From NCBI RefSeq assembly GCF_007859945.1, contig NZ_SJPQ01000002.1, positions 536,279-600,278 of the forward strand: DNA of 64,000 bases, read 5' to 3'. The notes below the pieces were generated by a model that did no database searches, was not told the origin of the DNA, and saw only the letters and a list, made by a program, of their open reading frames with translations. This DNA is from Pseudobythopirellula maris. Lineage in GTDB: Bacteria; Planctomycetota; Planctomycetia; Pirellulales; Lacipirellulaceae. This document shows, piece after piece, positions 1 to 64,000 of this stretch. Every line of letters starts with the position of its first letter. Within the stretch, counting starts at the first letter, position 1. A program made the translations under genes and the position numbers.

Positions 1-183
1 GGTAAGTAAACAGATTGGCCTTGGGGAAGGGGACCCGAATGTTCCTCAACTCCTGACAAAGGCAATGCTCGTAGACCGCCCCCAATGAGCCCGGTCCCAA
101 TTTGGTGTGCAACCGGAATGCCGCGCCGAGTAGGCAGTCGCGTACCTCTCGTCGCCCTCAGGAATCGGCTCGTACTCGGGCAC
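1..183 (-). pseudogene. GxxExxY family gene, frameshifted and cut by the window edge
   Basis: Reading leftwards from a GTG at 183 gives MPEYEPIPEGDERYATA, the usual opening of GxxExxY proteins. About 50 nt in, near position 132, the family sequence moves to another frame and continues as AAFRLHTKLGPGSLGAVYEH and CLCQELRNIRVPF to the edge of the window. One missing base would join the two parts. The motif that names the family reads G-S-L-G-A-V-Y here, so its glutamate is lost as well. The gene lies 60 nt downstream of hom on the same strand, and the 40 nt before it hold a loose repeat of CACGACGGCACGGAGG type. I infer a decayed copy related to the intact gene at 4419-4811. The rest of the gene is outside the window. 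Confidence 0.65.
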
Positions 184-242
184 AGTTTTCCCCCGCAAAG
201 AGTTTCTCGTCGTTCCTCCGTGCCGTCGTGGTTCAACAAGCC

Positions 243-1532
243 TCAGCCCCGCACGCGCATGCCGACCGGGGTGGAGCGTACGCAGTCGAGAGCCGCGATG
301 TCGCAGCACGCCTCGACGGCTTCGCCTTCGGTCGTGTCGTGGGTCATGATCACCAGCGGGGCCGAGCCGTCGCTCGCCTCGTGTTGCAGGACGCTGGAAA
401 TCGAGATCGCGTGCTCGCCCAGCACGCCGGTGATCTTGGCCAGCACGCCCGGTGTGTCGTCGACCATGAACCTCAGGTAGTAGCCGCCCACCGCCATCTT
501 GGGGTCGGCCATCTCGACGCGGCTCGAGCGGTCGCTCCACAGCTCGAGTGTTTGGAACGTCACACGCGTGCGGCCGGCGGCCGTGTCGATCAGGTCGGCC
601 ACCACGGCCGAGGCGGTCGGCATCTGCCCGGCGCCGGGCCCTTGGTAGAACAGCTCGCCGACGGCGTCGGCGCGCACGTGCACGGCGTTCATCGGCCCCG
701 ACACGTCGGCCATCGCTCCGCCGCGGCGGACCAGGGTCGGCCCGACCGACAGTTGCACCCCGTCGGGAGTGAGCTCGGCGACGCCCAGCAGCTTGATGAC
801 GTAGCCCATCTGCTGGGCGTGTTGGATGTCCGCCACGTCGAGCGTGTCGATGCCGACGCACGGGATCTCCTCCCAGGCGACTCGGGCGCCGAACGCCAAG
901 TGGGCGAGGATCGCCAGCTTCTGGGCCGTGTCGGCGCCGTTCACGTCGAGCGCCGGGTCCGCCTCGGCGTAGCCCAGACGCTGCGCCTCTTCGAGCGCCT
1001 GCCCGTACGGCGTGCCTTCGGAGTGCATCTTAGCAAGGATAAAGTTGCACGTGCCGTTGAGGATGCCGGTGAGCGACGTGACCTGGTTGGCCGACAGGCA
1101 CTGGCTGAGGTTCGTGATGATCGGCACGCCGCCGGCGACCGACGCCTCGAAGGCGATCGTGCGGCAATGCTTGCGTGCGGCGTCGCACAGCTCCGGCCCG
1201 TGGGCGGCCAGCAACGCCTTATTGGCGGTGACCACGTCCTTGCCGGCTGCGAGCGACCGCAACACGACCTCGCGGGCCAGGTCGACGCCGCCCATCAGCT
1301 CGGCCACGACCTCGATCTCCGGGTGGTTGATCACCTCGTCGAGCTGGTCGGTGAGCACCCCGGCGGGGAGCTCGCAGTCGCGCGGACGGTTGAGGTCCCG
1401 TACGGCGACCTTCTCGAGCCACAGCACCCTTCCGGCATGACGTGCGGTGCGGTCGCCGTGGTCTAGCAGCAGCTGGGCGACGCCCGAGCCAACGGTTCCG
1501 AGGCCGATGAGGCCAATCTTGGTCTTATCCAC
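243..1532 (-). CDS. hom: Homoserine dehydrogenase
   Basis: NAD(P)-dependent enzyme that reduces aspartate semialdehyde to homoserine, the branch step towards threonine and methionine. The 429-residue protein starts at GTG (MDKTKIGLIGLGTVGSGVAQ); the Rossmann glycine motif is at residues 10-17. The central part carries the family stretch NGTCNFILAKM and EAQRLGYAEADPALDVNGAD, where the catalytic and substrate-binding residues of this family lie. Residues from about 348 form an ACT domain (FMVDDTPGVLAKITGVLGEH), expected to sense an end product such as threonine. Length and domain order are normal. It is divergent from leuS, with about 190 nt between the two starts. No other threonine gene is adjacent. 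Confidence 0.95.
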   Translation of the reverse strand: MDKTKIGLIGLGTVGSGVAQLLLDHGDRTARHAGRVLWLEKVAVRDLNRPRDCELPAGVLTDQLDEVINHPEIEVVAELMGGVDLAREVVLRSLAAGKDVVTANKALLAAHGPELCDAARKHCRTIAFEASVAGGVPIITNLSQCLSANQVTSLTGILNGTCNFILAKMHSEGTPYGQALEEAQRLGYAEADPALDVNGADTAQKLAILAHLAFGARVAWEEIPCVGIDTLDVADIQHAQQMGYVIKLLGVAELTPDGVQLSVGPTLVRRGGAMADVSGPMNAVHVRADAVGELFYQGPGAGQMPTASAVVADLIDTAAGRTRVTFQTLELWSDRSSRVEMADPKMAVGGYYLRFMVDDTPGVLAKITGVLGEHAISISSVLQHEASDGSAPLVIMTHDTTEGEAVEACCDIAALDCVRSTPVGMRVRG

Positions 1533-1628
1533 GGTCGAAGATACGGGGCTAACGGTTGCGGTGAATCGAGTGAGACAGACCCCACATCGTAGTTAGCCGT
1601 TCGCCCAAACGTCAACGCTGGGCATGGT

Positions 1629-1656
1629 TTGCGCCGATGCGGGGGGCGGGTAGAAT
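1629..1656 (+). promoter_or_regulatory. Probable sigma-70-type promoter of leuS
   Basis: TTGCGC at 1629-1634 and TAGAAT at 1651-1656 are separated by 16 nt, about 60 nt before the leuS start. A TAGAAT or TATAAT box recurs before ftsH, dsbD and the GNAT gene in this window. Judged by pattern only. Confidence 0.45.
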
Positions 1657-1718
1657 CGCCATTCTTCGCCAAATGCTTGCGATTCCCCTTTCGACTCTCG
1701 CCTTTCCCCGTTTGCTAG

Positions 1719-4376
<2,658 letters not shown>

Positions 4377-4380
4377 CGGA

Positions 4381-4407
4381 AAGAAGGGGAACCGCCAAGA
4401 CGCCAAG
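4381..4407 (+). repeat. Left inverted repeat flanking the GxxExxY gene
   Basis: Begins AAGAAGGGGAACCGCCAAGA and matches the reverse complement of 4835-4861 at 25 of 27 positions; the two differences are at nucleotides 7-8. It lies directly after the leuS stop and reaches almost to the GxxExxY start. Confidence 0.8.
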
Positions 4408-4418
4408 GGATTGCCACG

Positions 4419-4811
4419 ATGACCGAACCCAGTGCAGAGGTTGACCGGCTGGCTTCGGCGGTGGTGGACGCGGCGATGGAGGTGCATCGGACGCTTGGGG
4501 CCGGTTTCCTTGAATCGGTTTATCAGAAGGCGCTCGAAACCGAACTTCGCTTCAGGGCGGTCCCGTACGAAAGAGAATGGCCGATTGCCTTGAGCTACAA
4601 AGGAGAAGCAGTTGGCGAAGCTCGACTCGACTTTATGGTAGGCGGGAAGCTTGTTGTCGAACTCAAGGCGGTTGAAACACTCCACCCGATCCATCATGCC
4701 CAAGTGCTCAACTATCTCAAAGCGACTGGCCACGAGCTCGGCTTGCTGATCAACTTCAACGTGCCACTGCTCAAAGACGGCGGCATCAAGCGTGTGGTCC
4801 TAACTAGATAA
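4419..4811 (+). CDS. GxxExxY family protein, PD-(D/E)xK nuclease-like
   Basis: 130 residues. The naming motif is complete: G-F-L-E-S-V-Y in LGAGFLESVYQKALETEL, preceded by the usual VVDAAMEVHRTLG. The C-terminal half has the PD-(D/E)xK pattern LDFMVGGKLVVELKA, with Asp, then Glu-x-Lys, followed by HHAQVLNYLKATGHELGLLINF, so a metal-dependent nuclease fold is likely. The biological role of the family is not established. The gene is squeezed between leuS and glgC on the same strand and is enclosed by 27-nt inverted repeats at 4381-4407 and 4835-4861, which suggests a mobile or once-mobile cassette. GC is lower than in its neighbours. No other gene lies inside the repeats. Confidence 0.9.
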   Translation: MTEPSAEVDRLASAVVDAAMEVHRTLGAGFLESVYQKALETELRFRAVPYEREWPIALSYKGEAVGEARLDFMVGGKLVVELKAVETLHPIHHAQVLNYLKATGHELGLLINFNVPLLKDGGIKRVVLTR

Positions 4812-4834
4812 TTCACTCCGACTTCCTTGGCGTT

Positions 4835-4861
4835 CTTGGCGTCTTGGCGGTTCATCTTCTT
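4835..4861 (+). repeat. Right inverted repeat flanking the GxxExxY gene
   Basis: CTTGGCGTCTTGGCGGTTCA and the following seven bases are the inverted partner of 4381-4407. An extra CTTGGCGTT unit at 4826-4834 shows the arm is built from repeats of about nine bases. It ends ten bases before the glgC ATG. Confidence 0.8.
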
Positions 4862-4870
4862 AAAAGCACT

Positions 4871-6175
4871 ATGAAAAACGTCGTCGCAGTCGTTCTGGGT
4901 GGGGGTCGCGGCACGCGGCTCATGCCGCTCACCGGGTACCGCTCCAAGCCCGCCGTGCCGCTGGCCGGCAAGTACCGGCTGATCGACATCCCGATCAGCA
5001 ACTGCATCAACTCCGGGTGCCACCATGTCTACGTGCTCACGCAGTTCCTCTCAGTGAGCCTGCACCAGCACATCCGCCGGGCCTACCGGTTCGACGCCTA
5101 CAGCGGCGGGTTCGTCGAGGTGCTGGCGGCCCAGCAGACGATGGCCGACGACGCGAACCTCGACTGGTACCAGGGCACCGCCGACGCGGTCCGCAAGAAC
5201 CTGCTCTACATGCTGGAGGAGGGCTTCGAGCACGTGCTGATCCTGTCGGGCGATCAGCTCTACCGCATGGACTACCAGAAGATGCTCGACGACCACCTGC
5301 GCAGCAACGCGGACGTGACGATCGCCGCCAAGCCGGTCCACCGCCACGAGGCGTCCGGCCTCGGCGTGATGAAGGCCGACGATTCGGGCCGCGTGATCGG
5401 CTTCGTCGAGAAGCCGCAGTCCGACGCCGAGATCGACCCGGTGGCGATGGACCCCCGCTGGATCGACGCCCGCGGCATCGCGAGCGAGGGGCGCGAGTGC
5501 CTCGCCTCGATGGGCATCTACCTCTGGAACCGCCAGGCGCTGATCGACGCCCTCGAGTCGAACAGCGACTCCGATTTCGGCCGCGAGATCTTCCCCAACA
5601 CGATCGCCAACCGCCACGTGCAGATGCACGTGTTCGACGGCTACTGGGAGGACATCGGCACGATCCGCTCGTTCTACGAGGCCAACCTGCAGATGGCCCA
5701 GGCGGCGCCCCCCTTCCCGCTCGCCACGGCCAGCTCGCCGATCTACACCCGCGCGCGGTTCCTCCCCCCCACGCGGGTCGACGGCGCCGAGATCACGGGC
5801 AGCCTAGTTGCCGACGGCTGCGAGATCGAGCCGGGCGCCAAGATCGAGAACAGCGTGATTGGCCTCCGCTGCCGTATCGGCCGCAACGTGACGATCCGCA
5901 ATTCGGTCGTGATGGGCGCCGACTACTACGAGCAGCCGCCGCGACCGATGTGCGGCCTGGAAGGCGAGCAGCCCGCCGTTGGCATCGGCGACGGCGCCGT
6001 GATCGATGGGGCGATCCTCGACAAGAACTGCTGCGTCGGCGCCGGCGCCCGGGTGCTCAACGAGACCGGCCAAGACGACTTCGAGGGGAACGAAGGGTGC
6101 GCCGTCCGGGACGGCATCTTGGTGGTTCCCAAGAACGCGGTGCTGGCCCCCGGCTGGCGGCTGACGCCCAACTGA
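4871..6175 (+). CDS. glgC: Glucose-1-phosphate adenylyltransferase
   Basis: Makes ADP-glucose from glucose-1-phosphate and ATP for glycogen synthesis. The 434-residue protein starts MKNVVAVVLGGGRGTRLMPL, with the nucleotide-binding motif GGGRGTRLMPLT and SKPAVPLAGKYRLIDIPISN. Later landmarks are WYQGTADAVRKN, ILSGDQLYRMDY and the sugar-phosphate region GFVEKP. The C-terminal part from about residue 290 is a left-handed beta-helix (ADGCEIEPGAKIENSVIGLR). A longer reading from 4844 would run through the inverted repeat, so the ATG at 4871 is preferred. No other glycogen gene is adjacent. Confidence 0.95.
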   Translation: MKNVVAVVLGGGRGTRLMPLTGYRSKPAVPLAGKYRLIDIPISNCINSGCHHVYVLTQFLSVSLHQHIRRAYRFDAYSGGFVEVLAAQQTMADDANLDWYQGTADAVRKNLLYMLEEGFEHVLILSGDQLYRMDYQKMLDDHLRSNADVTIAAKPVHRHEASGLGVMKADDSGRVIGFVEKPQSDAEIDPVAMDPRWIDARGIASEGRECLASMGIYLWNRQALIDALESNSDSDFGREIFPNTIANRHVQMHVFDGYWEDIGTIRSFYEANLQMAQAAPPFPLATASSPIYTRARFLPPTRVDGAEITGSLVADGCEIEPGAKIENSVIGLRCRIGRNVTIRNSVVMGADYYEQPPRPMCGLEGEQPAVGIGDGAVIDGAILDKNCCVGAGARVLNETGQDDFEGNEGCAVRDGILVVPKNAVLAPGWRLTPN

Positions 6176-6424
6176 CCACCCGGCTCAGCGGCGCCCCCCC
6201 AGTTCACTGGTTTCCAGGGTCACTGCCCCGCCGGCGCCGCTTCACACTGCGCGACTTGGGGCGATTCGCCGGGTTTCGTGGGCCAACTCTCTCGGCGCCC
6301 GGGGCCGCGGCTCGTGGACGCGGCCCCCGCAAGGCGGCATAATGTAAGGCTCGGACCGGCCCACCAAGCGCGTGCCGCCCGAGCCCCTACGACACCTACC
6401 GCCAGACCGTCAGGAATCGCCCGC

Positions 6425-7207
6425 GTGACGCCCCCAGCCTTCTCGCGCTTTATCGCGCTGCTTGTGATCGCGGCGTTCGCCGCCCCGCACGCACTCGCCC
6501 AGTCTTCGGACGAGGCGCTCAAGATCGAGCCCTACACCGGTCCGCCGATCTACCTGCCCGAGAGCCCGCCGCCGCCGGCGCCCAAGATCGTCGAGTCGCG
6601 CGACTTCTCGCTCAAGTACGAGGAGACCGGCAACCCGAAGATGGAGCGCACCATCGTCCGTTACTCGGACGAAACGGTCGCCAACCACGGGCCCTACAAG
6701 GAGTACTACTCCAACGGCCAAGTCTTCACCGAGGGTGAGTACGACGAGGGCGACCCGATCGGCGAGTGGACGTACTACCACCCCAACGGCGTCATGGCGA
6801 AGAAGATCACCTACCGCGACGGCCTGGCCGAGGGCGAGGTCGAGTTCCGCAACGCCGAGGGGGTGCTCGAGTCCAAGCGTCAGTACGACGCCGGCAAACG
6901 CGACGGCACGTGGAAGCAGTACGCCGAAGACGGCGAGCAAGTGATCAACGAGCAACACTACGAGAAGGGCAAACCGGCCGGCTTGTGGCGCAGCTGGTTC
7001 AAGAACGGCCAGTTGCGGCAAGAGAACCCGTTCGTCGACGGCAAGCGCGAAGGGACCTCGAAAGAGTGGACCGAAGACGGCCGGCTCAAGGCGACGGCGG
7101 AGTTCAAGGCGGGCCTTCGCGACGGCAAGACCATCGTTTACCAACGCGATGGCACGACCGAAGAGCGCGTGTACGTCGAGGGGCGTCTGCAGAAGCAAAA
7201 CCTCTGA
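6425..7207 (+). CDS. Exported MORN/YwqK-type repeat protein
   Basis: Role unknown. From a GTG at 6425 the 260-residue protein opens with a signal peptide (MTPPAFSRFIALLVIAAFAA, then PHALAQ). An upstream ATG at 6278 would bury the signal behind an implausible leader. From about residue 70 there are roughly seven repeats of about 22 residues of the form G-x-W-x-x-Y-x-x-N-G-x-x-x-x-x-x-Y-x-x-G, for example GEWTYYHPNGVMAKKITYRD. These resemble MORN repeats of the bacterial YwqK antitoxin-like family. The product is probably periplasmic or surface-exposed. It is a single gene between glgC and ftsH. Confidence 0.8.
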   Translation: MTPPAFSRFIALLVIAAFAAPHALAQSSDEALKIEPYTGPPIYLPESPPPPAPKIVESRDFSLKYEETGNPKMERTIVRYSDETVANHGPYKEYYSNGQVFTEGEYDEGDPIGEWTYYHPNGVMAKKITYRDGLAEGEVEFRNAEGVLESKRQYDAGKRDGTWKQYAEDGEQVINEQHYEKGKPAGLWRSWFKNGQLRQENPFVDGKREGTSKEWTEDGRLKATAEFKAGLRDGKTIVYQRDGTTEERVYVEGRLQKQNL

Positions 7208-7291
7208 TCGCGACGCCCGATCCTCGCCCCGGTTCACCGGCGGCGGGCGCCGGCGATAGCGTCCGCGGGTCGCTAAACGTCGGGGCGCGCC

Positions 7292-7297
7292 TATAAT
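7292..7297 (+). promoter_or_regulatory. Probable -10 box of ftsH
   Basis: A consensus TATAAT lies 65 nt before the ftsH ATG in a very GC-rich background. I see no clear -35 hexamer at the expected distance. Confidence 0.4.
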
Positions 7298-7362
7298 CGG
7301 GGCGTCGGGCATGCCGCCCGACCTCACGCCCCCCACCGATCGACCCCCTACCGACGAGATCC

Positions 7363-9438
<2,076 letters not shown>

Positions 9439-9442
9439 ACCA

Positions 9443-9928
9443 TTGCCGATCGAGAGCGGCATTATACTCACGGCGTTTCTTGCTCGACTCGACACGCTTC
9501 CGACGCCCTGTGATTACCGGAAGCGGATCACCAAGAACGCGCCCGATATTTGGCGATTCTACCGCAAGGGCGCTTGCGTCTTCGCCGCTGTTCCGTACAC
9601 GTAAGTCCCCAGCGGTGACTACGACAACGCGTACGTCAAAAGCACGGTCAAGAAGATCGTGTTCGCCGCCCCCTTCCTCGACGAGAAGGGGCTCTTCCTC
9701 CTCTACGACGGCGCGGCGGATGACTGGCGCCCCCATCGAAAGTTGCACAAGGTCGACAAGACCGGACTCCGCCCCGTCATCTTGCAGTCGATCCATTACG
9801 TCGATCCTGCAACCGGAGAACGAAAACAGCCGGACGGCGTGGGGCCGATCAAGTTTGGCTTCTGCGGCAAAGTGATCGCCAAGATCGAGCACAGCTGCGC
9901 GAGCGTGTCTGAGGATGAAACCGGTTAA
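9443..9928 (+). pseudogene. Unknown gene interrupted by an in-frame TAA
   Basis: From a possible TTG at 9443 one frame reads through 53 codons (MPIESGIILTAFLARLDTLP and CDYRKRITKNAPDIWRFYRK), meets TAA at 9602-9604, and then stays open for 108 more codons (SGDYDNAYVKSTVKKIVFAA, FLDEKGLFLLYDGAADDW, GPIKFGFCGKVIAKIEH). Both parts show G/C preference at third positions and sensible amino-acid composition. The simplest reading is one gene of about 161 residues with a nonsense mutation; a downstream restart at GTG 9659 would give an 89-residue product. I do not recognise the family. The start is uncertain because no convincing ribosome site is seen. Confidence 0.5.
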
Positions 9929-10146
9929 CGCCCGGGTGGGTCTCCCGCCCAGCGCAATCGGCAACCCCGGCCCCCCACCGCTGGCAAAGATGGGGCGCCC
10001 GCCCGCTGGGATTTCTCGACCACGCGGGATTTTGTGCTATCGTGTCGTCGTGTGGCGTTGGACCCTTCTTGCGTTGCTTGCCACCCGCTAGGGAGCAGGC
10101 GACTTCCCAACCTCGATCGACCACTTTTCTTATCAGGGGCTTCTAC

Positions 10147-11175
10147 ATGTTTACGAAATGGCCGTTCTGGGCCTTGGCGGCGATCGCCTTGGCCGCGGCG
10201 TTGGGCTACCGCATGAGTGTCGACCCGCAAGGCTCGGCGTCGGGCGAGACAATCAAGGCGGCTTTCGTCACCGGCGGAGTCGGCGACTTTTGGGACTCGG
10301 CGATCGCCGGCGCCAAGCAGGCGGCGCGTGAGCTGAACGTCGAACTCGACATCCGCAAGCCCGAGGGCGAATCGACCCTCGAAGAGCAGATGCACCTGCT
10401 CTCGGTCGTCAGCAGCTTGCCGCTCGACGCGGTGGCGTTGTGCCCGCTCGACCCCGAGCGTCAAACGCAGCTGATCAATCAGATCGCGGTCTCCAAGCCG
10501 GTCATCACGTACAGCTCCGACGCTTCGGCATCGGCCCGACACGGTTACGTCGGCACGAGCAATTACAGCGCGGGCCTGGTCGCCGGCACGCTGGTCAAGA
10601 AATCGTTCCCCAACGGGGGAGGCAAGATCGCCGTCCTCTCCGGACACGCCACGCAAGAGAGCTCGCAAGAACGAATCGCCGGGTTCAAGCACCGCATCGC
10701 CGAGTCGCCCAACCCGGCAGAGTCGCCAACCGACACGCGTTTCCAGATCGTCGGCGTGATGGCGGACGACGGGTCGGCTGCCCGCTGCGAAGAGAACCTG
10801 CGTCAGGCCCTCGAGGAGCACCCCGACTTGGCGTGTGTCGTGTGCATGGCGCCCCACCAAGCCGCCGTGGTGCTCGGCGTGTTGGAGCAAGAGTCGCTGC
10901 TCGAGAAGATCCGCTTGGTGCTGTTCGACACGTCCGACGCCACGCTCGAGGCGGTCATGAAGGGCGACGCCTACGCCGCCGTCGCCCAAGACCCCTACAA
11001 GTACGGGTACGAGGCCGTGACGATGATGGACTCGCTCTGCCGGGGCGACAAAGACTACATGCCTGTCGTGGGACGCGGAGCGATCCACGTGAGTGTCGAG
11101 CCGGTGCTGAAGACCGACGTAGCCGACTTCCGCGAACGCGTGGCGGCCCGGCTCGAGCAGGCCGACGGCACGTGA
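10147..11175 (+). CDS. Periplasmic sugar-binding protein, ribose (RbsB)-like
   Basis: Solute-binding protein of the type I periplasmic fold, 342 residues. The start ATG at 10147 gives MFTKWPFWALAAIALAAALG, a membrane anchor or uncleaved signal without a lipobox cysteine. An ATG-less extension from 10042 is rejected because it lacks coding character. The mature part begins IKAAFVTGGVGDFWDSAIAG, then LDIRKPEGESTLEEQMHLLS, DAVALCPLDPE, and in the C-lobe CVVCMAPHQAAVVLGVLEQE, all typical of ribose/galactose-type binders. No permease or ATPase gene is adjacent, so its partners are elsewhere or it serves as a sensor. Substrate unknown. Confidence 0.8.
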   Translation: MFTKWPFWALAAIALAAALGYRMSVDPQGSASGETIKAAFVTGGVGDFWDSAIAGAKQAARELNVELDIRKPEGESTLEEQMHLLSVVSSLPLDAVALCPLDPERQTQLINQIAVSKPVITYSSDASASARHGYVGTSNYSAGLVAGTLVKKSFPNGGGKIAVLSGHATQESSQERIAGFKHRIAESPNPAESPTDTRFQIVGVMADDGSAARCEENLRQALEEHPDLACVVCMAPHQAAVVLGVLEQESLLEKIRLVLFDTSDATLEAVMKGDAYAAVAQDPYKYGYEAVTMMDSLCRGDKDYMPVVGRGAIHVSVEPVLKTDVADFRERVAARLEQADGT

Positions 11176-11729
11176 GCGAACCGCGGGGCGTTGGCCGTGG
11201 GGACCTCTGAAATGATGGCCCAAGAATCATTCAGGCGATATCTCGGTCGCCATCGGCCTCCTTCGCGAGGGGCTAACCCATAGCCCCCCTGTGCGTTGCG
11301 ACAAAATCGCTTTGGCATAAAAACGGCTACGCCACATTGGCCCAAGAACGATTGCAGAAATTTCGCGATCGGAGTGTTATCAAGATAATCGGGCGCCGCA
11401 GGGGGGCATTGCTGGCGAGCCGGTTGCGATCATGCGGAGTTCACTCGCCATCCGTCCCCCGATCGCTGCGTTTATTGCCACCGTTTCTCCGCTCTTGCTC
11501 GCCGCAAGTCTTCTGAGAGGGAGGGCGCGGCGAGCTTAAAAATACTTTTGGGCCAAGCACGCTGCTAGGCGGGCGCCGCTAGGCCGCCGAGGCGCAGCCC
11601 GCTTCGGGGCAGTGGCGGTACACAAGCGAGCAAAAGGGCGAGAGTCCGGACGTGCTTTATCGGTCCCGAGGCGAGGCGGAAGAGCTGGCAGAATCCCCTC
11701 CGTCGCGCCCGGAGCAAACACGACGCGCC
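11176..11729. other. Intergenic, no gene seen
   Basis: 554 nt between convergent genes. The stretch is less GC-rich than its surroundings, with A/T-rich patches near 11330-11390. I see no convincing reading frame, RNA gene or terminator with a T-run. Confidence 0.5.
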
Positions 11730-12473
11730 TCAGGCGGCGCCGCCTAGGCTCACGTCCATGCCGTCGCCAAAGTAGTGCTTGCGGGCCTCGGGGTTGGCGA
11801 GCACCTCGCGCGGGGTGCCGTGGCAAAGCACTCGGCCCGCCTTCACCACGTAGCTGCGGTCGGTGATCTCGAGCGTCTCACGCACCTGGTGGTCGGTGAT
11901 CAAGATCGAGATGCCGCGCGAGCGCAGGTCGCGGACGATCTCTTGGATGCTGTCGATCGTCACCGGGTCGATGCCTGTGAACGGCTCGTCGAGCAAGATG
12001 ATCTTGGGCTCGGAGACCAGGCAACGGGCGATCTCCAGCCGGCGCCGCTCGCCGCCCGAGAGCGCCATCGCTCGGCTGCGCCGCAGCTTGGTGATGCCGA
12101 ACTGCTCCATCAGCTCCTCGCAGCGCCGGCGGCGCGTGGTGCGGTTCATGCCGAGCATCTCCATCACGCCGAGCAGGTTGTTCTGCACCGAGAGCTTGCG
12201 GAAGACGCTCGACTCTTGGGCGAGGTAGCCCATGCCGCCCTCTTTCGCGCGGCGGAACATCGGCCAATTCGTCACGTCGCGCTCGCCCAGGCGGACCGTG
12301 CCGGCGTCTGGCGCGGTCATGCCGCAGGTCATGCGGAACGAGGTTGTCTTGCCGGCGCCATTGGGGCCGAGCAGGCCGACGATCTCGCCCGCCTCGACCT
12401 CGAACTCGACGCCGTCGACCACACGCCGACGGCCGAACGACTTGACCAGCCCGTGGGCTTCTAGAAGAGGCAT
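11730..12473 (-). CDS. lptB: LPS export ABC transporter ATP-binding protein
   Basis: ATPase that powers lipopolysaccharide extraction from the inner membrane with LptF, LptG and LptC. 247 residues, starting MPLLEAHGLVKSFGRRRVVD. Walker A GPNGAGKTT is at 36-44, the Q-loop at GYLAQESSVFRKL, the signature LSGGERRRLEIARCL, Walker B IILLDEPFTGIDP and the switch histidine in ITDHQV. The combination of a YLAQE Q-loop, GIDP after Walker B, and this length is typical of LptB. No lptFG or lptA/C gene is beside it. The next gene upstream is a signal peptidase, 49 nt away on the same strand, so co-transcription is possible. Confidence 0.9.
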   Translation of the reverse strand: MPLLEAHGLVKSFGRRRVVDGVEFEVEAGEIVGLLGPNGAGKTTSFRMTCGMTAPDAGTVRLGERDVTNWPMFRRAKEGGMGYLAQESSVFRKLSVQNNLLGVMEMLGMNRTTRRRRCEELMEQFGITKLRRSRAMALSGGERRRLEIARCLVSEPKIILLDEPFTGIDPVTIDSIQEIVRDLRSRGISILITDHQVRETLEITDRSYVVKAGRVLCHGTPREVLANPEARKHYFGDGMDVSLGGAA

Positions 12474-12536
12474 GAGAGGACGCTTCCTTGCGTGGTGAAC
12501 TTGTTCCCCTACCCACGGGAGGAGGGGAGACCCTGT

Positions 12537-14522
12537 CTATCGAATCATTCGCATGTCGCCGAAGTTCGGCCATGCGGGGATGCGGCGCCCGGTCATCGGC
12601 ACCGAGTACCAAGAGTGCGGCCAGTAAACGCAAACCGCCTTGCCAATCAGCTGAGGACGCTCGAGGTACGCCCCCCCGGGCTTACCCAGGTCGCGGCCGC
12701 TGCCTTCGGACCAAAGGCGGGCGTCGAGGCTCTCGGGGCTGTTGTCGCCCATGACGAAGAACTGGTCTTCCTGGAGCGGGAACTCGACGGTGCGGCGGCT
12801 GTCGTACACGTCCCACAGCTCGGGCTGGCTGGGCGCCGAGGCGATCGACTTCAACCATTGGCCGCCGTACTCACGCCCGATCACGCTCTTATCGAAGTCG
12901 GTAACTATCACCCGGTCGCCGCGTTCGGAACTGTCGGCCAAGTAGTAGGTGTCGCGCCACACCGCCATGCGGGTGATGGTCGCCTTGGCGTCGGTCAGGC
13001 CTACGCCGGCCGGGGCCAGATCGCCCAGGTCGTTGTCGCCCGTTTGTGGCGTGTCGGCCAGCAACTCGCCGAGGCCCTCCACATCGGTGTAAGACTCGCT
13101 GAGCACGACTTCGCCGTCGACCCACAGCGTGAGCCGGTCGTCGACGTTGGCGAACGTGAGCGAGTGGCTGCCCGCGCCGCGGATCGGCGTGTCGGCCGAG
13201 GGGGCGAAGCCTTCGTAGGGTGCGTCGGCGCCCGGCGGCCGCAAGGACAGGGTCGCCTTGCCGGTGGCGATGTCGATCGTGGCCGTGCAATGGGCGCCCG
13301 CCTCGACGAGGTCGATCGCCAGCTGGCCGGTGGGCGACTCGATCGCGAGTTCGGCGTCGATGCTCAAGTCGCCGACCCAGTGCACGCCAACCTTGCCGAT
13401 ATCGCGGTCGTAGAATGGTTGCAGCGAGAGGTCGCCCCCCCGGTTCAGATCGCTGCGTAGCACCTTGGCGTTGTACGCCGTGAAGTCCGTCACCAGCGAG
13501 GGCGCCGGCTCGGTCTCGGCGAGCGGCTCGCCGCGGCGGATCGGACGCCACACTTCGTCGTTGGGAGGCGTGTGCCGGTAACGCAGCCAAGCGGTCGTGG
13601 CCGAAGCCTCGCCGCGGTACGCCTGGCTCACGGCGATCCCGTCTTCCTCGGCCTCGACCGACCAACCATCTCCTTCGGCCGTGGCCGACCAGCGGAGCGG
13701 CCAACCGGCGCGGTAGAGCGACGCGGGATCGTGGTCGGTGTCGTGCACCAGTTGGCGCATGGCGAGCACGGTCTTGGGGGGCTTGGAGGCGATCTCGAAA
13801 CCGTCGTCCTCGGCGCCTTCGGCTTCGGCCGCGTCTGGCGGGAGCATGTGGAGATCGCCGTGGCGGATCCGGACCGTTTCGCCCGGCAGGCCGACCAGCC
13901 GCTTGATGTAGTTCGTCGTTGCGTTGCCCGGGAACTTGAAGACGATCACGTCCCAGCGCTCGGGCTCGGCGAACTGGTATAGCAGCTTGTTCACCAGAAC
14001 GCGGTCGCCGCTGTAAGAATGTTCGCTCTTCTCCGGGCCGCTGGCCTCGGGCAGCGTGTTGGGGAGCGCTGCGGACTCGAAGGGCGTGACGTAGCGACAG
14101 ACCGGGCAGGCGCCGCCGACGCATGCTTGGCTTTGGATCAAACCGCGGGCGGTGATCGCATTGATGGGGCGCCCGCGCCGGTCGCGGCCGCTCAGGGCCT
14201 GCTGGACGACGGCGCCCTCCTCGTCGCTGGCGTTCACCCGAAACCGCTCGCCGCACTGGTCGCAGTTGACGTCTTTGTGGCGGCCCATCAGCGTGGGGGC
14301 CATCGAGCCGGTCGGGATGACGAACATCTCGGCGATGAATGTGCGGAACAGCAGCGCCAGCACGACCGCCACGACGAGACCTTCGATCGTCTCACGCGTC
14401 GACTGGTTGCCGGACGATCGCGGCTTGGCGTCGCTCTTCGCCTGACGGGCCGCCTCTTTGAGCGAAGCGGTGGTCGGCACGGGCGGGGCCTGCGACTTCT
14501 TACGTTTCTTTTTTTTCGCCAT
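12537..14522 (-). CDS. lepB: Signal peptidase I with zinc-ribbon and lectin-like insertions
   Basis: Cleaves signal peptides at the outer face of the cytoplasmic membrane. 661 residues from MAKKKKRKKSQAPPVP; a reading from 14678 adds an unlikely leader. One transmembrane helix spans about 46-66, followed by catalytic Ser73 in PTGSMAPTL and Lys207 in NYIKRLVGLPGE. Between them lies a possible zinc ribbon (Cys87, Cys90, Cys134, Cys139, Cys142). Between the Lys region and the C-terminal MGDNSPESLDARLW there are about 300 extra residues that look like a concanavalin/LamG-type beta-sandwich (ANVDDRLTLWVDGEVVLSES). Classical LepB is about 250-320 residues. A shorter paralogue lies directly upstream. 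Confidence 0.93.
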   Translation of the reverse strand: MAKKKKRKKSQAPPVPTTASLKEAARQAKSDAKPRSSGNQSTRETIEGLVVAVVLALLFRTFIAEMFVIPTGSMAPTLMGRHKDVNCDQCGERFRVNASDEEGAVVQQALSGRDRRGRPINAITARGLIQSQACVGGACPVCRYVTPFESAALPNTLPEASGPEKSEHSYSGDRVLVNKLLYQFAEPERWDVIVFKFPGNATTNYIKRLVGLPGETVRIRHGDLHMLPPDAAEAEGAEDDGFEIASKPPKTVLAMRQLVHDTDHDPASLYRAGWPLRWSATAEGDGWSVEAEEDGIAVSQAYRGEASATTAWLRYRHTPPNDEVWRPIRRGEPLAETEPAPSLVTDFTAYNAKVLRSDLNRGGDLSLQPFYDRDIGKVGVHWVGDLSIDAELAIESPTGQLAIDLVEAGAHCTATIDIATGKATLSLRPPGADAPYEGFAPSADTPIRGAGSHSLTFANVDDRLTLWVDGEVVLSESYTDVEGLGELLADTPQTGDNDLGDLAPAGVGLTDAKATITRMAVWRDTYYLADSSERGDRVIVTDFDKSVIGREYGGQWLKSIASAPSQPELWDVYDSRRTVEFPLQEDQFFVMGDNSPESLDARLWSEGSGRDLGKPGGAYLERPQLIGKAVCVYWPHSWYSVPMTGRRIPAWPNFGDMRMIR

Positions 14523-14632
14523 GAAGGGCTCGGGACGCGTGGTGGGGGCCCGCCTGGGCCCGTGGGGGAAGGGAACTATAGCGGAAAAAGCCGGTGCGGC
14601 GTAACACGGGCTCACGGCGGGGTCTGGGGGGG

Positions 14633-14703
14633 CGAGCCGGGGGCATAAGCCCCCGGAGGGCACGGGTACACGCTCCACACCGGGGGCTCACGCCCCCGGC
14701 TCA
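14633..14703. repeat. Paired GC hairpins between the signal peptidase genes
   Basis: GCCGGGGGCATAAGCCCCCGG near 14636-14656 and CCGGGGGCTCACGCCCCCGG near 14680-14699 are each self-complementary and are also inverted with respect to each other. A T-run follows on the plus strand (CATTTTTC). On the minus strand this lies between the stop of the second signal peptidase and the start of the first. It could be a REP-like repeat or attenuate readthrough. Confidence 0.6.
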
Positions 14704-14741
14704 TTTTTCATTGCTGGCGTCGCGGTTGTTTGCGACTCCGC

Positions 14742-15941
14742 TCACCTGCTGGGCTTGGCTGCTCGGCCGATGACCAGCCGCCGCGGCAACCCGGGACCCG
14801 ACGCCCAGCTGCGGCTGTCGAGCGAAACGGCCTGGTTGTCGCCGACGACAAAAAGCTCGTCCGGGCCCAACCGCCAGGATGCCGGCTCCGCCACGCTCGC
14901 GGCGCCAGCAGGGGCCCCCTGGTAATAGATGTCGCGATGGACCTTTAGGTTCCCCAACTCCACCGTCCCGCCCCAAGCCGACACGGCGAGCCGCTGCCCG
15001 GCAGGGTGGGCGAACTGACCGTTTCCCCCAGGCGGGGCAAGCGCCGCCCGCAGCAGCGCTTCGTCGCCCACCGCCACCAACGCTTGGCGGTCGAACGACG
15101 AGCAGACGATCGGCAAGCGCTCGCCCGGGGGCAGCGGCGCCTCGCCGAGCGGCTCGCCTTGCGCGTCAAGCAGCCGGACGCATCCATTCGCTGCATCGAA
15201 CTGAACAGCAAAGCTCGCGGCGCCGCCAAACGCGATCTGCACCTGGGCGCCCTCCGTCGCGTGCAGCGTGAAGCAGAGCATCCGATCGTCGACCCGCTCC
15301 AGGCGACGCGACACGGCGAGGTTGTCGGTGAGATCGTCGTTCACCTCGCCGCCCGGCGGCTGGTAACTCAGCTCGGCGGACGGCCTCTCTGCAATCGGCG
15401 CGAACAACCAGTCGCCGCCCTGTGGGCGCCACGCCACGCAATCGGCTCGCCAATCGGCCTGCGCCGCGCTCATCGGGATGCGGACCCGCAACTGATCGGC
15501 GAGCGACTTCGTCAAGCGAACGCCCTCGACCCACAGGTCGCCCTCGTCGATCGTCACTCGCTCGCCCGGCAAGCCGAGCACACGTTTCACTGCGAGCCGC
15601 GAGGCGTGCGGCGGCTCGTGGAACACGACCATGTCCCAGCGATCGAGCGACGCGAGCCGATCAACCACCAACCGGTCGCCCGGCAGGGGCGCGCCGCTGG
15701 CGACGAGCGCTCCTTCACCGCATTGGGGGCACGCGTGGCCGTGACCAAGGCGAGTCTCGATGGCGGCGGTGAACACGGCCGCGCAGGCGGGACAGGCAAC
15801 ATCGATGTGGGCGCCACGCAGCGTGGGGGCCATCGAAGAGCCCGTTACACGCACCGGCTCGACCCACCCCAAGACGAGGAAGGCCCGCACCAATACCGCC
15901 AGACAAACGGCGCCGATGGCGAACTCGACCGCGCGTCGCAT
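14742..15941 (-). CDS. Second signal peptidase I paralogue
   Basis: 399 residues; S26 peptidase. The N-terminal helix (AIGAVCLAVLVRAFLVLG) is followed by Ser36 in VTGSSMAPTLRG and Lys119 in LAVKRVLGLPGERV, so the catalytic pair is intact. It has the same insert plan as the neighbour: a four-cysteine ribbon (Cys50, Cys53, Cys71, Cys74) between the two catalytic residues and a beta-rich insert after the Lys region, here shorter. The C-terminal box is PDELFVVGDNQAVSLDSRSW. Tandem position and shared inserts point to duplication followed by shortening. The usual YWP-type C-terminus seen in the neighbour is missing. Substrate division between the two is unknown. Confidence 0.88.
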   Translation of the reverse strand: MRRAVEFAIGAVCLAVLVRAFLVLGWVEPVRVTGSSMAPTLRGAHIDVACPACAAVFTAAIETRLGHGHACPQCGEGALVASGAPLPGDRLVVDRLASLDRWDMVVFHEPPHASRLAVKRVLGLPGERVTIDEGDLWVEGVRLTKSLADQLRVRIPMSAAQADWRADCVAWRPQGGDWLFAPIAERPSAELSYQPPGGEVNDDLTDNLAVSRRLERVDDRMLCFTLHATEGAQVQIAFGGAASFAVQFDAANGCVRLLDAQGEPLGEAPLPPGERLPIVCSSFDRQALVAVGDEALLRAALAPPGGNGQFAHPAGQRLAVSAWGGTVELGNLKVHRDIYYQGAPAGAASVAEPASWRLGPDELFVVGDNQAVSLDSRSWASGPGLPRRLVIGRAAKPSR

Positions 15942-15980
15942 CAGGGAGAGCTCCGGCTGGTGAAAAAAGGCTCGTGGGCG

Positions 15981-16967
15981 CTAGCCGCCGGCGTAACCGT
16001 TCGGGTGCTCTTTGTGCCAGCGCCAAGCCGAGGCGACGAGCGCCTCGATGTCGGTGTGCTCGGCCCGCCATCCGATCGCCGCCAGGGCGCCGGCCGGGTC
16101 GGCGACCAGCTCGGGCGGGTCGCCCTCGCGGCGTGGCCCTTCAACGACCTTGATCGGCTTGCCCGTCGCTCGCTCGCAGGCGGCGATCACCTCGCGGACA
16201 CTCACCCCCGTGCCGGTGCCGAGGTTGCAGCGGATCGCGGAGCCGGGCTCGAGTTTCTCAAGCGCCGCCAGGTGCGCGGCGGCCAAGTCGTCCACGTGGA
16301 TGTAGTCGCGGATGCAAGAGCCGTCGGGCGTTGGGTAGTCGGTACCGAACACCGAGATGTGCTCCCGTTTGCCGAGCGCCACCTCGAGGATGAGCGGGAT
16401 GAGATGGGTCTCGGGCGAGTGGTCCTCCCCGATCGACCCGTCGGCCGCAGCGCCCGAGGCGTTGAAGTACCTCAGCGCGGCGTAGCCCCAGCCGTAGGCG
16501 TGTCGGTAGTCCTCGAGCGCCTGCTCGATCACCAGCTTGGTGTAGCCGTACGGGTTGATCGGCGACTGTGGGTGGTCTTCGGGGATCGGCACCTGGTTGG
16601 GCACGCCGTAGGTGGCGCAGGTGCTGGAGAAGACAATCCGCTCGACGCCCGCCCGGCGCATCGCCTCGAGCAGCGAGATCGTGCCGACGATGTTGTTGTG
16701 GTAGTACTTGCCGGGGTCGGTGACCGACTCGCCCACGTAGGCGTAGGCGGCGAAGTGCATGACCGCCTCGATCTGGTGCTCTCGGAGCACGCTCTCGACG
16801 AGCGCCCCGTCGAGGAGGTCGCCCTCGATGAGCCGCTCGGCGTCGACCGCTTCGCGGTGGCCGTAGACCAAGTTGTCGAAGACCCAGACCGAGTGGCCGC
16901 AGGCGGTGAGGTGCTTGACGGCGTGCGATCCGATGTAGCCGGCGCCGCCGGTGACGAGAATATTCAT
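15981..16967 (-). CDS. galE: UDP-glucose 4-epimerase
   Basis: Interconverts UDP-glucose and UDP-galactose, feeding surface polysaccharides and galactose use. 328 residues, starting MNILVTGGAGYIGSHAVKHL, with the NAD-binding GGAGYIGSH near 7-15. The catalytic Ser-Thr region is FSSTCATYGVPNQVPI and the YxxxK motif lies in NPYGYTKLVIEQALEDY. Substrate-binding stretches ALRYFNASGA and FGTDYPTPDGSCIRDYIHVD are canonical. An upstream in-frame ATG at 17069 would overlap the neighbouring gene and is rejected. The second signal peptidase gene starts 39 nt downstream of its stop on the same strand, so the two may be co-transcribed. Confidence 0.96.
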   Translation of the reverse strand: MNILVTGGAGYIGSHAVKHLTACGHSVWVFDNLVYGHREAVDAERLIEGDLLDGALVESVLREHQIEAVMHFAAYAYVGESVTDPGKYYHNNIVGTISLLEAMRRAGVERIVFSSTCATYGVPNQVPIPEDHPQSPINPYGYTKLVIEQALEDYRHAYGWGYAALRYFNASGAAADGSIGEDHSPETHLIPLILEVALGKREHISVFGTDYPTPDGSCIRDYIHVDDLAAAHLAALEKLEPGSAIRCNLGTGTGVSVREVIAACERATGKPIKVVEGPRREGDPPELVADPAGALAAIGWRAEHTDIEALVASAWRWHKEHPNGYAGG

Positions 16968-17025
16968 GCCCCGATTGTGCCGCCCCGCTCGCCGTGTGGC
17001 GAGGGGGGCGGCCCAAGGGGAGGCG

Positions 17026-18354
17026 TCAGTCGCGGCTGCGACGCGAGACGACGCCGATTGCGAGGCCAATCACGGCCAGCAAGGCCGAGCCGGGCTCGGG
17101 CGTCGAGATCCCCACGGCCGGGGCGGGCGCCGAAACGCCGGGCGAGCCGAAGTTCGCGACCCACAGGTCGTAGTCGTCCATGTCGACAACGAAGTCGTGG
17201 TTGCCGTCGGCCGGGTGATGGGCGAACTCCGTGGCGGTCTCGCCGAGCGCGTCACGCCAGACGGTGAAGTCGGCCGCGTTGACGTAGCCGTCGCCGTTGT
17301 AGTCGCCGGTGATGTAGTTGGGCGCTCCGATGTTGTCCGTCATGCGGATGCCGTACGGGACCGGTTTGGTCGACTCGATCGTGCCGTTCTGGGTGGGCGG
17401 CGTGTTGGGATCGCCGTCGGAGGTGGCGTGCGGGTCGGGGCGCGACATACGCCAATCGATCGGCGCGCCGTCCGGCAGCTGCGAGGGGCTCAGCGCGCCC
17501 GTTCCCGGATTGCTGGTGGTATTGAAGATGTGCCAGTCGTCGTCCGTCTGGCCGGTCGAGTTGCCCCACCGCGCGATGTGCTCGATCTCGTAGCCCACCC
17601 CGTAGTAAACGGCGTCGGGCTCGAGGCCGGGATCGACGGTGCGGATACCCCCCTCGAAGAAGATGCGATCGCCGACGTTCTCGACCCCGTAATTGACCTT
17701 GGCGTAGGTCCTGCCGTACAGCGTCTCACGCGCCTCGTAGACGCCGATCGCGTCGAGGATCTCCCAGCCCTCTTGGCCGGTCGGCAGGTCGAGGCCATCG
17801 TTGCCCACGTCGAGGTCGAAGCCAAGCTCCGGCGCCGAGCCGGACACGTTGTGGACGATCATCGCCGTGAAGCCGCCGTTCTCGGTGACGCCGTCGTCCT
17901 CAAGGTCGGAGGCGCCGATCGTGCTCGTGTCGCCCGAGCCGTAGCCCGCGCCCGTGCCGGTGTTGATCAGGTCGGTGGCGTCGGGGTGCACCGAGTAGCG
18001 GCTAGGATCGTTGGCGCCCGCCTGGCCGGCGCCTCGGTAAACGAGGAAGCCGTTCGAGCCGAGCGTCATGCCGTTCATGTCGAAGATGTTCTCGATCGTC
18101 CCGGCGAATCCCTCGTTCTCGAGGTTGTTCTCGTTCTCGATGAAGATCAGGTAATGATTATCGAGCGGGGCGTTCGGCTCGCCGCGCAGCTCGATGTACT
18201 CGTCGCGTTCCTCAACGCCGCCCGAACTAGCGGTCGGATCGTAGAAGATCTCATTGATGTAGAGACCTTCAGCCGCGGGCGCCAAGCAGGCTAACGCCGC
18301 CCCTAGCAACAGGCTGTACAAGCGGGAAGAGGTCGCAAAGCAGTCGGTTGTCAT
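17026..18354 (-). CDS. Exported PEP-CTERM protein with lamin-tail-like and dockerin-like regions
   Basis: 442 residues from MTTDCFATSSRLYSLLLGAA, with a signal peptide ending near PAAEG. The start of the mature protein, LYINEIFYDPTASSGGVEER and EYIELRGEPNAPLDNHYLIF, resembles a lamin-tail domain. Near the C-terminus, GDYNGDGYVNAADFTVWRDA and DGNHDFVVDMDDYDLWVANF are two dockerin-like calcium-binding repeats. The protein ends STPEPGSALLAVIGLAIGVV then SRRSRD: a PEP motif, a hydrophobic segment and basic residues, the sorting signal removed by exosortase. No exosortase gene is in the window. Probably displayed on or released from the outer surface; function unknown. Confidence 0.85.
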   Translation of the reverse strand: MTTDCFATSSRLYSLLLGAALACLAPAAEGLYINEIFYDPTASSGGVEERDEYIELRGEPNAPLDNHYLIFIENENNLENEGFAGTIENIFDMNGMTLGSNGFLVYRGAGQAGANDPSRYSVHPDATDLINTGTGAGYGSGDTSTIGASDLEDDGVTENGGFTAMIVHNVSGSAPELGFDLDVGNDGLDLPTGQEGWEILDAIGVYEARETLYGRTYAKVNYGVENVGDRIFFEGGIRTVDPGLEPDAVYYGVGYEIEHIARWGNSTGQTDDDWHIFNTTSNPGTGALSPSQLPDGAPIDWRMSRPDPHATSDGDPNTPPTQNGTIESTKPVPYGIRMTDNIGAPNYITGDYNGDGYVNAADFTVWRDALGETATEFAHHPADGNHDFVVDMDDYDLWVANFGSPGVSAPAPAVGISTPEPGSALLAVIGLAIGVVSRRSRD

Positions 18355-18838
18355 GCTCTTCAGAGGGGGGAGTGCGAGGCGGGGGCGTGTTGCCGGTCTC
18401 GGATGAACGCGGTCCGCAGGCGGGGCGTCGGTGCGAGGCGGTCTGCCGCAGTTGGAAAACGGGAGCCGCGTTGTCGCTTGGACCGCACGGCGGGCCGGCA
18501 ATCGACTCGGTCTTTCGTCCGAAGGGTCTGCTCAGAAAAAGCAGCAGTTCATCAGGAAGCAGCCGAGTGCGAACCGGGAGGGGCGGAACAAACCGGGAGC
18601 GCAAGCGCGCAGTTGTTCCGAGCTAAGTTTTGGCAGAGTTTTATGAACCCCCGACGAAGGACTGGTTAAGTCTTGATGAAGATTGCCCGTCGCGAATTGT
18701 CAGCCCGCAAAGCAATCTCTACGCTACGAAAACACGCGTGACACACGCTGCCGGACATAGCACACGCCGCCGGAATTGTGTGTCTGCCGGTCCCCCGCTC
18801 GACCGCACGCCTGCCCGCTAGGCACGGAGTCTTTGGTT
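18355..18838. other. Divergent intergenic region
   Basis: 484 nt between the starts of two divergent exported-protein genes, so promoters for both must lie here. I cannot assign them with confidence. Short repeated CACACGC words occur at 18736-18790. No gene is supported. Confidence 0.4.
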
Positions 18839-19951
18839 ATGCCCCACTCGTTGACGACCACGCTACCTTTGCGCACCCCACAAGCCGCTACGGCTTCAAC
18901 ACGAGAGTCCCGAGGTCCGCGCCGGGGCTTCACGCTTGTCGAGTTGCTCGTGGTGATCGCCATCATTGGGATCCTCGTCGCATTGCTGCTGCCGGCGGTG
19001 CAGTCGGCGCGCGAGGCGGCGCGGCGTTCGCTCTGCTCGAACAATCTCAAGCAGATCGGCCTCGCCCTGCTGATGGCGCACGACACAGACGGGAAATTCC
19101 CCGCCGGGCTCTACTCCGGCAGCGACTCAGACATCAAGGAGGCCGGCGGCTCCGGGTTGTACACACCGGAGGACGGGCTCGGCTGGGCCACGCGCATCCT
19201 TCCGTTCATCGAGGAACAGCCCACCTACGACGCCCTGGCGAACAACGGCATCAGCGGCCTTAAGGACCCCTGGAAGCCCTTCTTCTTTGTCAAGATCGCC
19301 CTGGCTGGCGCGAGCAATCCCCTGCCGGGCGCCGACACGGTGATCAGCACCTTCCTCTGCCCCACCGCGGTGCTGCCCGAGCGCAAGCCCGAGGCCGCTT
19401 ACTTCGGAAACAGCGTGAGCGGTCCCCTGAATACCTCGGGCTATGGGACTTCGCATTACAAAGCCTCACGGGGGTTTTGCGACCGCGGCATGTACATGCG
19501 TAAAGAAGAAGCCCTAAACGCAGGTTCGTGCTTCGCCGATTACAACGGCGACGACGTCGATGAGCTGATCTCCAAGGAGCCTTTCAAACAGATCCGCATC
19601 GCCAACGTGACGGACGGCACGAGTAAAACGATCGCCGCGGGCGAGGCGGCCTACTTCATCGACCACGGCAGCTTCCCGGTGTGGATCGGCTCGGACTTCG
19701 AGGACGGGGCGGTGCTCTTCAAGACACTCGACGTGATCAACTGCAACCTCCCGCCCGGGCTCAGCTTCCCGCTCGCCGAGGACCTCGAGGACTTGGTCCC
19801 CAACGACGACTGCGCCTACAGCGCGCACCAGGGAGGCGCCTTCTTCGCTTTTGTGGACGGCTCGGTCCACTTCCTCACCGATGCGACCGACCAACGTATC
19901 TACCGCTTGTTAGGCGACCGCATGGATAGCGAGGCGTTCGATGCCCTTTGA
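18839..19951 (+). CDS. DUF1559 pseudopilin-like protein
   Basis: 370 residues from ATG 18839. After a short basic lead it has a type IV prepilin cleavage site and helix, RGFTLVELLVVIAIIGILVA LLLPAVQSAREAARR (cleavage expected before the Phe). The C-terminal family signature is SAHQGGAFFAFVDGSVHFLT, a histidine followed about nine residues later by Asp-Gly. The family is greatly expanded in planctomycetes and is thought to form envelope-associated fibres or pilin-like subunits, but the function is unproved. Its stop overlaps the start of the next gene by eleven bases, so the two are translated from one transcript. Confidence 0.92.
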   Translation: MPHSLTTTLPLRTPQAATASTRESRGPRRGFTLVELLVVIAIIGILVALLLPAVQSAREAARRSLCSNNLKQIGLALLMAHDTDGKFPAGLYSGSDSDIKEAGGSGLYTPEDGLGWATRILPFIEEQPTYDALANNGISGLKDPWKPFFFVKIALAGASNPLPGADTVISTFLCPTAVLPERKPEAAYFGNSVSGPLNTSGYGTSHYKASRGFCDRGMYMRKEEALNAGSCFADYNGDDVDELISKEPFKQIRIANVTDGTSKTIAAGEAAYFIDHGSFPVWIGSDFEDGAVLFKTLDVINCNLPPGLSFPLAEDLEDLVPNDDCAYSAHQGGAFFAFVDGSVHFLTDATDQRIYRLLGDRMDSEAFDAL

Positions 19952-20396
19952 TCTGATGACCGGCTATGGCAAACCGATGGTCGGCCTGCTAGCCCTGGGA
20001 CTGGTGCTGACAAGCGGTTGCAGCAAACCCGAGTTCGAGGTCGCGCCGACAGGCGGTGTTGTTACGCTCGACGGCGAGCCCCTCACCACTGGCAAAGTGA
20101 TGTTCGCCCCCAAGGCGGCGGGCGGCGGCCTCAAGGCGGGCAAGACAGGCTTCGGCGTGATCGGGCCCGAGGGCCGCTACGACGTGAGCACCTACGGCGC
20201 CGAGGACGGCGCGGTGGTCGCCAAGCACACCGTCACGGTGATCAACTCGGAGCCCGACTCCGAGTCGGGCCAGCGGCTCCAAGTCGAGCGGATCACATGG
20301 CCGCAGCGGCTCGTTGTCGAGCCCGGCAAGCAGAACGAGTTCGACATCGAACTGACGACCGAACTGCTCCAACAGCGCGGCATGAAGCGAGACTAG
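19941..20396 (+). CDS. Small lipoprotein, carboxypeptidase-regulatory-like
   Basis: 151 residues. The N-terminus MPFDLMTGYGKPMVGLLALG ends in LVLTSGCSKPEF, a lipobox with Cys27, so it is probably lipid-anchored. The mature part (VAPTGGVVTLDGEPLTTGKV MFAPK) has the beta-strand pattern of the transthyretin-like or carboxypeptidase-regulatory fold common in planctomycete lipoproteins next to DUF1559 genes. It overlaps the DUF1559 gene by eleven bases, which argues that the two products act together at the envelope. Exact function unknown. Confidence 0.8.
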   Translation: MPFDLMTGYGKPMVGLLALGLVLTSGCSKPEFEVAPTGGVVTLDGEPLTTGKVMFAPKAAGGGLKAGKTGFGVIGPEGRYDVSTYGAEDGAVVAKHTVTVINSEPDSESGQRLQVERITWPQRLVVEPGKQNEFDIELTTELLQQRGMKRD

Positions 20397-20457
20397 GCCC
20401 GCGGGCGCACTTACCAATGGCCGCGCCCGCGAGCCACTATCCCGAGAGTCGCTCGAC

Positions 20458-21192
20458 TCATACCCGCCGCATGGCCAGCGCGCCCCAGGCCAGCCCAATG
20501 AGGCCGAGCAGACCCGCGGTCGGCTCGGGCACGAACGTGGCCTCGAGGCCCTGGAACTTCGAGCCGTTGCCCTCGAACGGCGTGAAGCCGTCGGCCCAGT
20601 TCGAGGCGTCCGGGAAGTACTCGCTGTACTGGAGCGTGAACACCTCGCCCGCTTGGAACGGGATGTGGAGGTCGAACAGGTCGTCGTCCGCCGCTCCGGC
20701 CTCGGTCAGCAGCGTGACGTTCGGCTCAGCGATCTCACCGATGTCTTTCAGACGCAAGCCAATCTGCGAGTCGAAGATCGACCACACCTCGCCGCCCGGA
20801 ATCGTGAGGTAAAAGAACTCGAAGCTCTCGTCCTTCACGCCGTCGAAGTCGAGCATCGTGATGTAGCCGGGCTGGTCGAACGAGAAGGTGATCGACTCGC
20901 CCTCGCCCGCCGCGGCGCCGCCGAGCACGTCGAACTTGTCGTTCGAGTTGTCGGTCACGCCGGCGATAGCGCGGCTGTTGAGGCCCAGTCCCGAAGAACT
21001 GGCCTCGTTGAACACCGCGCCATAAGGGGCGGCGGCAAGGGTCATCGTCGCGGGCCCCTCGGTGACCGTCGCTGTGGTGAGACCCGAAACGCCGTTGGCG
21101 TTCGAGCCGAACTGGAACCGCTCGGCCTGGGCGGCACAGGCGGGGAGAACGAGTAGTGCGATTGCTGCGGTCGCTATCGTCAGTCGCGTCAT
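20458..21192 (-). CDS. Exported PEP-CTERM protein
   Basis: 244 residues with signal peptide MTRLTIATAAIALLVLPACA AQA. The mature part is rich in Phe, Asp and Ser with beta-sandwich character (GESITFSFDQPGYITMLDFD). The C-terminus VPEPTAGLLGLIGLAWGALA then MRRV is a PEP-CTERM sorting signal. No enzymatic motif is visible. It lies downstream of another PEP-CTERM gene on the same strand, but a terminator separates them. Confidence 0.8.
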   Translation of the reverse strand: MTRLTIATAAIALLVLPACAAQAERFQFGSNANGVSGLTTATVTEGPATMTLAAAPYGAVFNEASSSGLGLNSRAIAGVTDNSNDKFDVLGGAAAGEGESITFSFDQPGYITMLDFDGVKDESFEFFYLTIPGGEVWSIFDSQIGLRLKDIGEIAEPNVTLLTEAGAADDDLFDLHIPFQAGEVFTLQYSEYFPDASNWADGFTPFEGNGSKFQGLEATFVPEPTAGLLGLIGLAWGALAMRRV

Positions 21193-21232
21193 TAGACGTA
21201 GCTTTCTTAGGTGTGACTTAGAATTAGTGGCT

Positions 21233-21272
21233 AAAAAAAGAGGGCCGTGCGACCGATGGGTCGCACGGCCCC
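21233..21272 (-). terminator. Rho-independent terminator
   Basis: Arms GGGCCGTGCGACC (21242-21254) and GGTCGCACGGCCC (21259-21271) pair perfectly around a four-base loop. On the minus strand the stem is followed by a run of seven T (A-run at 21233-21239). It ends transcription of the PEP-CTERM gene at 21310-21966. Confidence 0.9.
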
Positions 21273-21309
21273 TGAAACCAGACCGGGTCCGTTGGGGGCC
21301 CGGAGCTAC

Positions 21310-21966
21310 TCAGCGGCGGCGGGCGACGGCGAGGCCGCACGTGGCCAGAGCGGCGAGCAGAGCGGCGGTCGGCTCGGGCACGGGCACGCCGATCGAGGCG
21401 ATGGCGAACTGCCCCTCGTCGTTGGCGACGGCCGACATGCTGGCGCCATTCGCGTTGCCCACGGTGCTGAACGCGCCGAGCGTCACGTCGTACGACTGGC
21501 CGCCGTTCAATTCGGCGTCCGGGTAGACCTCGAAGTCAATGATGTTCTCGATACCGGTGGGGACGCCGGTCGACAGGAACAGCGTCACGCCGTCGCCGCC
21601 TTGGCCGAGGCCCTTGCCGCCGTGCGTGCCGACCTGCCACAGCTGCAGGTTCGACCAAACAGAGTAGAATTCGGTGAGGTCGTCGGTGTCGACAAAGACG
21701 GCCGACTCGCCCGGGGCGATCGAAGCGACACCCGCGAGGATCGAGGCGTCGCCAACGTCCTGCGACTCGTCGTCGAAGTACAGGTCGCCATCGGTGGCGG
21801 CCACCCAGGCCATGTCGCCGTAGTTCGTCACCTCGAACCAGTCGTCGGTGAGGTTCGAACCGGGCTCGTTGCCGGGCCAGATCTCGGTGATCTGCAGGTC
21901 GAAAGCGGCGCGGGCGGGCGCCGCGAGCGCCAGAAGGGCGCAGAACGTCAGAGCAATCTTCTTCAT
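21310..21966 (-). CDS. Exported PEP-CTERM protein with lamin-tail-like domain
   Basis: 218 residues from MKKIALTFCALLALAAPARA, which is a clear signal peptide; a longer frame from 22233 has no coding character. The mature start, FDLQITEIWPGNEPGSNLTD DWFEVTNYGD, fits a lamin-tail domain. The C-terminus PVPEPTAALLAALATCGLAV then ARRR is a PEP-CTERM signal. GGAG lies about ten bases before the start. It is followed by its own terminator. Function unknown; the lamin-tail start is shared with the protein at 17026-18354. Confidence 0.82.
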   Translation of the reverse strand: MKKIALTFCALLALAAPARAAFDLQITEIWPGNEPGSNLTDDWFEVTNYGDMAWVAATDGDLYFDDESQDVGDASILAGVASIAPGESAVFVDTDDLTEFYSVWSNLQLWQVGTHGGKGLGQGGDGVTLFLSTGVPTGIENIIDFEVYPDAELNGGQSYDVTLGAFSTVGNANGASMSAVANDEGQFAIASIGVPVPEPTAALLAALATCGLAVARRR

Positions 21967-22392
21967 GAGGTCGACTCCAGGAAGGGAAGTAATTGGGGGG
22001 ACGGGTAAGGTGGGAATAGAAAACCGCCCCAGGCAGTTGGAGGAGTATCTGGCCAGCGTATTAAGATTGAATGAACCTGAAGCGCAAATGGTGTGAAAGG
22101 TGGTGTAAGCCGACCTCGCACCTGCGGCTTCACGCACCAGTCTAACCTGCAAGCCTGAATCGCCTGCCGACTTTTCCGGATATGCCGGCTGTAGCTGATG
22201 TGCCGGTAATTCCTTTCGATCGCGTCGTACCAACGAGGGATAGCGCCCTTCGAGGTTTAGCTGGCTTCCGATGAAAGTCGACTCTCATCAGCAGGGTCCG
22301 CTATGGGGGAGTGTTCGCCAGGATGGCGAGCACGATGGCAAGGCCTATGGGGAGCTCTCTCCCCGGACACAATCGCAAGGAAGCGCTACCAG
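21967..22392. other. Divergent intergenic region
   Basis: 426 nt between the starts of the minus-strand PEP-CTERM gene and the porin gene. It is lower in GC around 22040-22200 and must carry both promoters. No gene or RNA is evident. Confidence 0.4.
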
Positions 22393-24009
22393 ATGACCTT
22401 ATCCGCCCTGCGCGCCCGCCGCGGCACGCCCGCGAGCTCTCTCGCTTATCTGGCCGCGGCAATGTTGTTCGCTGCTGTCGCCACACAGACAACCCTGGGC
22501 CAGACGCCCCCCGACCATAAGGCGCCCACTGCGGCGCCCGAAGCGGCTTCGCCAACGGCTACTCCGCCGCTGGACGACGAGCCGCGCCGGCTGCCCACGA
22601 GCGGCGACGCGCCCGGCGATGATCGACAGACCCCCTACGACTCGATCGCGCTGGCCGCAGCCGTCGAGCCGGCGGGCGACTTCGCGGCGTACGACCAACG
22701 GCTCGCCGCCCTGGAAGAAAAGTACGCCGGCCTCGCCGACGAGAACGCCGCGCTGAAGAAGAGCCTCAAGGGCTACGCGCAGTCGGGACACAGCGGCGCC
22801 ACGATGAAAGTCAACGGCCGCATCCACGCCGACATGTGGAACTTCCCCGAATCGAGCGCGGGCGTGAACGGGTTCGAGTCGGGCGACCCGGCGGTCACGC
22901 CGCAAGACCGCCTCGGTTTCCGCCGCATGCGTTTCGGCGTGAAGGGCAAGCTGCCGTACAACATGCTCTACAAGATCGAGATGGAGTTCGCCGGCGGCAG
23001 CAACCCCGAGTTCCGCGACGCCTACCTCGGCTGGGACGACATGAGTTGGTTGCACACGGTGCTCATCGGCAATCAGAAACGCCCTTACGGTTTGGACCAC
23101 CTCAACAGCAGCCGCTACAACGTGTTTATCGAGCGCCCGTTCGTCATCGAGGCGATCAACCAAGACGCTCGGCGTTTTGGGGTTTGCTCGTACGGCTTGT
23201 CCGATGACGAGGCGTGGAACTGGCGGTACGGCGTGTTCAATCAACGCCTGATCCAGGACGAGGGGAACTACGTCAGCGACCACTTGCAGGGGCAGATCGC
23301 CGGGCGGTTGGCCAACACGATCTGGTACGACGAATCGTCCGGCGGCCGCGGCTACGCCCACTGGGCCTTGGCCGGCACGTGGGCCGACACCGATGGGAAC
23401 GCGGCGGCCGACAACTTCGCCGACTCGGGGATCAACGAGGCCCGGTTCCGCCACCGCCCCGAGGCCCGCACCGACCAGCGTTGGCTCGACACCGGCGTGA
23501 TCGCCGGCGCCGACGATTACTCCTTGCTCGCTCTCGAGGGCCTTGTGAACATCGGCCCCACGCAGCTCGTGGGCGAGTACCAGCGTCTGTGGCTCGACCG
23601 CAACGCCGGCGACGAGCTCGACTTCCACGGCGGCTACGTCTACCTGTCGTACTTCCTGACCGGCGAGCACATCCCGTGGGAGCGCAAGAGCGGCACCCTC
23701 GGTCGCGTCAAGCCGTTCGAGAACTTCTTCCTCGTCGACCGCTGCAGTGGCGCGGGCCACGGCTACGGCCTCGGCGCCTGGCAGGTGGCGGTCCGCTGGT
23801 CGTACGCCGACTTCAGCGACCAAGACATCCAAGGAGGCGTCGGCGAGAGCGTCACGCTGGGGCTCAACTGGCACTGGACCCCCTACGCCCGCATGCAATT
23901 CAACTACATCTACGGCGACATCGAAGAGAACGCCGACAACGCCCCCGTCGGCGCCCCGGTCCACGGCACGTACCAGATCGTCGGCACGCGGGTGATGGTC
24001 GACTTCTGA
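22393..24009 (+). CDS. Phosphate-selective porin (OprP/OprO)-like
   Basis: 538 residues from ATG 22393, preceded by AAGGAA eight bases upstream. A signal peptide ends near TTLGQ. Residues 90-130 contain a coiled-coil segment (YDQRLAALEEKYAGLADENA ALKKSL), probably a trimeric periplasmic stalk. From about 135 the beta-barrel has the OprP family pattern: GFRRMRFGVKGKLPYNMLYK, IEMEFAGGS, FRDAYLGWDD, VLIGNQKRPYGLDHLNSS, and a closing strand ending VGTRVMVDF with the usual terminal Phe. It is an outer-membrane channel, likely anion-selective, but the substrate is not established. The cysteine-rich gene starts 76 nt downstream, and a terminator follows that gene. Confidence 0.88.
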   Translation: MTLSALRARRGTPASSLAYLAAAMLFAAVATQTTLGQTPPDHKAPTAAPEAASPTATPPLDDEPRRLPTSGDAPGDDRQTPYDSIALAAAVEPAGDFAAYDQRLAALEEKYAGLADENAALKKSLKGYAQSGHSGATMKVNGRIHADMWNFPESSAGVNGFESGDPAVTPQDRLGFRRMRFGVKGKLPYNMLYKIEMEFAGGSNPEFRDAYLGWDDMSWLHTVLIGNQKRPYGLDHLNSSRYNVFIERPFVIEAINQDARRFGVCSYGLSDDEAWNWRYGVFNQRLIQDEGNYVSDHLQGQIAGRLANTIWYDESSGGRGYAHWALAGTWADTDGNAAADNFADSGINEARFRHRPEARTDQRWLDTGVIAGADDYSLLALEGLVNIGPTQLVGEYQRLWLDRNAGDELDFHGGYVYLSYFLTGEHIPWERKSGTLGRVKPFENFFLVDRCSGAGHGYGLGAWQVAVRWSYADFSDQDIQGGVGESVTLGLNWHWTPYARMQFNYIYGDIEENADNAPVGAPVHGTYQIVGTRVMVDF

Positions 24010-24085
24010 GTCGCCGCCCATCGACACAACGCCGGGACCCCACCAACACCAACCACCTACGCCCCTACGGGGGAGAGACGCATTC

Positions 24086-24739
24086 ATGAAAACAAACCCC
24101 ATTCGACTGTTCGTCGCGGCTGTGGTTGCAGCCCTGGCATTGGGAACCGCGTCCGCTGACGCGGCCGACAAGAACGAACTCTTGCAGCCGGTTTGCTGGA
24201 ATGAGCCCGCCTGTTCCGCGTCGTGCGACGCGTGCGGCAGCGACACCTGCTACGCCGAAGCCGAAGAGGTGACGGTCGAGAAGCACTGCTGGGAAATCGA
24301 GTGCGAGAAGGTCTGCGTGCCGCCCGTGCGATTCCCCTGGCAGTGCGGCGGCAGCAAGCTGACTCTTTTCAGCTGGCTCGACAAGAATAAATGCGGCGAC
24401 TGCTGCTCCGACGGGTGTTGTAGCGAGGCGTGCTGTGCCGACGCGTGTGGTTGCGGCGCCGGTTGTTGCGAACCGACTTGCGGCTGCGACGGTTGCTGCT
24501 GCGACATGGACTGCGACTGCGAGTCGTGCCCGCCTCTCTGCTGCAACGACAAGCTCAGTTGCCTCTCGCCGTGGGGCTGCAAGGTCCGCTGCGTGCGCGA
24601 TCTTAAAAAGGAGACCTGTGAGGTCACTAAGTGCGAGTACAAGTGGGAAGTCCGCCGGCTGCCCGCTTGTTGCCCCGATGGCTGCTGCGGCGGATCGGGC
24701 TGCTGCGGCGAGTGCTGCTCGACCTGTTGTGAGCCGTGA
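24086..24739 (+). CDS. Extremely cysteine-rich exported protein
   Basis: 217 residues with signal peptide MKTNPIRLFVAAVVAALALG TASADA. I count 45 cysteines, almost one in four residues of the mature protein, mostly in CC, CxC and CxxC groups (CCSDGCCSEACCADACGCG). A Cys-poor strip, KLTLFSWLDKNK, and a C-terminal strip, CEVTKCEYKWEVRRLP, suggest a repeated two-part design. After export, the cysteines could form many disulfides or bind metal; neither is shown. It follows the porin gene closely and the pair ends at a strong terminator, so they are likely one operon. I do not recognise the family. Confidence 0.85.
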   Translation: MKTNPIRLFVAAVVAALALGTASADAADKNELLQPVCWNEPACSASCDACGSDTCYAEAEEVTVEKHCWEIECEKVCVPPVRFPWQCGGSKLTLFSWLDKNKCGDCCSDGCCSEACCADACGCGAGCCEPTCGCDGCCCDMDCDCESCPPLCCNDKLSCLSPWGCKVRCVRDLKKETCEVTKCEYKWEVRRLPACCPDGCCGGSGCCGECCSTCCEP

Positions 24740-24761
24740 GCTGTTAGCTACGACAAATAAC

Positions 24762-24798
24762 AAACCCCGCGGCGACCAAGGTCACCGCGGGGTTTTTT
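24762..24798 (+). terminator. Rho-independent terminator
   Basis: AAACCCCGCGG and CCGCGGGGTTT pair perfectly around a twelve-base loop, followed by a run of T. It closes the porin/cysteine-rich operon; the A-rich left side could also serve the convergent Hsp20 gene. Confidence 0.92.
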
Positions 24799-24826
24799 CG
24801 TTGCCGGTCCGAGTTGCCTCTCCGGC

Positions 24827-25303
24827 TTAGCCGCGGCGGATCTCGATCCGCTTGGGCTGCGCCTCGGGCCGCTTGGCGATCGACACGCTCAGCACGCCGT
24901 CGGTCAGCGACGCCTCGATCGTGTCGGGGTCAACCGTCTCGGGCAGCGAGAGCCGTCGCACCGTCTTGCCGAACGTACGCTCGTTGAAGAGCGGCGTGCG
25001 GGTCGGTTGACTCTCTTCGTCCTGCGGCTCAGGCAGAGCGGGCGTCGGCCGTTCGACCGAGACGCTCAGCTCTCCCTTGTCGAAAGTGATCTCGACGTGC
25101 TCCTCCGTCACGCCGGGGGCGTCAAACTCCAGCCGCAGCCGGTCGCCCTCTTCCCAGGCGGAGACAGGCAGCCCGCCGCGCACCGCGGTGGCGACCTGCG
25201 ATGTGACCGGGCCGAAGAACTGCCGGAGCAGGCTGTCGACGTCGGCCATCGGGCCCGTGGGGAGGTAATTGCTAACTCGGTTTGTGGGGGTTGTGTGGGA
25301 CAT
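24827..25303 (-). CDS. Small heat-shock protein, Hsp20/alpha-crystallin
   Basis: ATP-independent chaperone that holds unfolding proteins. 158 residues. The alpha-crystallin domain runs from about residue 48 to 155: VSAWEEGDRLRLEFDAPGVT, EEHVEITFDKGELSVSVERP, and the strand FGKTVRRLSLPETVDPDTIE ASLTDGVLSVSIAKRPEAQP. The C-terminal RIEIRRG corresponds to the I-x-I region used in oligomer assembly. A good AGGAG lies eight bases before the ATG. Single gene, convergent with the porin operon. No CIRCE-type inverted repeat was seen upstream. Confidence 0.94.
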   Translation of the reverse strand: MSHTTPTNRVSNYLPTGPMADVDSLLRQFFGPVTSQVATAVRGGLPVSAWEEGDRLRLEFDAPGVTEEHVEITFDKGELSVSVERPTPALPEPQDEESQPTRTPLFNERTFGKTVRRLSLPETVDPDTIEASLTDGVLSVSIAKRPEAQPKRIEIRRG

Positions 25304-25590
25304 GGTGTGGCTCTCCTATCGAATGGGGGTATTGATCGCCCCTGTTCGGCGGGGCGTGACTGCTGAATTGCCGGCCGAGGTAACCCAGCCGGTCGCGACA
25401 GGCTTTCAACACCTCTTAATGCAAGACCGGCGCCAATCTCCCACTAAAGACCTAAACCATTGCCTATCAATCGCTTACGGAATGTTAAGAAACGGCGAAG
25501 CACGTCAATGCAGCCATATTGGCAGCCGCAACCCCGGTTGCGGCCGAGGAGAACACACCCCAAGGGCGCCATTATGGCGCCCGTCGAGCG

Positions 25591-26085
25591 TCAGCCCTGC
25601 GAAGCGGCTGTGACCACGTAAGAACCGGCAAACAAGACCGCTGGGCGGTCCTCCGACTGCCCGGTGATCTCGACGAAGTGGTCGAGCTTCGCCTGCCCTT
25701 TTTCGGTGAGCATTTCGACGAAGTGCGAGCGGTCGACTTCGGCCACCACCCGGCAACGGGCCGCCACGGTCGTGGTCTCGATCGGCTCGTGGTACTTGAT
25801 CGAGCTGCGGCGGATGACGATGGTCCCCGCCAAGCCATACTCCTGCATCAACAAGTAGGTCATGCCCCAGCCCGCCACGGTGCAGAGCGTGTTGAGACTG
25901 CCTGCAAAGGCGGTGGCGTGGGGATTGCGGTTCGGCGCGAGCGGCATCGCCACCCAAAGCCCCGTGGCGTCACGCCGCTGGACACGCACGTCCATGTGCT
26001 CGGTGACGGGGATTTCCGCCCGGATCAGCCGTTCCAGATCGGTCAGAAGGGCCGCTCTGGCCGTTTGCGTGGTGGTCTCGGGCAT
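25591..26085 (-). CDS. Hotdog-fold thioesterase, YiiD C-terminal type
   Basis: 164 residues from MPETTTQTARAALLTDLERL; an earlier ATG at 26136 is possible. The sequence fits the putative thioesterase domain found at the C-terminus of YiiD: MPLAPNRNPHATAFAGSLNT LCTVAGWGMTYLLMQE, then SSIKYHEPIETTTVAARCRV and the closing strand FAGSYVV. The N-H-x-T-A-F-A-G-S segment is the hotdog active-site helix. It presumably hydrolyses an acyl-CoA or acyl-ACP; substrate unknown. Divergent from the YhaO/YhaN-like operon. Confidence 0.75.
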   Translation of the reverse strand: MPETTTQTARAALLTDLERLIRAEIPVTEHMDVRVQRRDATGLWVAMPLAPNRNPHATAFAGSLNTLCTVAGWGMTYLLMQEYGLAGTIVIRRSSIKYHEPIETTTVAARCRVVAEVDRSHFVEMLTEKGQAKLDHFVEITGQSEDRPAVLFAGSYVVTAASQG

Positions 26086-26427
26086 CGGGGAGCGTGTCGT
26101 CGAAACGGGGGCTAACGAGGTCGAATAGAGAAGCACCCGATGCTATCCGATCGCGTGGGCTGTCTCCATAGCGTTCACAGAGGGCCGCCTCCGGGCGCCT
26201 GCTGCCACATCGATTGGCCCGCTGCCCCCTTGCCGCGGCAGGCCGCGGCAAGAATCTGCGGAAGTTGGGAAAGCTGAAGTTGGAGTGAGCGGCCACTCTG
26301 GGTAAATTGTGCGGACCTCGTGCGAGTGCGGCGACAGCCCCGCTCGCAGCGCTTGCCCCATCATTTCCGACGGGCCGCGAGGCGACAAACGCCCGACGAC
26401 ACGACCCCACCGGCAAGGAGGCACGGG
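26086..26427. other. Divergent intergenic region with a short palindrome
   Basis: 342 nt between divergent genes. CTTGCCGCGGC and GCCGCGGCAAG form an 11-nt perfect inverted repeat around two bases at 26229-26252, without a T-run. It could be an operator. Otherwise nothing is recognised. Confidence 0.4.
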
Positions 26428-27657
26428 ATGGCCCCGCGGCAACCCCTGCGGCTGGTCCACGCCAGCGACCTACGGATCGACCGCCCCCTGTATGGACTCG
26501 CCGGCGCGCCCGACGCGATGCGCACGCGGCTGCGCGACGCGCCGCTCGAGGCGGCCGACCGCGTTTTCGATTGCGTGCTCACCGAGAACGCCGACGCGTT
26601 GCTCCTGTCGGGCGACGTGATCGACTTGCGAGCGTGCGCCCCGCGCGAACTCGTGTTTCTCGTCGAGCGATTCAAGCGGCTCGAGAACCACGGCGTGCCG
26701 GTCTTCTGGGCCGGCGGCCGGCTCGACCCGCCGAGCGCCTGGCCGAGATCGACGCCGCTGCCGGAGAATGTCACGGTCTTCCCCGCCGGCCGTGTCGACA
26801 CGCACCCGCTGGTGCGCAACGGCCAAACGATCGCCGTCGTGCAGGGCGTCAGCCGGCCCGAAGACGCCGAGATCGACGCCAGCGGTTTCCACCGCGACGC
26901 GCACGGCAATTTCACCGTGGGTGTCGCCTACGGCACGAGCGACGCCGCGGGCAAGGAAGGGGACCGCGTCGACTACATGGCCCTGGGCGGACGCGTGCGT
27001 CGCGCCACCGTGGACCACGAGCCGGGCGTCGCCCACTTCGCCGGCTCGCCGCAGGGCCGCAACCCGCGCGAGGCGGGCCCCTCGGGCTGCACCGTGGTGC
27101 AGGTCGACGAGGAGGGCAAAACAAAGACACGGTTCGTCGCGACCGACTCGATCCGCTGGGCCGAGGAGTCGCTCGAGTTCACGGCCGGCACGACCGCCGA
27201 CCAGCTCAAGTCGCGGCTCCGCGAACGGCTCGACAAGCTCGTGGCCAAGACCAAGGGGGTCGACCTGCTGGTCACCTGGCGTTTGCACGGCGCCGGCCCG
27301 TTGGTGGTCGAACTGCGTGAGGAAGGCTTGGCCGGCGAGTTGCTCGCCGACTTGCAAGGCCGCACGAATCTCAACAGCCAATACTGCTGGAGCTACGCGC
27401 TCGCCTGCCACGACCCGTACGAGCCGCCGCTCGAGCTGCTCGACCAAGAGACGATCCTCGGCGACCTGCTGCGACAAACCGGGGTGCTGCGGCGCAACGA
27501 GGCGTTCGTCTTGGACCTTGGCGACATGCTCCCCAAGCCGCTGCCCGATCCTTCGCTCGCCGACTTCGCCAAAGACCGCGACCACGAAGAGCGTGACGAC
27601 CTGTACAACCGCGCCGCCAAACTCGGCGTCGCCCTGATGACGGAGGGCGAGCGATGA
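26428..27657 (+). CDS. YhaO/SbcD-like metallophosphoesterase lacking its metal-binding histidines
   Basis: 409 residues; ATG at 26428 is preceded by AAGGAGG. The overall match is to the Mre11/SbcD/YhaO calcineurin-like nucleases: LVHASDLRIDRPLYGL, LLLSGDVIDL, VPVFWAGGRLDPP, YMALGGRVRRATV and FAGSPQGRNPREAGPSGC line up with the family blocks in order. The expected DxH is D14-L-R16, the expected GNHD is G-G-R98-L-D, and the expected GHxH is G-G-R189-V-R191. Thus the key histidines are replaced, mostly by arginine. Only the Asp residues of the first two motifs remain. I infer a catalytically inactive scaffold or DNA-binding subunit. It overlaps the ATPase gene by four bases (ATGA), so the two are translationally coupled. 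Confidence 0.85.
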   Translation: MAPRQPLRLVHASDLRIDRPLYGLAGAPDAMRTRLRDAPLEAADRVFDCVLTENADALLLSGDVIDLRACAPRELVFLVERFKRLENHGVPVFWAGGRLDPPSAWPRSTPLPENVTVFPAGRVDTHPLVRNGQTIAVVQGVSRPEDAEIDASGFHRDAHGNFTVGVAYGTSDAAGKEGDRVDYMALGGRVRRATVDHEPGVAHFAGSPQGRNPREAGPSGCTVVQVDEEGKTKTRFVATDSIRWAEESLEFTAGTTADQLKSRLRERLDKLVAKTKGVDLLVTWRLHGAGPLVVELREEGLAGELLADLQGRTNLNSQYCWSYALACHDPYEPPLELLDQETILGDLLRQTGVLRRNEAFVLDLGDMLPKPLPDPSLADFAKDRDHEERDDLYNRAAKLGVALMTEGER

Positions 27658-30600
27658 AACTCACCGACCTGCAAGTCGACGGCTTCGGCGTTTGGACCGG
27701 CCTCGAGCTGCGGCGCCTCTCGCCCGAGGTGACCGTGTTCTACGGCCCCAACGAGGCCGGCAAGACAACGCTGCTCAATTTCCTGCGGGCGATGTTCTAC
27801 GGCCTGGGCGCCGAACGGCGCGAGCAGTACCTGCCCCCGCTGGGCGGCGGCAAGCCGGGCGGCAGGCTCGGCCTGGCGGGCGACGACGGACCGTTCGACG
27901 CGCTGCGGCACATCGAGCGCGGCGTCGACGACCGCGGCCGCGTCGTCGTGCGGCTGCCCGACGGCGAAGAGCACGGCGACCGCCTGCTGCGCGAGGGGCT
28001 CGAGGGGGTCGACGAGCGGACTTACAACAACGTCTTCTCGGTCGGGCTGGACGAGATCAACGAGCTCGGCGCGCTCGAGGGCGCCGAGGCGGCGATGTGG
28101 ATCTACCGGCTCACCTCGGGCCTCGACAGCGTGTCGCTGTACGACGTGATCCAAGGCCTGCACAAGAGCCGCCGCCGCTTGCTCGACGAACCGGGCAAAC
28201 CATCGGAGGCGGCCGAGCTGCTCGCCAAGCGCGAGCGGCTGCAGAACGACATCGGCGAGCTGACCCTGTCGAGCCGGGCGTGGTCGAAGCTCTCGATCGA
28301 AGTGGCCGAGGCCGACGCCCAGGCCGGGCAGCTCAAGAGCGAGATCAAGGAGCTCGAGGCGCGCGTGCGGCGGCTCGAGATCGCCCGCGACCTGAAACCC
28401 CGCTGGGCCGACCGCGAGCGTGTTTCCGAAGAGTTGGTCCGCTTCGCCGGGCTGCACCAGCTGGGCTCGAACGCCATCGGCCAGCTCGACGAGCTCAACG
28501 AGCAGATCGAGGAGCACGAGCGTCAGCGGGCGATCTTGCGTGGCCAACGCAAGCAGCTCCACGAGGAGGTCCAAGAGCTCGGCGTCAACGACGCGCTGCG
28601 CCGCAGTTGCTGCCGGCTCGACGCCCTCGGCGAGCAGCAGGAGTGGCTCGTGTCGCTCGAGCGCCAGATCGCCGAAGCCTGCTCCGAGGCCGACCGTGTC
28701 GAGGCGCTGCTCGCCGCCGAGCGGACGCGGCTGGGACGGCTGTGGCGTCGCGACGAGCCGCGGACGACCGACGACGAAGAGCCGCGTCGCAAGCGGCGCG
28801 AGGAACGGTCCACCGACCGCGACAGCGAGAGCCGCGAAGAGCGCCGTGCCCGCCGCGAGAAGAGCGAGCGTCGCAACCGTGTCGACCTCCGCGAGGACGA
28901 AGCCTCGTCTTCCCGTCGCGAGAGCACGCCGCGTCGCAAGTCGGCCGGCCAAGCCGCGGCCCTGCCCGAAGAAGACCTCATCGAGCGGCTCACCCCGAAG
29001 GCGGCGGCCCTCGAGTCGGCGCGCGAGACCGTCACCGAGGCGCGACGCGACCTCGACAACAAGCGTGGCGCCGAGCTGAAGTACTCGTCCCAGATCGAGT
29101 CGACCCTCACCTCGGGCGACAAGCTCGGCCTGCCGACCGACATCGAAGAGGCGGGCGACCTGGTGGCCCAGCTCCGCACGCGGCAGAAGGCCGAGCAGAA
29201 GGCCGAGCAACTGCGGCGCCAGATCCGCGACGTCGAGCGGCGACAGCGTGACCTAGCCGACCGGCAGCTGATGCCGATCGAGCCGTACCTGCTGCTGCTG
29301 GGCGTGTCGGTCGCCGGCGCGATGATGGTCGCTTACCCGTTCGTCAGCGCGTCGGCCGAGCCGGGCGGCTTCATGACGCTGCTCGGCCTGGTGGCGATGG
29401 GCGCCCCGCCGTTGCTCTACTTCTTCGTGAGCGACAACGCGGCCGAGAGCCTCGAATCGTGCGAGCGTGAGGCGGAGATCGCCGAGCGCGAGCTGAAGGA
29501 AGCCGAGCGCGAGCTCGACCTGCTGAACGACGAGCTGCCGCTGCAGCAGGGCGCTGTCGCCTCGCGGCTGCAGCACGCCGAGCGGCACCTCGACGAGCTC
29601 GAGAAGATGCTGCCCGTGGAGACCGAACGCCGCCGGGCGAACCAGCAGGTCGAGGAATCGGGGCGGTTCCTCACCGAAGCCGAAGAAGAGCAGGCCGCCG
29701 CCGAGAAGGAGTGGCGTTCAGCGCTCCGCTCGCTCGGCCTGAGCGACCGGATGAGCCCGAGCGACCTCACGCTGCTCGTCGCCCAGCGTCAGCAACTCGA
29801 GGAGCTCGAGTCGCGCGCCGTCCTGCGCCGCGAAGAGGCCGACCACCGCCAGCGTGAGCACGAACGGATCGTCGACCGCATCACGGCGCTCGCCGAGGAG
29901 GCCGATCTCGTCCTGCTGACCGACGCCGAGGAGCCCGCCGGCCCGGTCCCCCAGCTCGAGCACCTGCTGAGCGAGCGGCGCCTGCAACAGTCGCGCATCG
30001 ACCACCGCAAGAAACTCATCGAGCGCAGCAAGCAGCTCAAGATCAAGCAGCACAAGCACGGCAAGGCGTCGCAGCGGCTCGAAGAGCAGCGTGAGGCGAT
30101 GTTCCTCGCCGCCTCGGTCGAGAGCGAAGAAGAGTTCCGCCAGCTCGCCGACGAGTTGGCCGAGGCCTCGCGGCTGGTCGAGCGCCGCGAGCGGCTCACC
30201 CGCGAGATCGCCGCCGCAATCGGCCCCAAGAGCAGCGAAGAAGACTACGCCGAGCTGCTGGGCGCCGAGCAGATCCTGCGGCTCGACCGCATGTTCGACG
30301 AACTGACCGACGAGCACGCCGCGCTCGAGTCGCGACTGCAAGAAACGCTCGCCCGCCGCGGGTCGCTCGAGGAGCAGCGCCGCGCGATGATCGACGACAC
30401 GTCGCTCGCCGACAAGCGGGTCGAACTCGACCTGGTCGAGGCGCAGATCGAGCGGGTCCGCGACCGCTGGCGCGAGCGGGCGGCGGTGGGCCAAATGCTC
30501 GAGCTGATCCGCAGCGACTACGAGGCGAACCGCCAGCCGGAGACGCTCGTCGAGGCCTCCAAGCACCTCAACAAACTCACCGCCGGGCGTTACCCGCGGG

Positions 30601-31535
30601 TCTGGACCCCGCTGGCCGATGATGTGCTCATTGTCGAGGACCACGAGGGACGGTCGATCCCCGTGGAGAACCTCAGCCGCGGCACGCGTGAGCAGTTGTT
30701 CCTCTCGGTGCGGATGGCGATCGTGGCGATGTACGCCCGCCGCGGGGTGCAGCTGCCGATGATCCTCGACGACGTGCTGGTGAACTTCGACGCGGGCCGC
30801 GCCAAGGCCGCCGCCCGCGTGCTCACCGACTTCGCCCGCCAGGGTCACCAGTTGCTGCTGTTCACGTGCCACGAGCACGTGTGGGAGATGTTCCGCGAAC
30901 TGGGAACCGACTGCCGCCGCCTGCCGAACCGCTACGCCGGCGAGGAGCCGCTCGAGCCCGAACCGCTCGAAGAGGCGATCACCGAAGAGACCCCAGCGGA
31001 GCCCAATGAGGATCTGATCGAGGAAGTCGTCGAAGAGATCGCCGAGGAAGTCGTCGAAGAGCCCGCGCCCGTTGAACCCGTCATCGAAGAGCCGGCGCCC
31101 GCCTACGTGGCTGCGGTGTACGAGGACCTCGAGCCCCCGACCCGCGTTCGCACCGTCACCACGACCGAGGTGGTCGAAGTCGAAAGCGAAGCAGAGCCGT
31201 TTACGGAACCCGTCGAGACCGAGCTCGAGCTCGAGACAACCGTCGCCGAGTACCTAGAGACGCCGATCGACTGGGCCGAGCGCGAAGAGCGCCCGCTCGA
31301 TCCGCCCGGCGAACCGGTCGAGGTCGAGTACGCCCGCGTGGGTGGTCAGCGGGCGCCACGGGCCGAACAAGAGCTTCCGCTCACGGCCCCCGAGCGACAC
31401 GAAACGCCGTACGAAGAGGAAAGCCCATACCCCAACGGCGACTCCTGGCTCGCCGAAGCCGAGGCCGAGTACCGGCTCGACGAGAACCGCAGCGTGATGG
31501 AAGAGCTGCTGTGGGACGGCGGCGACGGGCGGTGA
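27654..31535 (+). CDS. YhaN-like SMC/Rad50-type ATPase with membrane hairpin and acidic tail
   Basis: 1293 residues. The start MKLTDLQVDGFGVWTGLELR has Walker A GPNEAGKTTL at 31-40. Long coiled coils follow, broken by a Ser/Arg/Glu-rich patch near 370-430 and by two hydrophobic stretches at about 544-595 (PYLLLLGVSVAGAMMVAYPF and LLGLVAMGAPPLLYFFV), as in YhaN, suggesting membrane attachment at the tip. The ATPase resumes with signature NLSRGTREQLFLSVRMAI near 1005 and Walker B LPMILDDVLVNFD near 1035. No CxxC zinc hook is seen. The last 200 residues are Glu/Pro-rich and low-complexity. It is the partner of the YhaO-like gene by a four-base overlap. A role in DNA processing at the membrane is inferred. 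Confidence 0.88.
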   Translation: MKLTDLQVDGFGVWTGLELRRLSPEVTVFYGPNEAGKTTLLNFLRAMFYGLGAERREQYLPPLGGGKPGGRLGLAGDDGPFDALRHIERGVDDRGRVVVRLPDGEEHGDRLLREGLEGVDERTYNNVFSVGLDEINELGALEGAEAAMWIYRLTSGLDSVSLYDVIQGLHKSRRRLLDEPGKPSEAAELLAKRERLQNDIGELTLSSRAWSKLSIEVAEADAQAGQLKSEIKELEARVRRLEIARDLKPRWADRERVSEELVRFAGLHQLGSNAIGQLDELNEQIEEHERQRAILRGQRKQLHEEVQELGVNDALRRSCCRLDALGEQQEWLVSLERQIAEACSEADRVEALLAAERTRLGRLWRRDEPRTTDDEEPRRKRREERSTDRDSESREERRARREKSERRNRVDLREDEASSSRRESTPRRKSAGQAAALPEEDLIERLTPKAAALESARETVTEARRDLDNKRGAELKYSSQIESTLTSGDKLGLPTDIEEAGDLVAQLRTRQKAEQKAEQLRRQIRDVERRQRDLADRQLMPIEPYLLLLGVSVAGAMMVAYPFVSASAEPGGFMTLLGLVAMGAPPLLYFFVSDNAAESLESCEREAEIAERELKEAERELDLLNDELPLQQGAVASRLQHAERHLDELEKMLPVETERRRANQQVEESGRFLTEAEEEQAAAEKEWRSALRSLGLSDRMSPSDLTLLVAQRQQLEELESRAVLRREEADHRQREHERIVDRITALAEEADLVLLTDAEEPAGPVPQLEHLLSERRLQQSRIDHRKKLIERSKQLKIKQHKHGKASQRLEEQREAMFLAASVESEEEFRQLADELAEASRLVERRERLTREIAAAIGPKSSEEDYAELLGAEQILRLDRMFDELTDEHAALESRLQETLARRGSLEEQRRAMIDDTSLADKRVELDLVEAQIERVRDRWRERAAVGQMLELIRSDYEANRQPETLVEASKHLNKLTAGRYPRVWTPLADDVLIVEDHEGRSIPVENLSRGTREQLFLSVRMAIVAMYARRGVQLPMILDDVLVNFDAGRAKAAARVLTDFARQGHQLLLFTCHEHVWEMFRELGTDCRRLPNRYAGEEPLEPEPLEEAITEETPAEPNEDLIEEVVEEIAEEVVEEPAPVEPVIEEPAPAYVAAVYEDLEPPTRVRTVTTTEVVEVESEAEPFTEPVETELELETTVAEYLETPIDWAEREERPLDPPGEPVEVEYARVGGQRAPRAEQELPLTAPERHETPYEEESPYPNGDSWLAEAEAEYRLDENRSVMEELLWDGGDGR

Positions 31536-31868
31536 GGTTGCTTGACGGCTTGCTGTAGTCAAACCGAGGCACGGTTGTTGCTTTTCCTAGGAGCTGCTTC
31601 TGCTCGTAGGTTCGATGGGCGGTAGTCCTGTCGGCGACGGGAGACAGAGCCCGTCCGATCGACGCGGCCGCTGACAGGTTCACCCACCTTCGCCGTCGCG
31701 GGTAAAGGGGGGTGAACCCGCCGCACAGAGTCAAAAGCTTGGCGAAGCCGATTGGCGGCAGAACCACCCACCCTACGAACTTACAGCGTTCTGATGCCGG
31801 AGCGTTAGGTTGACAACGTTGCAGCCTACAGGTGTTACGCTGGACATCCCATAAAATAGTTATGGCCC
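31536..31868. other. Intergenic, no gene seen
   Basis: 333 nt after the YhaN-like gene. GC falls towards the next gene. No frame with coding character, no terminator with a T-run. Confidence 0.4.
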
Positions 31869-32273
31869 ATGAAGTCATTCGAGGTATATTCCGGATACCG
31901 ACAGTTCTACGTGGCGGACGCAGGCATTGATCCTGACGCGCCCGAGAATTGGACCGATGAGCACATTGCTCAGCGGCACAACACGCTTCGCAACATCGCC
32001 GCTCTTTGTCCGGAAGGTGACATCACGTCCAGAGTCATTGCATGTGGTCCGGACGACGAGGCCCCGCCGCACCAGGATCCCTCGGAGTTTGAAGTCGAGA
32101 CGTTCATCGAAGTACCGACAGGCAAGATTGGCGTTTACGGCTGGCCGCGCGAGCTATTCGACGAGTACACCGTAGAGCCCGGAACTTATTCGATTTTCTT
32201 CACCGGCCACGCTTTAGATCGCGTGGATGATGAAGAAGATTACTACGTCGTGCGTATCCGCAAGAGGGCCTGA
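31869..32273 (+). CDS. ComJ-like small acidic protein
   Basis: 134 residues, acidic and of lower GC than the region. MKSFEVYSGYRQFYVADAGI then NWTDEHIAQRHNTLRNIAAL matches the start of ComJ as I know it (Tyr-x-Gln-Phe-x-Val, then Trp-Thr-Asp-Glu). The end, VEPGTYSIFFTGHALDRVDD then YYVVRIRK, matches its closing strands. ComJ inhibits the DNA-entry nuclease NucA in Bacillus; related proteins elsewhere may be immunity proteins. No NucA-like nuclease or toxin gene is adjacent here. It has no signal peptide, so it should be cytoplasmic. Possibly acquired by transfer, judging from composition. Confidence 0.55.
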   Translation: MKSFEVYSGYRQFYVADAGIDPDAPENWTDEHIAQRHNTLRNIAALCPEGDITSRVIACGPDDEAPPHQDPSEFEVETFIEVPTGKIGVYGWPRELFDEYTVEPGTYSIFFTGHALDRVDDEEDYYVVRIRKRA

Positions 32274-32286
32274 CCAGCGGCTGCAG

Positions 32287-32313
32287 TTGACCGGCGACGC
32301 CCGTGAGTAGAAT
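32287..32313 (+). promoter_or_regulatory. Probable promoter of the GNAT gene
   Basis: TTGACC at 32287-32292 and TAGAAT at 32308-32313 are separated by 15 nt, about 70 nt before the GTG start. The spacing is a little short. Confidence 0.4.
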
Positions 32314-32383
32314 GGTGGGGTCGGTTGGACGCCTGCCCCCGCGGGCGGCCGGCAACTGAGCCTTTTTCTTTAGGGAGGCAGCC

Positions 32384-32911
32384 GTGTGCATCGATGTGGG
32401 TGACTTCCAGCTCTCTCCCTACCGAAGCGATGATGCGGCGGCGTTAGTCGAGCACCTCGCCGACGGAGTTGTCGCTCAGACTGTTCCGGTCATTCCCTAT
32501 CCCTACGGTATGCCTGAGGCAGAGGCATTTCTTGCCGGTAGGCTCGCGGAGCAGTCGCAAGCTCCAACGACAGCCTTTGCGTTCCGCTCCGCCGATGGCC
32601 TGCTTTGCGGCGCAGTCGGCCTTTCCCCAAATCTTGACGAGCAGTCCGCGGAACTCGGGTATTGGCTCGCCCCACACCTCTGGGGGCGCGGCCTCATCGG
32701 CTCTGCGGTACCCGTGCTTCTTCAGTACGCCGAAAGCCTGCCTCTCGTAAGCATCACAGCGCGTGCCATCACCACCAACCACGCTTCGATCGCTATCCTT
32801 CGCCGGAGCGGTTTCAGCTCCCTCGGCATTTGCAGGGAACCCGCTCGCACGACCACTGGAGTCCACAACGCCGAGCTGTTCAAGCTCATCCTACCGGTGA
32901 GTGCCGCCTAA
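32384..32911 (+). CDS. GNAT family N-acetyltransferase, RimJ/RimL type
   Basis: 175 residues from a GTG preceded by AGGGAGG at good spacing. Transfers an acetyl group from acetyl-CoA to an amine; substrate unknown. The fold is shown by FQLSPYRSDDAAALVEHLAD, CGAVGLSPNLDEQSAELGYW LAPHLWGRGLIGSAV (acetyl-CoA loop, slightly altered from Q/RxxGxG/A to Trp-Gly-Arg-Gly-Leu-Ile-Gly) and ARAITTNHASIAILRRSGFS with the usual N-x-x-S-I-x-x-x-x-K/R-x-G-F. Length and order are typical. A lone gene with its own promoter. Confidence 0.9.
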   Translation: MCIDVGDFQLSPYRSDDAAALVEHLADGVVAQTVPVIPYPYGMPEAEAFLAGRLAEQSQAPTTAFAFRSADGLLCGAVGLSPNLDEQSAELGYWLAPHLWGRGLIGSAVPVLLQYAESLPLVSITARAITTNHASIAILRRSGFSSLGICREPARTTTGVHNAELFKLILPVSAA

Positions 32912-33244
32912 CAAGCTGCTGGAGTCAGACGCGGCTACACTTGGGCGTTAGCGTCGTGGTAGCCTTCTGGCATCAACAGTTGTTGTCGTAGCGGGCTCGG
33001 CGGCGGGCCGCGCTGCTAAACAACCGATCCGTTCGTCCGCAGCGTGCTCTTTTCGGAGCCGGGCGCCATGCTCACCCCCGAAGGGGTTGAGCATGTGAAG
33101 CGGTGAGTTGCTCTAGCCTCCGCATAGCATGCCCATCCGCTGCGCGTGTGGGCATGGCGCCCGGCGCCACGCCGCCCAATGGAGCGCGTGTACCCGGGTC
33201 GGAACGCCGCGGAGGGCGTTCCCTACAGACGCCGAGGGCGCTGC
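32912..33244. other. Intergenic region with a repeat hairpin
   Basis: 333 nt between convergent genes. It holds the hairpin repeat at 33201-33227 and other short GC inverted repeats, for example around GCTCACCCCCGAAGGGGTTGAGC. No gene is supported. Confidence 0.5.
33201..33227 (+). repeat. Hairpin repeat, copy A
   Basis: GGAACGCC, six bases (GCGGAG), GGCGTTCC, then CTACAG. Related to copies B (40016-40043) and C (40124-40151). It lies 17 bases beyond the stop of the receiver-like gene. Confidence 0.7.
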
Positions 33245-33583
33245 CTACCGGTTGGCGTGCCGCGTCACGATGTCGCCCAGCGAGCGGTAAAACTGCCCGC
33301 GGGTGAGCACCTCGTCGCAGCCCGCCGCGCGGGCCGCTTCGAGCTTCGCCTCGTGGACGTGCGGGGCGTAGGCCACCACGGCCGCCTCGGGCGACGCCGT
33401 GCGGAGCGCCGCGACGAGCGCCGCCAGGTCGCCGGCCGGCGTCGACAGGTCGATGGCGTAGAGCTTCGCCGCCGGGTCGGGGGCGTTGTCGGGCGACACG
33501 ATCCGCACCGCCATCCCGGCCGAGCGTGCGGGGCCTTCGATCGCCGAGCCAGCCATCAGGTCGCGGGAGATGAGAACGATCAT
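33245..33583 (-). CDS. Receiver-like domain protein, probably degenerate
   Basis: 112 residues: MIVLISRDLMAGSAIEGPAR, KLYAIDLSTPAGDLAALVAA, AAVVAYAPHVHEAKLEAARA and AGCDEVLTRGQFYRSLGDIV give the alternating strand-helix plan of a response-regulator receiver. The Asp in YAIDLSTP is in the place of the phospho-acceptor. The usual acidic pair after strand 1 is reduced to one Asp, and the conserved Lys near the end of strand 5 is replaced by Thr-Arg. There is no output domain and no histidine kinase nearby. It may bind a partner without being phosphorylated. A similar stand-alone protein is at 62738-63277. Confidence 0.65.
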   Translation of the reverse strand: MIVLISRDLMAGSAIEGPARSAGMAVRIVSPDNAPDPAAKLYAIDLSTPAGDLAALVAALRTASPEAAVVAYAPHVHEAKLEAARAAGCDEVLTRGQFYRSLGDIVTRHANR

Positions 33584-33609
33584 GGGGAGCGCGTCGTCGT
33601 GGTTAGCCG

Positions 33610-33662
33610 GTATCCCCTCCCCATCAAGCCCCAGCCCCTCCCCATCAAGGGGAGGGGGGCTG
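33610..33662. repeat. CCCCTCCCCATCAAGGGG-type repeat
   Basis: CCCCTCCCCATCAAG is present twice in a row, the second time completed by GGGAGGGG to form a hairpin. A shorter copy is at 51426-51449. It lies between the receiver-like gene and the zinc protease gene. Confidence 0.6.
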
Positions 33663-33666
33663 CGGC

Positions 33667-36534
33667 TTACTCACGCCCGAAGGTGCTCGACTCCTCGATG
33701 TACCGCGACCTGAGCGGCAGGTTGAGGGTCTCGGCTTCGAGGACCTTGCCGATCCGCGAGCTCGTCTCGGTGAGGTGGGCCAGGCTGTAGCGGTCGAGTT
33801 CCGGCTCGTCTTCGAGCAGCGTGTCGATGCTCCTCTTCAGCTCCTTGAGCTCGAGGAACACGAGCGTTTGGCAGTCCTGCGGCGCCGGGTCGATCCAGCC
33901 ATCGCGGCGGCTGAAGTACGAGATGTAGCGCCGGCCGAGCGCGATGCTCGTGAGCCGCTCGAGGTAAGCCCGCTGCAGGTTGCGGCGGAAGCCGGAGACA
34001 AACGGTTTGCGGTTGGTGAACTCTTGCGAGTCGTCCGCCTCGAAGTCGCCGACCTCGCTGAAGATGGCGCCGGTGAGGGTTTTGAACAACTCGGCGCTGG
34101 TGTAGGCGTCTTCGTCGGCGGGGGTCTTGAGCTCCGAGTCGTGCAGCCGCTCGAGCGTGAGCGACGCGGTCAGCTGGTCGAGCACCCGCTGCTGCCAGAG
34201 CAGGATCACCTTGTGGGTCGGGTAGTCGGGGCGATCGATCTCCTGCGTGCCCCAGTGGTCCCAGTTGGTCGGCGCCAGGTGGTTGTAGAGCGACGCCGGG
34301 ACGTCGAACGGCTTGTCGCTGAAGACCTGCTCGGCGACGAGCTCCACCGCCTCGCGCTGCCGCTCGGCGTCGACCGGAACGAATGGCGCCGTGGCGTCTT
34401 TGTCGCCCTTGTGCGAGCGGCTCACGCCGACGCCGCCGACGTAGCGGGCCGCGTCAAACATCACCCGGAAGTGGGTGGTGATCAGCACGCCGAAGGCCTG
34501 GCGGGCGCGCTCGTAGCCCTCGCCCTCCTCGACCAACTCGTCGACGATCTTGGGCATCGTCTCGGCCACGAGCTCGGCCTGCGAGCGGGCGTACTCCACC
34601 AGGTTGCTCGACAGGTCGAACCGCCGCGAGTGCGGGTCGGGGTCGATGCCGCGGGTGTCGCCGTCGGTCGAGAAGGCGAGGCCCTTCTCGCCGCTGCGGG
34701 CGGCGATCTTCTTGAGCTCCTTCTCTTCCGACTTGAGCGTCTTGTAGCCGTACTCGATCGCCCAGTAATCGTAGGGGCCGATCGTCTGCGAGTAGTAGAC
34801 GGGCTGCTTCATCGACTCGGGCAGCAGCATGACGGGGGCGTAGTCCATCACCGAGGCGGTGAGTCCGGTCTCCTTCACCTTTTCCTCGTCCTGCATCTCC
34901 TCGATCGAGTAGAGGGTGCTCGCCTTGAAGTTGTGCCTTAGGCCGAGCGTGTGGCCGACCTCGTGCATGGTGACCTCTTTGAGGCCCTGCAGGATTAGCT
35001 TCTCGAGCTCCTCCTCGCCGCGCTTGCTAGTGGCGGCCACGGCCGTGGCGAACGCCAGCTGCTGCGACACGCCGCCCAGCAGGTTGCACGAGCAGCGGCC
35101 GGTGTGGCCGTGCTGCAGGTGCTGCGGGAGCTTGCGCTGCTGCTCGCGGTGGGCGCCCAGCTCGATCGGCCCGCCGGTGAGGACCTCGATCCCCTTGGGG
35201 GTGAAGAACTCGTGCGTCTGCTTCCAGAACTGCAGGAAGTCGGCGTCGAAGATGATGTCGGCGTCGAGGATCTCGCCCGTCGTGGGGTTCACGCGCGAGG
35301 GCCCCATCGCGAAGCCGGCGCCCGAGGTGATCCACTGGAACGTGTTGTAGCGGATGTCGCCCGGGTCCCACGTGGCGTCATTGGGCTGCTGCTCGACGTT
35401 GATCGCGTCGTAGAAGCCGGCCTTCTCGAACGCCTTGTTCCACTCCGTGATGCCGTCGCGGATCGGCTTGCGGTACTTGAACGGGATCGTCTTATCGAGC
35501 CAGAACTTGATCGGCTCCTTGGGCGTGGAGACGTCGGCCGACGGGTCGGCCTTCTCCAGGTTCCAGCGGTTCACGTAGCGGACGAAGCGGTCCTCGTCCT
35601 CCGGCTTGGAGTAGTCCTTCAGCGCCGTGACGAAGTAGCCGATCCGGTCGTCGGCCAACCGCGGCTTGTAGCCGTTGGTGGGCAGGCGGCTGATCGAGTA
35701 GTGGACGTTGAGCGTCACGCCGCGCGAGTCGGGGACCGAGTCGAACGACCGGTAGCCGCCCGAGGTGTACGTGGCCGCGACCTCGAGTTCGACGTTCTTC
35801 GGGAAGCCCTCGACCTCGCTCCAGGTGCTCTTGGTCGTGGAGAAGTTGAAGCCCGAGAGGACCTGGCTGATCTGCGGCAGGTCGCTGAAGAAGACGGGGG
35901 TCAGGTCGACGATGTACGACGAGCCCTTGCGCGACTTGATCGGCAGGCTGTAGAGCACACTGTCGGTGTAGGCGAGCTTGACGGCCTGCTCGCTGGGGCT
36001 CCCTTTCTTGGCCTTGAACCGCACGTTGCGGCGGACAATCAGGATGCGGTCGCCGACCTTGCGGAACTGCCAAACCCAGTCGTCGCCGAAGTTCCAGCTG
36101 AAACCGCCGACCAGCGGCGTCTGGCCCATGCCGCGGGCGATCGTGATCAGCACGATGTAGTCTTTGTTGAGGTCCGAGGGCTGCAGTTCGGCGAAGACGT
36201 GATCGTCCGACTTGTGCAGCTTGATCAGCCCGTCGATCTCTTTCGTGTCCTTGAGGACCTTCGACGCGGGCGGGAACTTCGGCGGCTCGGCGGGCTTCTT
36301 GGCGGCCGACTTGCCGCTCTCTTTGCTGTCGCCAGCGTCGGCCGAGGCCTCGCCTTCGGCGGCTTCGTCCGCGTTGCTGGCAGAAGCCTGCGGCTCGGAG
36401 CCTTCCTCGGCGGCGGGCTCGTCGGCCCAAGCCGGGGCGGCGGGCATGGCGGAGAGCGAGAACACGATCGCGATCGCGGCGGCCAGGGACGCAAGACGCA
36501 TTGAGGCCACACGGCGGGCAGGTCGAATCGGCAT
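33667..36534 (-). CDS. Exported zinc-dependent metalloprotease (DUF5117/DUF4953 type)
   Basis: 955 residues from MPIRPARRVASMRLASLAAA, with a signal peptide ending at PAWA; an in-frame Met eleven residues later is an alternative start. A Glu/Ala/Ser-rich linker is followed by FPPASKVLKDTKEIDGLIKL and a family-typical N-terminal domain. The metzincin-like zinc site is HEVGHTLGLRHNF, with a later SVMDY Met-turn. All ligands are present. Such proteins are common in planctomycetes and Bacteroidota and are presumed to act in the periplasm or outside. The substrate is unknown. Single gene, divergent from the phosphotransferase-fold gene. Confidence 0.9.
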   Translation of the reverse strand: MPIRPARRVASMRLASLAAAIAIVFSLSAMPAAPAWADEPAAEEGSEPQASASNADEAAEGEASADAGDSKESGKSAAKKPAEPPKFPPASKVLKDTKEIDGLIKLHKSDDHVFAELQPSDLNKDYIVLITIARGMGQTPLVGGFSWNFGDDWVWQFRKVGDRILIVRRNVRFKAKKGSPSEQAVKLAYTDSVLYSLPIKSRKGSSYIVDLTPVFFSDLPQISQVLSGFNFSTTKSTWSEVEGFPKNVELEVAATYTSGGYRSFDSVPDSRGVTLNVHYSISRLPTNGYKPRLADDRIGYFVTALKDYSKPEDEDRFVRYVNRWNLEKADPSADVSTPKEPIKFWLDKTIPFKYRKPIRDGITEWNKAFEKAGFYDAINVEQQPNDATWDPGDIRYNTFQWITSGAGFAMGPSRVNPTTGEILDADIIFDADFLQFWKQTHEFFTPKGIEVLTGGPIELGAHREQQRKLPQHLQHGHTGRCSCNLLGGVSQQLAFATAVAATSKRGEEELEKLILQGLKEVTMHEVGHTLGLRHNFKASTLYSIEEMQDEEKVKETGLTASVMDYAPVMLLPESMKQPVYYSQTIGPYDYWAIEYGYKTLKSEEKELKKIAARSGEKGLAFSTDGDTRGIDPDPHSRRFDLSSNLVEYARSQAELVAETMPKIVDELVEEGEGYERARQAFGVLITTHFRVMFDAARYVGGVGVSRSHKGDKDATAPFVPVDAERQREAVELVAEQVFSDKPFDVPASLYNHLAPTNWDHWGTQEIDRPDYPTHKVILLWQQRVLDQLTASLTLERLHDSELKTPADEDAYTSAELFKTLTGAIFSEVGDFEADDSQEFTNRKPFVSGFRRNLQRAYLERLTSIALGRRYISYFSRRDGWIDPAPQDCQTLVFLELKELKRSIDTLLEDEPELDRYSLAHLTETSSRIGKVLEAETLNLPLRSRYIEESSTFGRE

Positions 36535-36730
36535 CGAAGGATCTTTCGTCGACGGGTATAGCATAAGAAAACGGGACTGCCGGCGATCGGCGTGGGGAGA
36601 GGGCCCGGTTCTCAGCCCTAAAATATACCCCATTCTGACTGTTCGCCTCGATAGCGCCTAAGCTGTTTGGTTGACCCTTTTTCTCGTCAACCGTTTAACC
36701 CCTACGTCCCGACCCGCGCGAGAGATCGGC

Positions 36731-37759
36731 GTGCCGAGCCCAAACACGACGCCGCCCCCCCCAAACGAGGAGTCTATCCGCCGGGCGCTAGAGGCCTTTG
36801 AAGCGGGCAGATCGGCGGAGACGGCGGGCGAATTCGAGACGAAGGAGGTGCTGGCGGGGGGGCTGAGCCCGGCGCGGGTGTGGCGCGTGGGGTTAGGAAA
36901 TCATACGCACGCGCTCAAGACGTGGCCCGCCGCAGGCGCCGATCGGGAGGCCGCTACGCTGCGGCACGCCTGGCTCGACCGGCTCGCAGACAAGGGCGTC
37001 GGCTTCCTGCCGGTCGCCCGCCGTACAGCCGGTAAAGACTCGCTCGTCGAGCTGGACGGCTGGTGCTGGGAGCTCGCCCGCTGGCTCCCGGGCGAGCCGA
37101 TAGCCACGCTCTGCGACGCGGAAGCGAGCGCCGCGGCGCTCGCCGACTTCCACAACGCCGGCCAGCCGATGGCCGCCGTGGCGGGCCCCTCGGCAAGCCT
37201 CGCCGCGCGGCGGCGGGCGCTCGAGCAGGCGAAGCTTTACCCGACGGCGACCGGAGCCTTGAGCGGCCCCCAGGCCCCTAGCCTCGCACGACTCAGCGAG
37301 CGACTGCCCGCCGCGTGGCGTCGCGGCGACTCGCTGCTGCGGTCGATCGAATCGAACCTTTTCGCACCGCAGCCCTGCCAAATCGACTCGCGGCCCGAGC
37401 ACTTCTTGCTCACCGAGGGTCGGGTAACCGGCCTCGTCGATTTTGGCGCCATGGCGCTCGACACCCCGCGGGTGGACCTCGCCCGGCTACTCGGCGGGCT
37501 GCCGACCGACTGGCGGGGGGCGGCCTTGGCGGCGTATCTCGGAATGTGGCGACCCGACGTCCCCCTCGTCCGTACCAAGTTTGCTAGCGAGCTCGACGCG
37601 ATCCACGCCTCGGGCGTCACTGCGTCAGCTAGCAACTGGCTGCGCTGGCTGGCGGTCGAGCGGCGAATCTTCCCCAACGAGCGGGCCGTGGCCCGGCGGC
37701 TCGAGTGGGTCGCTGGGCGGCTCGAGGCGGTTGCCCGGGGCGAGCCGCTTGTCGAATAG
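36731..37759 (+). CDS. Phosphotransferase (APH/choline-kinase fold), degenerate catalytic loop
   Basis: 342 residues from GTG 36731; the TTG at 36671 is possible but its lead lacks support. The N-lobe is FETKEVLAGGLSPARVWRVG, with NHTHALKTWP supplying the ATP-binding Lys. The C-lobe keeps QIDSRPEHFLLTEGRVTGLV DFGAMALDTPRVDLARLLGG, which aligns with the aminoglycoside/choline kinase loop HGDxxPxNxL...GxIDF. The catalytic His-x-Asp is Gln-Ile-Asp and the metal-binding Asn is His, while the DFG-like Asp is kept. Activity is therefore uncertain. It may phosphorylate a small molecule or be a pseudokinase. Start codon uncertain. Confidence 0.75.
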   Translation: MPSPNTTPPPPNEESIRRALEAFEAGRSAETAGEFETKEVLAGGLSPARVWRVGLGNHTHALKTWPAAGADREAATLRHAWLDRLADKGVGFLPVARRTAGKDSLVELDGWCWELARWLPGEPIATLCDAEASAAALADFHNAGQPMAAVAGPSASLAARRRALEQAKLYPTATGALSGPQAPSLARLSERLPAAWRRGDSLLRSIESNLFAPQPCQIDSRPEHFLLTEGRVTGLVDFGAMALDTPRVDLARLLGGLPTDWRGAALAAYLGMWRPDVPLVRTKFASELDAIHASGVTASASNWLRWLAVERRIFPNERAVARRLEWVAGRLEAVARGEPLVE

Positions 37760-37918
37760 CTTTATCCCGAACGCATTTGCCGTATCCGCGGAAGCCCGAT
37801 TGGCCAGCGTGAGATTTGGCACGGACCGCTGGCGCCCACGAGACGAACGATTAAGCACCGCCGCGAACGCGCCCGCCCCTGCAGCGGTATCGCGCTAGGT
37901 CGCATGGCCGAGTGGCGG

Positions 37919-37924
37919 TAGAAT
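37919..37924 (+). promoter_or_regulatory. Probable -10 box of the dsbD-like gene
   Basis: TAGAAT lies 38 nt before the ATG in the context GGCGGTAGAATCC, like the leuS promoter. No clear -35 box. Confidence 0.4.
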
Positions 37925-37961
37925 CCTGTTTTGAAGCCCCGCATGCCGTGAGCCCCACTTG

Positions 37962-39995
37962 ATGCGTCCCCACGCTGTCCGCCACACCACCTGCTTAATC
38001 GTCGCGTTGCTAGCCTCGCTGCTGGCCGCGCCGAGCGCCGCGCAATTCCAGTTCAACGGCGGGCTCGATCTCAACCTGCCCGGGCTGCGCGGCGACAGCG
38101 GCCAGTCCAAGCCGGCCGAGCCGGTCCGCCTGTCGGCCCAGTTCTACGAGGCGACCGCCGAGCGGCCGGCGCTGCTGCAGGTGACGGCCGACATCGCGCC
38201 GAGCTACCACATTTACTCGATCACCCAGCCGGCGGGCGGGCCCGAGAAGACCGTGCTCACCCCCGCCGAGTCGGGCGACTACGAGTTAGTCGGCGCCTTT
38301 ACCGCCACGCCGGCCCCCGAGTCGCATGTCGACGAAGAGATCTGGGTCGGCCTGAAGATCGAAGAACACACCGGCCGCGTCACCTGGACCGCGCCGATCC
38401 GTCTCGCCGAGGGCGTCGATCCCTCGTCGCTCACGATCCAGGGAAGCGCAACCCTGCAGGCGTGTCAGGCGTTCAGCTGTTTGCCACTGGAGCTCGATTT
38501 CACGGCCAGCCTCGCCACGGGCGAGCCGGCAGGCTTTGACCCGGGCGTGTTCGCCGCGGTCGAGGCGGGCGAAGAGGCGCTCGCCACGGCGCCGATCCCC
38601 GACTTCCCGCGCGCGACGAACGGCGCCTCGGAGCCCGGCTTGGCCCCCGCCGATGACCCCGAGGCCTCGGGAGTCACAAGCAGTTTGCTGGCGACGCTCG
38701 GCTTCGCGCTCATGGGCGGGTTGATCCTGAACCTCATGCCGTGCGTGCTGCCGGTGATCGGGCTGAAGGTCATGTCGTTCGCCGAGCAGGCGGGCCACGA
38801 CCCCGGCCGCGTGCTGGGGCTCAACCTGGCGTACGCCGCCGGCATGCTCGCGGTGTTCCTGCTCCTGGCCACACTGGCGTCGCTCGCCCAGCTCGGCCTG
38901 GGCGCCGAGAGCTACGGCTGGGGCGAGCTTTACACCTTGGGCTGGTTCAAGGTCGGCATGATCGCGCTGGTCTTCGCCATGGCGCTAAGCTTCCTGGGCG
39001 TGTGGGAGATCCCGATCCCCGGGTTCGCCGGCGCCGGCAAGTCGGTCGACCTGCAACAGAAAGAGGGCGTCAGCGGGGCGTTCTTCAAGGGCGTGTTCAC
39101 AACGATCCTCGCCACGCCGTGCAGCGGGCCGTTCCTCGGGCCGGTGTTCGCGTTCACGATCGCCCAACCTCCGGTGGTCACCTACCTGATCTTCACGTTC
39201 GTCGGCCTCGGCATGGCGCTCCCCTACCTGCTGATTGGCTTGTTTCCGTCGCTCATTGCGTGGCTCCCCAAACCGGGCGCCTGGATGGAGACCTTCAAAC
39301 AGCTGATGGGCTTCGTGCTGATGGGAACGGTCGTCTTCTTGTTCTCGTCGATCGCCAAGGAAAGTTACCTGCCGGTGCTCGCCCTGATGGTGGCGCTCGG
39401 CGTCGCCTGCTGGTGGATCGGCCGCACGCCGATCACCGCCAGCCCGGCCGCCAAGACGACCTCCTGGGTCGGCGGCCTAGCGACCGTGCTGCTGACCGGC
39501 TGGTTAGCCTTCGGCTTGCTCGGCCCCAGCGAGCACGAGCTGCCCTGGAAGCCCTACTCGAACGCTTCGCTGGCCCTGGCCCAGCAGCGCGGCAAGACCG
39601 TGCTGGTCGACTTCACCGCCGAGTGGTGCCTCACCTGCAAGCTGAACCTTAAGACCGCGATCGACACCGAGAAGGTCAAAGAGGTGATCGCCGCCAACGG
39701 TGTCGAGCCGCTCATCGCCGACTGGACCGACCGCAACGACGAGATCAAAGCCGCGCTGTCCGATCTGAACAGCATCAGCATCCCGCTGCTGGCGATCTAC
39801 CCGGCCGACCGGCCCGAGCGGCCGATCGTGCTGCGCGACTCGATCACGCAGTCGCAGCTGCTCGCCGCCCTGCACGAGGCGGGCGCCACGCGGGCCAACG
39901 ACGCCGGCCAAACGCCCTCCGAAAGCGACTCGCGTTCGGTCGACATGCCGCAGATCGAGCTGGGCGGCGCCGCCTCGACGGCCGACCTGCGTTAG
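37962..39995 (+). CDS. dsbD: Thiol:disulfide interchange protein DsbD-like
   Basis: Carries reducing power across the inner membrane. 677 residues from ATG 37962. A signal peptide ends near PSAAQ. The N-terminal DsbD-alpha-like domain runs to about 190, with the Cys pair in LQACQAFSCLPLELDF. The membrane part has the CcdA-type motifs LNLMPCVLPVIGLKVMSFAE and ATPCSGPFLGPVFAFTI among about eight helices. The C-terminal thioredoxin-like domain has the active site EWCLTCKLN. All three redox centres are present. A low-complexity tail ends the protein. No cytochrome c maturation gene is adjacent. It probably keeps periplasmic thiols reduced, including those of cysteine-rich exported proteins, which is my inference. 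Confidence 0.92.
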   Translation: MRPHAVRHTTCLIVALLASLLAAPSAAQFQFNGGLDLNLPGLRGDSGQSKPAEPVRLSAQFYEATAERPALLQVTADIAPSYHIYSITQPAGGPEKTVLTPAESGDYELVGAFTATPAPESHVDEEIWVGLKIEEHTGRVTWTAPIRLAEGVDPSSLTIQGSATLQACQAFSCLPLELDFTASLATGEPAGFDPGVFAAVEAGEEALATAPIPDFPRATNGASEPGLAPADDPEASGVTSSLLATLGFALMGGLILNLMPCVLPVIGLKVMSFAEQAGHDPGRVLGLNLAYAAGMLAVFLLLATLASLAQLGLGAESYGWGELYTLGWFKVGMIALVFAMALSFLGVWEIPIPGFAGAGKSVDLQQKEGVSGAFFKGVFTTILATPCSGPFLGPVFAFTIAQPPVVTYLIFTFVGLGMALPYLLIGLFPSLIAWLPKPGAWMETFKQLMGFVLMGTVVFLFSSIAKESYLPVLALMVALGVACWWIGRTPITASPAAKTTSWVGGLATVLLTGWLAFGLLGPSEHELPWKPYSNASLALAQQRGKTVLVDFTAEWCLTCKLNLKTAIDTEKVKEVIAANGVEPLIADWTDRNDEIKAALSDLNSISIPLLAIYPADRPERPIVLRDSITQSQLLAALHEAGATRANDAGQTPSESDSRSVDMPQIELGGAASTADLR

Positions 39996-40015
39996 GCGTC
40001 GATCGCTCCAGCGAT

Positions 40016-40043
40016 CTGCAGGGAACGCCCTCCGTGGCGTTCC
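40016..40043 (-). repeat. Hairpin repeat, copy B
   Basis: On the minus strand: GGAACGCC, ACGGAG, GGCGTTCC, CTGCAG. It lies 20 bases after the dsbD stop. It has the same stem as copy A. Confidence 0.7.
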
Positions 40044-40123
40044 TGGCCCCGGGCACACGCACGCCGCAAGGCGCTCTCAGTACCGCGATACGGAATCGGG
40101 GTTCGGGCCCTTCCGCCGGGACC

Positions 40124-40151
40124 GGATCGCCACAGAGGGCGATCCCTGCAG
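40124..40151 (+). repeat. Hairpin repeat, copy C
   Basis: GGATCGCC, ACAGAG, GGCGATCC, CTGCAG. Compared with copies A and B one stem pair is changed on both sides (A-T to T-A), so pairing is kept. Confidence 0.7.
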
Positions 40152-40254
40152 GGGGGCGTCATGGCCCCCGCAGCCGGCACGTTGACCGCCGGGGCCACAA
40201 ACCGCCAGAATGCGGCGAATTGAAGCCCCTTCACGCCTCTCGCCCTCCGCACGC

Positions 40255-41934
40255 ATGACGCCCGACGCCACCCCTCCCGCCGCCGACGCCGCCCCCTCCG
40301 CGCCGACCACCGATCCCCAGGCCGCCCGCCGCGTCAAGCTCGAGGCCCTCACGGCCATGGGCGTCGACCCGTGGGGCCAGCGGCTCGACGACCACACGCC
40401 GATCGGCCAGGTCCGCGCCCGCATGAGCGAGTTGCGTTACCGGTTCCCCGACGGCGCCGAGGTCGAGCTGCCGGATTTTTCTAAGCAAGACGACGACTTC
40501 AACTTCCGTCAGTGGAAGGCCGACCGCAACGAGGAGCACGCCGCCAAGACGGGAGAGAAAGGCGTCCGGGGCGACGTCGCCGGGCCCGAGTTCCGCGTCG
40601 CCGGCCGCATCGTGCTGCACCGCAACAAGGGCAAGCTGCACTTCATCGACCTGCGCGACATGACCGGCGACTTGCAGCTGATGGTCGGCCAGAAGCAGGT
40701 GGGCGACTCGTGGGCCGTTGTGGAGCAGCTCGACCTGGGCGACATCATCGCTGTGGACGGCGCGCTCACCGTCACGAACACCGGCGAGCTGTCGATCGCC
40801 GCTACCAAAGTCCACTTCCTCTGCAAGAGCCTCGAGACGCCGCCCGAGAAGCACCACGGGCTCACCGACCCCGAGATGCGGCAGCGGATGCGTTACGTCG
40901 ACCTGGCGTACAACGACGGCGTCATGCCGCGGTTCCTGGATCGCACGCGCATCGTCCGCAGCGTACGCGACACGCTCGCCGAGCGCGGCTTCGTCGAGGT
41001 CGAGGGCCCCACGCTGCACAGCATCGCCGGCGGCGCCGCCGCCCGGCCGTTCAACACCCATCACAACGCATTGGACATGCCGCTGTTCATGCGGATCGCG
41101 CTGGAGCTGCACCTCAAGCGGCTCCTGGTGGGCGGCATCGAACGTGTGTACGAACTCGGCCGCGTCTACCGCAACGAGGGGATCAGCCCCAAGCACAACC
41201 CCGAGTTCACCATGCTCGAGGTCTACCAGGCTTACGGCAATTACGAGTCGATGATGGACCTGACCGAAGCGGTGATCACGGACGCCATCGCTGCTACGCA
41301 GCAGGGGTCGGGGGTCGGGGGTCAGGGGACAGGGGAGGTGAGCTACGTGTTGCCTTATGGGGAGCACACGGTTGATTTCACTCCTCCTTTTGAGCGGCGG
41401 ACTTACAACGACCTGTTCGCCGAGCACGCCGGGGTCGATCCCGACGACGAGGGCGCGGTGGCCGACCTGGCCAAGAAGATCGGCTTCGACCTGAAGGACG
41501 AGTCGGGCGCCCCGAGGCACCCGGACGTCATTAAGAACGAGGTGTTCGAGGCCAAGGTCGAAGACGCGCTCGTCGGCCCGATCTTTGTGATCGACTACCC
41601 GGCGAGCATCTGCCCGCTGACGAAGCGCAAGAAGGACAACCAGGCGATCGCCGAGCGGTTCGAGTTGTTCGTGCGCGGCATGGAGATCGCCAACGCCTAC
41701 ACCGAGCTGAACGACCCCGACCTGCAAGAAGAGCTGTTCAAGAGCCAGCTCACGGGCCTGAGCGACGAGGACTCGATGGCCAAGATGGACGACGACTTCA
41801 TCCGCGCCCTACGCCACGGCATGCCCCCCACCGGCGGCCTGGGCATCGGCATCGACCGCCTCGTGATGCTGCTAACGAACAGCCAAACGATTCGGGACGT
41901 GATTTTGTTCCCGCTCTTGCGCAATGAGAAGTGA
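40255..41934 (+). CDS. lysS: Lysine--tRNA ligase, class II
   Basis: 559 residues. An Ala/Pro-rich lead is followed by the OB-fold anticodon-binding domain (FRVAGRIVLHRNKGKLHFID LRDMTGDLQLMV). The class II core has motif 1 (GFVEVEGPTLHSIAGGAAAR PF), motif 2 (FEL-type YELGRVYRNEGISPKHNPEF) and motif 3 (GLGIGIDRLVMLL). It is complete and presumably essential. Oddity: after AVITDAIAATQ there is a G-rich insert encoding QGSGVGGQGTGEVSYVLPYG, which is not in ordinary LysRS and uses different codons. Start chosen at ATG 40255, where the Ala/Pro lead begins. Confidence 0.95.
   Translation: MTPDATPPAADAAPSAPTTDPQAARRVKLEALTAMGVDPWGQRLDDHTPIGQVRARMSELRYRFPDGAEVELPDFSKQDDDFNFRQWKADRNEEHAAKTGEKGVRGDVAGPEFRVAGRIVLHRNKGKLHFIDLRDMTGDLQLMVGQKQVGDSWAVVEQLDLGDIIAVDGALTVTNTGELSIAATKVHFLCKSLETPPEKHHGLTDPEMRQRMRYVDLAYNDGVMPRFLDRTRIVRSVRDTLAERGFVEVEGPTLHSIAGGAAARPFNTHHNALDMPLFMRIALELHLKRLLVGGIERVYELGRVYRNEGISPKHNPEFTMLEVYQAYGNYESMMDLTEAVITDAIAATQQGSGVGGQGTGEVSYVLPYGEHTVDFTPPFERRTYNDLFAEHAGVDPDDEGAVADLAKKIGFDLKDESGAPRHPDVIKNEVFEAKVEDALVGPIFVIDYPASICPLTKRKKDNQAIAERFELFVRGMEIANAYTELNDPDLQEELFKSQLTGLSDEDSMAKMDDDFIRALRHGMPPTGGLGIGIDRLVMLLTNSQTIRDVILFPLLRNEK
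41300..41345 (+). repeat. G-rich repeat inserted in frame in lysS
   Basis: Five runs of four or five G separated by two or three bases (pattern GGGGTC, GGGGGTC, GGGGGTCA, GGGGACA, GGGG). It is long enough to form a G-quadruplex on the coding strand. It encodes Gly/Gln/Ser/Val residues in a surface-loop position before the FTPPFERR strand. Confidence 0.65.
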
Positions 41935-42115
41935 GCTAGACCCTACACACTGAGATATTCGGCGTCACCCGCCGTTGAATACCGTGCCGACCTCTAACCG
42001 TGTAGCCTCGAGGGAATCCTAGGCAGCAAATGACCTGTTCCTGTGACCAGATCCAAAGTAGGGTCTGATCGCCTCTCTCCTTGCGTAAACTGCACCGTAC
42101 TACCTGTAAGTAATA

Positions 42116-43156
42116 ATGAGTACTCATTCGATTTCGAAGTTATCGCCAGCTTTGCGAGGTGTATCCGTGATGGGCGTAGCACTTGTGCTGCTTGCCTGTA
42201 GCGAAGCCGTTTCGTCTTCGTTGGAAATCCAATGGGTTGCAATTGGTAACCCGGGAAATGCGCCTGACCCAGAAACAGAGCGCGGCTCCGTTGGCTACAC
42301 CTACGAAATAAGTGCGACGGAAATCACCAATGCGCAATTCGTAGAGTACCTTAACGAAACCGACCCACTAGCAAATAACCACGCTAACAGATTTGTTCGT
42401 ACGTATCCACGGTCTTTGCCCGGCATTACATTTTCACCAAGAATATTGCCAGGCGTTGAATACGTTCCTCAAAACAGCCCTGGCTCCAAATACACCATTA
42501 AACAAGGCCAGGAAAACCACCCCGCAACCGTGATATGGAGTGCCGCAGCTAGGTACGCAAATTGGCTGCACAATGGTAAGGGCAGTGGCGACACAGAAGA
42601 CGGAGCATACTCGCTGGCGGGAGGGGGAGGTTACTTGGATTTCTATGTAGGTGTTGAAAGAAATCCGGGCTCACGAGTCGCCATCCCAACAATGGACGAA
42701 TGGTACAAGGCGGCTTTTCACGATGCTGGGGCAGGCACGAGTGGGCTATATTTTGAATACCCCACATCAAGTAATTCTGCCCCGTCGGCAGCTTCCCCCT
42801 TTATTGACCCGTCAGGCAGCAATTATCAAGGTGTTGTTGGTGGTTTCACCGACGTCGGAGCATACTACCTAGCGTCAAGCCCTTATGGCACATATGACCA
42901 GGCGGGGAATGCCTTTGAATGGCTCGAAACCTATTGGGGTTACAATGCCAATGCTGGCCTTCGCGCTTCGGTCGGCGGCAATCTTTAATTCGACGCCGGT
43001 CTTATAAACTCCAGAGGTGTAGCCAGTACTGGTATTGATATCATTGACCACATTGGATTTCGGTTGGTTCGGATTGTTCCCGAGCCAAACCTAGGATGCG
43101 TCTTTGTGTTTTCTTTGCTGGGGTTGAGTTGCCTAAAACGGCACCGATGCAGCTAG
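42116..43156 (+). pseudogene. FGE-sulfatase-like PEP-CTERM protein interrupted by TAA
   Basis: The first 290 codons encode an exported protein (a signal ending near VLLACSEAVSSS) of the formylglycine-generating-enzyme/SUMF1-like fold: YEISATEITNAQFVEYLN, HPATVIWSAAARYANWLHNG, VAIPTMDEWYKAAFHD, YGTYDQAGNAFEWLETYWGY. The stop TAA at 42986-42988 falls exactly where the family has its RGGSW-like strand. The same frame then stays open for 55 codons: FDAGLINSRGVASTGIDIID, HIGFRLVRI, and a PEP-CTERM tail VPEPNLGCVFVFSLLGLSCL KRHR. One substitution would restore the full protein of about 346 residues. GC is clearly lower than in the neighbouring genes, suggesting transfer. As it stands the C-terminal strands and anchor are lost. 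Confidence 0.8.
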
Positions 43157-43235
43157 TTCACCCCTTCGCCACTTTGCGCAGGGCTCGAGGTAGGGCACCG
43201 GCTCGCTGCCCAAGGGGTTGAACACCGTGCCGCCG

Positions 43236-43346
43236 ACCTGTGATCAGAACCGTATCCGCGTGAGTTGTTTGTAGGCTATGAGCCCGCAGGCGATTTGTAC
43301 CTGGGCTTCGTAGTTGGTGGCGTTGCGATCTCTGCGGACGCCGACG
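43236..43346 (-). pseudogene. Possible transposase C-terminal remnant
   Basis: On the minus strand a frame ending at 43244 reads AAVGVRRDRNATNYEAQVQI then ACGLIAYKQLTRIRF, which resembles the end of IS5-type transposases. No start, catalytic residues or terminal repeats are present. It sits just downstream of the low-GC interrupted gene, in keeping with a transferred patch. Weak evidence. Confidence 0.3.
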
Positions 43347-43410
43347 GCGGCCGGTGGCACTGCGAAAGTGGGCGCCGCCAGCCGCAACGAGAAGTGAGCT
43401 AGCCCGTTTC

Positions 43411-43944
43411 ATGCTTCATCGCCTGATACGAACTCTGTTCCCGTTCCTTTTGCGGCCCCGCATTACGGGCGAGCTGCCGTCGGTCGCCTTGCTGAAGAAG
43501 TACCCGAATTGGGAGAACGCCCTCGACGAAGAGGGCCTCGAGGGGCAAGACGAGAGCACGTTGCGACCGCACCCGATCCAGGATTCGATACCCGACGATT
43601 TTCTCTTCACCGCAGGGGAGGTCCACGCGCCTTCGGGAGAGACGTTCAATGCCCTCATCGAGATCGATTACGGCGCCGTCAACTGTGTCACCGTTTACTC
43701 AGGCTCGAGCCCAAGTGCTTGCTGGAGTTTTTACCAGTCAGTACGGCTGGACGGGTGGGCGACCGATTGTCTGGCTTCCTTCCGGAACAGCTCGGAGGAT
43801 CGCACACCCGCCCCGATCGAGGACCCGACCGTGTTCCCTCTCGTGCTCGAGACCCGACTCCCATTCGGTCGAACCGGCGAGAAGATTGTTGTCCGAGTCG
43901 ATTCGGTCGCCCGCCTGCCCGATCCGCTGCCGCGAAAGAGGTAG
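43411..43944 (+). CDS. Hypothetical protein
   Basis: 177 residues from the ATG of MLHRLIRTLFPFLLRPRITG; the frame is open further upstream but this start fits the composition. The N-terminus is basic and hydrophobic, followed by VALLKKYPNWENALDEEGLE and a C-terminal half rich in beta-strand patterns (FNALIEIDYGAVNCVTVYSG, LVLETRLPFGRTGEKIVVRV). I do not recognise a family. The acidic globular body is reminiscent of immunity-type proteins but there is no adjacent toxin. It lies between the transposase remnant and an array of GC hairpins. Confidence 0.6.
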   Translation: MLHRLIRTLFPFLLRPRITGELPSVALLKKYPNWENALDEEGLEGQDESTLRPHPIQDSIPDDFLFTAGEVHAPSGETFNALIEIDYGAVNCVTVYSGSSPSACWSFYQSVRLDGWATDCLASFRNSSEDRTPAPIEDPTVFPLVLETRLPFGRTGEKIVVRVDSVARLPDPLPRKR

Positions 43945-44393
43945 GCCGGATCAAGCGGCGGAGCGGGATTGCCACACCGCTCGGATCAACCGCCGCGCCG
44001 CCGCAAAACCGCCTAAACGAATCCGACGCCCAGCCCCGGAGGGGCGACAGCGCGCCCCGGAGCAACGCCGCTGTCGCCCCTCCGGGGCTTGGGGCATGCG
44101 CGCCATTTTTTGCCCCAGGGGCTCTCGCCCCTGGCTATGCGCTGCCGCCCCTCCGGGGCTAGCGGTTTGGGCGCCTGCTCTTGGCGCCTTGGCGGCTTTG
44201 CGTGAGTCCGTTCGTGACGCTCAGTGCTAGCAGCCCTCCGATCCGCCTATGGTGGATGGGTCGCCGGCTATTCTTCCACTTCCTCGCTTGCGACCTCGTC
44301 TGGTCGCGACGCGTTGATCTCGGCTATCCTACACGGCCCCGTGCTCGCGCCTCGTGCTAGCACTTCTGACAAGCCACATCGACAAGGACGGCG
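43945..44393. repeat. Intergenic region with GC hairpins and a solo GxxExxY-type repeat
   Basis: A perfect 20-nt inverted repeat, AGCCCCGGAGGGGCGACAGC at 44032-44051 with its partner at 44070-44089, is followed by a hairpin at about 44112-44135 (GCCCCAGGGGC) and a partial third copy at 44143-44160. At 44180-44206 is CTTGGCGCCTTGGCGGCTTT with GCGTGAG, close to the repeat flanking the GxxExxY gene at 4835. No gene is supported in these 449 nt. Confidence 0.65.
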
Positions 44394-45899
44394 ATGTACA
44401 AGCTGCTGCTCTGCCTGCGCTACCTGCGCACGCGCTGGATCGCGCTCGCCTCGATCGTGAGCGTCACGCTCGGCGTGGCGACGATGATCGTCGTGAACTC
44501 GGTCATGGCCGGGTTCACGCACGAGATGCAGGACCGCATCCACGGCATTCTCAGCGACCTGGTGTTCGAGGCCCGCTCGCTCGACGGCGTGCCCGACGCC
44601 CCGGCGCACATGGCCAAGATCCGCGCGGCGGCCGGCGACATGATCGAGGGGATGAGCCCCACGGCCCACGTGCCGGCGATGCTCGGCTTCACGGTCGGCG
44701 GCCAGCGCGTCACCAAGCAGGTGAACGTGATCGGCGTCGACCCGACAACCTACTCGACGGTGAGCGACTTCGGCCGTTACTTGCAGCACCCCGAGAATCG
44801 GACGTCGCTCGACTTCGAGCTCAAAGAATCGGGCTACGACACGCACGACCACCAGGCCGACGACCCGCTGGCCACGCCCGAGCGCGAGCAGATGGGCTTC
44901 GCCGGCTGGGAGTACCGCCGCCGAAAGGCGTACTGGACCAAGAAAGAGGCCGAGCTCGCCACCGAGGCGGGGCCGGCGGTGAACGACCCGTTCGCCGCCA
45001 ACGGCCAGGCCGAAGAGGGCGCCACGTTCGACCCCGCCAAGCAGCAGCACCCCGGCGTGGTGCTCGGCATCGCGATCGGCAGCTACCGCGACCACGCGGG
45101 CGCCGACCGGTTTCTGGTCGTGCCGGGCGACGACATCGAGATCACCTACCCGTCGGCCGGCGTCCCGCCCAAGCCGCTCTCGGCCCACTTCACGGTGGTC
45201 GATTACTACGAGAGCAAGATGAACGAGTACGACGGCACCTTCGTGTTCGTGCCGATCGAAACGATGCAGCAGCTGCGCGGCATGATCGACCCGTCGACCG
45301 GCGTGGCCAACTTCAACTCGATCCAGATCCGCTGCAAGGAGGGCGTCGACCCGGCGGTGGTGCGCGACACGATCGCCGCGGCGTTCGACCCGCAGCGCTA
45401 CGTGGTGAGCACCTGGCGCGACAAGCAGGGGGCGCTGCTGGCCGCCGTGCAGATGGAGACCGCCGTATTGAACGTGCTGCTGTTCATGATCATCGCCGTG
45501 GCCGGCTTCGGCATTCTGGCGACCTTCTACATGATCGTCGTGGAGAAGACCCGCGACATCGGCGTGATGAAGAGCCTGGGCGCCAGCAGCCTCGGCGTGA
45601 TGGGCATCTTCGTCGGCTACGGCTTGGCGCTCGGCGTCGTGGGCGCCGGGGCGGGCATGCTCGGCGGGCTGGTGTTTGTCGACCACATTAACGAGATCGC
45701 CGACGTGCTGGGACGCATCACCGGCCAGCCGGTGTTCGACCCCTCGGTCTATTACTTCCAGAAGATCCCGACGATCGTCGACCCCTTCACCGTGGCCTGG
45801 GTGGTCGGCGGCGCGATGGCGATCGCCGTGCTGGCGAGCGTCGCCCCGGCGTTCCGGGCCGCGATGCTGCGGCCGGTGGAGGCGCTGCGATGGGAATGA
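44394..45899 (+). CDS. LolC/LolE-type ABC transporter permease
   Basis: 501 residues; AAGGACGGCG precedes the ATG. One N-terminal helix (WIALASIVSVTLGVATMIVV), a large extracytoplasmic domain of about 330 residues, and three C-terminal helices (LLFMIIAVAGFGILATFYMI, VGYGLALGVVGAGAGMLGGL, VAWVVGGAMAIAVLASVAPA) give the FtsX/MacB-type plan. EKTRDIGVMKSLGASSLGVM is the coupling region that contacts the ATPase. The ATPase gene starts 70 nt downstream, so the pair forms a lipoprotein-release or similar extrusion machine. The extracytoplasmic domain is larger than in E. coli LolC. Confidence 0.88.
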   Translation: MYKLLLCLRYLRTRWIALASIVSVTLGVATMIVVNSVMAGFTHEMQDRIHGILSDLVFEARSLDGVPDAPAHMAKIRAAAGDMIEGMSPTAHVPAMLGFTVGGQRVTKQVNVIGVDPTTYSTVSDFGRYLQHPENRTSLDFELKESGYDTHDHQADDPLATPEREQMGFAGWEYRRRKAYWTKKEAELATEAGPAVNDPFAANGQAEEGATFDPAKQQHPGVVLGIAIGSYRDHAGADRFLVVPGDDIEITYPSAGVPPKPLSAHFTVVDYYESKMNEYDGTFVFVPIETMQQLRGMIDPSTGVANFNSIQIRCKEGVDPAVVRDTIAAAFDPQRYVVSTWRDKQGALLAAVQMETAVLNVLLFMIIAVAGFGILATFYMIVVEKTRDIGVMKSLGASSLGVMGIFVGYGLALGVVGAGAGMLGGLVFVDHINEIADVLGRITGQPVFDPSVYYFQKIPTIVDPFTVAWVVGGAMAIAVLASVAPAFRAAMLRPVEALRWE

Positions 45900-45969
45900 G
45901 TCGAATGCGCCTTTATAGGGCTACTCCGCTGGAATGCGGAACGCGGAACACTTGTGAGGAGGCCGACCG

Positions 45970-46812
45970 TTGAGCAACGACACAACCACATTGGCGGAAC
46001 TGATGCATCGGTCAGAGAATCGGCCCGCGCCAGCGGCGTCCGCCTTCCGCAATACGGCCGCCGGCTGCCCCGTGCTGCTCGAATCGCGCAACCTCTTTAA
46101 GACCTACCGCAAGGGCGCGCTCGGCGTGCCGGTGCTCAAGGGGGTCGATCTTGAGGTGCGCGCGGGCGAGCTGCTGGCGATCGTTGGGCAGAGCGGCTCG
46201 GGCAAGAGCACGCTGCTCCATTGCCTCGCCACGCTCGACGAGCCGGACGACGGCGAGGTGTGGTTCGACGGCATGCGGGTCGACAACCTGCCGCGCCGCG
46301 GACGCGACCGGCTGAAGAACCGCTACTTCGGCATGATCTTCCAGGCGTACCACCTGCTGCCCGAGCTCACGGCGCTGGAAAACGTGTTGGCGCCGGCGAT
46401 GATCCGCCACGGCGTGTTTTCCTATCTCGCGCAAAAACGCCAGCTCAAGGCACGGGCGACTGAGCTGCTGGAGACCGTCGGCCTTGGCCACCGGCTGAGG
46501 CACAAGCCGCGTGAGATGTCGGGCGGCGAGATGCAGCGGACCGCCATCGCTCGCGCGCTGATGAACGAGCCGCGGATCTTGCTGGCCGACGAGCCGACGG
46601 GCAATCTCGACCAGGCGACCGGCGAGGGGGTGCTCGAACTGCTGCACGGGCTCAACGGGTCCGCATCAGGAGCGAACCAGGCCGAGCGGCTGACGGTCGT
46701 TCTCGTGACGCACGACCGCTCGGTCGCCGCCCAGGCTGACCGGGTGGTGACGCTCGTCGAGGGGCGTGTCGACAATGCGGGAGCCCGGCAGCGAGCCGAG
46801 CCGGCCGCGTAA
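45970..46812 (+). CDS. LolD-type ABC transporter ATP-binding protein
   Basis: 280 residues from a TTG preceded by GTGAGGAGG. After about 35 variable residues come SRNLFKTYRKGALGVPVLKG, Walker A GQSGSGKST, the Q-loop FGMIFQAYHLLPELTALENV, signature MSGGEMQRTAIARAL, Walker B ILLADEPTGNLD and the switch His in VTHDRS. The sequence between Walker A and the Q-loop (LATLDEPDDGEVWFDG) is typical of LolD/MacB ATPases. It pairs with the permease upstream; a role in moving lipoproteins out of the inner membrane is inferred. The small C-terminal tail is arginine-rich. Confidence 0.92.
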   Translation: MSNDTTTLAELMHRSENRPAPAASAFRNTAAGCPVLLESRNLFKTYRKGALGVPVLKGVDLEVRAGELLAIVGQSGSGKSTLLHCLATLDEPDDGEVWFDGMRVDNLPRRGRDRLKNRYFGMIFQAYHLLPELTALENVLAPAMIRHGVFSYLAQKRQLKARATELLETVGLGHRLRHKPREMSGGEMQRTAIARALMNEPRILLADEPTGNLDQATGEGVLELLHGLNGSASGANQAERLTVVLVTHDRSVAAQADRVVTLVEGRVDNAGARQRAEPAA

Positions 46813-46934
46813 AGCCGGCCGGAAGCCGGCTCGCCTTCCACGGCTAGGGCCATCCTTGCGCACATTGGACGCCATCGGTTAAACTTGGTGTCCCTTTCCG
46901 CCCCCTCTGAAACTCCACCCCCGCCCCCTCCGCT

Positions 46935-47789
46935 ATGTCCCGAGTCGTTTGGATCAACGGCAAGCTCGTCCCTGCGGCCGAGGCCACGGTCAGCGTGTTC
47001 GACCACGGCCTGCTTTACGGCGACGGCGTGTTCGAGGGGCTGCGCATCTACGGCGGCAAGGTGTTCCGGCTGGAGGAGCACCTCAAGCGGCTCTACGAAT
47101 CGGCCAAGGCGATCTGGCTCGAGATCCCCATCGCCGTGGACGCGCTCGCGGCGGCGACCAACGAGACCGTGGCGGCCAACAAGCTGGTGGACGGCTACAT
47201 CCGTCTGATCGTCACGCGCGGCGCCGGCACGCTGGGACTCGACCCCCGGAATTGCGATCCGCGGGTGATCATCATCGCCGACACGATCCGCCTCTACCCG
47301 GCCGAGTACTACGAGAACGGCCTGGAGATCATCACGTCGAGCGTCATCCGCAACCACCCGGCGGCGCTGAGCCCGCGCGTTAAATCGCTCAACTACCTGA
47401 ACAACATCTTGGCGAAGATCGAGGGCATCCAGGCGGGCTGCATCGAGGCGCTGATGCTCAACCACAAGGGCGAAGTGGCCGAGTGCACCGGCGACAACCT
47501 CTTCCTGGTGAAAGACGGCGCGCTGCACACGCCTCCCTTGGACGCCGGCATCTTGGCCGGGGTTACGCGTGACACCGTCATCGAGCTCGCCGCCGAGGCG
47601 GGCCTCGTTTGCCACGAGCGTCCGCTCACCAAGCACGACGTGTACGTCGCCGACGAGTGCTTCCTCACCGGCAGCGCGGCGGAGGTGATCCCCGTGGTGC
47701 GGGTCGACAGCCGCACGATCGGCGACGGCAAGCCGGGCCCCGTCACCCGCGACCTGAAAGAGCTCTACGCAAAGCTGACGTACGCCTGA
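46935..47789 (+). CDS. ilvE: Branched-chain amino acid aminotransferase
   Basis: PLP enzyme for the last step of valine, leucine and isoleucine synthesis. 284 residues: MSRVVWINGKLVPAAEATVS VFDHGLLYGDGVFEGLRIYG, then GYIRLIVTRGAGTLG, the PLP-lysine in RVKSLNYLNNILAK, and VAECTGDNLFLVKDGALHTP. The phosphate-binding GVTRDTVIELA and the C-terminal ECFLTGSAAEVIPV are canonical. All residues expected for fold-type IV branched-chain aminotransferases are in place. No Shine-Dalgarno is clear. No other ilv or leu gene is adjacent. Confidence 0.94.
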   Translation: MSRVVWINGKLVPAAEATVSVFDHGLLYGDGVFEGLRIYGGKVFRLEEHLKRLYESAKAIWLEIPIAVDALAAATNETVAANKLVDGYIRLIVTRGAGTLGLDPRNCDPRVIIIADTIRLYPAEYYENGLEIITSSVIRNHPAALSPRVKSLNYLNNILAKIEGIQAGCIEALMLNHKGEVAECTGDNLFLVKDGALHTPPLDAGILAGVTRDTVIELAAEAGLVCHERPLTKHDVYVADECFLTGSAAEVIPVVRVDSRTIGDGKPGPVTRDLKELYAKLTYA

Positions 47790-47878
47790 GTCTTCCCGTC
47801 CCTTGGGCGGGTGGGGTTGGCGAGCAGACGCCCGGAGCGCCCGGTTTTCAACTCGGCCGCCGCCTCGCAAATAGGGCC

Positions 47879-48658
47879 CTACTTCCGCGCCGCCGTTTGG
47901 ATGCCGTCGCGGAACTCGGCGTTCGACACCTCGCGGTACTCGGCCAAGTGGTCACGCGCCAGGTCGATCCGCTGCTTGTCCTTCTTCGACAAGATCCAGG
48001 TCACGCGGTGCTTGGACTTCAGAGCCGGCTCTTCGGCGTCGCCGTCGGTCAGCTCGATCTCGACCGGCACCACCGAGCGGCGGGTGATCGCCTCGTTCAC
48101 CTTGAGCCGCGGCCCCGGCGGCACGCCCGCCTCGAGCATCGTGTGCAGTTGCGCGTAGGCGTCGAGGAATCCGCGCAGCTCGGCCATCGCCGCGCTGTCG
48201 GCCACGGGCATCGTCACAAGTCGGTAGCTGAGCACATCGCTCGTCAGACGCAGCTCGCCGGTGGCGGCGTCGAACTCCTCCTTGAAGACCGGGTCGCCCG
48301 CGAACCGCAGGAACGGGTCTTTCTGCAACGCGGCCCAGCGGCGGAGCTTGATCATCAGGGCGGCGACCTGATCGGCGCCGATCTCGGTGCGGACCTCGCG
48401 GTTCTCGTCGAGCAACAAGAAACGCCCCGGCTTGTCGCCGCTGCTCGGGCGGAAGATGGTCACTCGCCCCACACTGTCGCGGAAGTCGTACGCCACGCCG
48501 TCGTGGAACAGCGTGATCGACTCGCTCGTGGGCTCCTCCTCGTCGAGGGCGTGAACGGTCGTCTCGATGCGGAACTCGGCGGCGGTCGCGGCCGAGGCGA
48601 CAAAACTCAGCGCGCAAGGCGCGAGTGCAACGGTGAGGGCGAGTAGCAGGTGGCGCAT
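47879..48658 (-). CDS. Exported protein of unknown function
   Basis: 259 residues from MRHLLLALTVALAPCALSFV, with a signal peptide ending near TAAE. The mature protein starts FRIETTVHALDEEEPTSESI and contains GRFLLLDENREVRTEIGADQ VAALMIKLR, FRFAGDPVFKEEFDAATGEL-like text and a C-terminal KHRVTWILSKKDKQRIDLAR. There are no catalytic motifs or repeats that I recognise. It is conserved-looking, with normal codon use for the region, and is probably periplasmic. Convergent with ilvE. Confidence 0.75.
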   Translation of the reverse strand: MRHLLLALTVALAPCALSFVASAATAAEFRIETTVHALDEEEPTSESITLFHDGVAYDFRDSVGRVTIFRPSSGDKPGRFLLLDENREVRTEIGADQVAALMIKLRRWAALQKDPFLRFAGDPVFKEEFDAATGELRLTSDVLSYRLVTMPVADSAAMAELRGFLDAYAQLHTMLEAGVPPGPRLKVNEAITRRSVVPVEIELTDGDAEEPALKSKHRVTWILSKKDKQRIDLARDHLAEYREVSNAEFRDGIQTAARK

Positions 48659-48764
48659 GGCTTGGGTCTCCGACCGGTGGCTAGCTGTAGCGGTGGTGCA
48701 GGACCGCCAAGCTAACACATCGCGATCGGGGGCCTAAGAGCAAGTGCGCAGGAGCGTCGGTCGC

Positions 48765-49358
48765 TCAGCCGAAGTAGTCAGGCTCGTTGCCAGCAATCCA
48801 TTTGATGTTGCAGCCGAGGCTGGGGGTTTGGTCCTCGCTGGGGAGCTCCTCAGCTAGCACCGCGTCGCAGGCGGCCCGCAGATCGGCGCCGGTCGGCGCG
48901 TTGCCGCTGTCCGGGCGGGTGCTGTCGAACTGCCCGCGGTAGGCCAGCTCGAGCTCGCCCGTTTCGCCGCTTCGCGAGTAGAGAAAGAAGTCGGGTGTGC
49001 AGGCGGCGCGGTAAGCCTTGGCCACTTCCTGCGTGGCGTCGTACAGGTACGGGAAAACGTACCCGCGTTTGTCGGCCTCCTCCTTCATGAGCTCCGGCGA
49101 GTCGGCCGGGTAGTTCTCCACGTCGTTCGAACTGATCCCCACAATCCGCAGGCCGCGCTGCTCGTACTCGCGGGCAAAATCGGCGAGCGCATCGGCCAGG
49201 TGCAACACAAACGGGCAATGGTTGCACATGAACATCACGAGCAGCGCCGGGGCGTCGTCGAAGTCGGTGAGCGACACGGTCTTGCCGTCGACATTCGGGA
49301 GCGAGAAATCGGGGGCCGCCGAGCCGAGCGGCGTCATTGTGCTGGGAGTGCGAACCAT
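48765..49358 (-). CDS. Thioredoxin-fold protein, AhpC/TSA-redoxin type
   Basis: 197 residues from MVRTPSTMTPLGSAAPDFSL; longer frames from 49508 add an unlikely lead, and the Met seven residues on is an alternative. The fold is shown by PNVDGKTVSLTDFDDAPALL VMFMCNHCPFVLHLADALAD. The active site is Cys-Asn-His-Cys, as in the planctomycete and cyanobacterial thioredoxin-family group with MFxCNHCPxV. The later strand is RAACTPDFFLYSRSG, with the cis-Pro preceded by Thr. There is no signal peptide, so it is probably cytoplasmic and reducing. Divergent from trxA, which starts 285 nt away. Confidence 0.85.
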   Translation of the reverse strand: MVRTPSTMTPLGSAAPDFSLPNVDGKTVSLTDFDDAPALLVMFMCNHCPFVLHLADALADFAREYEQRGLRIVGISSNDVENYPADSPELMKEEADKRGYVFPYLYDATQEVAKAYRAACTPDFFLYSRSGETGELELAYRGQFDSTRPDSGNAPTGADLRAACDAVLAEELPSEDQTPSLGCNIKWIAGNEPDYFG

Positions 49359-49643
49359 CGGGGGGTCTCTTACGTCGTAAGGAGGTGCCGGGAGTAAAGA
49401 GCCGGGGTCCCGCTGGTCTATCGCAGTCGATCGGCCGTTTGCGGGGCTCTCACCGAGTATCGGCCCCGCCGCCCGGGCGGGCAACCGACCCCCGGCAGCC
49501 GCCCCCACAGGCGACAGGGCGTCGCGTTGACACCGTGCGCCCCCAGCTTACAATTCGTTGACTTCACCAAACTGACGCCCTGCTGGCCGCGGCCGGGCGC
49601 CCCAAGTTTCTACCCAGAGCGGCCAACCGCCGAGGATCCTGCC

Positions 49644-49967
49644 ATGGGCCTGCTCGAGATCGATGACAACAACTTCGAGGCCGAAGTGCTCAACAGCTCC
49701 GAGCCGGTGCTGCTGGACTTCTGGGCGCCGTGGTGCGGCCCGTGCCGCCAGATCGCCCCGCTCGTCGAGCAGTTGGCCGAGGAGAACGGCGGAGCCGCCA
49801 AAGTGGCGAAGCTCAACGTCGACGACGCCCCCGGCGCCGCTCAGACCTACGGCGTGAGCAGCATCCCCACGCTGATGGTCTTCAAGAACGGCGAAGTGGT
49901 CGAACGCTTCGTCGGCCTGCAACCGAAGAACCGCCTGCAAGAGGCGATCGACGCCGCGAAGGCGTGA
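49644..49967 (+). CDS. trxA: Thioredoxin
   Basis: 107 residues from MGLLEIDDNNFEAEVLNSSE. The active site WCGPC lies in LLDFWAPWCGPCRQIAPLVE at about 31-35, with the cis-Pro in GVSSIPTLMVFKNG and the closing helix of NRLQEAIDAAKA. Size and motifs are fully standard. It reduces disulfides in the cytoplasm with thioredoxin reductase. The longer frame from 49527 lacks coding character and is rejected. Single gene ending at a terminator. Confidence 0.95.
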   Translation: MGLLEIDDNNFEAEVLNSSEPVLLDFWAPWCGPCRQIAPLVEQLAEENGGAAKVAKLNVDDAPGAAQTYGVSSIPTLMVFKNGEVVERFVGLQPKNRLQEAIDAAKA

Positions 49968-49992
49968 GGCGTTTCCTATAAGACTGAGACCA

Positions 49993-50034
49993 AAACGGCC
50001 GGGCCACGCAAAAGCGTCGCCCGGCCGTTTTTTT
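49993..50034 (+). terminator. Rho-independent terminator after trxA
   Basis: AACGGCCGGGC and GCCCGGCCGTT pair around a loop that itself contains ACGC/GCGT, followed by seven T. It also lies downstream of the convergent DUF1501 gene. Confidence 0.92.
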
Positions 50035-50103
50035 GTCACCACGTCTTCGAGGACCATTGCTCTTGCGCTACGCGAGCGCGCCGCTAACGGCGACTCTCGG
50101 CGA

Positions 50104-51348
50104 CTAGGCGAACAGCTCAGCGATGGGTGTGCCGCCGCCGGCGATCTTCATCGGCCGGCCGTTGGTGGCGGTGTGCTCGGTGCTCAGGTCGATGCCGAGC
50201 GCCCGGCAGATGGTCGCCATCAAGTCTTCGGACGAGTGCGGGGCCGACACGACCTGCGAGCCGTCGTCGCTCGTCTCGCCGATGGCGAGCCCGCCGCTCA
50301 GGCCACCGCCCCCGACCACCGCGCTCCACGCGCGGGCGTAATGGTCGCGGCCGCCGTTGGAGTTGATGCTCGGCGTGCGGCCGAACTCACCCATCCACAG
50401 CACCACCGTGTCTTCGAGCAATCCCCGCTCGGAGAGGTCTTCGACCAAAGCGCTCATCGCCCGGTCCATCTCGGGCAGCTTGTTGTCGAGAGCGCCGAAG
50501 CAGTCGTTGTGCAGGTCCCACCCGCCCATGTTGACCTCGACGAACGACACGCCCGCCTCGACGAGCCGACGCGCCATCAGGCAGCCGTTGCCAAAGCCCG
50601 TTTGTCCGTAACGCTCACGCACCGCCTCGCTCTCTTGCGAGACGTTGAACGAAGCCATCTGGCTGCTGGTCATCAGCCGGTTGGCGCGGGTGAGCACCTT
50701 GGCGTGCTCGGCGGCGGCTTGGCCGCGACCCTGGCGGATGAAACGGCTCTCGATCGTGTTGAGCAGGTCCATCCGCGGCCCGAGCCGCCCGGCGTCCATC
50801 GGCTGGCCGACGTTGCGGACCCGGCCGTTGGAGTTCACTTGGAACGGTGCGTAGGCCATCCCCAAGAACCCCGGCCCTTCGCTCCGACCACCGACCGACA
50901 CGAACGCCGGCAGGTCGAACCCCTCGTCGAGGCGCGCCATCTGCTCGGCGACCACGGCGCCGTAACTCGGGTGCCGCACGCTCGGGTTCGGCACGAAGCC
51001 GGTGCGCAGGTAGTAGCTCGCCCGGGTGTGGTCGGCCTCGCGGGTGCTCATCGAGCGGACCACCGAGAGGTGCTTCATTTGATCGGCGATCATCGGAAGC
51101 CGCTCGCAGATCTGCAGGTCGCCCGTGGTGGAGATCGGCGTCAGAGGGCCGCCGGTGGCGGCGCCCGGCTTCATGTCCCACAGGTCGATCGTCGGCGGCC
51201 CGCCACTCATCCAGAGCAAGATGGCCGACTTGTTGCGGCGTTTCAAATCGGCTGCCGCCGCCTGCATGGCGCCGCCGAGTGTGAACGCCGAGGCGCCAAA
51301 GGCGGCGATCCCGGCGAGGTGGTCGAGAAAGTGGCGTCGGTTCATCAT
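50104..51348 (-). CDS. DUF1501 protein, Tat-exported sulfatase-like
   Basis: 414 residues. The N-terminus MMNRRHFLDHLAGIAAFGAS has a twin-arginine pattern (NRRHFL). The body contains KSAILLWMSGGPPTIDLWDM KPGA, the family hallmark, and later DTVVLWMGEFGRTPSINSNG GRDHYARAWSAVVGGGGLSG. DUF1501 proteins have an alkaline-phosphatase-like fold and are expanded in planctomycetes beside DUF1549/DUF1553 proteins. The activity is unknown. The DUF1549 gene lies 110 nt away on the same strand, and minus-strand order makes it the upstream gene, so the pair is probably an operon. Confidence 0.92.
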   Translation of the reverse strand: MMNRRHFLDHLAGIAAFGASAFTLGGAMQAAAADLKRRNKSAILLWMSGGPPTIDLWDMKPGAATGGPLTPISTTGDLQICERLPMIADQMKHLSVVRSMSTREADHTRASYYLRTGFVPNPSVRHPSYGAVVAEQMARLDEGFDLPAFVSVGGRSEGPGFLGMAYAPFQVNSNGRVRNVGQPMDAGRLGPRMDLLNTIESRFIRQGRGQAAAEHAKVLTRANRLMTSSQMASFNVSQESEAVRERYGQTGFGNGCLMARRLVEAGVSFVEVNMGGWDLHNDCFGALDNKLPEMDRAMSALVEDLSERGLLEDTVVLWMGEFGRTPSINSNGGRDHYARAWSAVVGGGGLSGGLAIGETSDDGSQVVSAPHSSEDLMATICRALGIDLSTEHTATNGRPMKIAGGGTPIAELFA

Positions 51349-51425
51349 GTGATTGCCTCGTAGGGGGCCGACAACGGATGCTTACTAAGACGCGGACGGG
51401 TGACGGCAGGCGTGCACCCGCTTCT

Positions 51426-51449
51426 CAATCCCTCCCCATCAAGGGAGGA
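51426..51449. repeat. CCCTCCCCATCAAGGGAGG repeat
   Basis: A short hairpin-forming copy of the repeat at 33610-33662, between the DUF1549 and DUF1501 genes. Confidence 0.55.
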
Positions 51450-51458
51450 GAATAACGG

Positions 51459-53204
51459 CTAGTGATTCAGGATAAACTCGTTGCTGTTGAGCAGGGCCCA
51501 CCACACGTCGCGTAGCGACTGGACCACGTTGCCTTGCCGCGAGGCGAGCACCGCTTGGCAGGCTCGCAATTCGGCCCGTTCGGGTTTGCGCGCCAGGGCC
51601 GCCCGGTAGAGCCGCACCAGTTTTTCGGTGTCGCTGAGCGAATCGTCCCCCGCGACCGATTCTAAGAAGCCCCCCTTCCTCACACTCGTCGCCCGGCGCA
51701 CGAGGTCGCCGTTCATCAACGCTAGCGCCTGCGGGATCGATCCGTCGAACGTCGTCGCCTCGCCGTTTTCGTCGTTGGCGAAGGCCGTGTTGAACTGTCG
51801 CAGCCAGCGCTGCCGCACCTGGTCGCGGCGATCGGCCTCGATCGTGGCGTCGGCCGCCGTGGCGGTGAGCAACGAATCGTACAGCTGCTCGGCCGTCATC
51901 TGACGGAGATAGAACCGGCTGAACTCCGGCGCGGCGCCGAGGGCCGGGTCGTCGTGCTCGTTCGACGAACGCGCCCGACTATCCCGTCCGTACGCCTCGC
52001 TCAGCACGATCCAACGCGAAAGCCTCCGCAGGTCGTGGCCCGACGCGCGGAACGACTCGGCCAAGAATTCGAGCAACTCGGGGTGCGACGGCGGGTTGTG
52101 GGGGCCGATGTCGTCGACCGGCTCGGTGAAGCCGCGCCCCAGCAGCCGGCCCCACTCGCGATTGACCGCAGCCCTAGCAAAGTCGTTCGACGTGGCGATC
52201 CAGTCGGCCAGTTCCTCGCGGCGGTCGACCTCGTCCAGCTGCCCGCTGTCGCCGTAGCCTTCTCGCAGTTCGGGGTCGCGGTCGGCAATCACGTCGGCCA
52301 GGTACTCGCCGTCGAGAAACGCCGGGTAAGCGACTTTCAGCCGTCCGTTGCGCAACTCGTAGTAGATCTCGGCCCGTCGGGCCGGGTCGTCGAGCGATGC
52401 GTTGCGGCGGCCACGCTGGCGGGCGCCCTCGCCCGGGAAGTCACGCTCGCGGATGCGGGCGTAGCGGCGCCTGGAGTCTTCGTCGCGAACGCGCTCGAAG
52501 CGGGTTTGGCGGAAAAAGGCGTTGAGTTCCCAGAACTGGTTCTGGCGGTGCTCGTTAAACGGATGGTCGTGGCACTGCGTGCACTGGACCGCGACGCCGA
52601 GGAAGACCTTGGCGGTCTGCGCCGTCGCCTGCACGCCTTGGTCCGCCATCTTGTCGACGAGGAAGTTGGCGGCCGGATTGTAATCGTCGTCCGCGGGTCG
52701 GCTGCTGCCGGTGGCCGTGACGAGCTCGTGCATCAGTTTGTCGAGCGGCTTGTCGGCGCGGAAGCTCTCTTGGAGATAAGCGTGAAAACCGTCCCGGTCG
52801 ACAAACGACGTGCGGGCGATTCCCCCCGTGCGGCCCACCAGCAAGTTGGCCCACACCGTGGCCAAGTGGCGGGAGTGCTCTTCGCGATAGTCGTAGCCGA
52901 GCAACCGGTCGACCCACACCCGACGCCGCTCTCGCGGTTTCGCCTCGAAGAAGGCGTCGAGCTCTTCGACCGTCGGGATGCGGCCGATGAGATCCAACGT
53001 CACACGACGCGCCCAAGGCCCGTCGGGCGCCTCGGCCGACGGCGTCACGTCGGCGTCGCTCCAGGAACTCCCTAGCAGACGATCGATCTCGGTGACAACG
53101 GCGACATCCTCCAAAGGATGAGCCGGAGAATCACCCGCGAGAGCCGGCCTCGAAGCAAGCAGCCCCAAGACGGCGAATAGCAAGATGCGTGGCAGTGCGC
53201 TCAA
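51459..53204 (-). CDS. DUF1549/DUF1553 exported protein with CxxCH motif
   Basis: 581 residues. Signal peptide MSALPRILLFAVLGLLASRP ALA. The DUF1549 part (ARRVTLDLIGRIPTVEELDA FF and VWVDRLLGYDYREEHSRHLA) is followed by FLGVAVQCTQCHDHPFNEH, a single CxxCH haem-binding-like site. The DUF1553 part follows (RAAVNREWGRLLGRGFTEPV DDIGPHNPPSHPELLEFLAE) and the protein ends NSNEFILNH. This is a planctomycete cytochrome-like family with unknown chemistry; with DUF1501 it is often found in polysaccharide or sulfate-ester loci, though no sulfatase is here. The N-terminal planctomycete cytochrome C domain found in longer relatives is absent. Confidence 0.9.
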   Translation of the reverse strand: MSALPRILLFAVLGLLASRPALAGDSPAHPLEDVAVVTEIDRLLGSSWSDADVTPSAEAPDGPWARRVTLDLIGRIPTVEELDAFFEAKPRERRRVWVDRLLGYDYREEHSRHLATVWANLLVGRTGGIARTSFVDRDGFHAYLQESFRADKPLDKLMHELVTATGSSRPADDDYNPAANFLVDKMADQGVQATAQTAKVFLGVAVQCTQCHDHPFNEHRQNQFWELNAFFRQTRFERVRDEDSRRRYARIRERDFPGEGARQRGRRNASLDDPARRAEIYYELRNGRLKVAYPAFLDGEYLADVIADRDPELREGYGDSGQLDEVDRREELADWIATSNDFARAAVNREWGRLLGRGFTEPVDDIGPHNPPSHPELLEFLAESFRASGHDLRRLSRWIVLSEAYGRDSRARSSNEHDDPALGAAPEFSRFYLRQMTAEQLYDSLLTATAADATIEADRRDQVRQRWLRQFNTAFANDENGEATTFDGSIPQALALMNGDLVRRATSVRKGGFLESVAGDDSLSDTEKLVRLYRAALARKPERAELRACQAVLASRQGNVVQSLRDVWWALLNSNEFILNH

Positions 53205-53241
53205 CCGCGGGCTCCGTTTTATCGGCGTACGAGATCGACCT

Positions 53242-53398
53242 TAGAGCGGTTTGCTCATTGGTGCAGACGCTCGTCTCGCGATCGGCGTCATGGCTTCGTC
53301 AGCCTGCATCGACAATGCACCGCATTGCCTGCTTCGGCTTCCTCGCCACGCCCCCAATCGCTTCCCCGCTCGTCCACACCAATTCGAAAACCGCTCTA
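53242..53398. mobile_element. MITE-like element with terminal inverted repeats
   Basis: 157 nt. The left end TAGAGCGGTTTGCTCATTGG and the reverse complement of the right end TAGAGCGGTTTTCGAATTGG differ at three of the first 20 positions. The same end sequence, with one change from the right arm, recurs at 63980-64000. No open frame inside has coding character. Non-autonomous mobile element is the best reading; no matching transposase is in the window. Confidence 0.65.
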
Positions 53399-53583
53399 GC
53401 CATGATAGGCTATCCATCCGGGAGACTCCGGCACACGGGCTCTCACGCCCATCGAATAGAGCAAGCCCTGGTAGTCCCAACCCCGCTCTGCAGCCGAGGT
53501 ATTCATGGCGATGACGCCGATGGAAAGAAAACCAAGAAAGCCGAGAGAAGCCCTCTATGAGGCGGGCCATTAGCCCAGCCGAG

Positions 53584-53619
53584 TGTTGCATAATGATACA
53601 CGTGTGCCATTTTGCAACA
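53584..53619. repeat. 36-nt near-perfect palindrome centred on CACGTG
   Basis: The arms start TGTTGCA and end TGCAACA, and only three of 18 base pairs fail to match. It lies 14 nt before a second strong hairpin and about 330 nt before the next gene. It could be an operator or part of a structured RNA. Confidence 0.6.
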
Positions 53620-53632
53620 GTCAAAACGCAAC

Positions 53633-53672
53633 AGGCGAGTCTGGGCCGTGTTCCAGTGGCCCAGACTCGCCT
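53633..53672. terminator. Strong hairpin, possible terminator
   Basis: AGGCGAGTCTGGGCC and GGCCCAGACTCGCCT pair perfectly over 15 nt with a ten-base loop. There is no T-run on either side, so a classical terminator is not certain. Confidence 0.5.
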
Positions 53673-53698
53673 TGGCAGTGTCGCAAAAGCCGGTGAAA

Positions 53699-53946
53699 GC
53701 AAGAGCTGAGGGGGGGGATACAGCTAAAGCTAACGTCTTGTCCCGTATGCCTTTACGAACTACCTGATGCGTTTGCCTCTTCACCTACCGACCCCGTACT
53801 CTTCTCTGTACCGGCCCCGAGCGTTAGTTTCGCTTGGCGCCAAGGTCTCGGCGAATGATTGACTAATAAGCAACTGGCGTGCCACACTGCTGTCGCCTCA
53901 CCACGACCACGACTCGTCCACGACCCCAGGAAAGCCGCAAGACAAG
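53699..53946. other. Upstream region of the Old Yellow Enzyme gene
   Basis: 248 nt with no gene seen, following the two palindromes. It is lower in GC around 53840-53890 and probably holds the promoter, but I cannot name the boxes. Confidence 0.35.
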
Positions 53947-55413
53947 ATGAGCAAGGCCTACACTAAGATCGCCCAAATCAAGAGCCTCGATTCCCTGAGG
54001 GAGCGGCTCGCGGAATTAGGCGTCGAGTTACCCCTCGACGAGCAGCCACTCAGCGCCGCAGAAAAATCGCCGCTCGCCGAGTCGTGGGACTTCTCCGGCC
54101 TGAAGGTGGGCAACCGTTGGGCGATCCACCCAATGGAAGGCTGGGACACCGGCCGCGACGGAGCCCCCAGCGAGCACACGTTGCGACGCTGGAACCGCTT
54201 CGGCCTTAGCGGGGCCAAACTCATCTGGGGCGGCGAGGCGGCCGCTGTCGTGCCTGAGGGCCGCGCTAACCCGAACCAGACACTCGCACTCGAATCGAAC
54301 CGCGCGGGCCTCGTCGCCCTCATCGAGGAGCTCCGCGGCGCCCACCAAGAAAGCTTCGGCACGCTCGACGGGCTGGTCGTCGGCTTGCAGCTGACCCACT
54401 CCGGTCGGTTCTGCCGCCCGAACGACAAGAAGCGGCTCGAGCCGCGGATCGCCTATCACCACCCGCTGCTCGACGCGAAGTTCGGAATCGACCCGGACGA
54501 CACCGCGGTCGTGCTCACCGACGACGACGTCGAGCGGCTGATCGACGCCTACGTGGCGGCCGCCAAGCTGGCCGCCGAGACCGGCTACCAGTTTGTCGAC
54601 GTGAAGGCGTGCCACGGCTACTTGCTGCACGAGTTCCTCAGCGCCCGCCGCCGTCCGGGCCGCTTCGGCGGCGACCTGGAGGGTCGCAGCCTCGCGCTCC
54701 GCACGATCATCGGCCGCGTCCGTGACGAGGTCCCGCAACTCGCCGTGGGCGTGCGGCTGAGCCTGTTCGACTTCGTCCCTTACGCCACGAGCCAAGAGGT
54801 CGGCAAGCCGATGGAGTTCGCCGGCATCTCGCCTTACGACATGGCGTTCGGCGCCAAGGCCGACAACCCGATGGAGATGGACCTCACCGAGCCGGTCGAG
54901 CTGATCGAGAAGCTGGTCGGCATCGGCGTGGGCGCGATGAACCTCAGCTGCGGCAGCCCCTACTACATCCCCCACATCCAGCGGCCGGCGATCTTCCCGC
55001 CGAGCGACGGCTACCTCCCGCCCGAAGACCCGCTGGTCGGCGTCGGCCGCCAGCTCGGCGCGGTGCGCGAATGCAAAGAGCGGCTCGTCGCCAAGGGGAT
55101 CAACGTCCCGCTTCTCGGCTCGGGTTACACCTACCTACAAGATTACCTGCCGCACGTCGCCCAGGCGGCGGTCCGCGAAGGGTGGGTCGACTCGGTCGGC
55201 CTGGGCCGCATGGTGCTCAGCTACCCCGAGCTGCCGGCCGACACGCTGGCGGGCGAGGATTGGAAACGCAAAAAGGTCTGCCGCACGTTCAGCGACTGCA
55301 CCACCGCGCCCCGCAACGGCATCATCTCCGGCTGCTTCCCGCTGGACGATTACTACAAGGTGATGCCCGAGCGCAAGGAGCTAGCCGACGTGAAGAAGGC
55401 CCAGCGAGGCTGA
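53947..55413 (+). CDS. NADH:flavin oxidoreductase, Old Yellow Enzyme family
   Basis: 488 residues. FMN enzyme with a TIM barrel that reduces activated double bonds or related substrates with NAD(P)H. Family blocks: LKVGNRWAIHPMEGWDTGRD, LSGAKLIWGGEAAAVVPEGR, VVGLQLTHSGRFCRP, YVAAAKLAAETGYQFVDVKA CHGYLLHEFLS (the HGYL motif), AVGVRLSLFDFVPY, and LGSGYTYLQDYLPHVAQAAV for the FMN-phosphate site, then VGLGRMVLSYPELPAD. The C-terminus KKVCRTFSDCTTAPRNGIIS adds two cysteines in Cys-x5-Cys spacing, as in larger members that carry an iron-sulfur site, but too few for a complete cluster. Single gene; substrate unknown. Confidence 0.9.
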   Translation: MSKAYTKIAQIKSLDSLRERLAELGVELPLDEQPLSAAEKSPLAESWDFSGLKVGNRWAIHPMEGWDTGRDGAPSEHTLRRWNRFGLSGAKLIWGGEAAAVVPEGRANPNQTLALESNRAGLVALIEELRGAHQESFGTLDGLVVGLQLTHSGRFCRPNDKKRLEPRIAYHHPLLDAKFGIDPDDTAVVLTDDDVERLIDAYVAAAKLAAETGYQFVDVKACHGYLLHEFLSARRRPGRFGGDLEGRSLALRTIIGRVRDEVPQLAVGVRLSLFDFVPYATSQEVGKPMEFAGISPYDMAFGAKADNPMEMDLTEPVELIEKLVGIGVGAMNLSCGSPYYIPHIQRPAIFPPSDGYLPPEDPLVGVGRQLGAVRECKERLVAKGINVPLLGSGYTYLQDYLPHVAQAAVREGWVDSVGLGRMVLSYPELPADTLAGEDWKRKKVCRTFSDCTTAPRNGIISGCFPLDDYYKVMPERKELADVKKAQRG

Positions 55414-55602
55414 TCGCGCGGCGGGCGCCAGCGCCGCTAGCGGCGGCCGTTTCTGGCGTTTCGAGAAACATTTTGTTTTCCGTGTCCCCTTCCCCTGGCG
55501 GCTCACGCAGGGGCAGATAGCGGGTTCCGCGCCGTCCGTCGGCGCCCCGCAACGCGCTCCCCCCCGGTGCGCGCAGTCTGCTTCAAGAAAAGGGAGATTC
55601 GG

Positions 55603-55944
55603 ATGTTTCGTCGCACTCTGATGGCGGGCGTGTTCGCCTCGGCCGTGGGGCTCATGTGCCTCGGCACGGCGGGCGAGGCCGAAGCGCGCCACTGCCACGA
55701 CCGAGGTTACTACGGCGGTGGCCGCGGCGTCGCCGTCTACCACAGCGGGCACTACGACGTCTACCGCGGCGGGCCGTCGTACTACCGTTCGGCCTACCGC
55801 GGCGTTTACCCGCCCGTCTACCGCAGCCGCAGCGTTTATGGCTACGGCGGCCCGAGCTACTACGGCTCGCGCGGCGGCGTTTATGTCGGCCGTGGCGCCG
55901 CGTACTACCGCGGCGGCGGAGTCGGCATCGCGGTCGGCTTCTGA
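55603..55944 (+). CDS. Small exported Gly/Tyr/Arg-rich protein
   Basis: 113 residues from ATG 55603 with AGGGAG eight bases upstream. The signal peptide MFRRTLMAGVFASAVGLMCL GTAGEAEA is clear. The mature part is low-complexity: YYGGGRGVAVYHSGHYDVYR, SYYRSAYRGVYPPVYRSRSV and YRGGGVGIAVGF, with many tyrosines, glycines and arginines. Such proteins are widespread in planctomycetes and may be structural parts of the envelope or matrix. No enzymatic motif. A hairpin at 55989-56020 follows. Confidence 0.85.
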   Translation: MFRRTLMAGVFASAVGLMCLGTAGEAEARHCHDRGYYGGGRGVAVYHSGHYDVYRGGPSYYRSAYRGVYPPVYRSRSVYGYGGPSYYGSRGGVYVGRGAAYYRGGGVGIAVGF

Positions 55945-55988
55945 TCGTGGTCGCTGGCCAACGCGATCCCACTGTCTAGCAAGCAACC

Positions 55989-56020
55989 CCTAGCCCCGGC
56001 CAAGCTTGGTCGGGGTTAGG
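55989..56020 (+). terminator. Hairpin after the Gly/Tyr-rich gene
   Basis: CCTAGCCCCGGCCAAG and CTTGGTCGGGGTTAGG pair over 16 positions with two G-U pairs and no loop other than the AGCT turn. It lies between convergent genes; there is no T-run, so termination is only probable. Confidence 0.5.
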
Positions 56021-56060
56021 CACGCTTGTGCGACAAAGGCCGCAGCGGCGGGCGCCGTGC

Positions 56061-56390
56061 TTAGCCTTGCAACTCTTCGAGCGAGAGCGCGCTTTGCCGG
56101 ATCGCCCGCACGCGATAAACGATCACTTCATCGTCCTTCACCGCGTAGAGAACGCGGTGCGATGGCCGCCTGCCTAGGCCGAAGGGCATTTGGCGGATCT
56201 CCACCACCATCAATCCGGCTTCTTCAGCCAAGCTGTGCCGGAGCGGCATAGTCTGTAATGAGGCGATTTCGTGTTCGATACCGAGAAACCAACGGTTTGC
56301 CTCTTCAGCCGATCGATTCTCAGCCCACCAACGCAGATTCGACCGGATGTCGTGTTTGGCGGGGCCGGTTACTACGACGCGATAAGTCAT
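56061..56390 (-). CDS. RelE/ParE family toxin
   Basis: 109 residues: MTYRVVVTGPAKHDIRSNLR WWAENRSAEEANRWFLGIEH, TMPLRHSLAEEAGLMVVEIR and HRVLYAVKDDEVIVYRVRAI RQS. This is the small alpha-beta ParE/RelE fold with the terminal V-x-V-x-x-V-R-H/A segment. In the family RelE-like members cleave mRNA on the ribosome and ParE-like ones poison gyrase; which applies here cannot be read from the sequence. The start overlaps the antitoxin stop by four bases, so expression is coupled. Confidence 0.88.
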   Translation of the reverse strand: MTYRVVVTGPAKHDIRSNLRWWAENRSAEEANRWFLGIEHEIASLQTMPLRHSLAEEAGLMVVEIRQMPFGLGRRPSHRVLYAVKDDEVIVYRVRAIRQSALSLEELQG

Positions 56391-56614
56391 CGATCACTGG
56401 GGATCCCGAGTTCGGCCTTCATGCGGGCCGAAAAAACGTCCCACGGCTCGAAGTCTCCGGCCTCATAAGCGTCGATGCCCTCCTGCACTGCGGCGACCTC
56501 CTGGGCCTGCCACTCAAGGGCCTGCTTAGCCATTGTCTCAATGATCGCCGGCACGTCGCTGTGGAGGCTCGAGAGAGCCCGATACGCCTCGTCCGAGATT
56601 TCGATCTTGTGCAT
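56387..56614 (-). CDS. Antitoxin of the RelE/ParE module
   Basis: 75 residues: MHKIEISDEAYRALSSLHSD VPAIIETMAKQALEWQAQEV AAVQEGIDAYEAGDFEPWDV FSARMKAELGI. The C-terminal pattern I-x-A-Y-E-A-G-D-x-x-P-W-x-x-F-x-A is typical of antitoxins that wrap around ParE-like toxins, and the N-terminal part could be the DNA-binding and dimer region. It precedes the toxin gene with a four-base overlap, the usual order for autoregulated modules. Confidence 0.85.
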   Translation of the reverse strand: MHKIEISDEAYRALSSLHSDVPAIIETMAKQALEWQAQEVAAVQEGIDAYEAGDFEPWDVFSARMKAELGIPSDR

Positions 56615-56685
56615 CGCGATTCTCCTTACCCAGCCATCATAGCACGGCTAATTCGACCCCGCTCTACCATTGAGTCGGCCCCCCC

Positions 56686-57549
56686 TCAGCGGTCGAAGAA
56701 CTTGCCGATCGCGTACAGCGTGGTCTGCCGGCCTGCCTTGGCGATCGAGCGGGTGAGCGGGATTTCCTTCGGGCAAACCGCCACGCAGTTCTGGGCGTTG
56801 CCGCAAACCTGCACACCGCCGGGGCCCATCAGCGCCTCAAGCCGCTCGCCCTTGGCCATCTTGCCGGCGCCATGCTCGTTGAACAGGATCGCTTGGCTGA
56901 TCACTTGCGCGCCGACAAACTCGGTGTCGTACGCCTTCTGCTGCCGCGCCTCGAAGGCCGCGTCTGACTCGCCCGCTTTTTGCTCGAGTTCCACCTTGGT
57001 GTACTGCGGGCACGCCTCGAGGCAGCAGCCGCAGGTCATGCACTCCGAGAGCGGGTAGCGCGTCTCTTGGCTCGCCTGCGACTCGTTCGGGCCGCGGCCA
57101 CGATCGAGGTAGTCGTCCACCGGGGCCCACGCCTTCACCCGCTCCAGGCCGCGGAACATCCGCCGGCGGTCGACCACCAGGTCGCGCAGCACCGGGAACT
57201 TGCTCATCGGCCGCAGCTCGATCTCGCCCGGCCGGTCGTCGAGCAGCTTGTCGACCAGCGCCGAACACGACTGCCGGACGCGGCCGTTGATGACCATCGT
57301 GCAGGCGCCGCACACCTCTTCCAGGCAGTTGCAGTCCCACGCGACTGGGGCCGTGTCGGCGCCGGCGGCGGTTTTAGCCATCGCAGCGATCCTTTGCAGG
57401 ACGCTGATGACGTTCATGTTCGGCTCGTACGGCACACGGAACCGCTCCCAACGCTGCGGCTCGCCGGGGGCCGTTTGCCGCAGCACGCGGACATCGAAGG
57501 TCTCGGGACGCTTGGCGGCGGGACGGGCGGATTGGCTGGGAGCGATCAT
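56686..57549 (-). CDS. sdhB: Succinate dehydrogenase/fumarate reductase iron-sulfur subunit
   Basis: 287 residues. Passes electrons from the flavoprotein to the membrane quinone site. The 2Fe-2S ligands are Cys73, Cys75 (or Cys80), Cys83 and Cys95 in WDCNCLEEVCGACTMVINGR VRQSC. The 4Fe-4S and 3Fe-4S centres are SECMTCGCCLEACPQYT and CGNAQNCVAVCPKEIPLTRS. A 20-residue lead (MIAPSQSARPAAKRPETFD) precedes the ferredoxin domain. The sdhA and sdhC genes that normally accompany it are absent on both sides: the toxin-antitoxin module is downstream and a divergent gene upstream. The complex must be assembled from separate loci, or the operon was broken. Confidence 0.92.
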   Translation of the reverse strand: MIAPSQSARPAAKRPETFDVRVLRQTAPGEPQRWERFRVPYEPNMNVISVLQRIAAMAKTAAGADTAPVAWDCNCLEEVCGACTMVINGRVRQSCSALVDKLLDDRPGEIELRPMSKFPVLRDLVVDRRRMFRGLERVKAWAPVDDYLDRGRGPNESQASQETRYPLSECMTCGCCLEACPQYTKVELEQKAGESDAAFEARQQKAYDTEFVGAQVISQAILFNEHGAGKMAKGERLEALMGPGGVQVCGNAQNCVAVCPKEIPLTRSIAKAGRQTTLYAIGKFFDR

Positions 57550-57806
57550 CGGTCTTCGTCGGCTGGCGGTGGACGGTAGAAGGCGGAACAGCGCCGGTGC
57601 GATGCGGCCGACGCCTGCGGGGCGAGGCCCCTACTGGCTTTATAGGGCCTGGGCCGGCAGAAGCCAACGGCGCGTGGCTGGTCGACGGGCGATCAGGCGA
57701 AATGAGGGACTTTATCGGCTAATGATTTTACCGCAGGGGGCGATCCGTTACGATCGCCTGTTGGCGGCCCCTGCCCAATCCCCCCCGTGCTCCCGGAGCC
57801 CCTCTG
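57550..57806. other. Divergent intergenic region
   Basis: 257 nt between sdhB and the winged-helix gene; expected to hold both promoters. No gene seen. Confidence 0.35.
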
Positions 57807-58175
57807 ATGGCGAAGAAATCCGCACCCAAGAAGCCCGCACCGAAGACCAACGGCGCCTCGAAAGCCGTCACCAAGAAGGCCGCCCCCAAGAAATCTGCCG
57901 CGAAAAAGCCCGCGAAAGTCAAAGCTCCCGCCAGCGAGAAGTCGCCGAGCAAAACGGCTGCGACGCCGATGTTGTCGGAGGAACTCATCGGCCGCACCGC
58001 CGGCGAGGTTTGGGGCGTGCTCGCCGCCGACGGCGAGCAGACACTCGCCGCGGTGAAAAAACGGGTGATGGCGCCGGGCGACGTGGTCATGGCGTCGATC
58101 GGCTGGCTCGCGCGTGAAGGGAAGCTCACCTTCAAGACGAGCGGCAGGAGCCTCAAGCTCTCGCTGCGGGGCTGA
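57807..58175 (+). CDS. Winged-helix protein with histone-H1-like tail
   Basis: 122 residues. Residues 1-53 are almost only Lys, Ala, Pro and Ser (APKKPAPKTNGASKAVTKKA, then APKKSAAKKPAKVKAPASEK), like bacterial histone-H1/Hc1 tails. Residues 55-122 are a compact domain, SEELIGRTAGEVWGVLAADG EQTLAAVKKRV then VVMASIGWLAREGKLTFKTS, which fits the small DUF2582-type winged helix. A non-specific DNA- or RNA-binding chromatin protein is a reasonable guess. Preceded by GGAG. Single gene, convergent with a DUF1559 gene. Confidence 0.8.
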   Translation: MAKKSAPKKPAPKTNGASKAVTKKAAPKKSAAKKPAKVKAPASEKSPSKTAATPMLSEELIGRTAGEVWGVLAADGEQTLAAVKKRVMAPGDVVMASIGWLAREGKLTFKTSGRSLKLSLRG

Positions 58176-58196
58176 GCCGCTCAGCCGGCGCGCGGC

Positions 58197-59240
58197 TCAG
58201 TAACCTTGCGATGTCCGCGTCGCCATCTCGGTCCACACGCTCGGCTCCACGGCGTCGGGCGTGAACCGCACGGCGCCGTCGGCCATCGCGGTGTTCACCC
58301 CGCCCGGGTGCAGGCTTCGCGCGGCTCGCCACCCGAACGGCGTGAACAGCGCGTCGAGGTCGGCGCCGAGGATCACGCCGATGCAATCGTGCTCCGCCGA
58401 GTTCGGCGTGGCGTGGTGATTGTAGAGCGCCGCGCGGTACTCACCGTTCGCCCAGGAGAACCCGCGCGGGTCTTCGAGGTTCCAGCTGTTCGAGGCGGCG
58501 CACGCGCTGTCGCTCAGCGGCGCCTGCGAGATGAACTTGTACTCGTACCGGGCGTCGTGCGAGGCGGCCTCTTGGCCGCGTGTCGGCTGGCCCAGCAAAC
58601 TCTCGCTGGCGAGCACCGTCTTGCTGAGCCCGTCGACCACCTGGCCCGGACGCACGCGCGAGTTCACGTGGAACAAGCCGTCGGTCACGAGCGGCGAGCC
58701 CTCCAGCGGCGGGCTCCCTTCGATCGGCGCCCCCAAGCCCGACCCGGTACAGACGGCGTAGTTCGTCGGCCCGAAGCGTTCGCTCACCGGTCGACCCAGG
58801 TCGCTCGGGCAGAGGAACTCGTTGATCGCCACCGACACCGGCTCAATGTTGTCGGGCGACAATTCAAAATTCGCCAGGTAAAGCGGCTGTGACAGGTCGA
58901 GCGCCTGATAGGCGGGGCCGTTGTCGAGGTACGGAAGCAGGTGCGCAAGCGCCGACCAGCGGAAGAACGTCCACGGAGTCGACGCCGAGTCGGGATACTC
59001 CTGGGCGACCGAGCCGGGCGGGAAGACGCCCTGCGACGCCACGTAGTTCTGCGTCGCCAGCGCGATCTGCCGCAGGTTGTTCACGCACGAGGTGCGCCGC
59101 GACGACTCGCGAGCCGACTGCACGGCGGGCAGCAGCAACGCGACCAACAGGCCGACGATCGCGATCACGACCAGCAGCTCCACCAGGGTGAAACCGGCGC
59201 GGAGATCGCGGGAGTCGCGGCGTCGCGGGTCGATTTTCAA
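58197..59240 (-). CDS. DUF1559 pseudopilin-like protein
   Basis: 347 residues, MKIDPRRRDSRDLRAGFTLV ELLVVIAIVGLLVALLLPAV: a prepilin cleavage site before Phe and a long hydrophobic helix. The second block, QSARESSRRTSCVNNLRQIA LATQNYVASQGVFPPGS, and the C-terminal RSLHPGGVNTAMADGAVRFT (His followed by Asp-Gly) define the family. It overlaps the preceding PEP-CTERM gene by four bases (ATGA), so the two are translationally coupled. This suggests the pilin-like protein acts with that surface protein, perhaps in its export or assembly. Function unproved. Confidence 0.93.
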   Translation of the reverse strand: MKIDPRRRDSRDLRAGFTLVELLVVIAIVGLLVALLLPAVQSARESSRRTSCVNNLRQIALATQNYVASQGVFPPGSVAQEYPDSASTPWTFFRWSALAHLLPYLDNGPAYQALDLSQPLYLANFELSPDNIEPVSVAINEFLCPSDLGRPVSERFGPTNYAVCTGSGLGAPIEGSPPLEGSPLVTDGLFHVNSRVRPGQVVDGLSKTVLASESLLGQPTRGQEAASHDARYEYKFISQAPLSDSACAASNSWNLEDPRGFSWANGEYRAALYNHHATPNSAEHDCIGVILGADLDALFTPFGWRAARSLHPGGVNTAMADGAVRFTPDAVEPSVWTEMATRTSQGY

Positions 59241-60532
59241 AACGCGCTTTCTCTGCGGGTCGGGCGGTTACTTCGCCGGAGCCGTATCGCCATCAACGAC
59301 AACACGCCGAGGGCCAGGGCGTGCGGCTCGGGCACGGCGGCCAAGGCGGGGGGCGTCGCAGGGAGAGCCAGCGCGATCGAGGTCATCGCCGGCAGCCCGT
59401 CGGCCACCACCCGCAGCAGGTTGCCATCGAAATCATACTCGAGAATCGCCCCCCGGTTGTCGGGGCGCCGGGTGAGGCCCATCGTGCTCACCAGCACGGT
59501 CCCCCCGTCGGTCACGGTCATGCCCGAGGGGAAGTTGCTCGCGTACTGCTCGTCGACGCCGTCGGGCAACGGGTCGGGGATCTCGGGCGGGGTGACGGCC
59601 CATTCGGTCAGGTCCGACCCGTCCAACGCGAAGCTGACGATCTTGTTCCCCAAGAAGTCGGTCGCCAGCAGCCGGGCGGTCTCGCCCAGGTGGTCACGCC
59701 ACACGGTGAAGTCGGCGGCGTCGACCACGCCGTCGCCGTTGCCGTCGGCGGCCGGGTCATTCGTTCCGAAGGCATCGACCCACACGTCGTGGTCCGCCGA
59801 GGTGACCGTCCCGTCGCCGTCGTAGTCTCCCGGCGCCCGGGTGTAAGCCAGGCTCGTGGCGCCGTTGAATTCTTCGGGGTCTTGATCGCGGGTGACGAGC
59901 GTCGTGACTTGGCCGTCTTTGATGAGTTCGACGCCGCCGTCGCCGAACGTGCTGAAGTTGCCCACGTCGACTGCGATGCCACCGCCCGGCGCGAAGGCCA
60001 TGCCGCCCGGCAGCACGAGGCCGTTGGCGAGGCTGGCCCCGCGGTCTCCCATCGGGTCGAACGTCGCCACCCCGCCCGTGAGCGTCGAGGCGTAGAGCGT
60101 GCCGTCTTCTTCGAAGAGCAGTGATTGCGGTCCATTGAGAAACGAGAACCGGGCGAACACCCCCGGGTCGTTGCCGGCCGCGCCCATCGGCGAGCCGTCG
60201 ACGCCACTGAACCGCAGGATGTTCCTGCCCGCCGCCACGTACAGGTTGCCGTCGTGCGGCCCCACCGCGATGTCGTTGGGGAAAGACATGCCCGCCGCTC
60301 CCTCGGGCACGAAGGTCGACGCTATGCCGGTCGAGAGGTCGATCCGCATCACACCGTGAAGCGTGGGGTCCTCGTCCTCCTCGGCCACGCCGAAGTAGCT
60401 GGTGGCGTAAACGTACTGCTGCGCCGCAGCACGCGGCGCGGCCAGCAACAACAGCGTCAAGCCGCACGCCGCCAGTACCTTAGCAGCCAGTGCCCTAGCA
60501 GCCGGTTTAGTCTCTCGAACAGATCGCAACAT
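59237..60532 (-). CDS. Exported beta-propeller-like PEP-CTERM protein with dockerin-like repeats
   Basis: 431 residues. Signal peptide ends near AAPRAAAQ. The body reads like an NHL/SMP-30-type propeller: TLHGVMRIDLSTGIASTFVP, NDIAVGPHDGNLYVAAGRNI LRFSG, FNGATSLAYTR. In the middle, GDYDGDGTVTSADHDVWVDA and GNGDGVVDAADFTVWRDHLG are two dockerin-like calcium loops. The end AVPEPHALALGVLSLMAIRL RRSNR is a PEP-CTERM signal. The stop overlaps the DUF1559 gene by four bases. GGAG lies before the ATG. It is probably a surface protein; ligand unknown. Confidence 0.87.
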   Translation of the reverse strand: MLRSVRETKPAARALAAKVLAACGLTLLLLAAPRAAAQQYVYATSYFGVAEEDEDPTLHGVMRIDLSTGIASTFVPEGAAGMSFPNDIAVGPHDGNLYVAAGRNILRFSGVDGSPMGAAGNDPGVFARFSFLNGPQSLLFEEDGTLYASTLTGGVATFDPMGDRGASLANGLVLPGGMAFAPGGGIAVDVGNFSTFGDGGVELIKDGQVTTLVTRDQDPEEFNGATSLAYTRAPGDYDGDGTVTSADHDVWVDAFGTNDPAADGNGDGVVDAADFTVWRDHLGETARLLATDFLGNKIVSFALDGSDLTEWAVTPPEIPDPLPDGVDEQYASNFPSGMTVTDGGTVLVSTMGLTRRPDNRGAILEYDFDGNLLRVVADGLPAMTSIALALPATPPALAAVPEPHALALGVLSLMAIRLRRSNRPTRRESAF

Positions 60533-60887
60533 CCAGGTGTCTCTCCATTGACGCGTCGAGCAAGCCGGGCTCTCAGGCGACCCGGCTGGGTGTCGAAGCC
60601 CTACGCGGGAGAAACCAGTCTGGTTCGGACCTCCGTGCGAATAAAGTGTTGCATCGCACCGCCTGCGATAGTTCTGTGGTTTTCAGCTACATGCTGCGGG
60701 CATCTGCCGCCCCCGGACGGGGGAGTAGTGACTCCGGTCACTGCAAACCACACCTCGCAGATAACAACCGATCAAGCCTGCTTCACAAATCATGGCGAGC
60801 CGGCGGCGTAAGCCGGCGGAGACTTAGCAGCTCGCCGCACGTCATCCGCTCCAGCCCACGCCGACAGCTCGCCAGCTAGCGCATGAA
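60533..60887. other. Intergenic region
   Basis: 355 nt between two same-strand PEP-CTERM genes. GCCGGCGGCGTAAGCCGGC near 60795-60813 is a hairpin similar to the one at 14636. No gene seen; the promoter of the gene at 59237-60532 should lie in the left part. Confidence 0.4.
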
Positions 60888-62279
60888 TCATCTTGACCGT
60901 CGCACGGCGGCCGCGATCAATCCGGCGAGCAACGCCCAAGCGGTCGCGGGCTCTGGCACACCGCCCGTCAGAGCGGGTGGGGCCTGGTCGCCAAAGCGGT
61001 CGGCCCAAAACTGGCGGTCGAGGTCGTCGACCACGAAGTCGCCGTTGCCGTCGGCCGTGAGGTCCATCCGGGCGAAGCCGCCGAGCGTGTGGCTCGCCAC
61101 GGCGTCGCGCCACACCGTGAAGTCGGCCGCGTCGACCGTGCCGTTGCCGTTGTAGTCGCCCGCGATGCGCGGCGCGGCGGGTACGGTGACGAACTGGTCG
61201 CCGGCGATCGCCGACAGGTCGACCCCCGCGGGCGAGCCGAGGTTGCCTTGCAGCACGCCGTCGCCGGCGAACTGGTTCGACACGTGGCTGTGCGACCCGT
61301 TGCCAATGAAGGCCACGAGCCGCAACGGGCTCGGCACGCCGGTGAGCGTGCGGTTGATCGTTGACAGCGGGATCGAGAACGAGAGCCCGGTGCGAGCCGT
61401 GCCGGGGTCGCTCATCGTGGCGCCGGCGCCACCCTCCACCCCCTGCGTGTTGCTGTTGTCGATGCCCATCAGCAGGCCGACGTCGTTGAGCAGGTCGCGG
61501 TGGCCCTTGGCGTTCGTCGGGTCGTTCACGGTGTCGACCGGCTCGGCGAACTCGTGCTCGGGCGGGTCGCAGGCGTTGTCGTCGGGGCCCAAGCAGCCGT
61601 TGTTGAGCTGGTCGATCGGGGCGTAAGAGGGCTGCCCGGGCAGCGGGCTACCTCCAGAGGATTGGTACTGAAAGCCGATCTCGCTCTTCTTGCCAGCGGG
61701 CCCGGCGGTCAGGTCGGCGTAGTACGAGGTGAGCGTCCACGCGGTGATCGGGTCGGCGCCGAACGTGTGCTCGCCGTTGGAGAACGTGAGGAAGTGGTCG
61801 GCCTCGAAGCCGTCGTCGAACTTCAGCCCGTCGAGTCCCTGCAACGCGCCGGCGCTCGTCCCGGCGCCGGGGCAGCAGTAGGGATCGACCCCCGCGGGGG
61901 CGTTGGCGCCGTCGACAACGTTCATGCCGCCCGGCTCGGAGTCGATGAAGATGTTGAGCTTGTTGAAATTGCTCTCGAGGTTGCCCGCCACCAAGACGTT
62001 CAGCCGACCGCTGTCGACGTTGGCCGCCACGTAATCGATCTCCGAGCCGCCCACGGCGTAACGGGCGTCGCCGTTCGTGGCGTCGCCGTACTGCGTGGCG
62101 GTGTTCTGCACCGAGAGCGGGGCGCCGTAAATGCTGGGGTAATACTGCCCGTTTAACTTGGGCAATTGCGCTACGGCGGGAGCCGAGGTGAACGACGCGG
62201 CCAGCAGCACAGCCAGCTGCAGAGCGATTCCTAATAGAGAGGCTAACGGCGGGACATGGCGGGCACGGCTGCGCGGCAT
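60888..62279 (-). CDS. Exported PEP-CTERM protein with dockerin-like repeats
   Basis: 463 residues. Signal peptide MPRSRARHVPPLASLLGIAL then QLAVLLAASFTSAPAVAQ. The large middle part, for example LNVLVAGNLESNFNKLNIFI DSEPGGMNVV and SFSIPLSTINRTLTGVPSPL, looks like a beta-rich cell-surface module. Two dockerin-like loops (GDYNGNGTVDAADFTVWRDA and DGNGDFVVDDLDRQFWADRF) precede GGVPEPATAWALLAGLIAAA VRRSR, the PEP-CTERM signal. Function unknown. The calcium loops differ slightly from those of its neighbours, which argues against recent duplication. Confidence 0.87.
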   Translation of the reverse strand: MPRSRARHVPPLASLLGIALQLAVLLAASFTSAPAVAQLPKLNGQYYPSIYGAPLSVQNTATQYGDATNGDARYAVGGSEIDYVAANVDSGRLNVLVAGNLESNFNKLNIFIDSEPGGMNVVDGANAPAGVDPYCCPGAGTSAGALQGLDGLKFDDGFEADHFLTFSNGEHTFGADPITAWTLTSYYADLTAGPAGKKSEIGFQYQSSGGSPLPGQPSYAPIDQLNNGCLGPDDNACDPPEHEFAEPVDTVNDPTNAKGHRDLLNDVGLLMGIDNSNTQGVEGGAGATMSDPGTARTGLSFSIPLSTINRTLTGVPSPLRLVAFIGNGSHSHVSNQFAGDGVLQGNLGSPAGVDLSAIAGDQFVTVPAAPRIAGDYNGNGTVDAADFTVWRDAVASHTLGGFARMDLTADGNGDFVVDDLDRQFWADRFGDQAPPALTGGVPEPATAWALLAGLIAAAVRRSR

Positions 62280-62329
62280 CGGATCGCCCTGGGCCTAACC
62301 CTGGAGAGAAACGCCTGGGAAGAAGAGAG

Positions 62330-62400
62330 AGCGGGTGAAGGGAATCGAACCCTCGTCACTAGCTTGGGAAGCTAATGCTCTACCATTGAGCTACACCCGC
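62330..62400 (-). tRNA. tRNA-Gly (anticodon UCC)
   Basis: On the minus strand the 71-nt sequence begins GCGGGTGTAGCTCAATGGTA. The acceptor stem GCGGGTG pairs with CACCCGC, the D arm is AGCTCAATGGTAGAGC, the anticodon arm TTAGCTTCCCAAGCTAG carries TCC, and the T arm contains GGTTCGATTCC. The discriminator is T (62330), and CCA is not encoded. Confidence 0.96.
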
Positions 62401-62448
62401 ATTCGTGCGACTCACTTTAGCGAGCCGGGGGCCCCGAAGGCAAGGAGG

Positions 62449-62655
62449 TCAGCGTTTCGAGCGGCGGGAGCTGCGTTTGTGCATGCCCCCCTGGTCCGAC
62501 TCGGATCGCTTCGATCGCTCGTGCCGCGTGCTGCGGCTGCCATCGGACTTGCGGGCCGAGGCCTTCGGCCGGCTGCTGCTCCGGCGTGGGGCGTGTGGGG
62601 CGGGCGCGTCGGGCCCCTCGTCGTCCGCCGGCTCGATCGAAAAGTGGGGCTTCAT
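62449..62655 (-). CDS. Small basic Ser/Arg-rich protein
   Basis: 68 residues: MKPHFSIEPADDEGPDAPAP followed by RRSSSRPKASARKSDGSRST and ending KRSSRRSKR. An acidic N-terminus and a very basic, serine-rich C-terminus suggest nucleic-acid binding or a disordered protein. It lies between tRNA-Gly and the receiver-like gene on the same strand. It is short enough for the frame to be accidental, and overlapping frames exist, so it is only moderately supported. Confidence 0.45.
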   Translation of the reverse strand: MKPHFSIEPADDEGPDAPAPHAPRRSSSRPKASARKSDGSRSTRHERSKRSESDQGGMHKRSSRRSKR

Positions 62656-62737
62656 GGCCTCTGAGACGCGTGTGCCGAGGGCTCTCGGCGTGAACGGTTG
62701 ATCGGCATCCGAGCCTGTCGGGTGAGTTGGCTCCGTC

Positions 62738-63277
62738 TCAGTTGGCTTCGCCCAGCGACGAGGTCGCCGAAGCGGGGCTCGGCACGACCGGCGAGCCGGG
62801 GTGCGTTGTCGCTTGAATCTTCTCGGCGGAGGACCGCGCCTTCTGGCAGATCTCGGTCAGAGGCTCGTCGAGAACCGCCTCGGGCAAATACATCCACACC
62901 CCGAGCTGCCGAGCCCAGGACTCGCCCAGCGGCGATTCGCTGTCGTCGCACAGCAACAGCAGCGTCTCACGCCGCACGGCCACCCCGTCGACAAACTCCT
63001 GGTACGCCGTGCGTTGATCGGCGTCGAGTCGTTGCAGGTCAACGATCGTGAGCCCCAGGCGCCAACGCGCCACGTGGCGTTTGGCTGCCCCGGTCGAGTC
63101 ACACGCCAATGTCTCCCAGCCGGCCGCGGCAGCCGCTTTGGCGATGCCGTCGCGCCGCGAGGGATCGGCGGAGAGGATCAGGCAGTTCCACAACGAAACC
63201 GGCTGCCGGGCGTGGGGCGCCGGCCGTCGGTGAGAGGATATCTGCTTGGCCGCGAGGGCGCTATGAAGTGGGCTCAT
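62738..63277 (-). CDS. Stand-alone receiver-like protein
   Basis: 179 residues. The core NCLILSADPSRRDGIAKAAA, GWETLACDSTGAAKRHVARW, LGLTIVDLQRLDADQRTAYQ and ETLLLLCDDSESPLGESWAR follows the strand-helix plan of receivers, with the Asp of TIVDLQ in the phospho-acceptor place. The Lys of strand 5 is not evident (VWMYLPEAVLDEPL). A 25-residue lead and a Ser/Pro-rich tail flank the domain. No kinase or output domain is near. Probably a scaffold or degenerate signalling protein, like 33245-33583. The start is uncertain within the lead. Confidence 0.65.
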   Translation of the reverse strand: MSPLHSALAAKQISSHRRPAPHARQPVSLWNCLILSADPSRRDGIAKAAAAAGWETLACDSTGAAKRHVARWRLGLTIVDLQRLDADQRTAYQEFVDGVAVRRETLLLLCDDSESPLGESWARQLGVWMYLPEAVLDEPLTEICQKARSSAEKIQATTHPGSPVVPSPASATSSLGEAN

Positions 63278-63479
63278 ACGGACTCGTCGAGATAAGGGCG
63301 ACAGAAGAGCGGCGACGACAAGGCCGGCTCGGCGGGGGCAGTGCGGCCCGTGCTACGGACTCGCTCCGCCCCGCGCTGGCCTGCCGTGTGCGGGGCCGCT
63401 CCGATCATTCGGTGCGGTTCAAGGTTGGGAGGATGTGGTCTTCGGTCGCCTTTGCAGCCGCGGCTTCGCGGCGCAAGGC

Positions 63480-63665
63480 TCACCAAGACATCTTGCGGCG
63501 GCGGCGGCGGTGCAAGCCGTTGACCGACTGCGGCGACTTCGCGCGGCGGCTGGTCTGGGCGGACCGCCGACTCTTGGACGGACGGTTCTCGCCCGAATTG
63601 TTGAAGCGATCGGCGCCGTAGGCGTGCTGGTCGTTGTCGTACTCGTAGCTCTTCTCGTGGCTCAT
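63480..63665 (-). CDS. Small Arg-rich protein
   Basis: 61 residues, MSHEKSYEYDNDQHAYGADR then FNNSGENRPSKSRRSAQTSR and a C-terminus LHRRRRRKMSW. AGGAG stands seven bases before the ATG, so translation is well supported. The polar N-terminus and Arg-rich end are typical of small planctomycete proteins of unknown role, perhaps nucleic-acid binding or ribosome-associated. Confidence 0.7.
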   Translation of the reverse strand: MSHEKSYEYDNDQHAYGADRFNNSGENRPSKSRRSAQTSRRAKSPQSVNGLHRRRRRKMSW

Positions 63666-63979
63666 TGACTCGCTCCTGTAAAACGGAGGTTGAACAACGC
63701 GTTCACGACGAACGCACGCTCCCTCCTAAAGCGAGCCGTGTGCCAAAGTCATCGACCAATCGGCTCATGCGGCCTAAACCCCTTGTGGGAAAGCAGATAG
63801 AAATCTCGATGATTCGGTAGACCCTAAAAACAACCACGCGAAGGTCTCACTGTTTTGGTGAAGCCAACGAGGCCCGAATTCGCAATCGCCTAGCGGGCTA
63901 ACAACTTGCGCTGCATTTCACTCTCTTTGTGATCCTTCACCAGAGTGGTGAGGCGTTATTCGCGGTAAGCACGCAGCTT
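63666..63979. other. Intergenic, no gene seen
   Basis: 314 nt of lower GC upstream of the small Arg-rich gene. CTTCACC and GGTGAGG at about 63938-63954 form a small hairpin. No frame is supported. Confidence 0.4.
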
Positions 63980-64000
63980 TAGAGCGGTATTCGAATTGGT
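63980..64000. mobile_element. End of a second MITE-like element, cut by the window
   Basis: TAGAGCGGTATTCGAATTGG matches the right end of the element at 53242-53398 with one change. Its body lies beyond the window. Confidence 0.55.

Follow-up and report, generated by a model that had tools for sequence, protein, structure and literature searches.

A predicted pseudo-nuclease of the Mre11/YhaO type with a remodelled metal site adjoins a Rad50-like ATPase in Pirellulales

The locus lies in a window of 64,000 nucleotides of the Pseudobythopirellula maris genome, by which we mean the whole stretch of DNA that was analysed. Two genes on the forward strand, one for a phosphoesterase and one for an ATPase, constitute the pair described here, and their features are collected in Table 1. 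Both open reading frames, the strong ribosome-binding site and the ATGA overlap are present as the original prediction had stated.

Table 1. Features of the gene pair, in positions of the window
Feature	Position	Strand	Remarks
Shine-Dalgarno AAGGAGG	26415..26421	+	6 nt before the first ATG of the phosphoesterase gene
Predicted pseudo-phosphoesterase (P0001), YhaO/SbcD/Mre11 type, 409 aa	26428..27657	+	
Motif I, D14-L15-R16	26467..26475	+	D8 kept, H10 replaced by Arg; alignment with intact homologues
D63	26614..26616	+	bridging D49, kept; alignment with intact homologues
Rebuilt GNHD loop, W94-AGGRL-D100	26707..26727	+	N84 to R98, catalytic H85 to L99; Trp94 new and clade-invariant; alignment
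Y168	26929..26931	+	replaces ligand H173; alignment with intact homologues
GGRV in place of GHxH	26986..26997	+	H206 to G188, H208 to V190; alignment with intact homologues
Rad50-like (YhaN/AAA_27) ATPase (P0002), 1293 aa	27654..31535	+	ATGA overlap with the preceding phosphoesterase gene
Walker A GPNEAGKTT (ATPase)	27744..27770	+	
Two-helix hydrophobic hairpin (ATPase)	29268..29429	+	close to the middle of the coiled coil; residues ~539-592, with helices at 542-564 and from 572 in the model
ABC signature LSRGTREQ (ATPase)	30672..30695	+	
Walker B/D-loop LPMILDDVLVNFD (ATPase)	30753..30791	+	
Acidic C-terminal tail (ATPase)	30939..31532	+	residues 1096-1293, 31% Asp/Glu

The phosphoesterase has diverged beyond the reach of curated models, yet its predicted structure is confident and shows a complete fold (AlphaFold2, pLDDT 90.2). 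The SbcD model TIGR00619 (NCBIfam) scores it at 21.9 bits, below the cut-off of 77.65, and Pfam Metallophos matches it with an E-value of 0.075; the intact YhaO of Enterococcus faecalis also falls under the TIGR00619 cut-off (68 bits). Searching the PDB with the model returned only Mre11 or SbcD among the 39 top-scoring entries (Z 24.4-20.4), with matches that span the nuclease and the capping domain, while the best phosphoesterase of any other kind scored Z 17.9. MjMre11 was aligned to the model over 286 residues (Z 24.4, rmsd 3.9 Å), calcineurin-like nuclease and capping domain included. The Mre11/YhaO-type fold, which had been proposed from the letters alone, is confirmed by the predicted structure and its PDB matches. 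This Mre11 fold of nuclease and capping domains, together with an ATPase of Rad50-type heads and coiled coil, is common to the Pirellulales pair and to SbcD-SbcC or Mre11-Rad50.

Residues of the metal site were numbered after P. furiosus Mre11 and located by alignment with intact homologues. All seven ligands (D8, H10, D49, N84, H173, H206 and H208) are present in the 10 aligned intact paralogues; in the 1II7 structure the first metal is held by D8, H10, D49 and H208 and the second by D49, N84, H173 and H206. The catalytic H85 contacts the phosphate and is essential for nuclease activity (PMC4996933). Alignment with intact and Pirellulales homologues confirmed the loss of the metal site in the window protein, where two of the seven ligands are kept, D8 (as D14) and D49 (as D63). 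The other five are exchanged (H10 for R16, N84 for R98, H173 for Y168, H206 for G188 and H208 for V190) and H85 is replaced by L99. The original prediction of a metal site without its histidines was therefore right in substance, but its account of arginines standing in for histidines does not hold, since the ancestral losses are N84, H85 and H206, the last to Gly. It had read the GHxH block as GGRVR; the block is GGRV, and its two ligands became Gly and Val, neither of them Arg. Its list of lost histidines was also incomplete, the histidine of LHT (now Tyr168) having been overlooked.

Across 81 aligned Pirellulales homologues, neither H85 nor H206 is kept in any, N84 is kept in a single one, a fragment at a contig end, and the complete second-metal set is found in none. 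The first-metal set D8/H10/D49/H208 is complete in 54 and incomplete in 27, and it is also gone in the genus of the window and its nearest relatives. The pattern at H85, H206 (0/81) and N84 (1/81) indicates that the second-metal site and the catalytic histidine were lost in the common ancestor. Judged from the alignment, Arg at H10 is a later change, limited to the window protein's close relatives and a few others; the arginines are late and incidental. The position of N84 carries Arg, Glu, Ala, Gln, Asp and others in the clade and is unconstrained.

New residues have become fixed in the degenerate proteins. Trp94 occurs in 100% of them and Gly188 in 99%, as against 0% of the intact proteins for both, and the two sit in the two loops that formerly carried ligands. 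Pro72, Trp105, Pro106, Trp284 and Gly400 are likewise conserved in the degenerate clade and absent, or nearly so, from intact relatives. The old metal site has been rebuilt, probably for another use and perhaps with its pocket closed. D14, D63 and D100 are conserved as well, and with them the protein may still bind a single metal weakly. An enzyme that still acts as a phosphoesterase or nuclease, with a rebuilt or single-metal centre made of these aspartates and new side chains, would also be consistent with the 54 relatives whose first-metal set is complete. We nevertheless consider it unlikely, as the catalytic histidine and the second-metal set are gone in 81 of 81 homologues, the residue at N84 is free to vary, the window protein is without H10, N84, H85, H173, H206 and H208, and Trp94 and Gly188 now occupy the loops.

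Pairwise dN/dS lies at 0.05-0.16 in the phosphoesterase gene and at 0.05-0.17 in the ATPase gene, low in both. Ligands had been predicted to be lost without decay of the gene, and this is borne out by the dN/dS of the phosphoesterase, by orthologues with open frames and by the adjoining ATPase. A phosphoesterase that is losing its function and is passively kept beside a useful ATPase could account for the loss of first-metal ligands that is ongoing in several lineages (27 of 81 incomplete). Such a remnant is, however, barely credible in the face of these dN/dS values, the open frames of the orthologues, the new invariant residues and the confident, complete predicted fold. Simple decay was rejected on account of dN/dS, the new invariant residues and retention throughout the order, and the phosphoesterase is best described, at the level of sequence, as an old, selected and remodelled pseudo-nuclease subfamily.

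The ATPase matches Pfam AAA_27 with 52.3 bits (cut-off 22). Inspection of its motifs confirmed the Walker A, signature and Walker B that had been reported as intact in the 1293-residue protein, the Walker B running into a D-loop, and added an H-loop, FTCHEH. The two-helix hydrophobic hairpin described in its coiled coil is present, with a hydropathy of 1.8-2.8 and a relative position of 0.40, and hydropathy and helix prediction make it a probable membrane anchor. In the model, the coiled-coil segments on either side are similar in length (about residues 185-541 and 572-959), which would place the hairpin near the apex, in a model whose overall arrangement is uncertain and whose overall shape is not to be trusted (pTM 0.41). 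A CxxC zinc hook between the head halves is absent from all 58 degenerate-clade ATPases; what the Pirellulales ATPase has in place of the SbcC/Rad50 hook is the hydrophobic hairpin, about midway along the coiled coil. The acidic tail, predicted at about 200 residues, measures 198, with 31% Asp/Glu as against 5.6% Lys/Arg. It belongs to the degenerate clade, with a median length of 152 aa in Pirellulales, compared to 10-19 aa in the intact types; in L190, a degenerate pair from family f22 of the class, the tail is 12 aa.

Orthologues of the phosphoesterase are found in 41 of the 44 genomes of the window's family, and matches in 162 of the 197 genomes of the order; some of the latter are weak or are to intact paralogues, and in family f7 no match is better than weak. 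The ATPase lies directly 3' of every homologue for which downstream DNA is present, a few contigs ending before it, and the degenerate pair is mostly a single copy per genome. A profile search of the class and phylum gave intact relatives and a few further degenerate proteins in another family of the class.

Three kinds of pair can be distinguished. In the first, an intact nuclease accompanies a soluble ATPase without hairpin; many planctomycetes have it, in some cases in addition to a degenerate pair. In the second, an intact nuclease accompanies a hairpin ATPase, as in other planctomycetes (L180-L184, L186), Deinococcus, the archaeon Natrinema and Enterococcus faecalis. The third, that of the window, combines a degenerate nuclease with a hairpin ATPase, and most genomes of the window's family have the degenerate pair only. 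An intact soluble YhaO-YhaN and the degenerate hairpin pair were seen in the same genome in some Pirellulales (L049-L053, L102-L105, L108). The pair shares with YhaO-YhaN the order of phosphoesterase and then ATPase, the Mre11 type of the former and, in the AAA_27 ATPase, a hydrophobic segment within the coiled coil; in Enterococcus faecalis (L225) the order is YlbF, YhaO, YhaN and an HD-domain protein. The differences are that in YhaO the metal ligands are complete and the catalytic histidine is present, and that YhaN is without the long acidic tail. From SbcD/Mre11, too, the degenerate clade is set apart by the lack of both the catalytic histidine and the second-metal ligands. An intact hairpin YhaO-YhaN pair also follows three co-directional hypothetical genes on a Deinococcus actinosclerus plasmid (L223, 2860-9839).

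The hairpin keeps the same relative position (0.40 ± 0.02) beside degenerate and intact nucleases, an agreement that is probably due to inheritance and speaks against a gain along with the loss of the nuclease. Hairpin ATPases adjoin intact nucleases in several phyla, which rules out that the hairpin arose with nuclease loss; it is not tied to that loss. What is new here is the degenerate site and not the hairpin, which also occurs with intact nucleases. The change of the metal site, for its part, has a single origin. In a maximum-likelihood tree of the ATPase heads, 31 of 31 sampled degenerate-pair ATPases are set apart from the intact types by a branch supported at 100/99. Leaving the metal-site columns out of the phosphoesterase alignment gave a tree in which the 33 degenerate proteins are divided from the 25 intact ones with a support of 99/97. 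Both trees are unrooted, and the direction, loss and not gain, is taken from the intact site that archaeal and all other Mre11 have in common. In the phosphoesterase tree the degenerate branch that splits off deepest consists of L190 and L202, while L178 and L179, both from f22, fall among the Pirellulales proteins. These last two are degenerate phosphoesterases whose ATPases are without hairpin, possibly through transfer and further remodelling; no ABC signature was found in the ATPase of L179, and helix-hairpin-helix-like repeats seem to come after it.

A second, intact nuclease was looked for in the genome of the window. The SbcD model finds the window protein only, below the cut-off, and a profile of intact YhaO finds no further copy, so that neither gives an intact backup nuclease in an assembly of 6 contigs and 96.5% completeness, in which an overlooked gene is unlikely but possible. 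The same genome holds UvrD-type helicases, including two large adjacent reading frames, of 1119 and 1194 aa, which together may encode an enzyme like AddAB.

Among the 76 degenerate loci with enough upstream sequence, a PcrA/UvrD-type helicase lies directly upstream on the same strand in 11, drawn from six families of the order (L017/L055, L018/L044, L024, L028, L065, L067, L072, L074, L076, L082, L090), as against none of the nine intact paralogue loci. Three more f15 loci (L079, L080, L084) have the helicase on the opposite side of the pair, while in the window's genome a UvrD-type helicase lies elsewhere, not adjoining the pair. Our survey of degenerate loci found no other neighbour recurring across families. 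The structural matches of the ATPase model include SMC, MukB and the Wadjet protein JetC. These matches, the single origin and near order-wide retention of the pair, and its clade-specific acidic tail would suit a membrane-tethered organiser of the SMC/condensin type that anchors or compacts the nucleoid at the membrane and has no part in damage repair. Such matches are, however, expected for any coiled-coil ATPase of the Rad50/SMC type, and a neighbour of the PcrA/UvrD type is rather a sign of repair or replication; we regard a pure chromosome organiser as rather improbable. An anti-phage defence module of the Rad50/SMC-like kind (Lamassu, Gabija-like) was suggested by weak PADLOC matches, which cover only the P-loop and signature regions of the ATPase (PbeC 9.2e-07, LmuB 0.003). 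The phosphoesterase matches no PADLOC family, and the near-universal, mostly single-copy presence in the order is unlike patchy defence islands, making defence very unlikely; the candidate was rejected for want of specific PADLOC support.

We favour, as the probable reading, a Pirellulales complex of the YhaO-YhaN kind (Mre11-Rad50-type) with a pseudo-nuclease for its Mre11-like subunit, the whole acting as a membrane-tethered, ATP-driven DNA clamp with a pseudo-Mre11 scaffold. The hairpin would take the position that the zinc hook has in Rad50, at the far end of the coiled coil, and would anchor that end in the membrane. The two ATPase heads would bind ATP, engage and clamp DNA, and a dimer of the pseudo-Mre11 would bridge them as in Mre11-Rad50, shaping or closing the DNA-binding groove without cutting. 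DNA could thus be held at or near the membrane, probably for helicase-assisted repair or restart, in keeping with the PcrA/UvrD-type neighbour, or for chromosome organisation, and any cutting would be left to other nucleases. DNA binding, membrane insertion and cellular role are what we infer for the pair. The non-nucleolytic, membrane-linked DNA machine of the original prediction has the same standing, strengthened by the PcrA/UvrD-type helicase neighbour in six families.

Known systems offer parallels. The SbcCD mutant H84Q, altered at the catalytic histidine and employed as a nuclease-deficient form, has an ATPase activity that is only ~15% lower (PMC6265447), so the ATP cycle of such a complex can go on when catalysis is absent. 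Structural end-tethering functions are described for MRX (PMC7260605). Eukaryotic replicative DNA polymerases have B-subunits, related to PolD DP1 but inactivated, that are likewise calcineurin-like phosphodiesterases without catalytic motifs and are thought to have become scaffolds (PMC4996933); these subunits differ in being eukaryotic, in belonging to a polymerase complex and in their other accessory domains. A bolder form of the preferred reading is that in the Pirellulales a membrane-anchored Mre11-Rad50-type nuclease was converted into a nuclease-free, ATP-driven tether between DNA and membrane. It would be a machine dedicated to organising the chromosome or to scaffolding repair, to whose structure the pseudo-Mre11 subunit is essential. 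This we hold to be plausible, with the balance slightly against it.

The open-access literature that was searched gave nothing on the function of YhaO/YhaN, on a pseudo-Mre11 of this kind or on planctomycete SbcCD. Mre11-Rad50 has both structural and nucleolytic functions, which are commonly told apart by means of point mutants. Here this separation seems to be the work of evolution, with a whole order keeping the scaffold and discarding the nuclease. A cutting centre that has been dismantled and rebuilt, and that a whole order keeps with its adjoining ATPase, suggests a machine for holding DNA and not for cutting it. Botrimarina and Bythopirellula include sequenced isolates that carry the pair, in which the structural function could be studied on its own. 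The pair also draws attention to a widespread, little-studied class of Rad50-like ATPases in which the zinc hook of Rad50 is replaced by a hydrophobic hairpin.

As for the surroundings of the pair in the window, a 134-aa protein encoded directly downstream of the ATPase (31869-32273) matches ComJ, a family of nuclease inhibitors, weakly (E 0.014), and no ComJ-like neighbour was found beside other copies of the pair. Genes for an HSP20 and a YiiD_C-type thioesterase lie upstream (24827-26136), and comparison of neighbours showed them to be common only to Botrimarina-like relatives. Further upstream, a reading frame of 217 aa (24086-24739) is very rich in cysteine, with CC, CGC and SCC repeats, and probably encodes a small secreted or surface protein.
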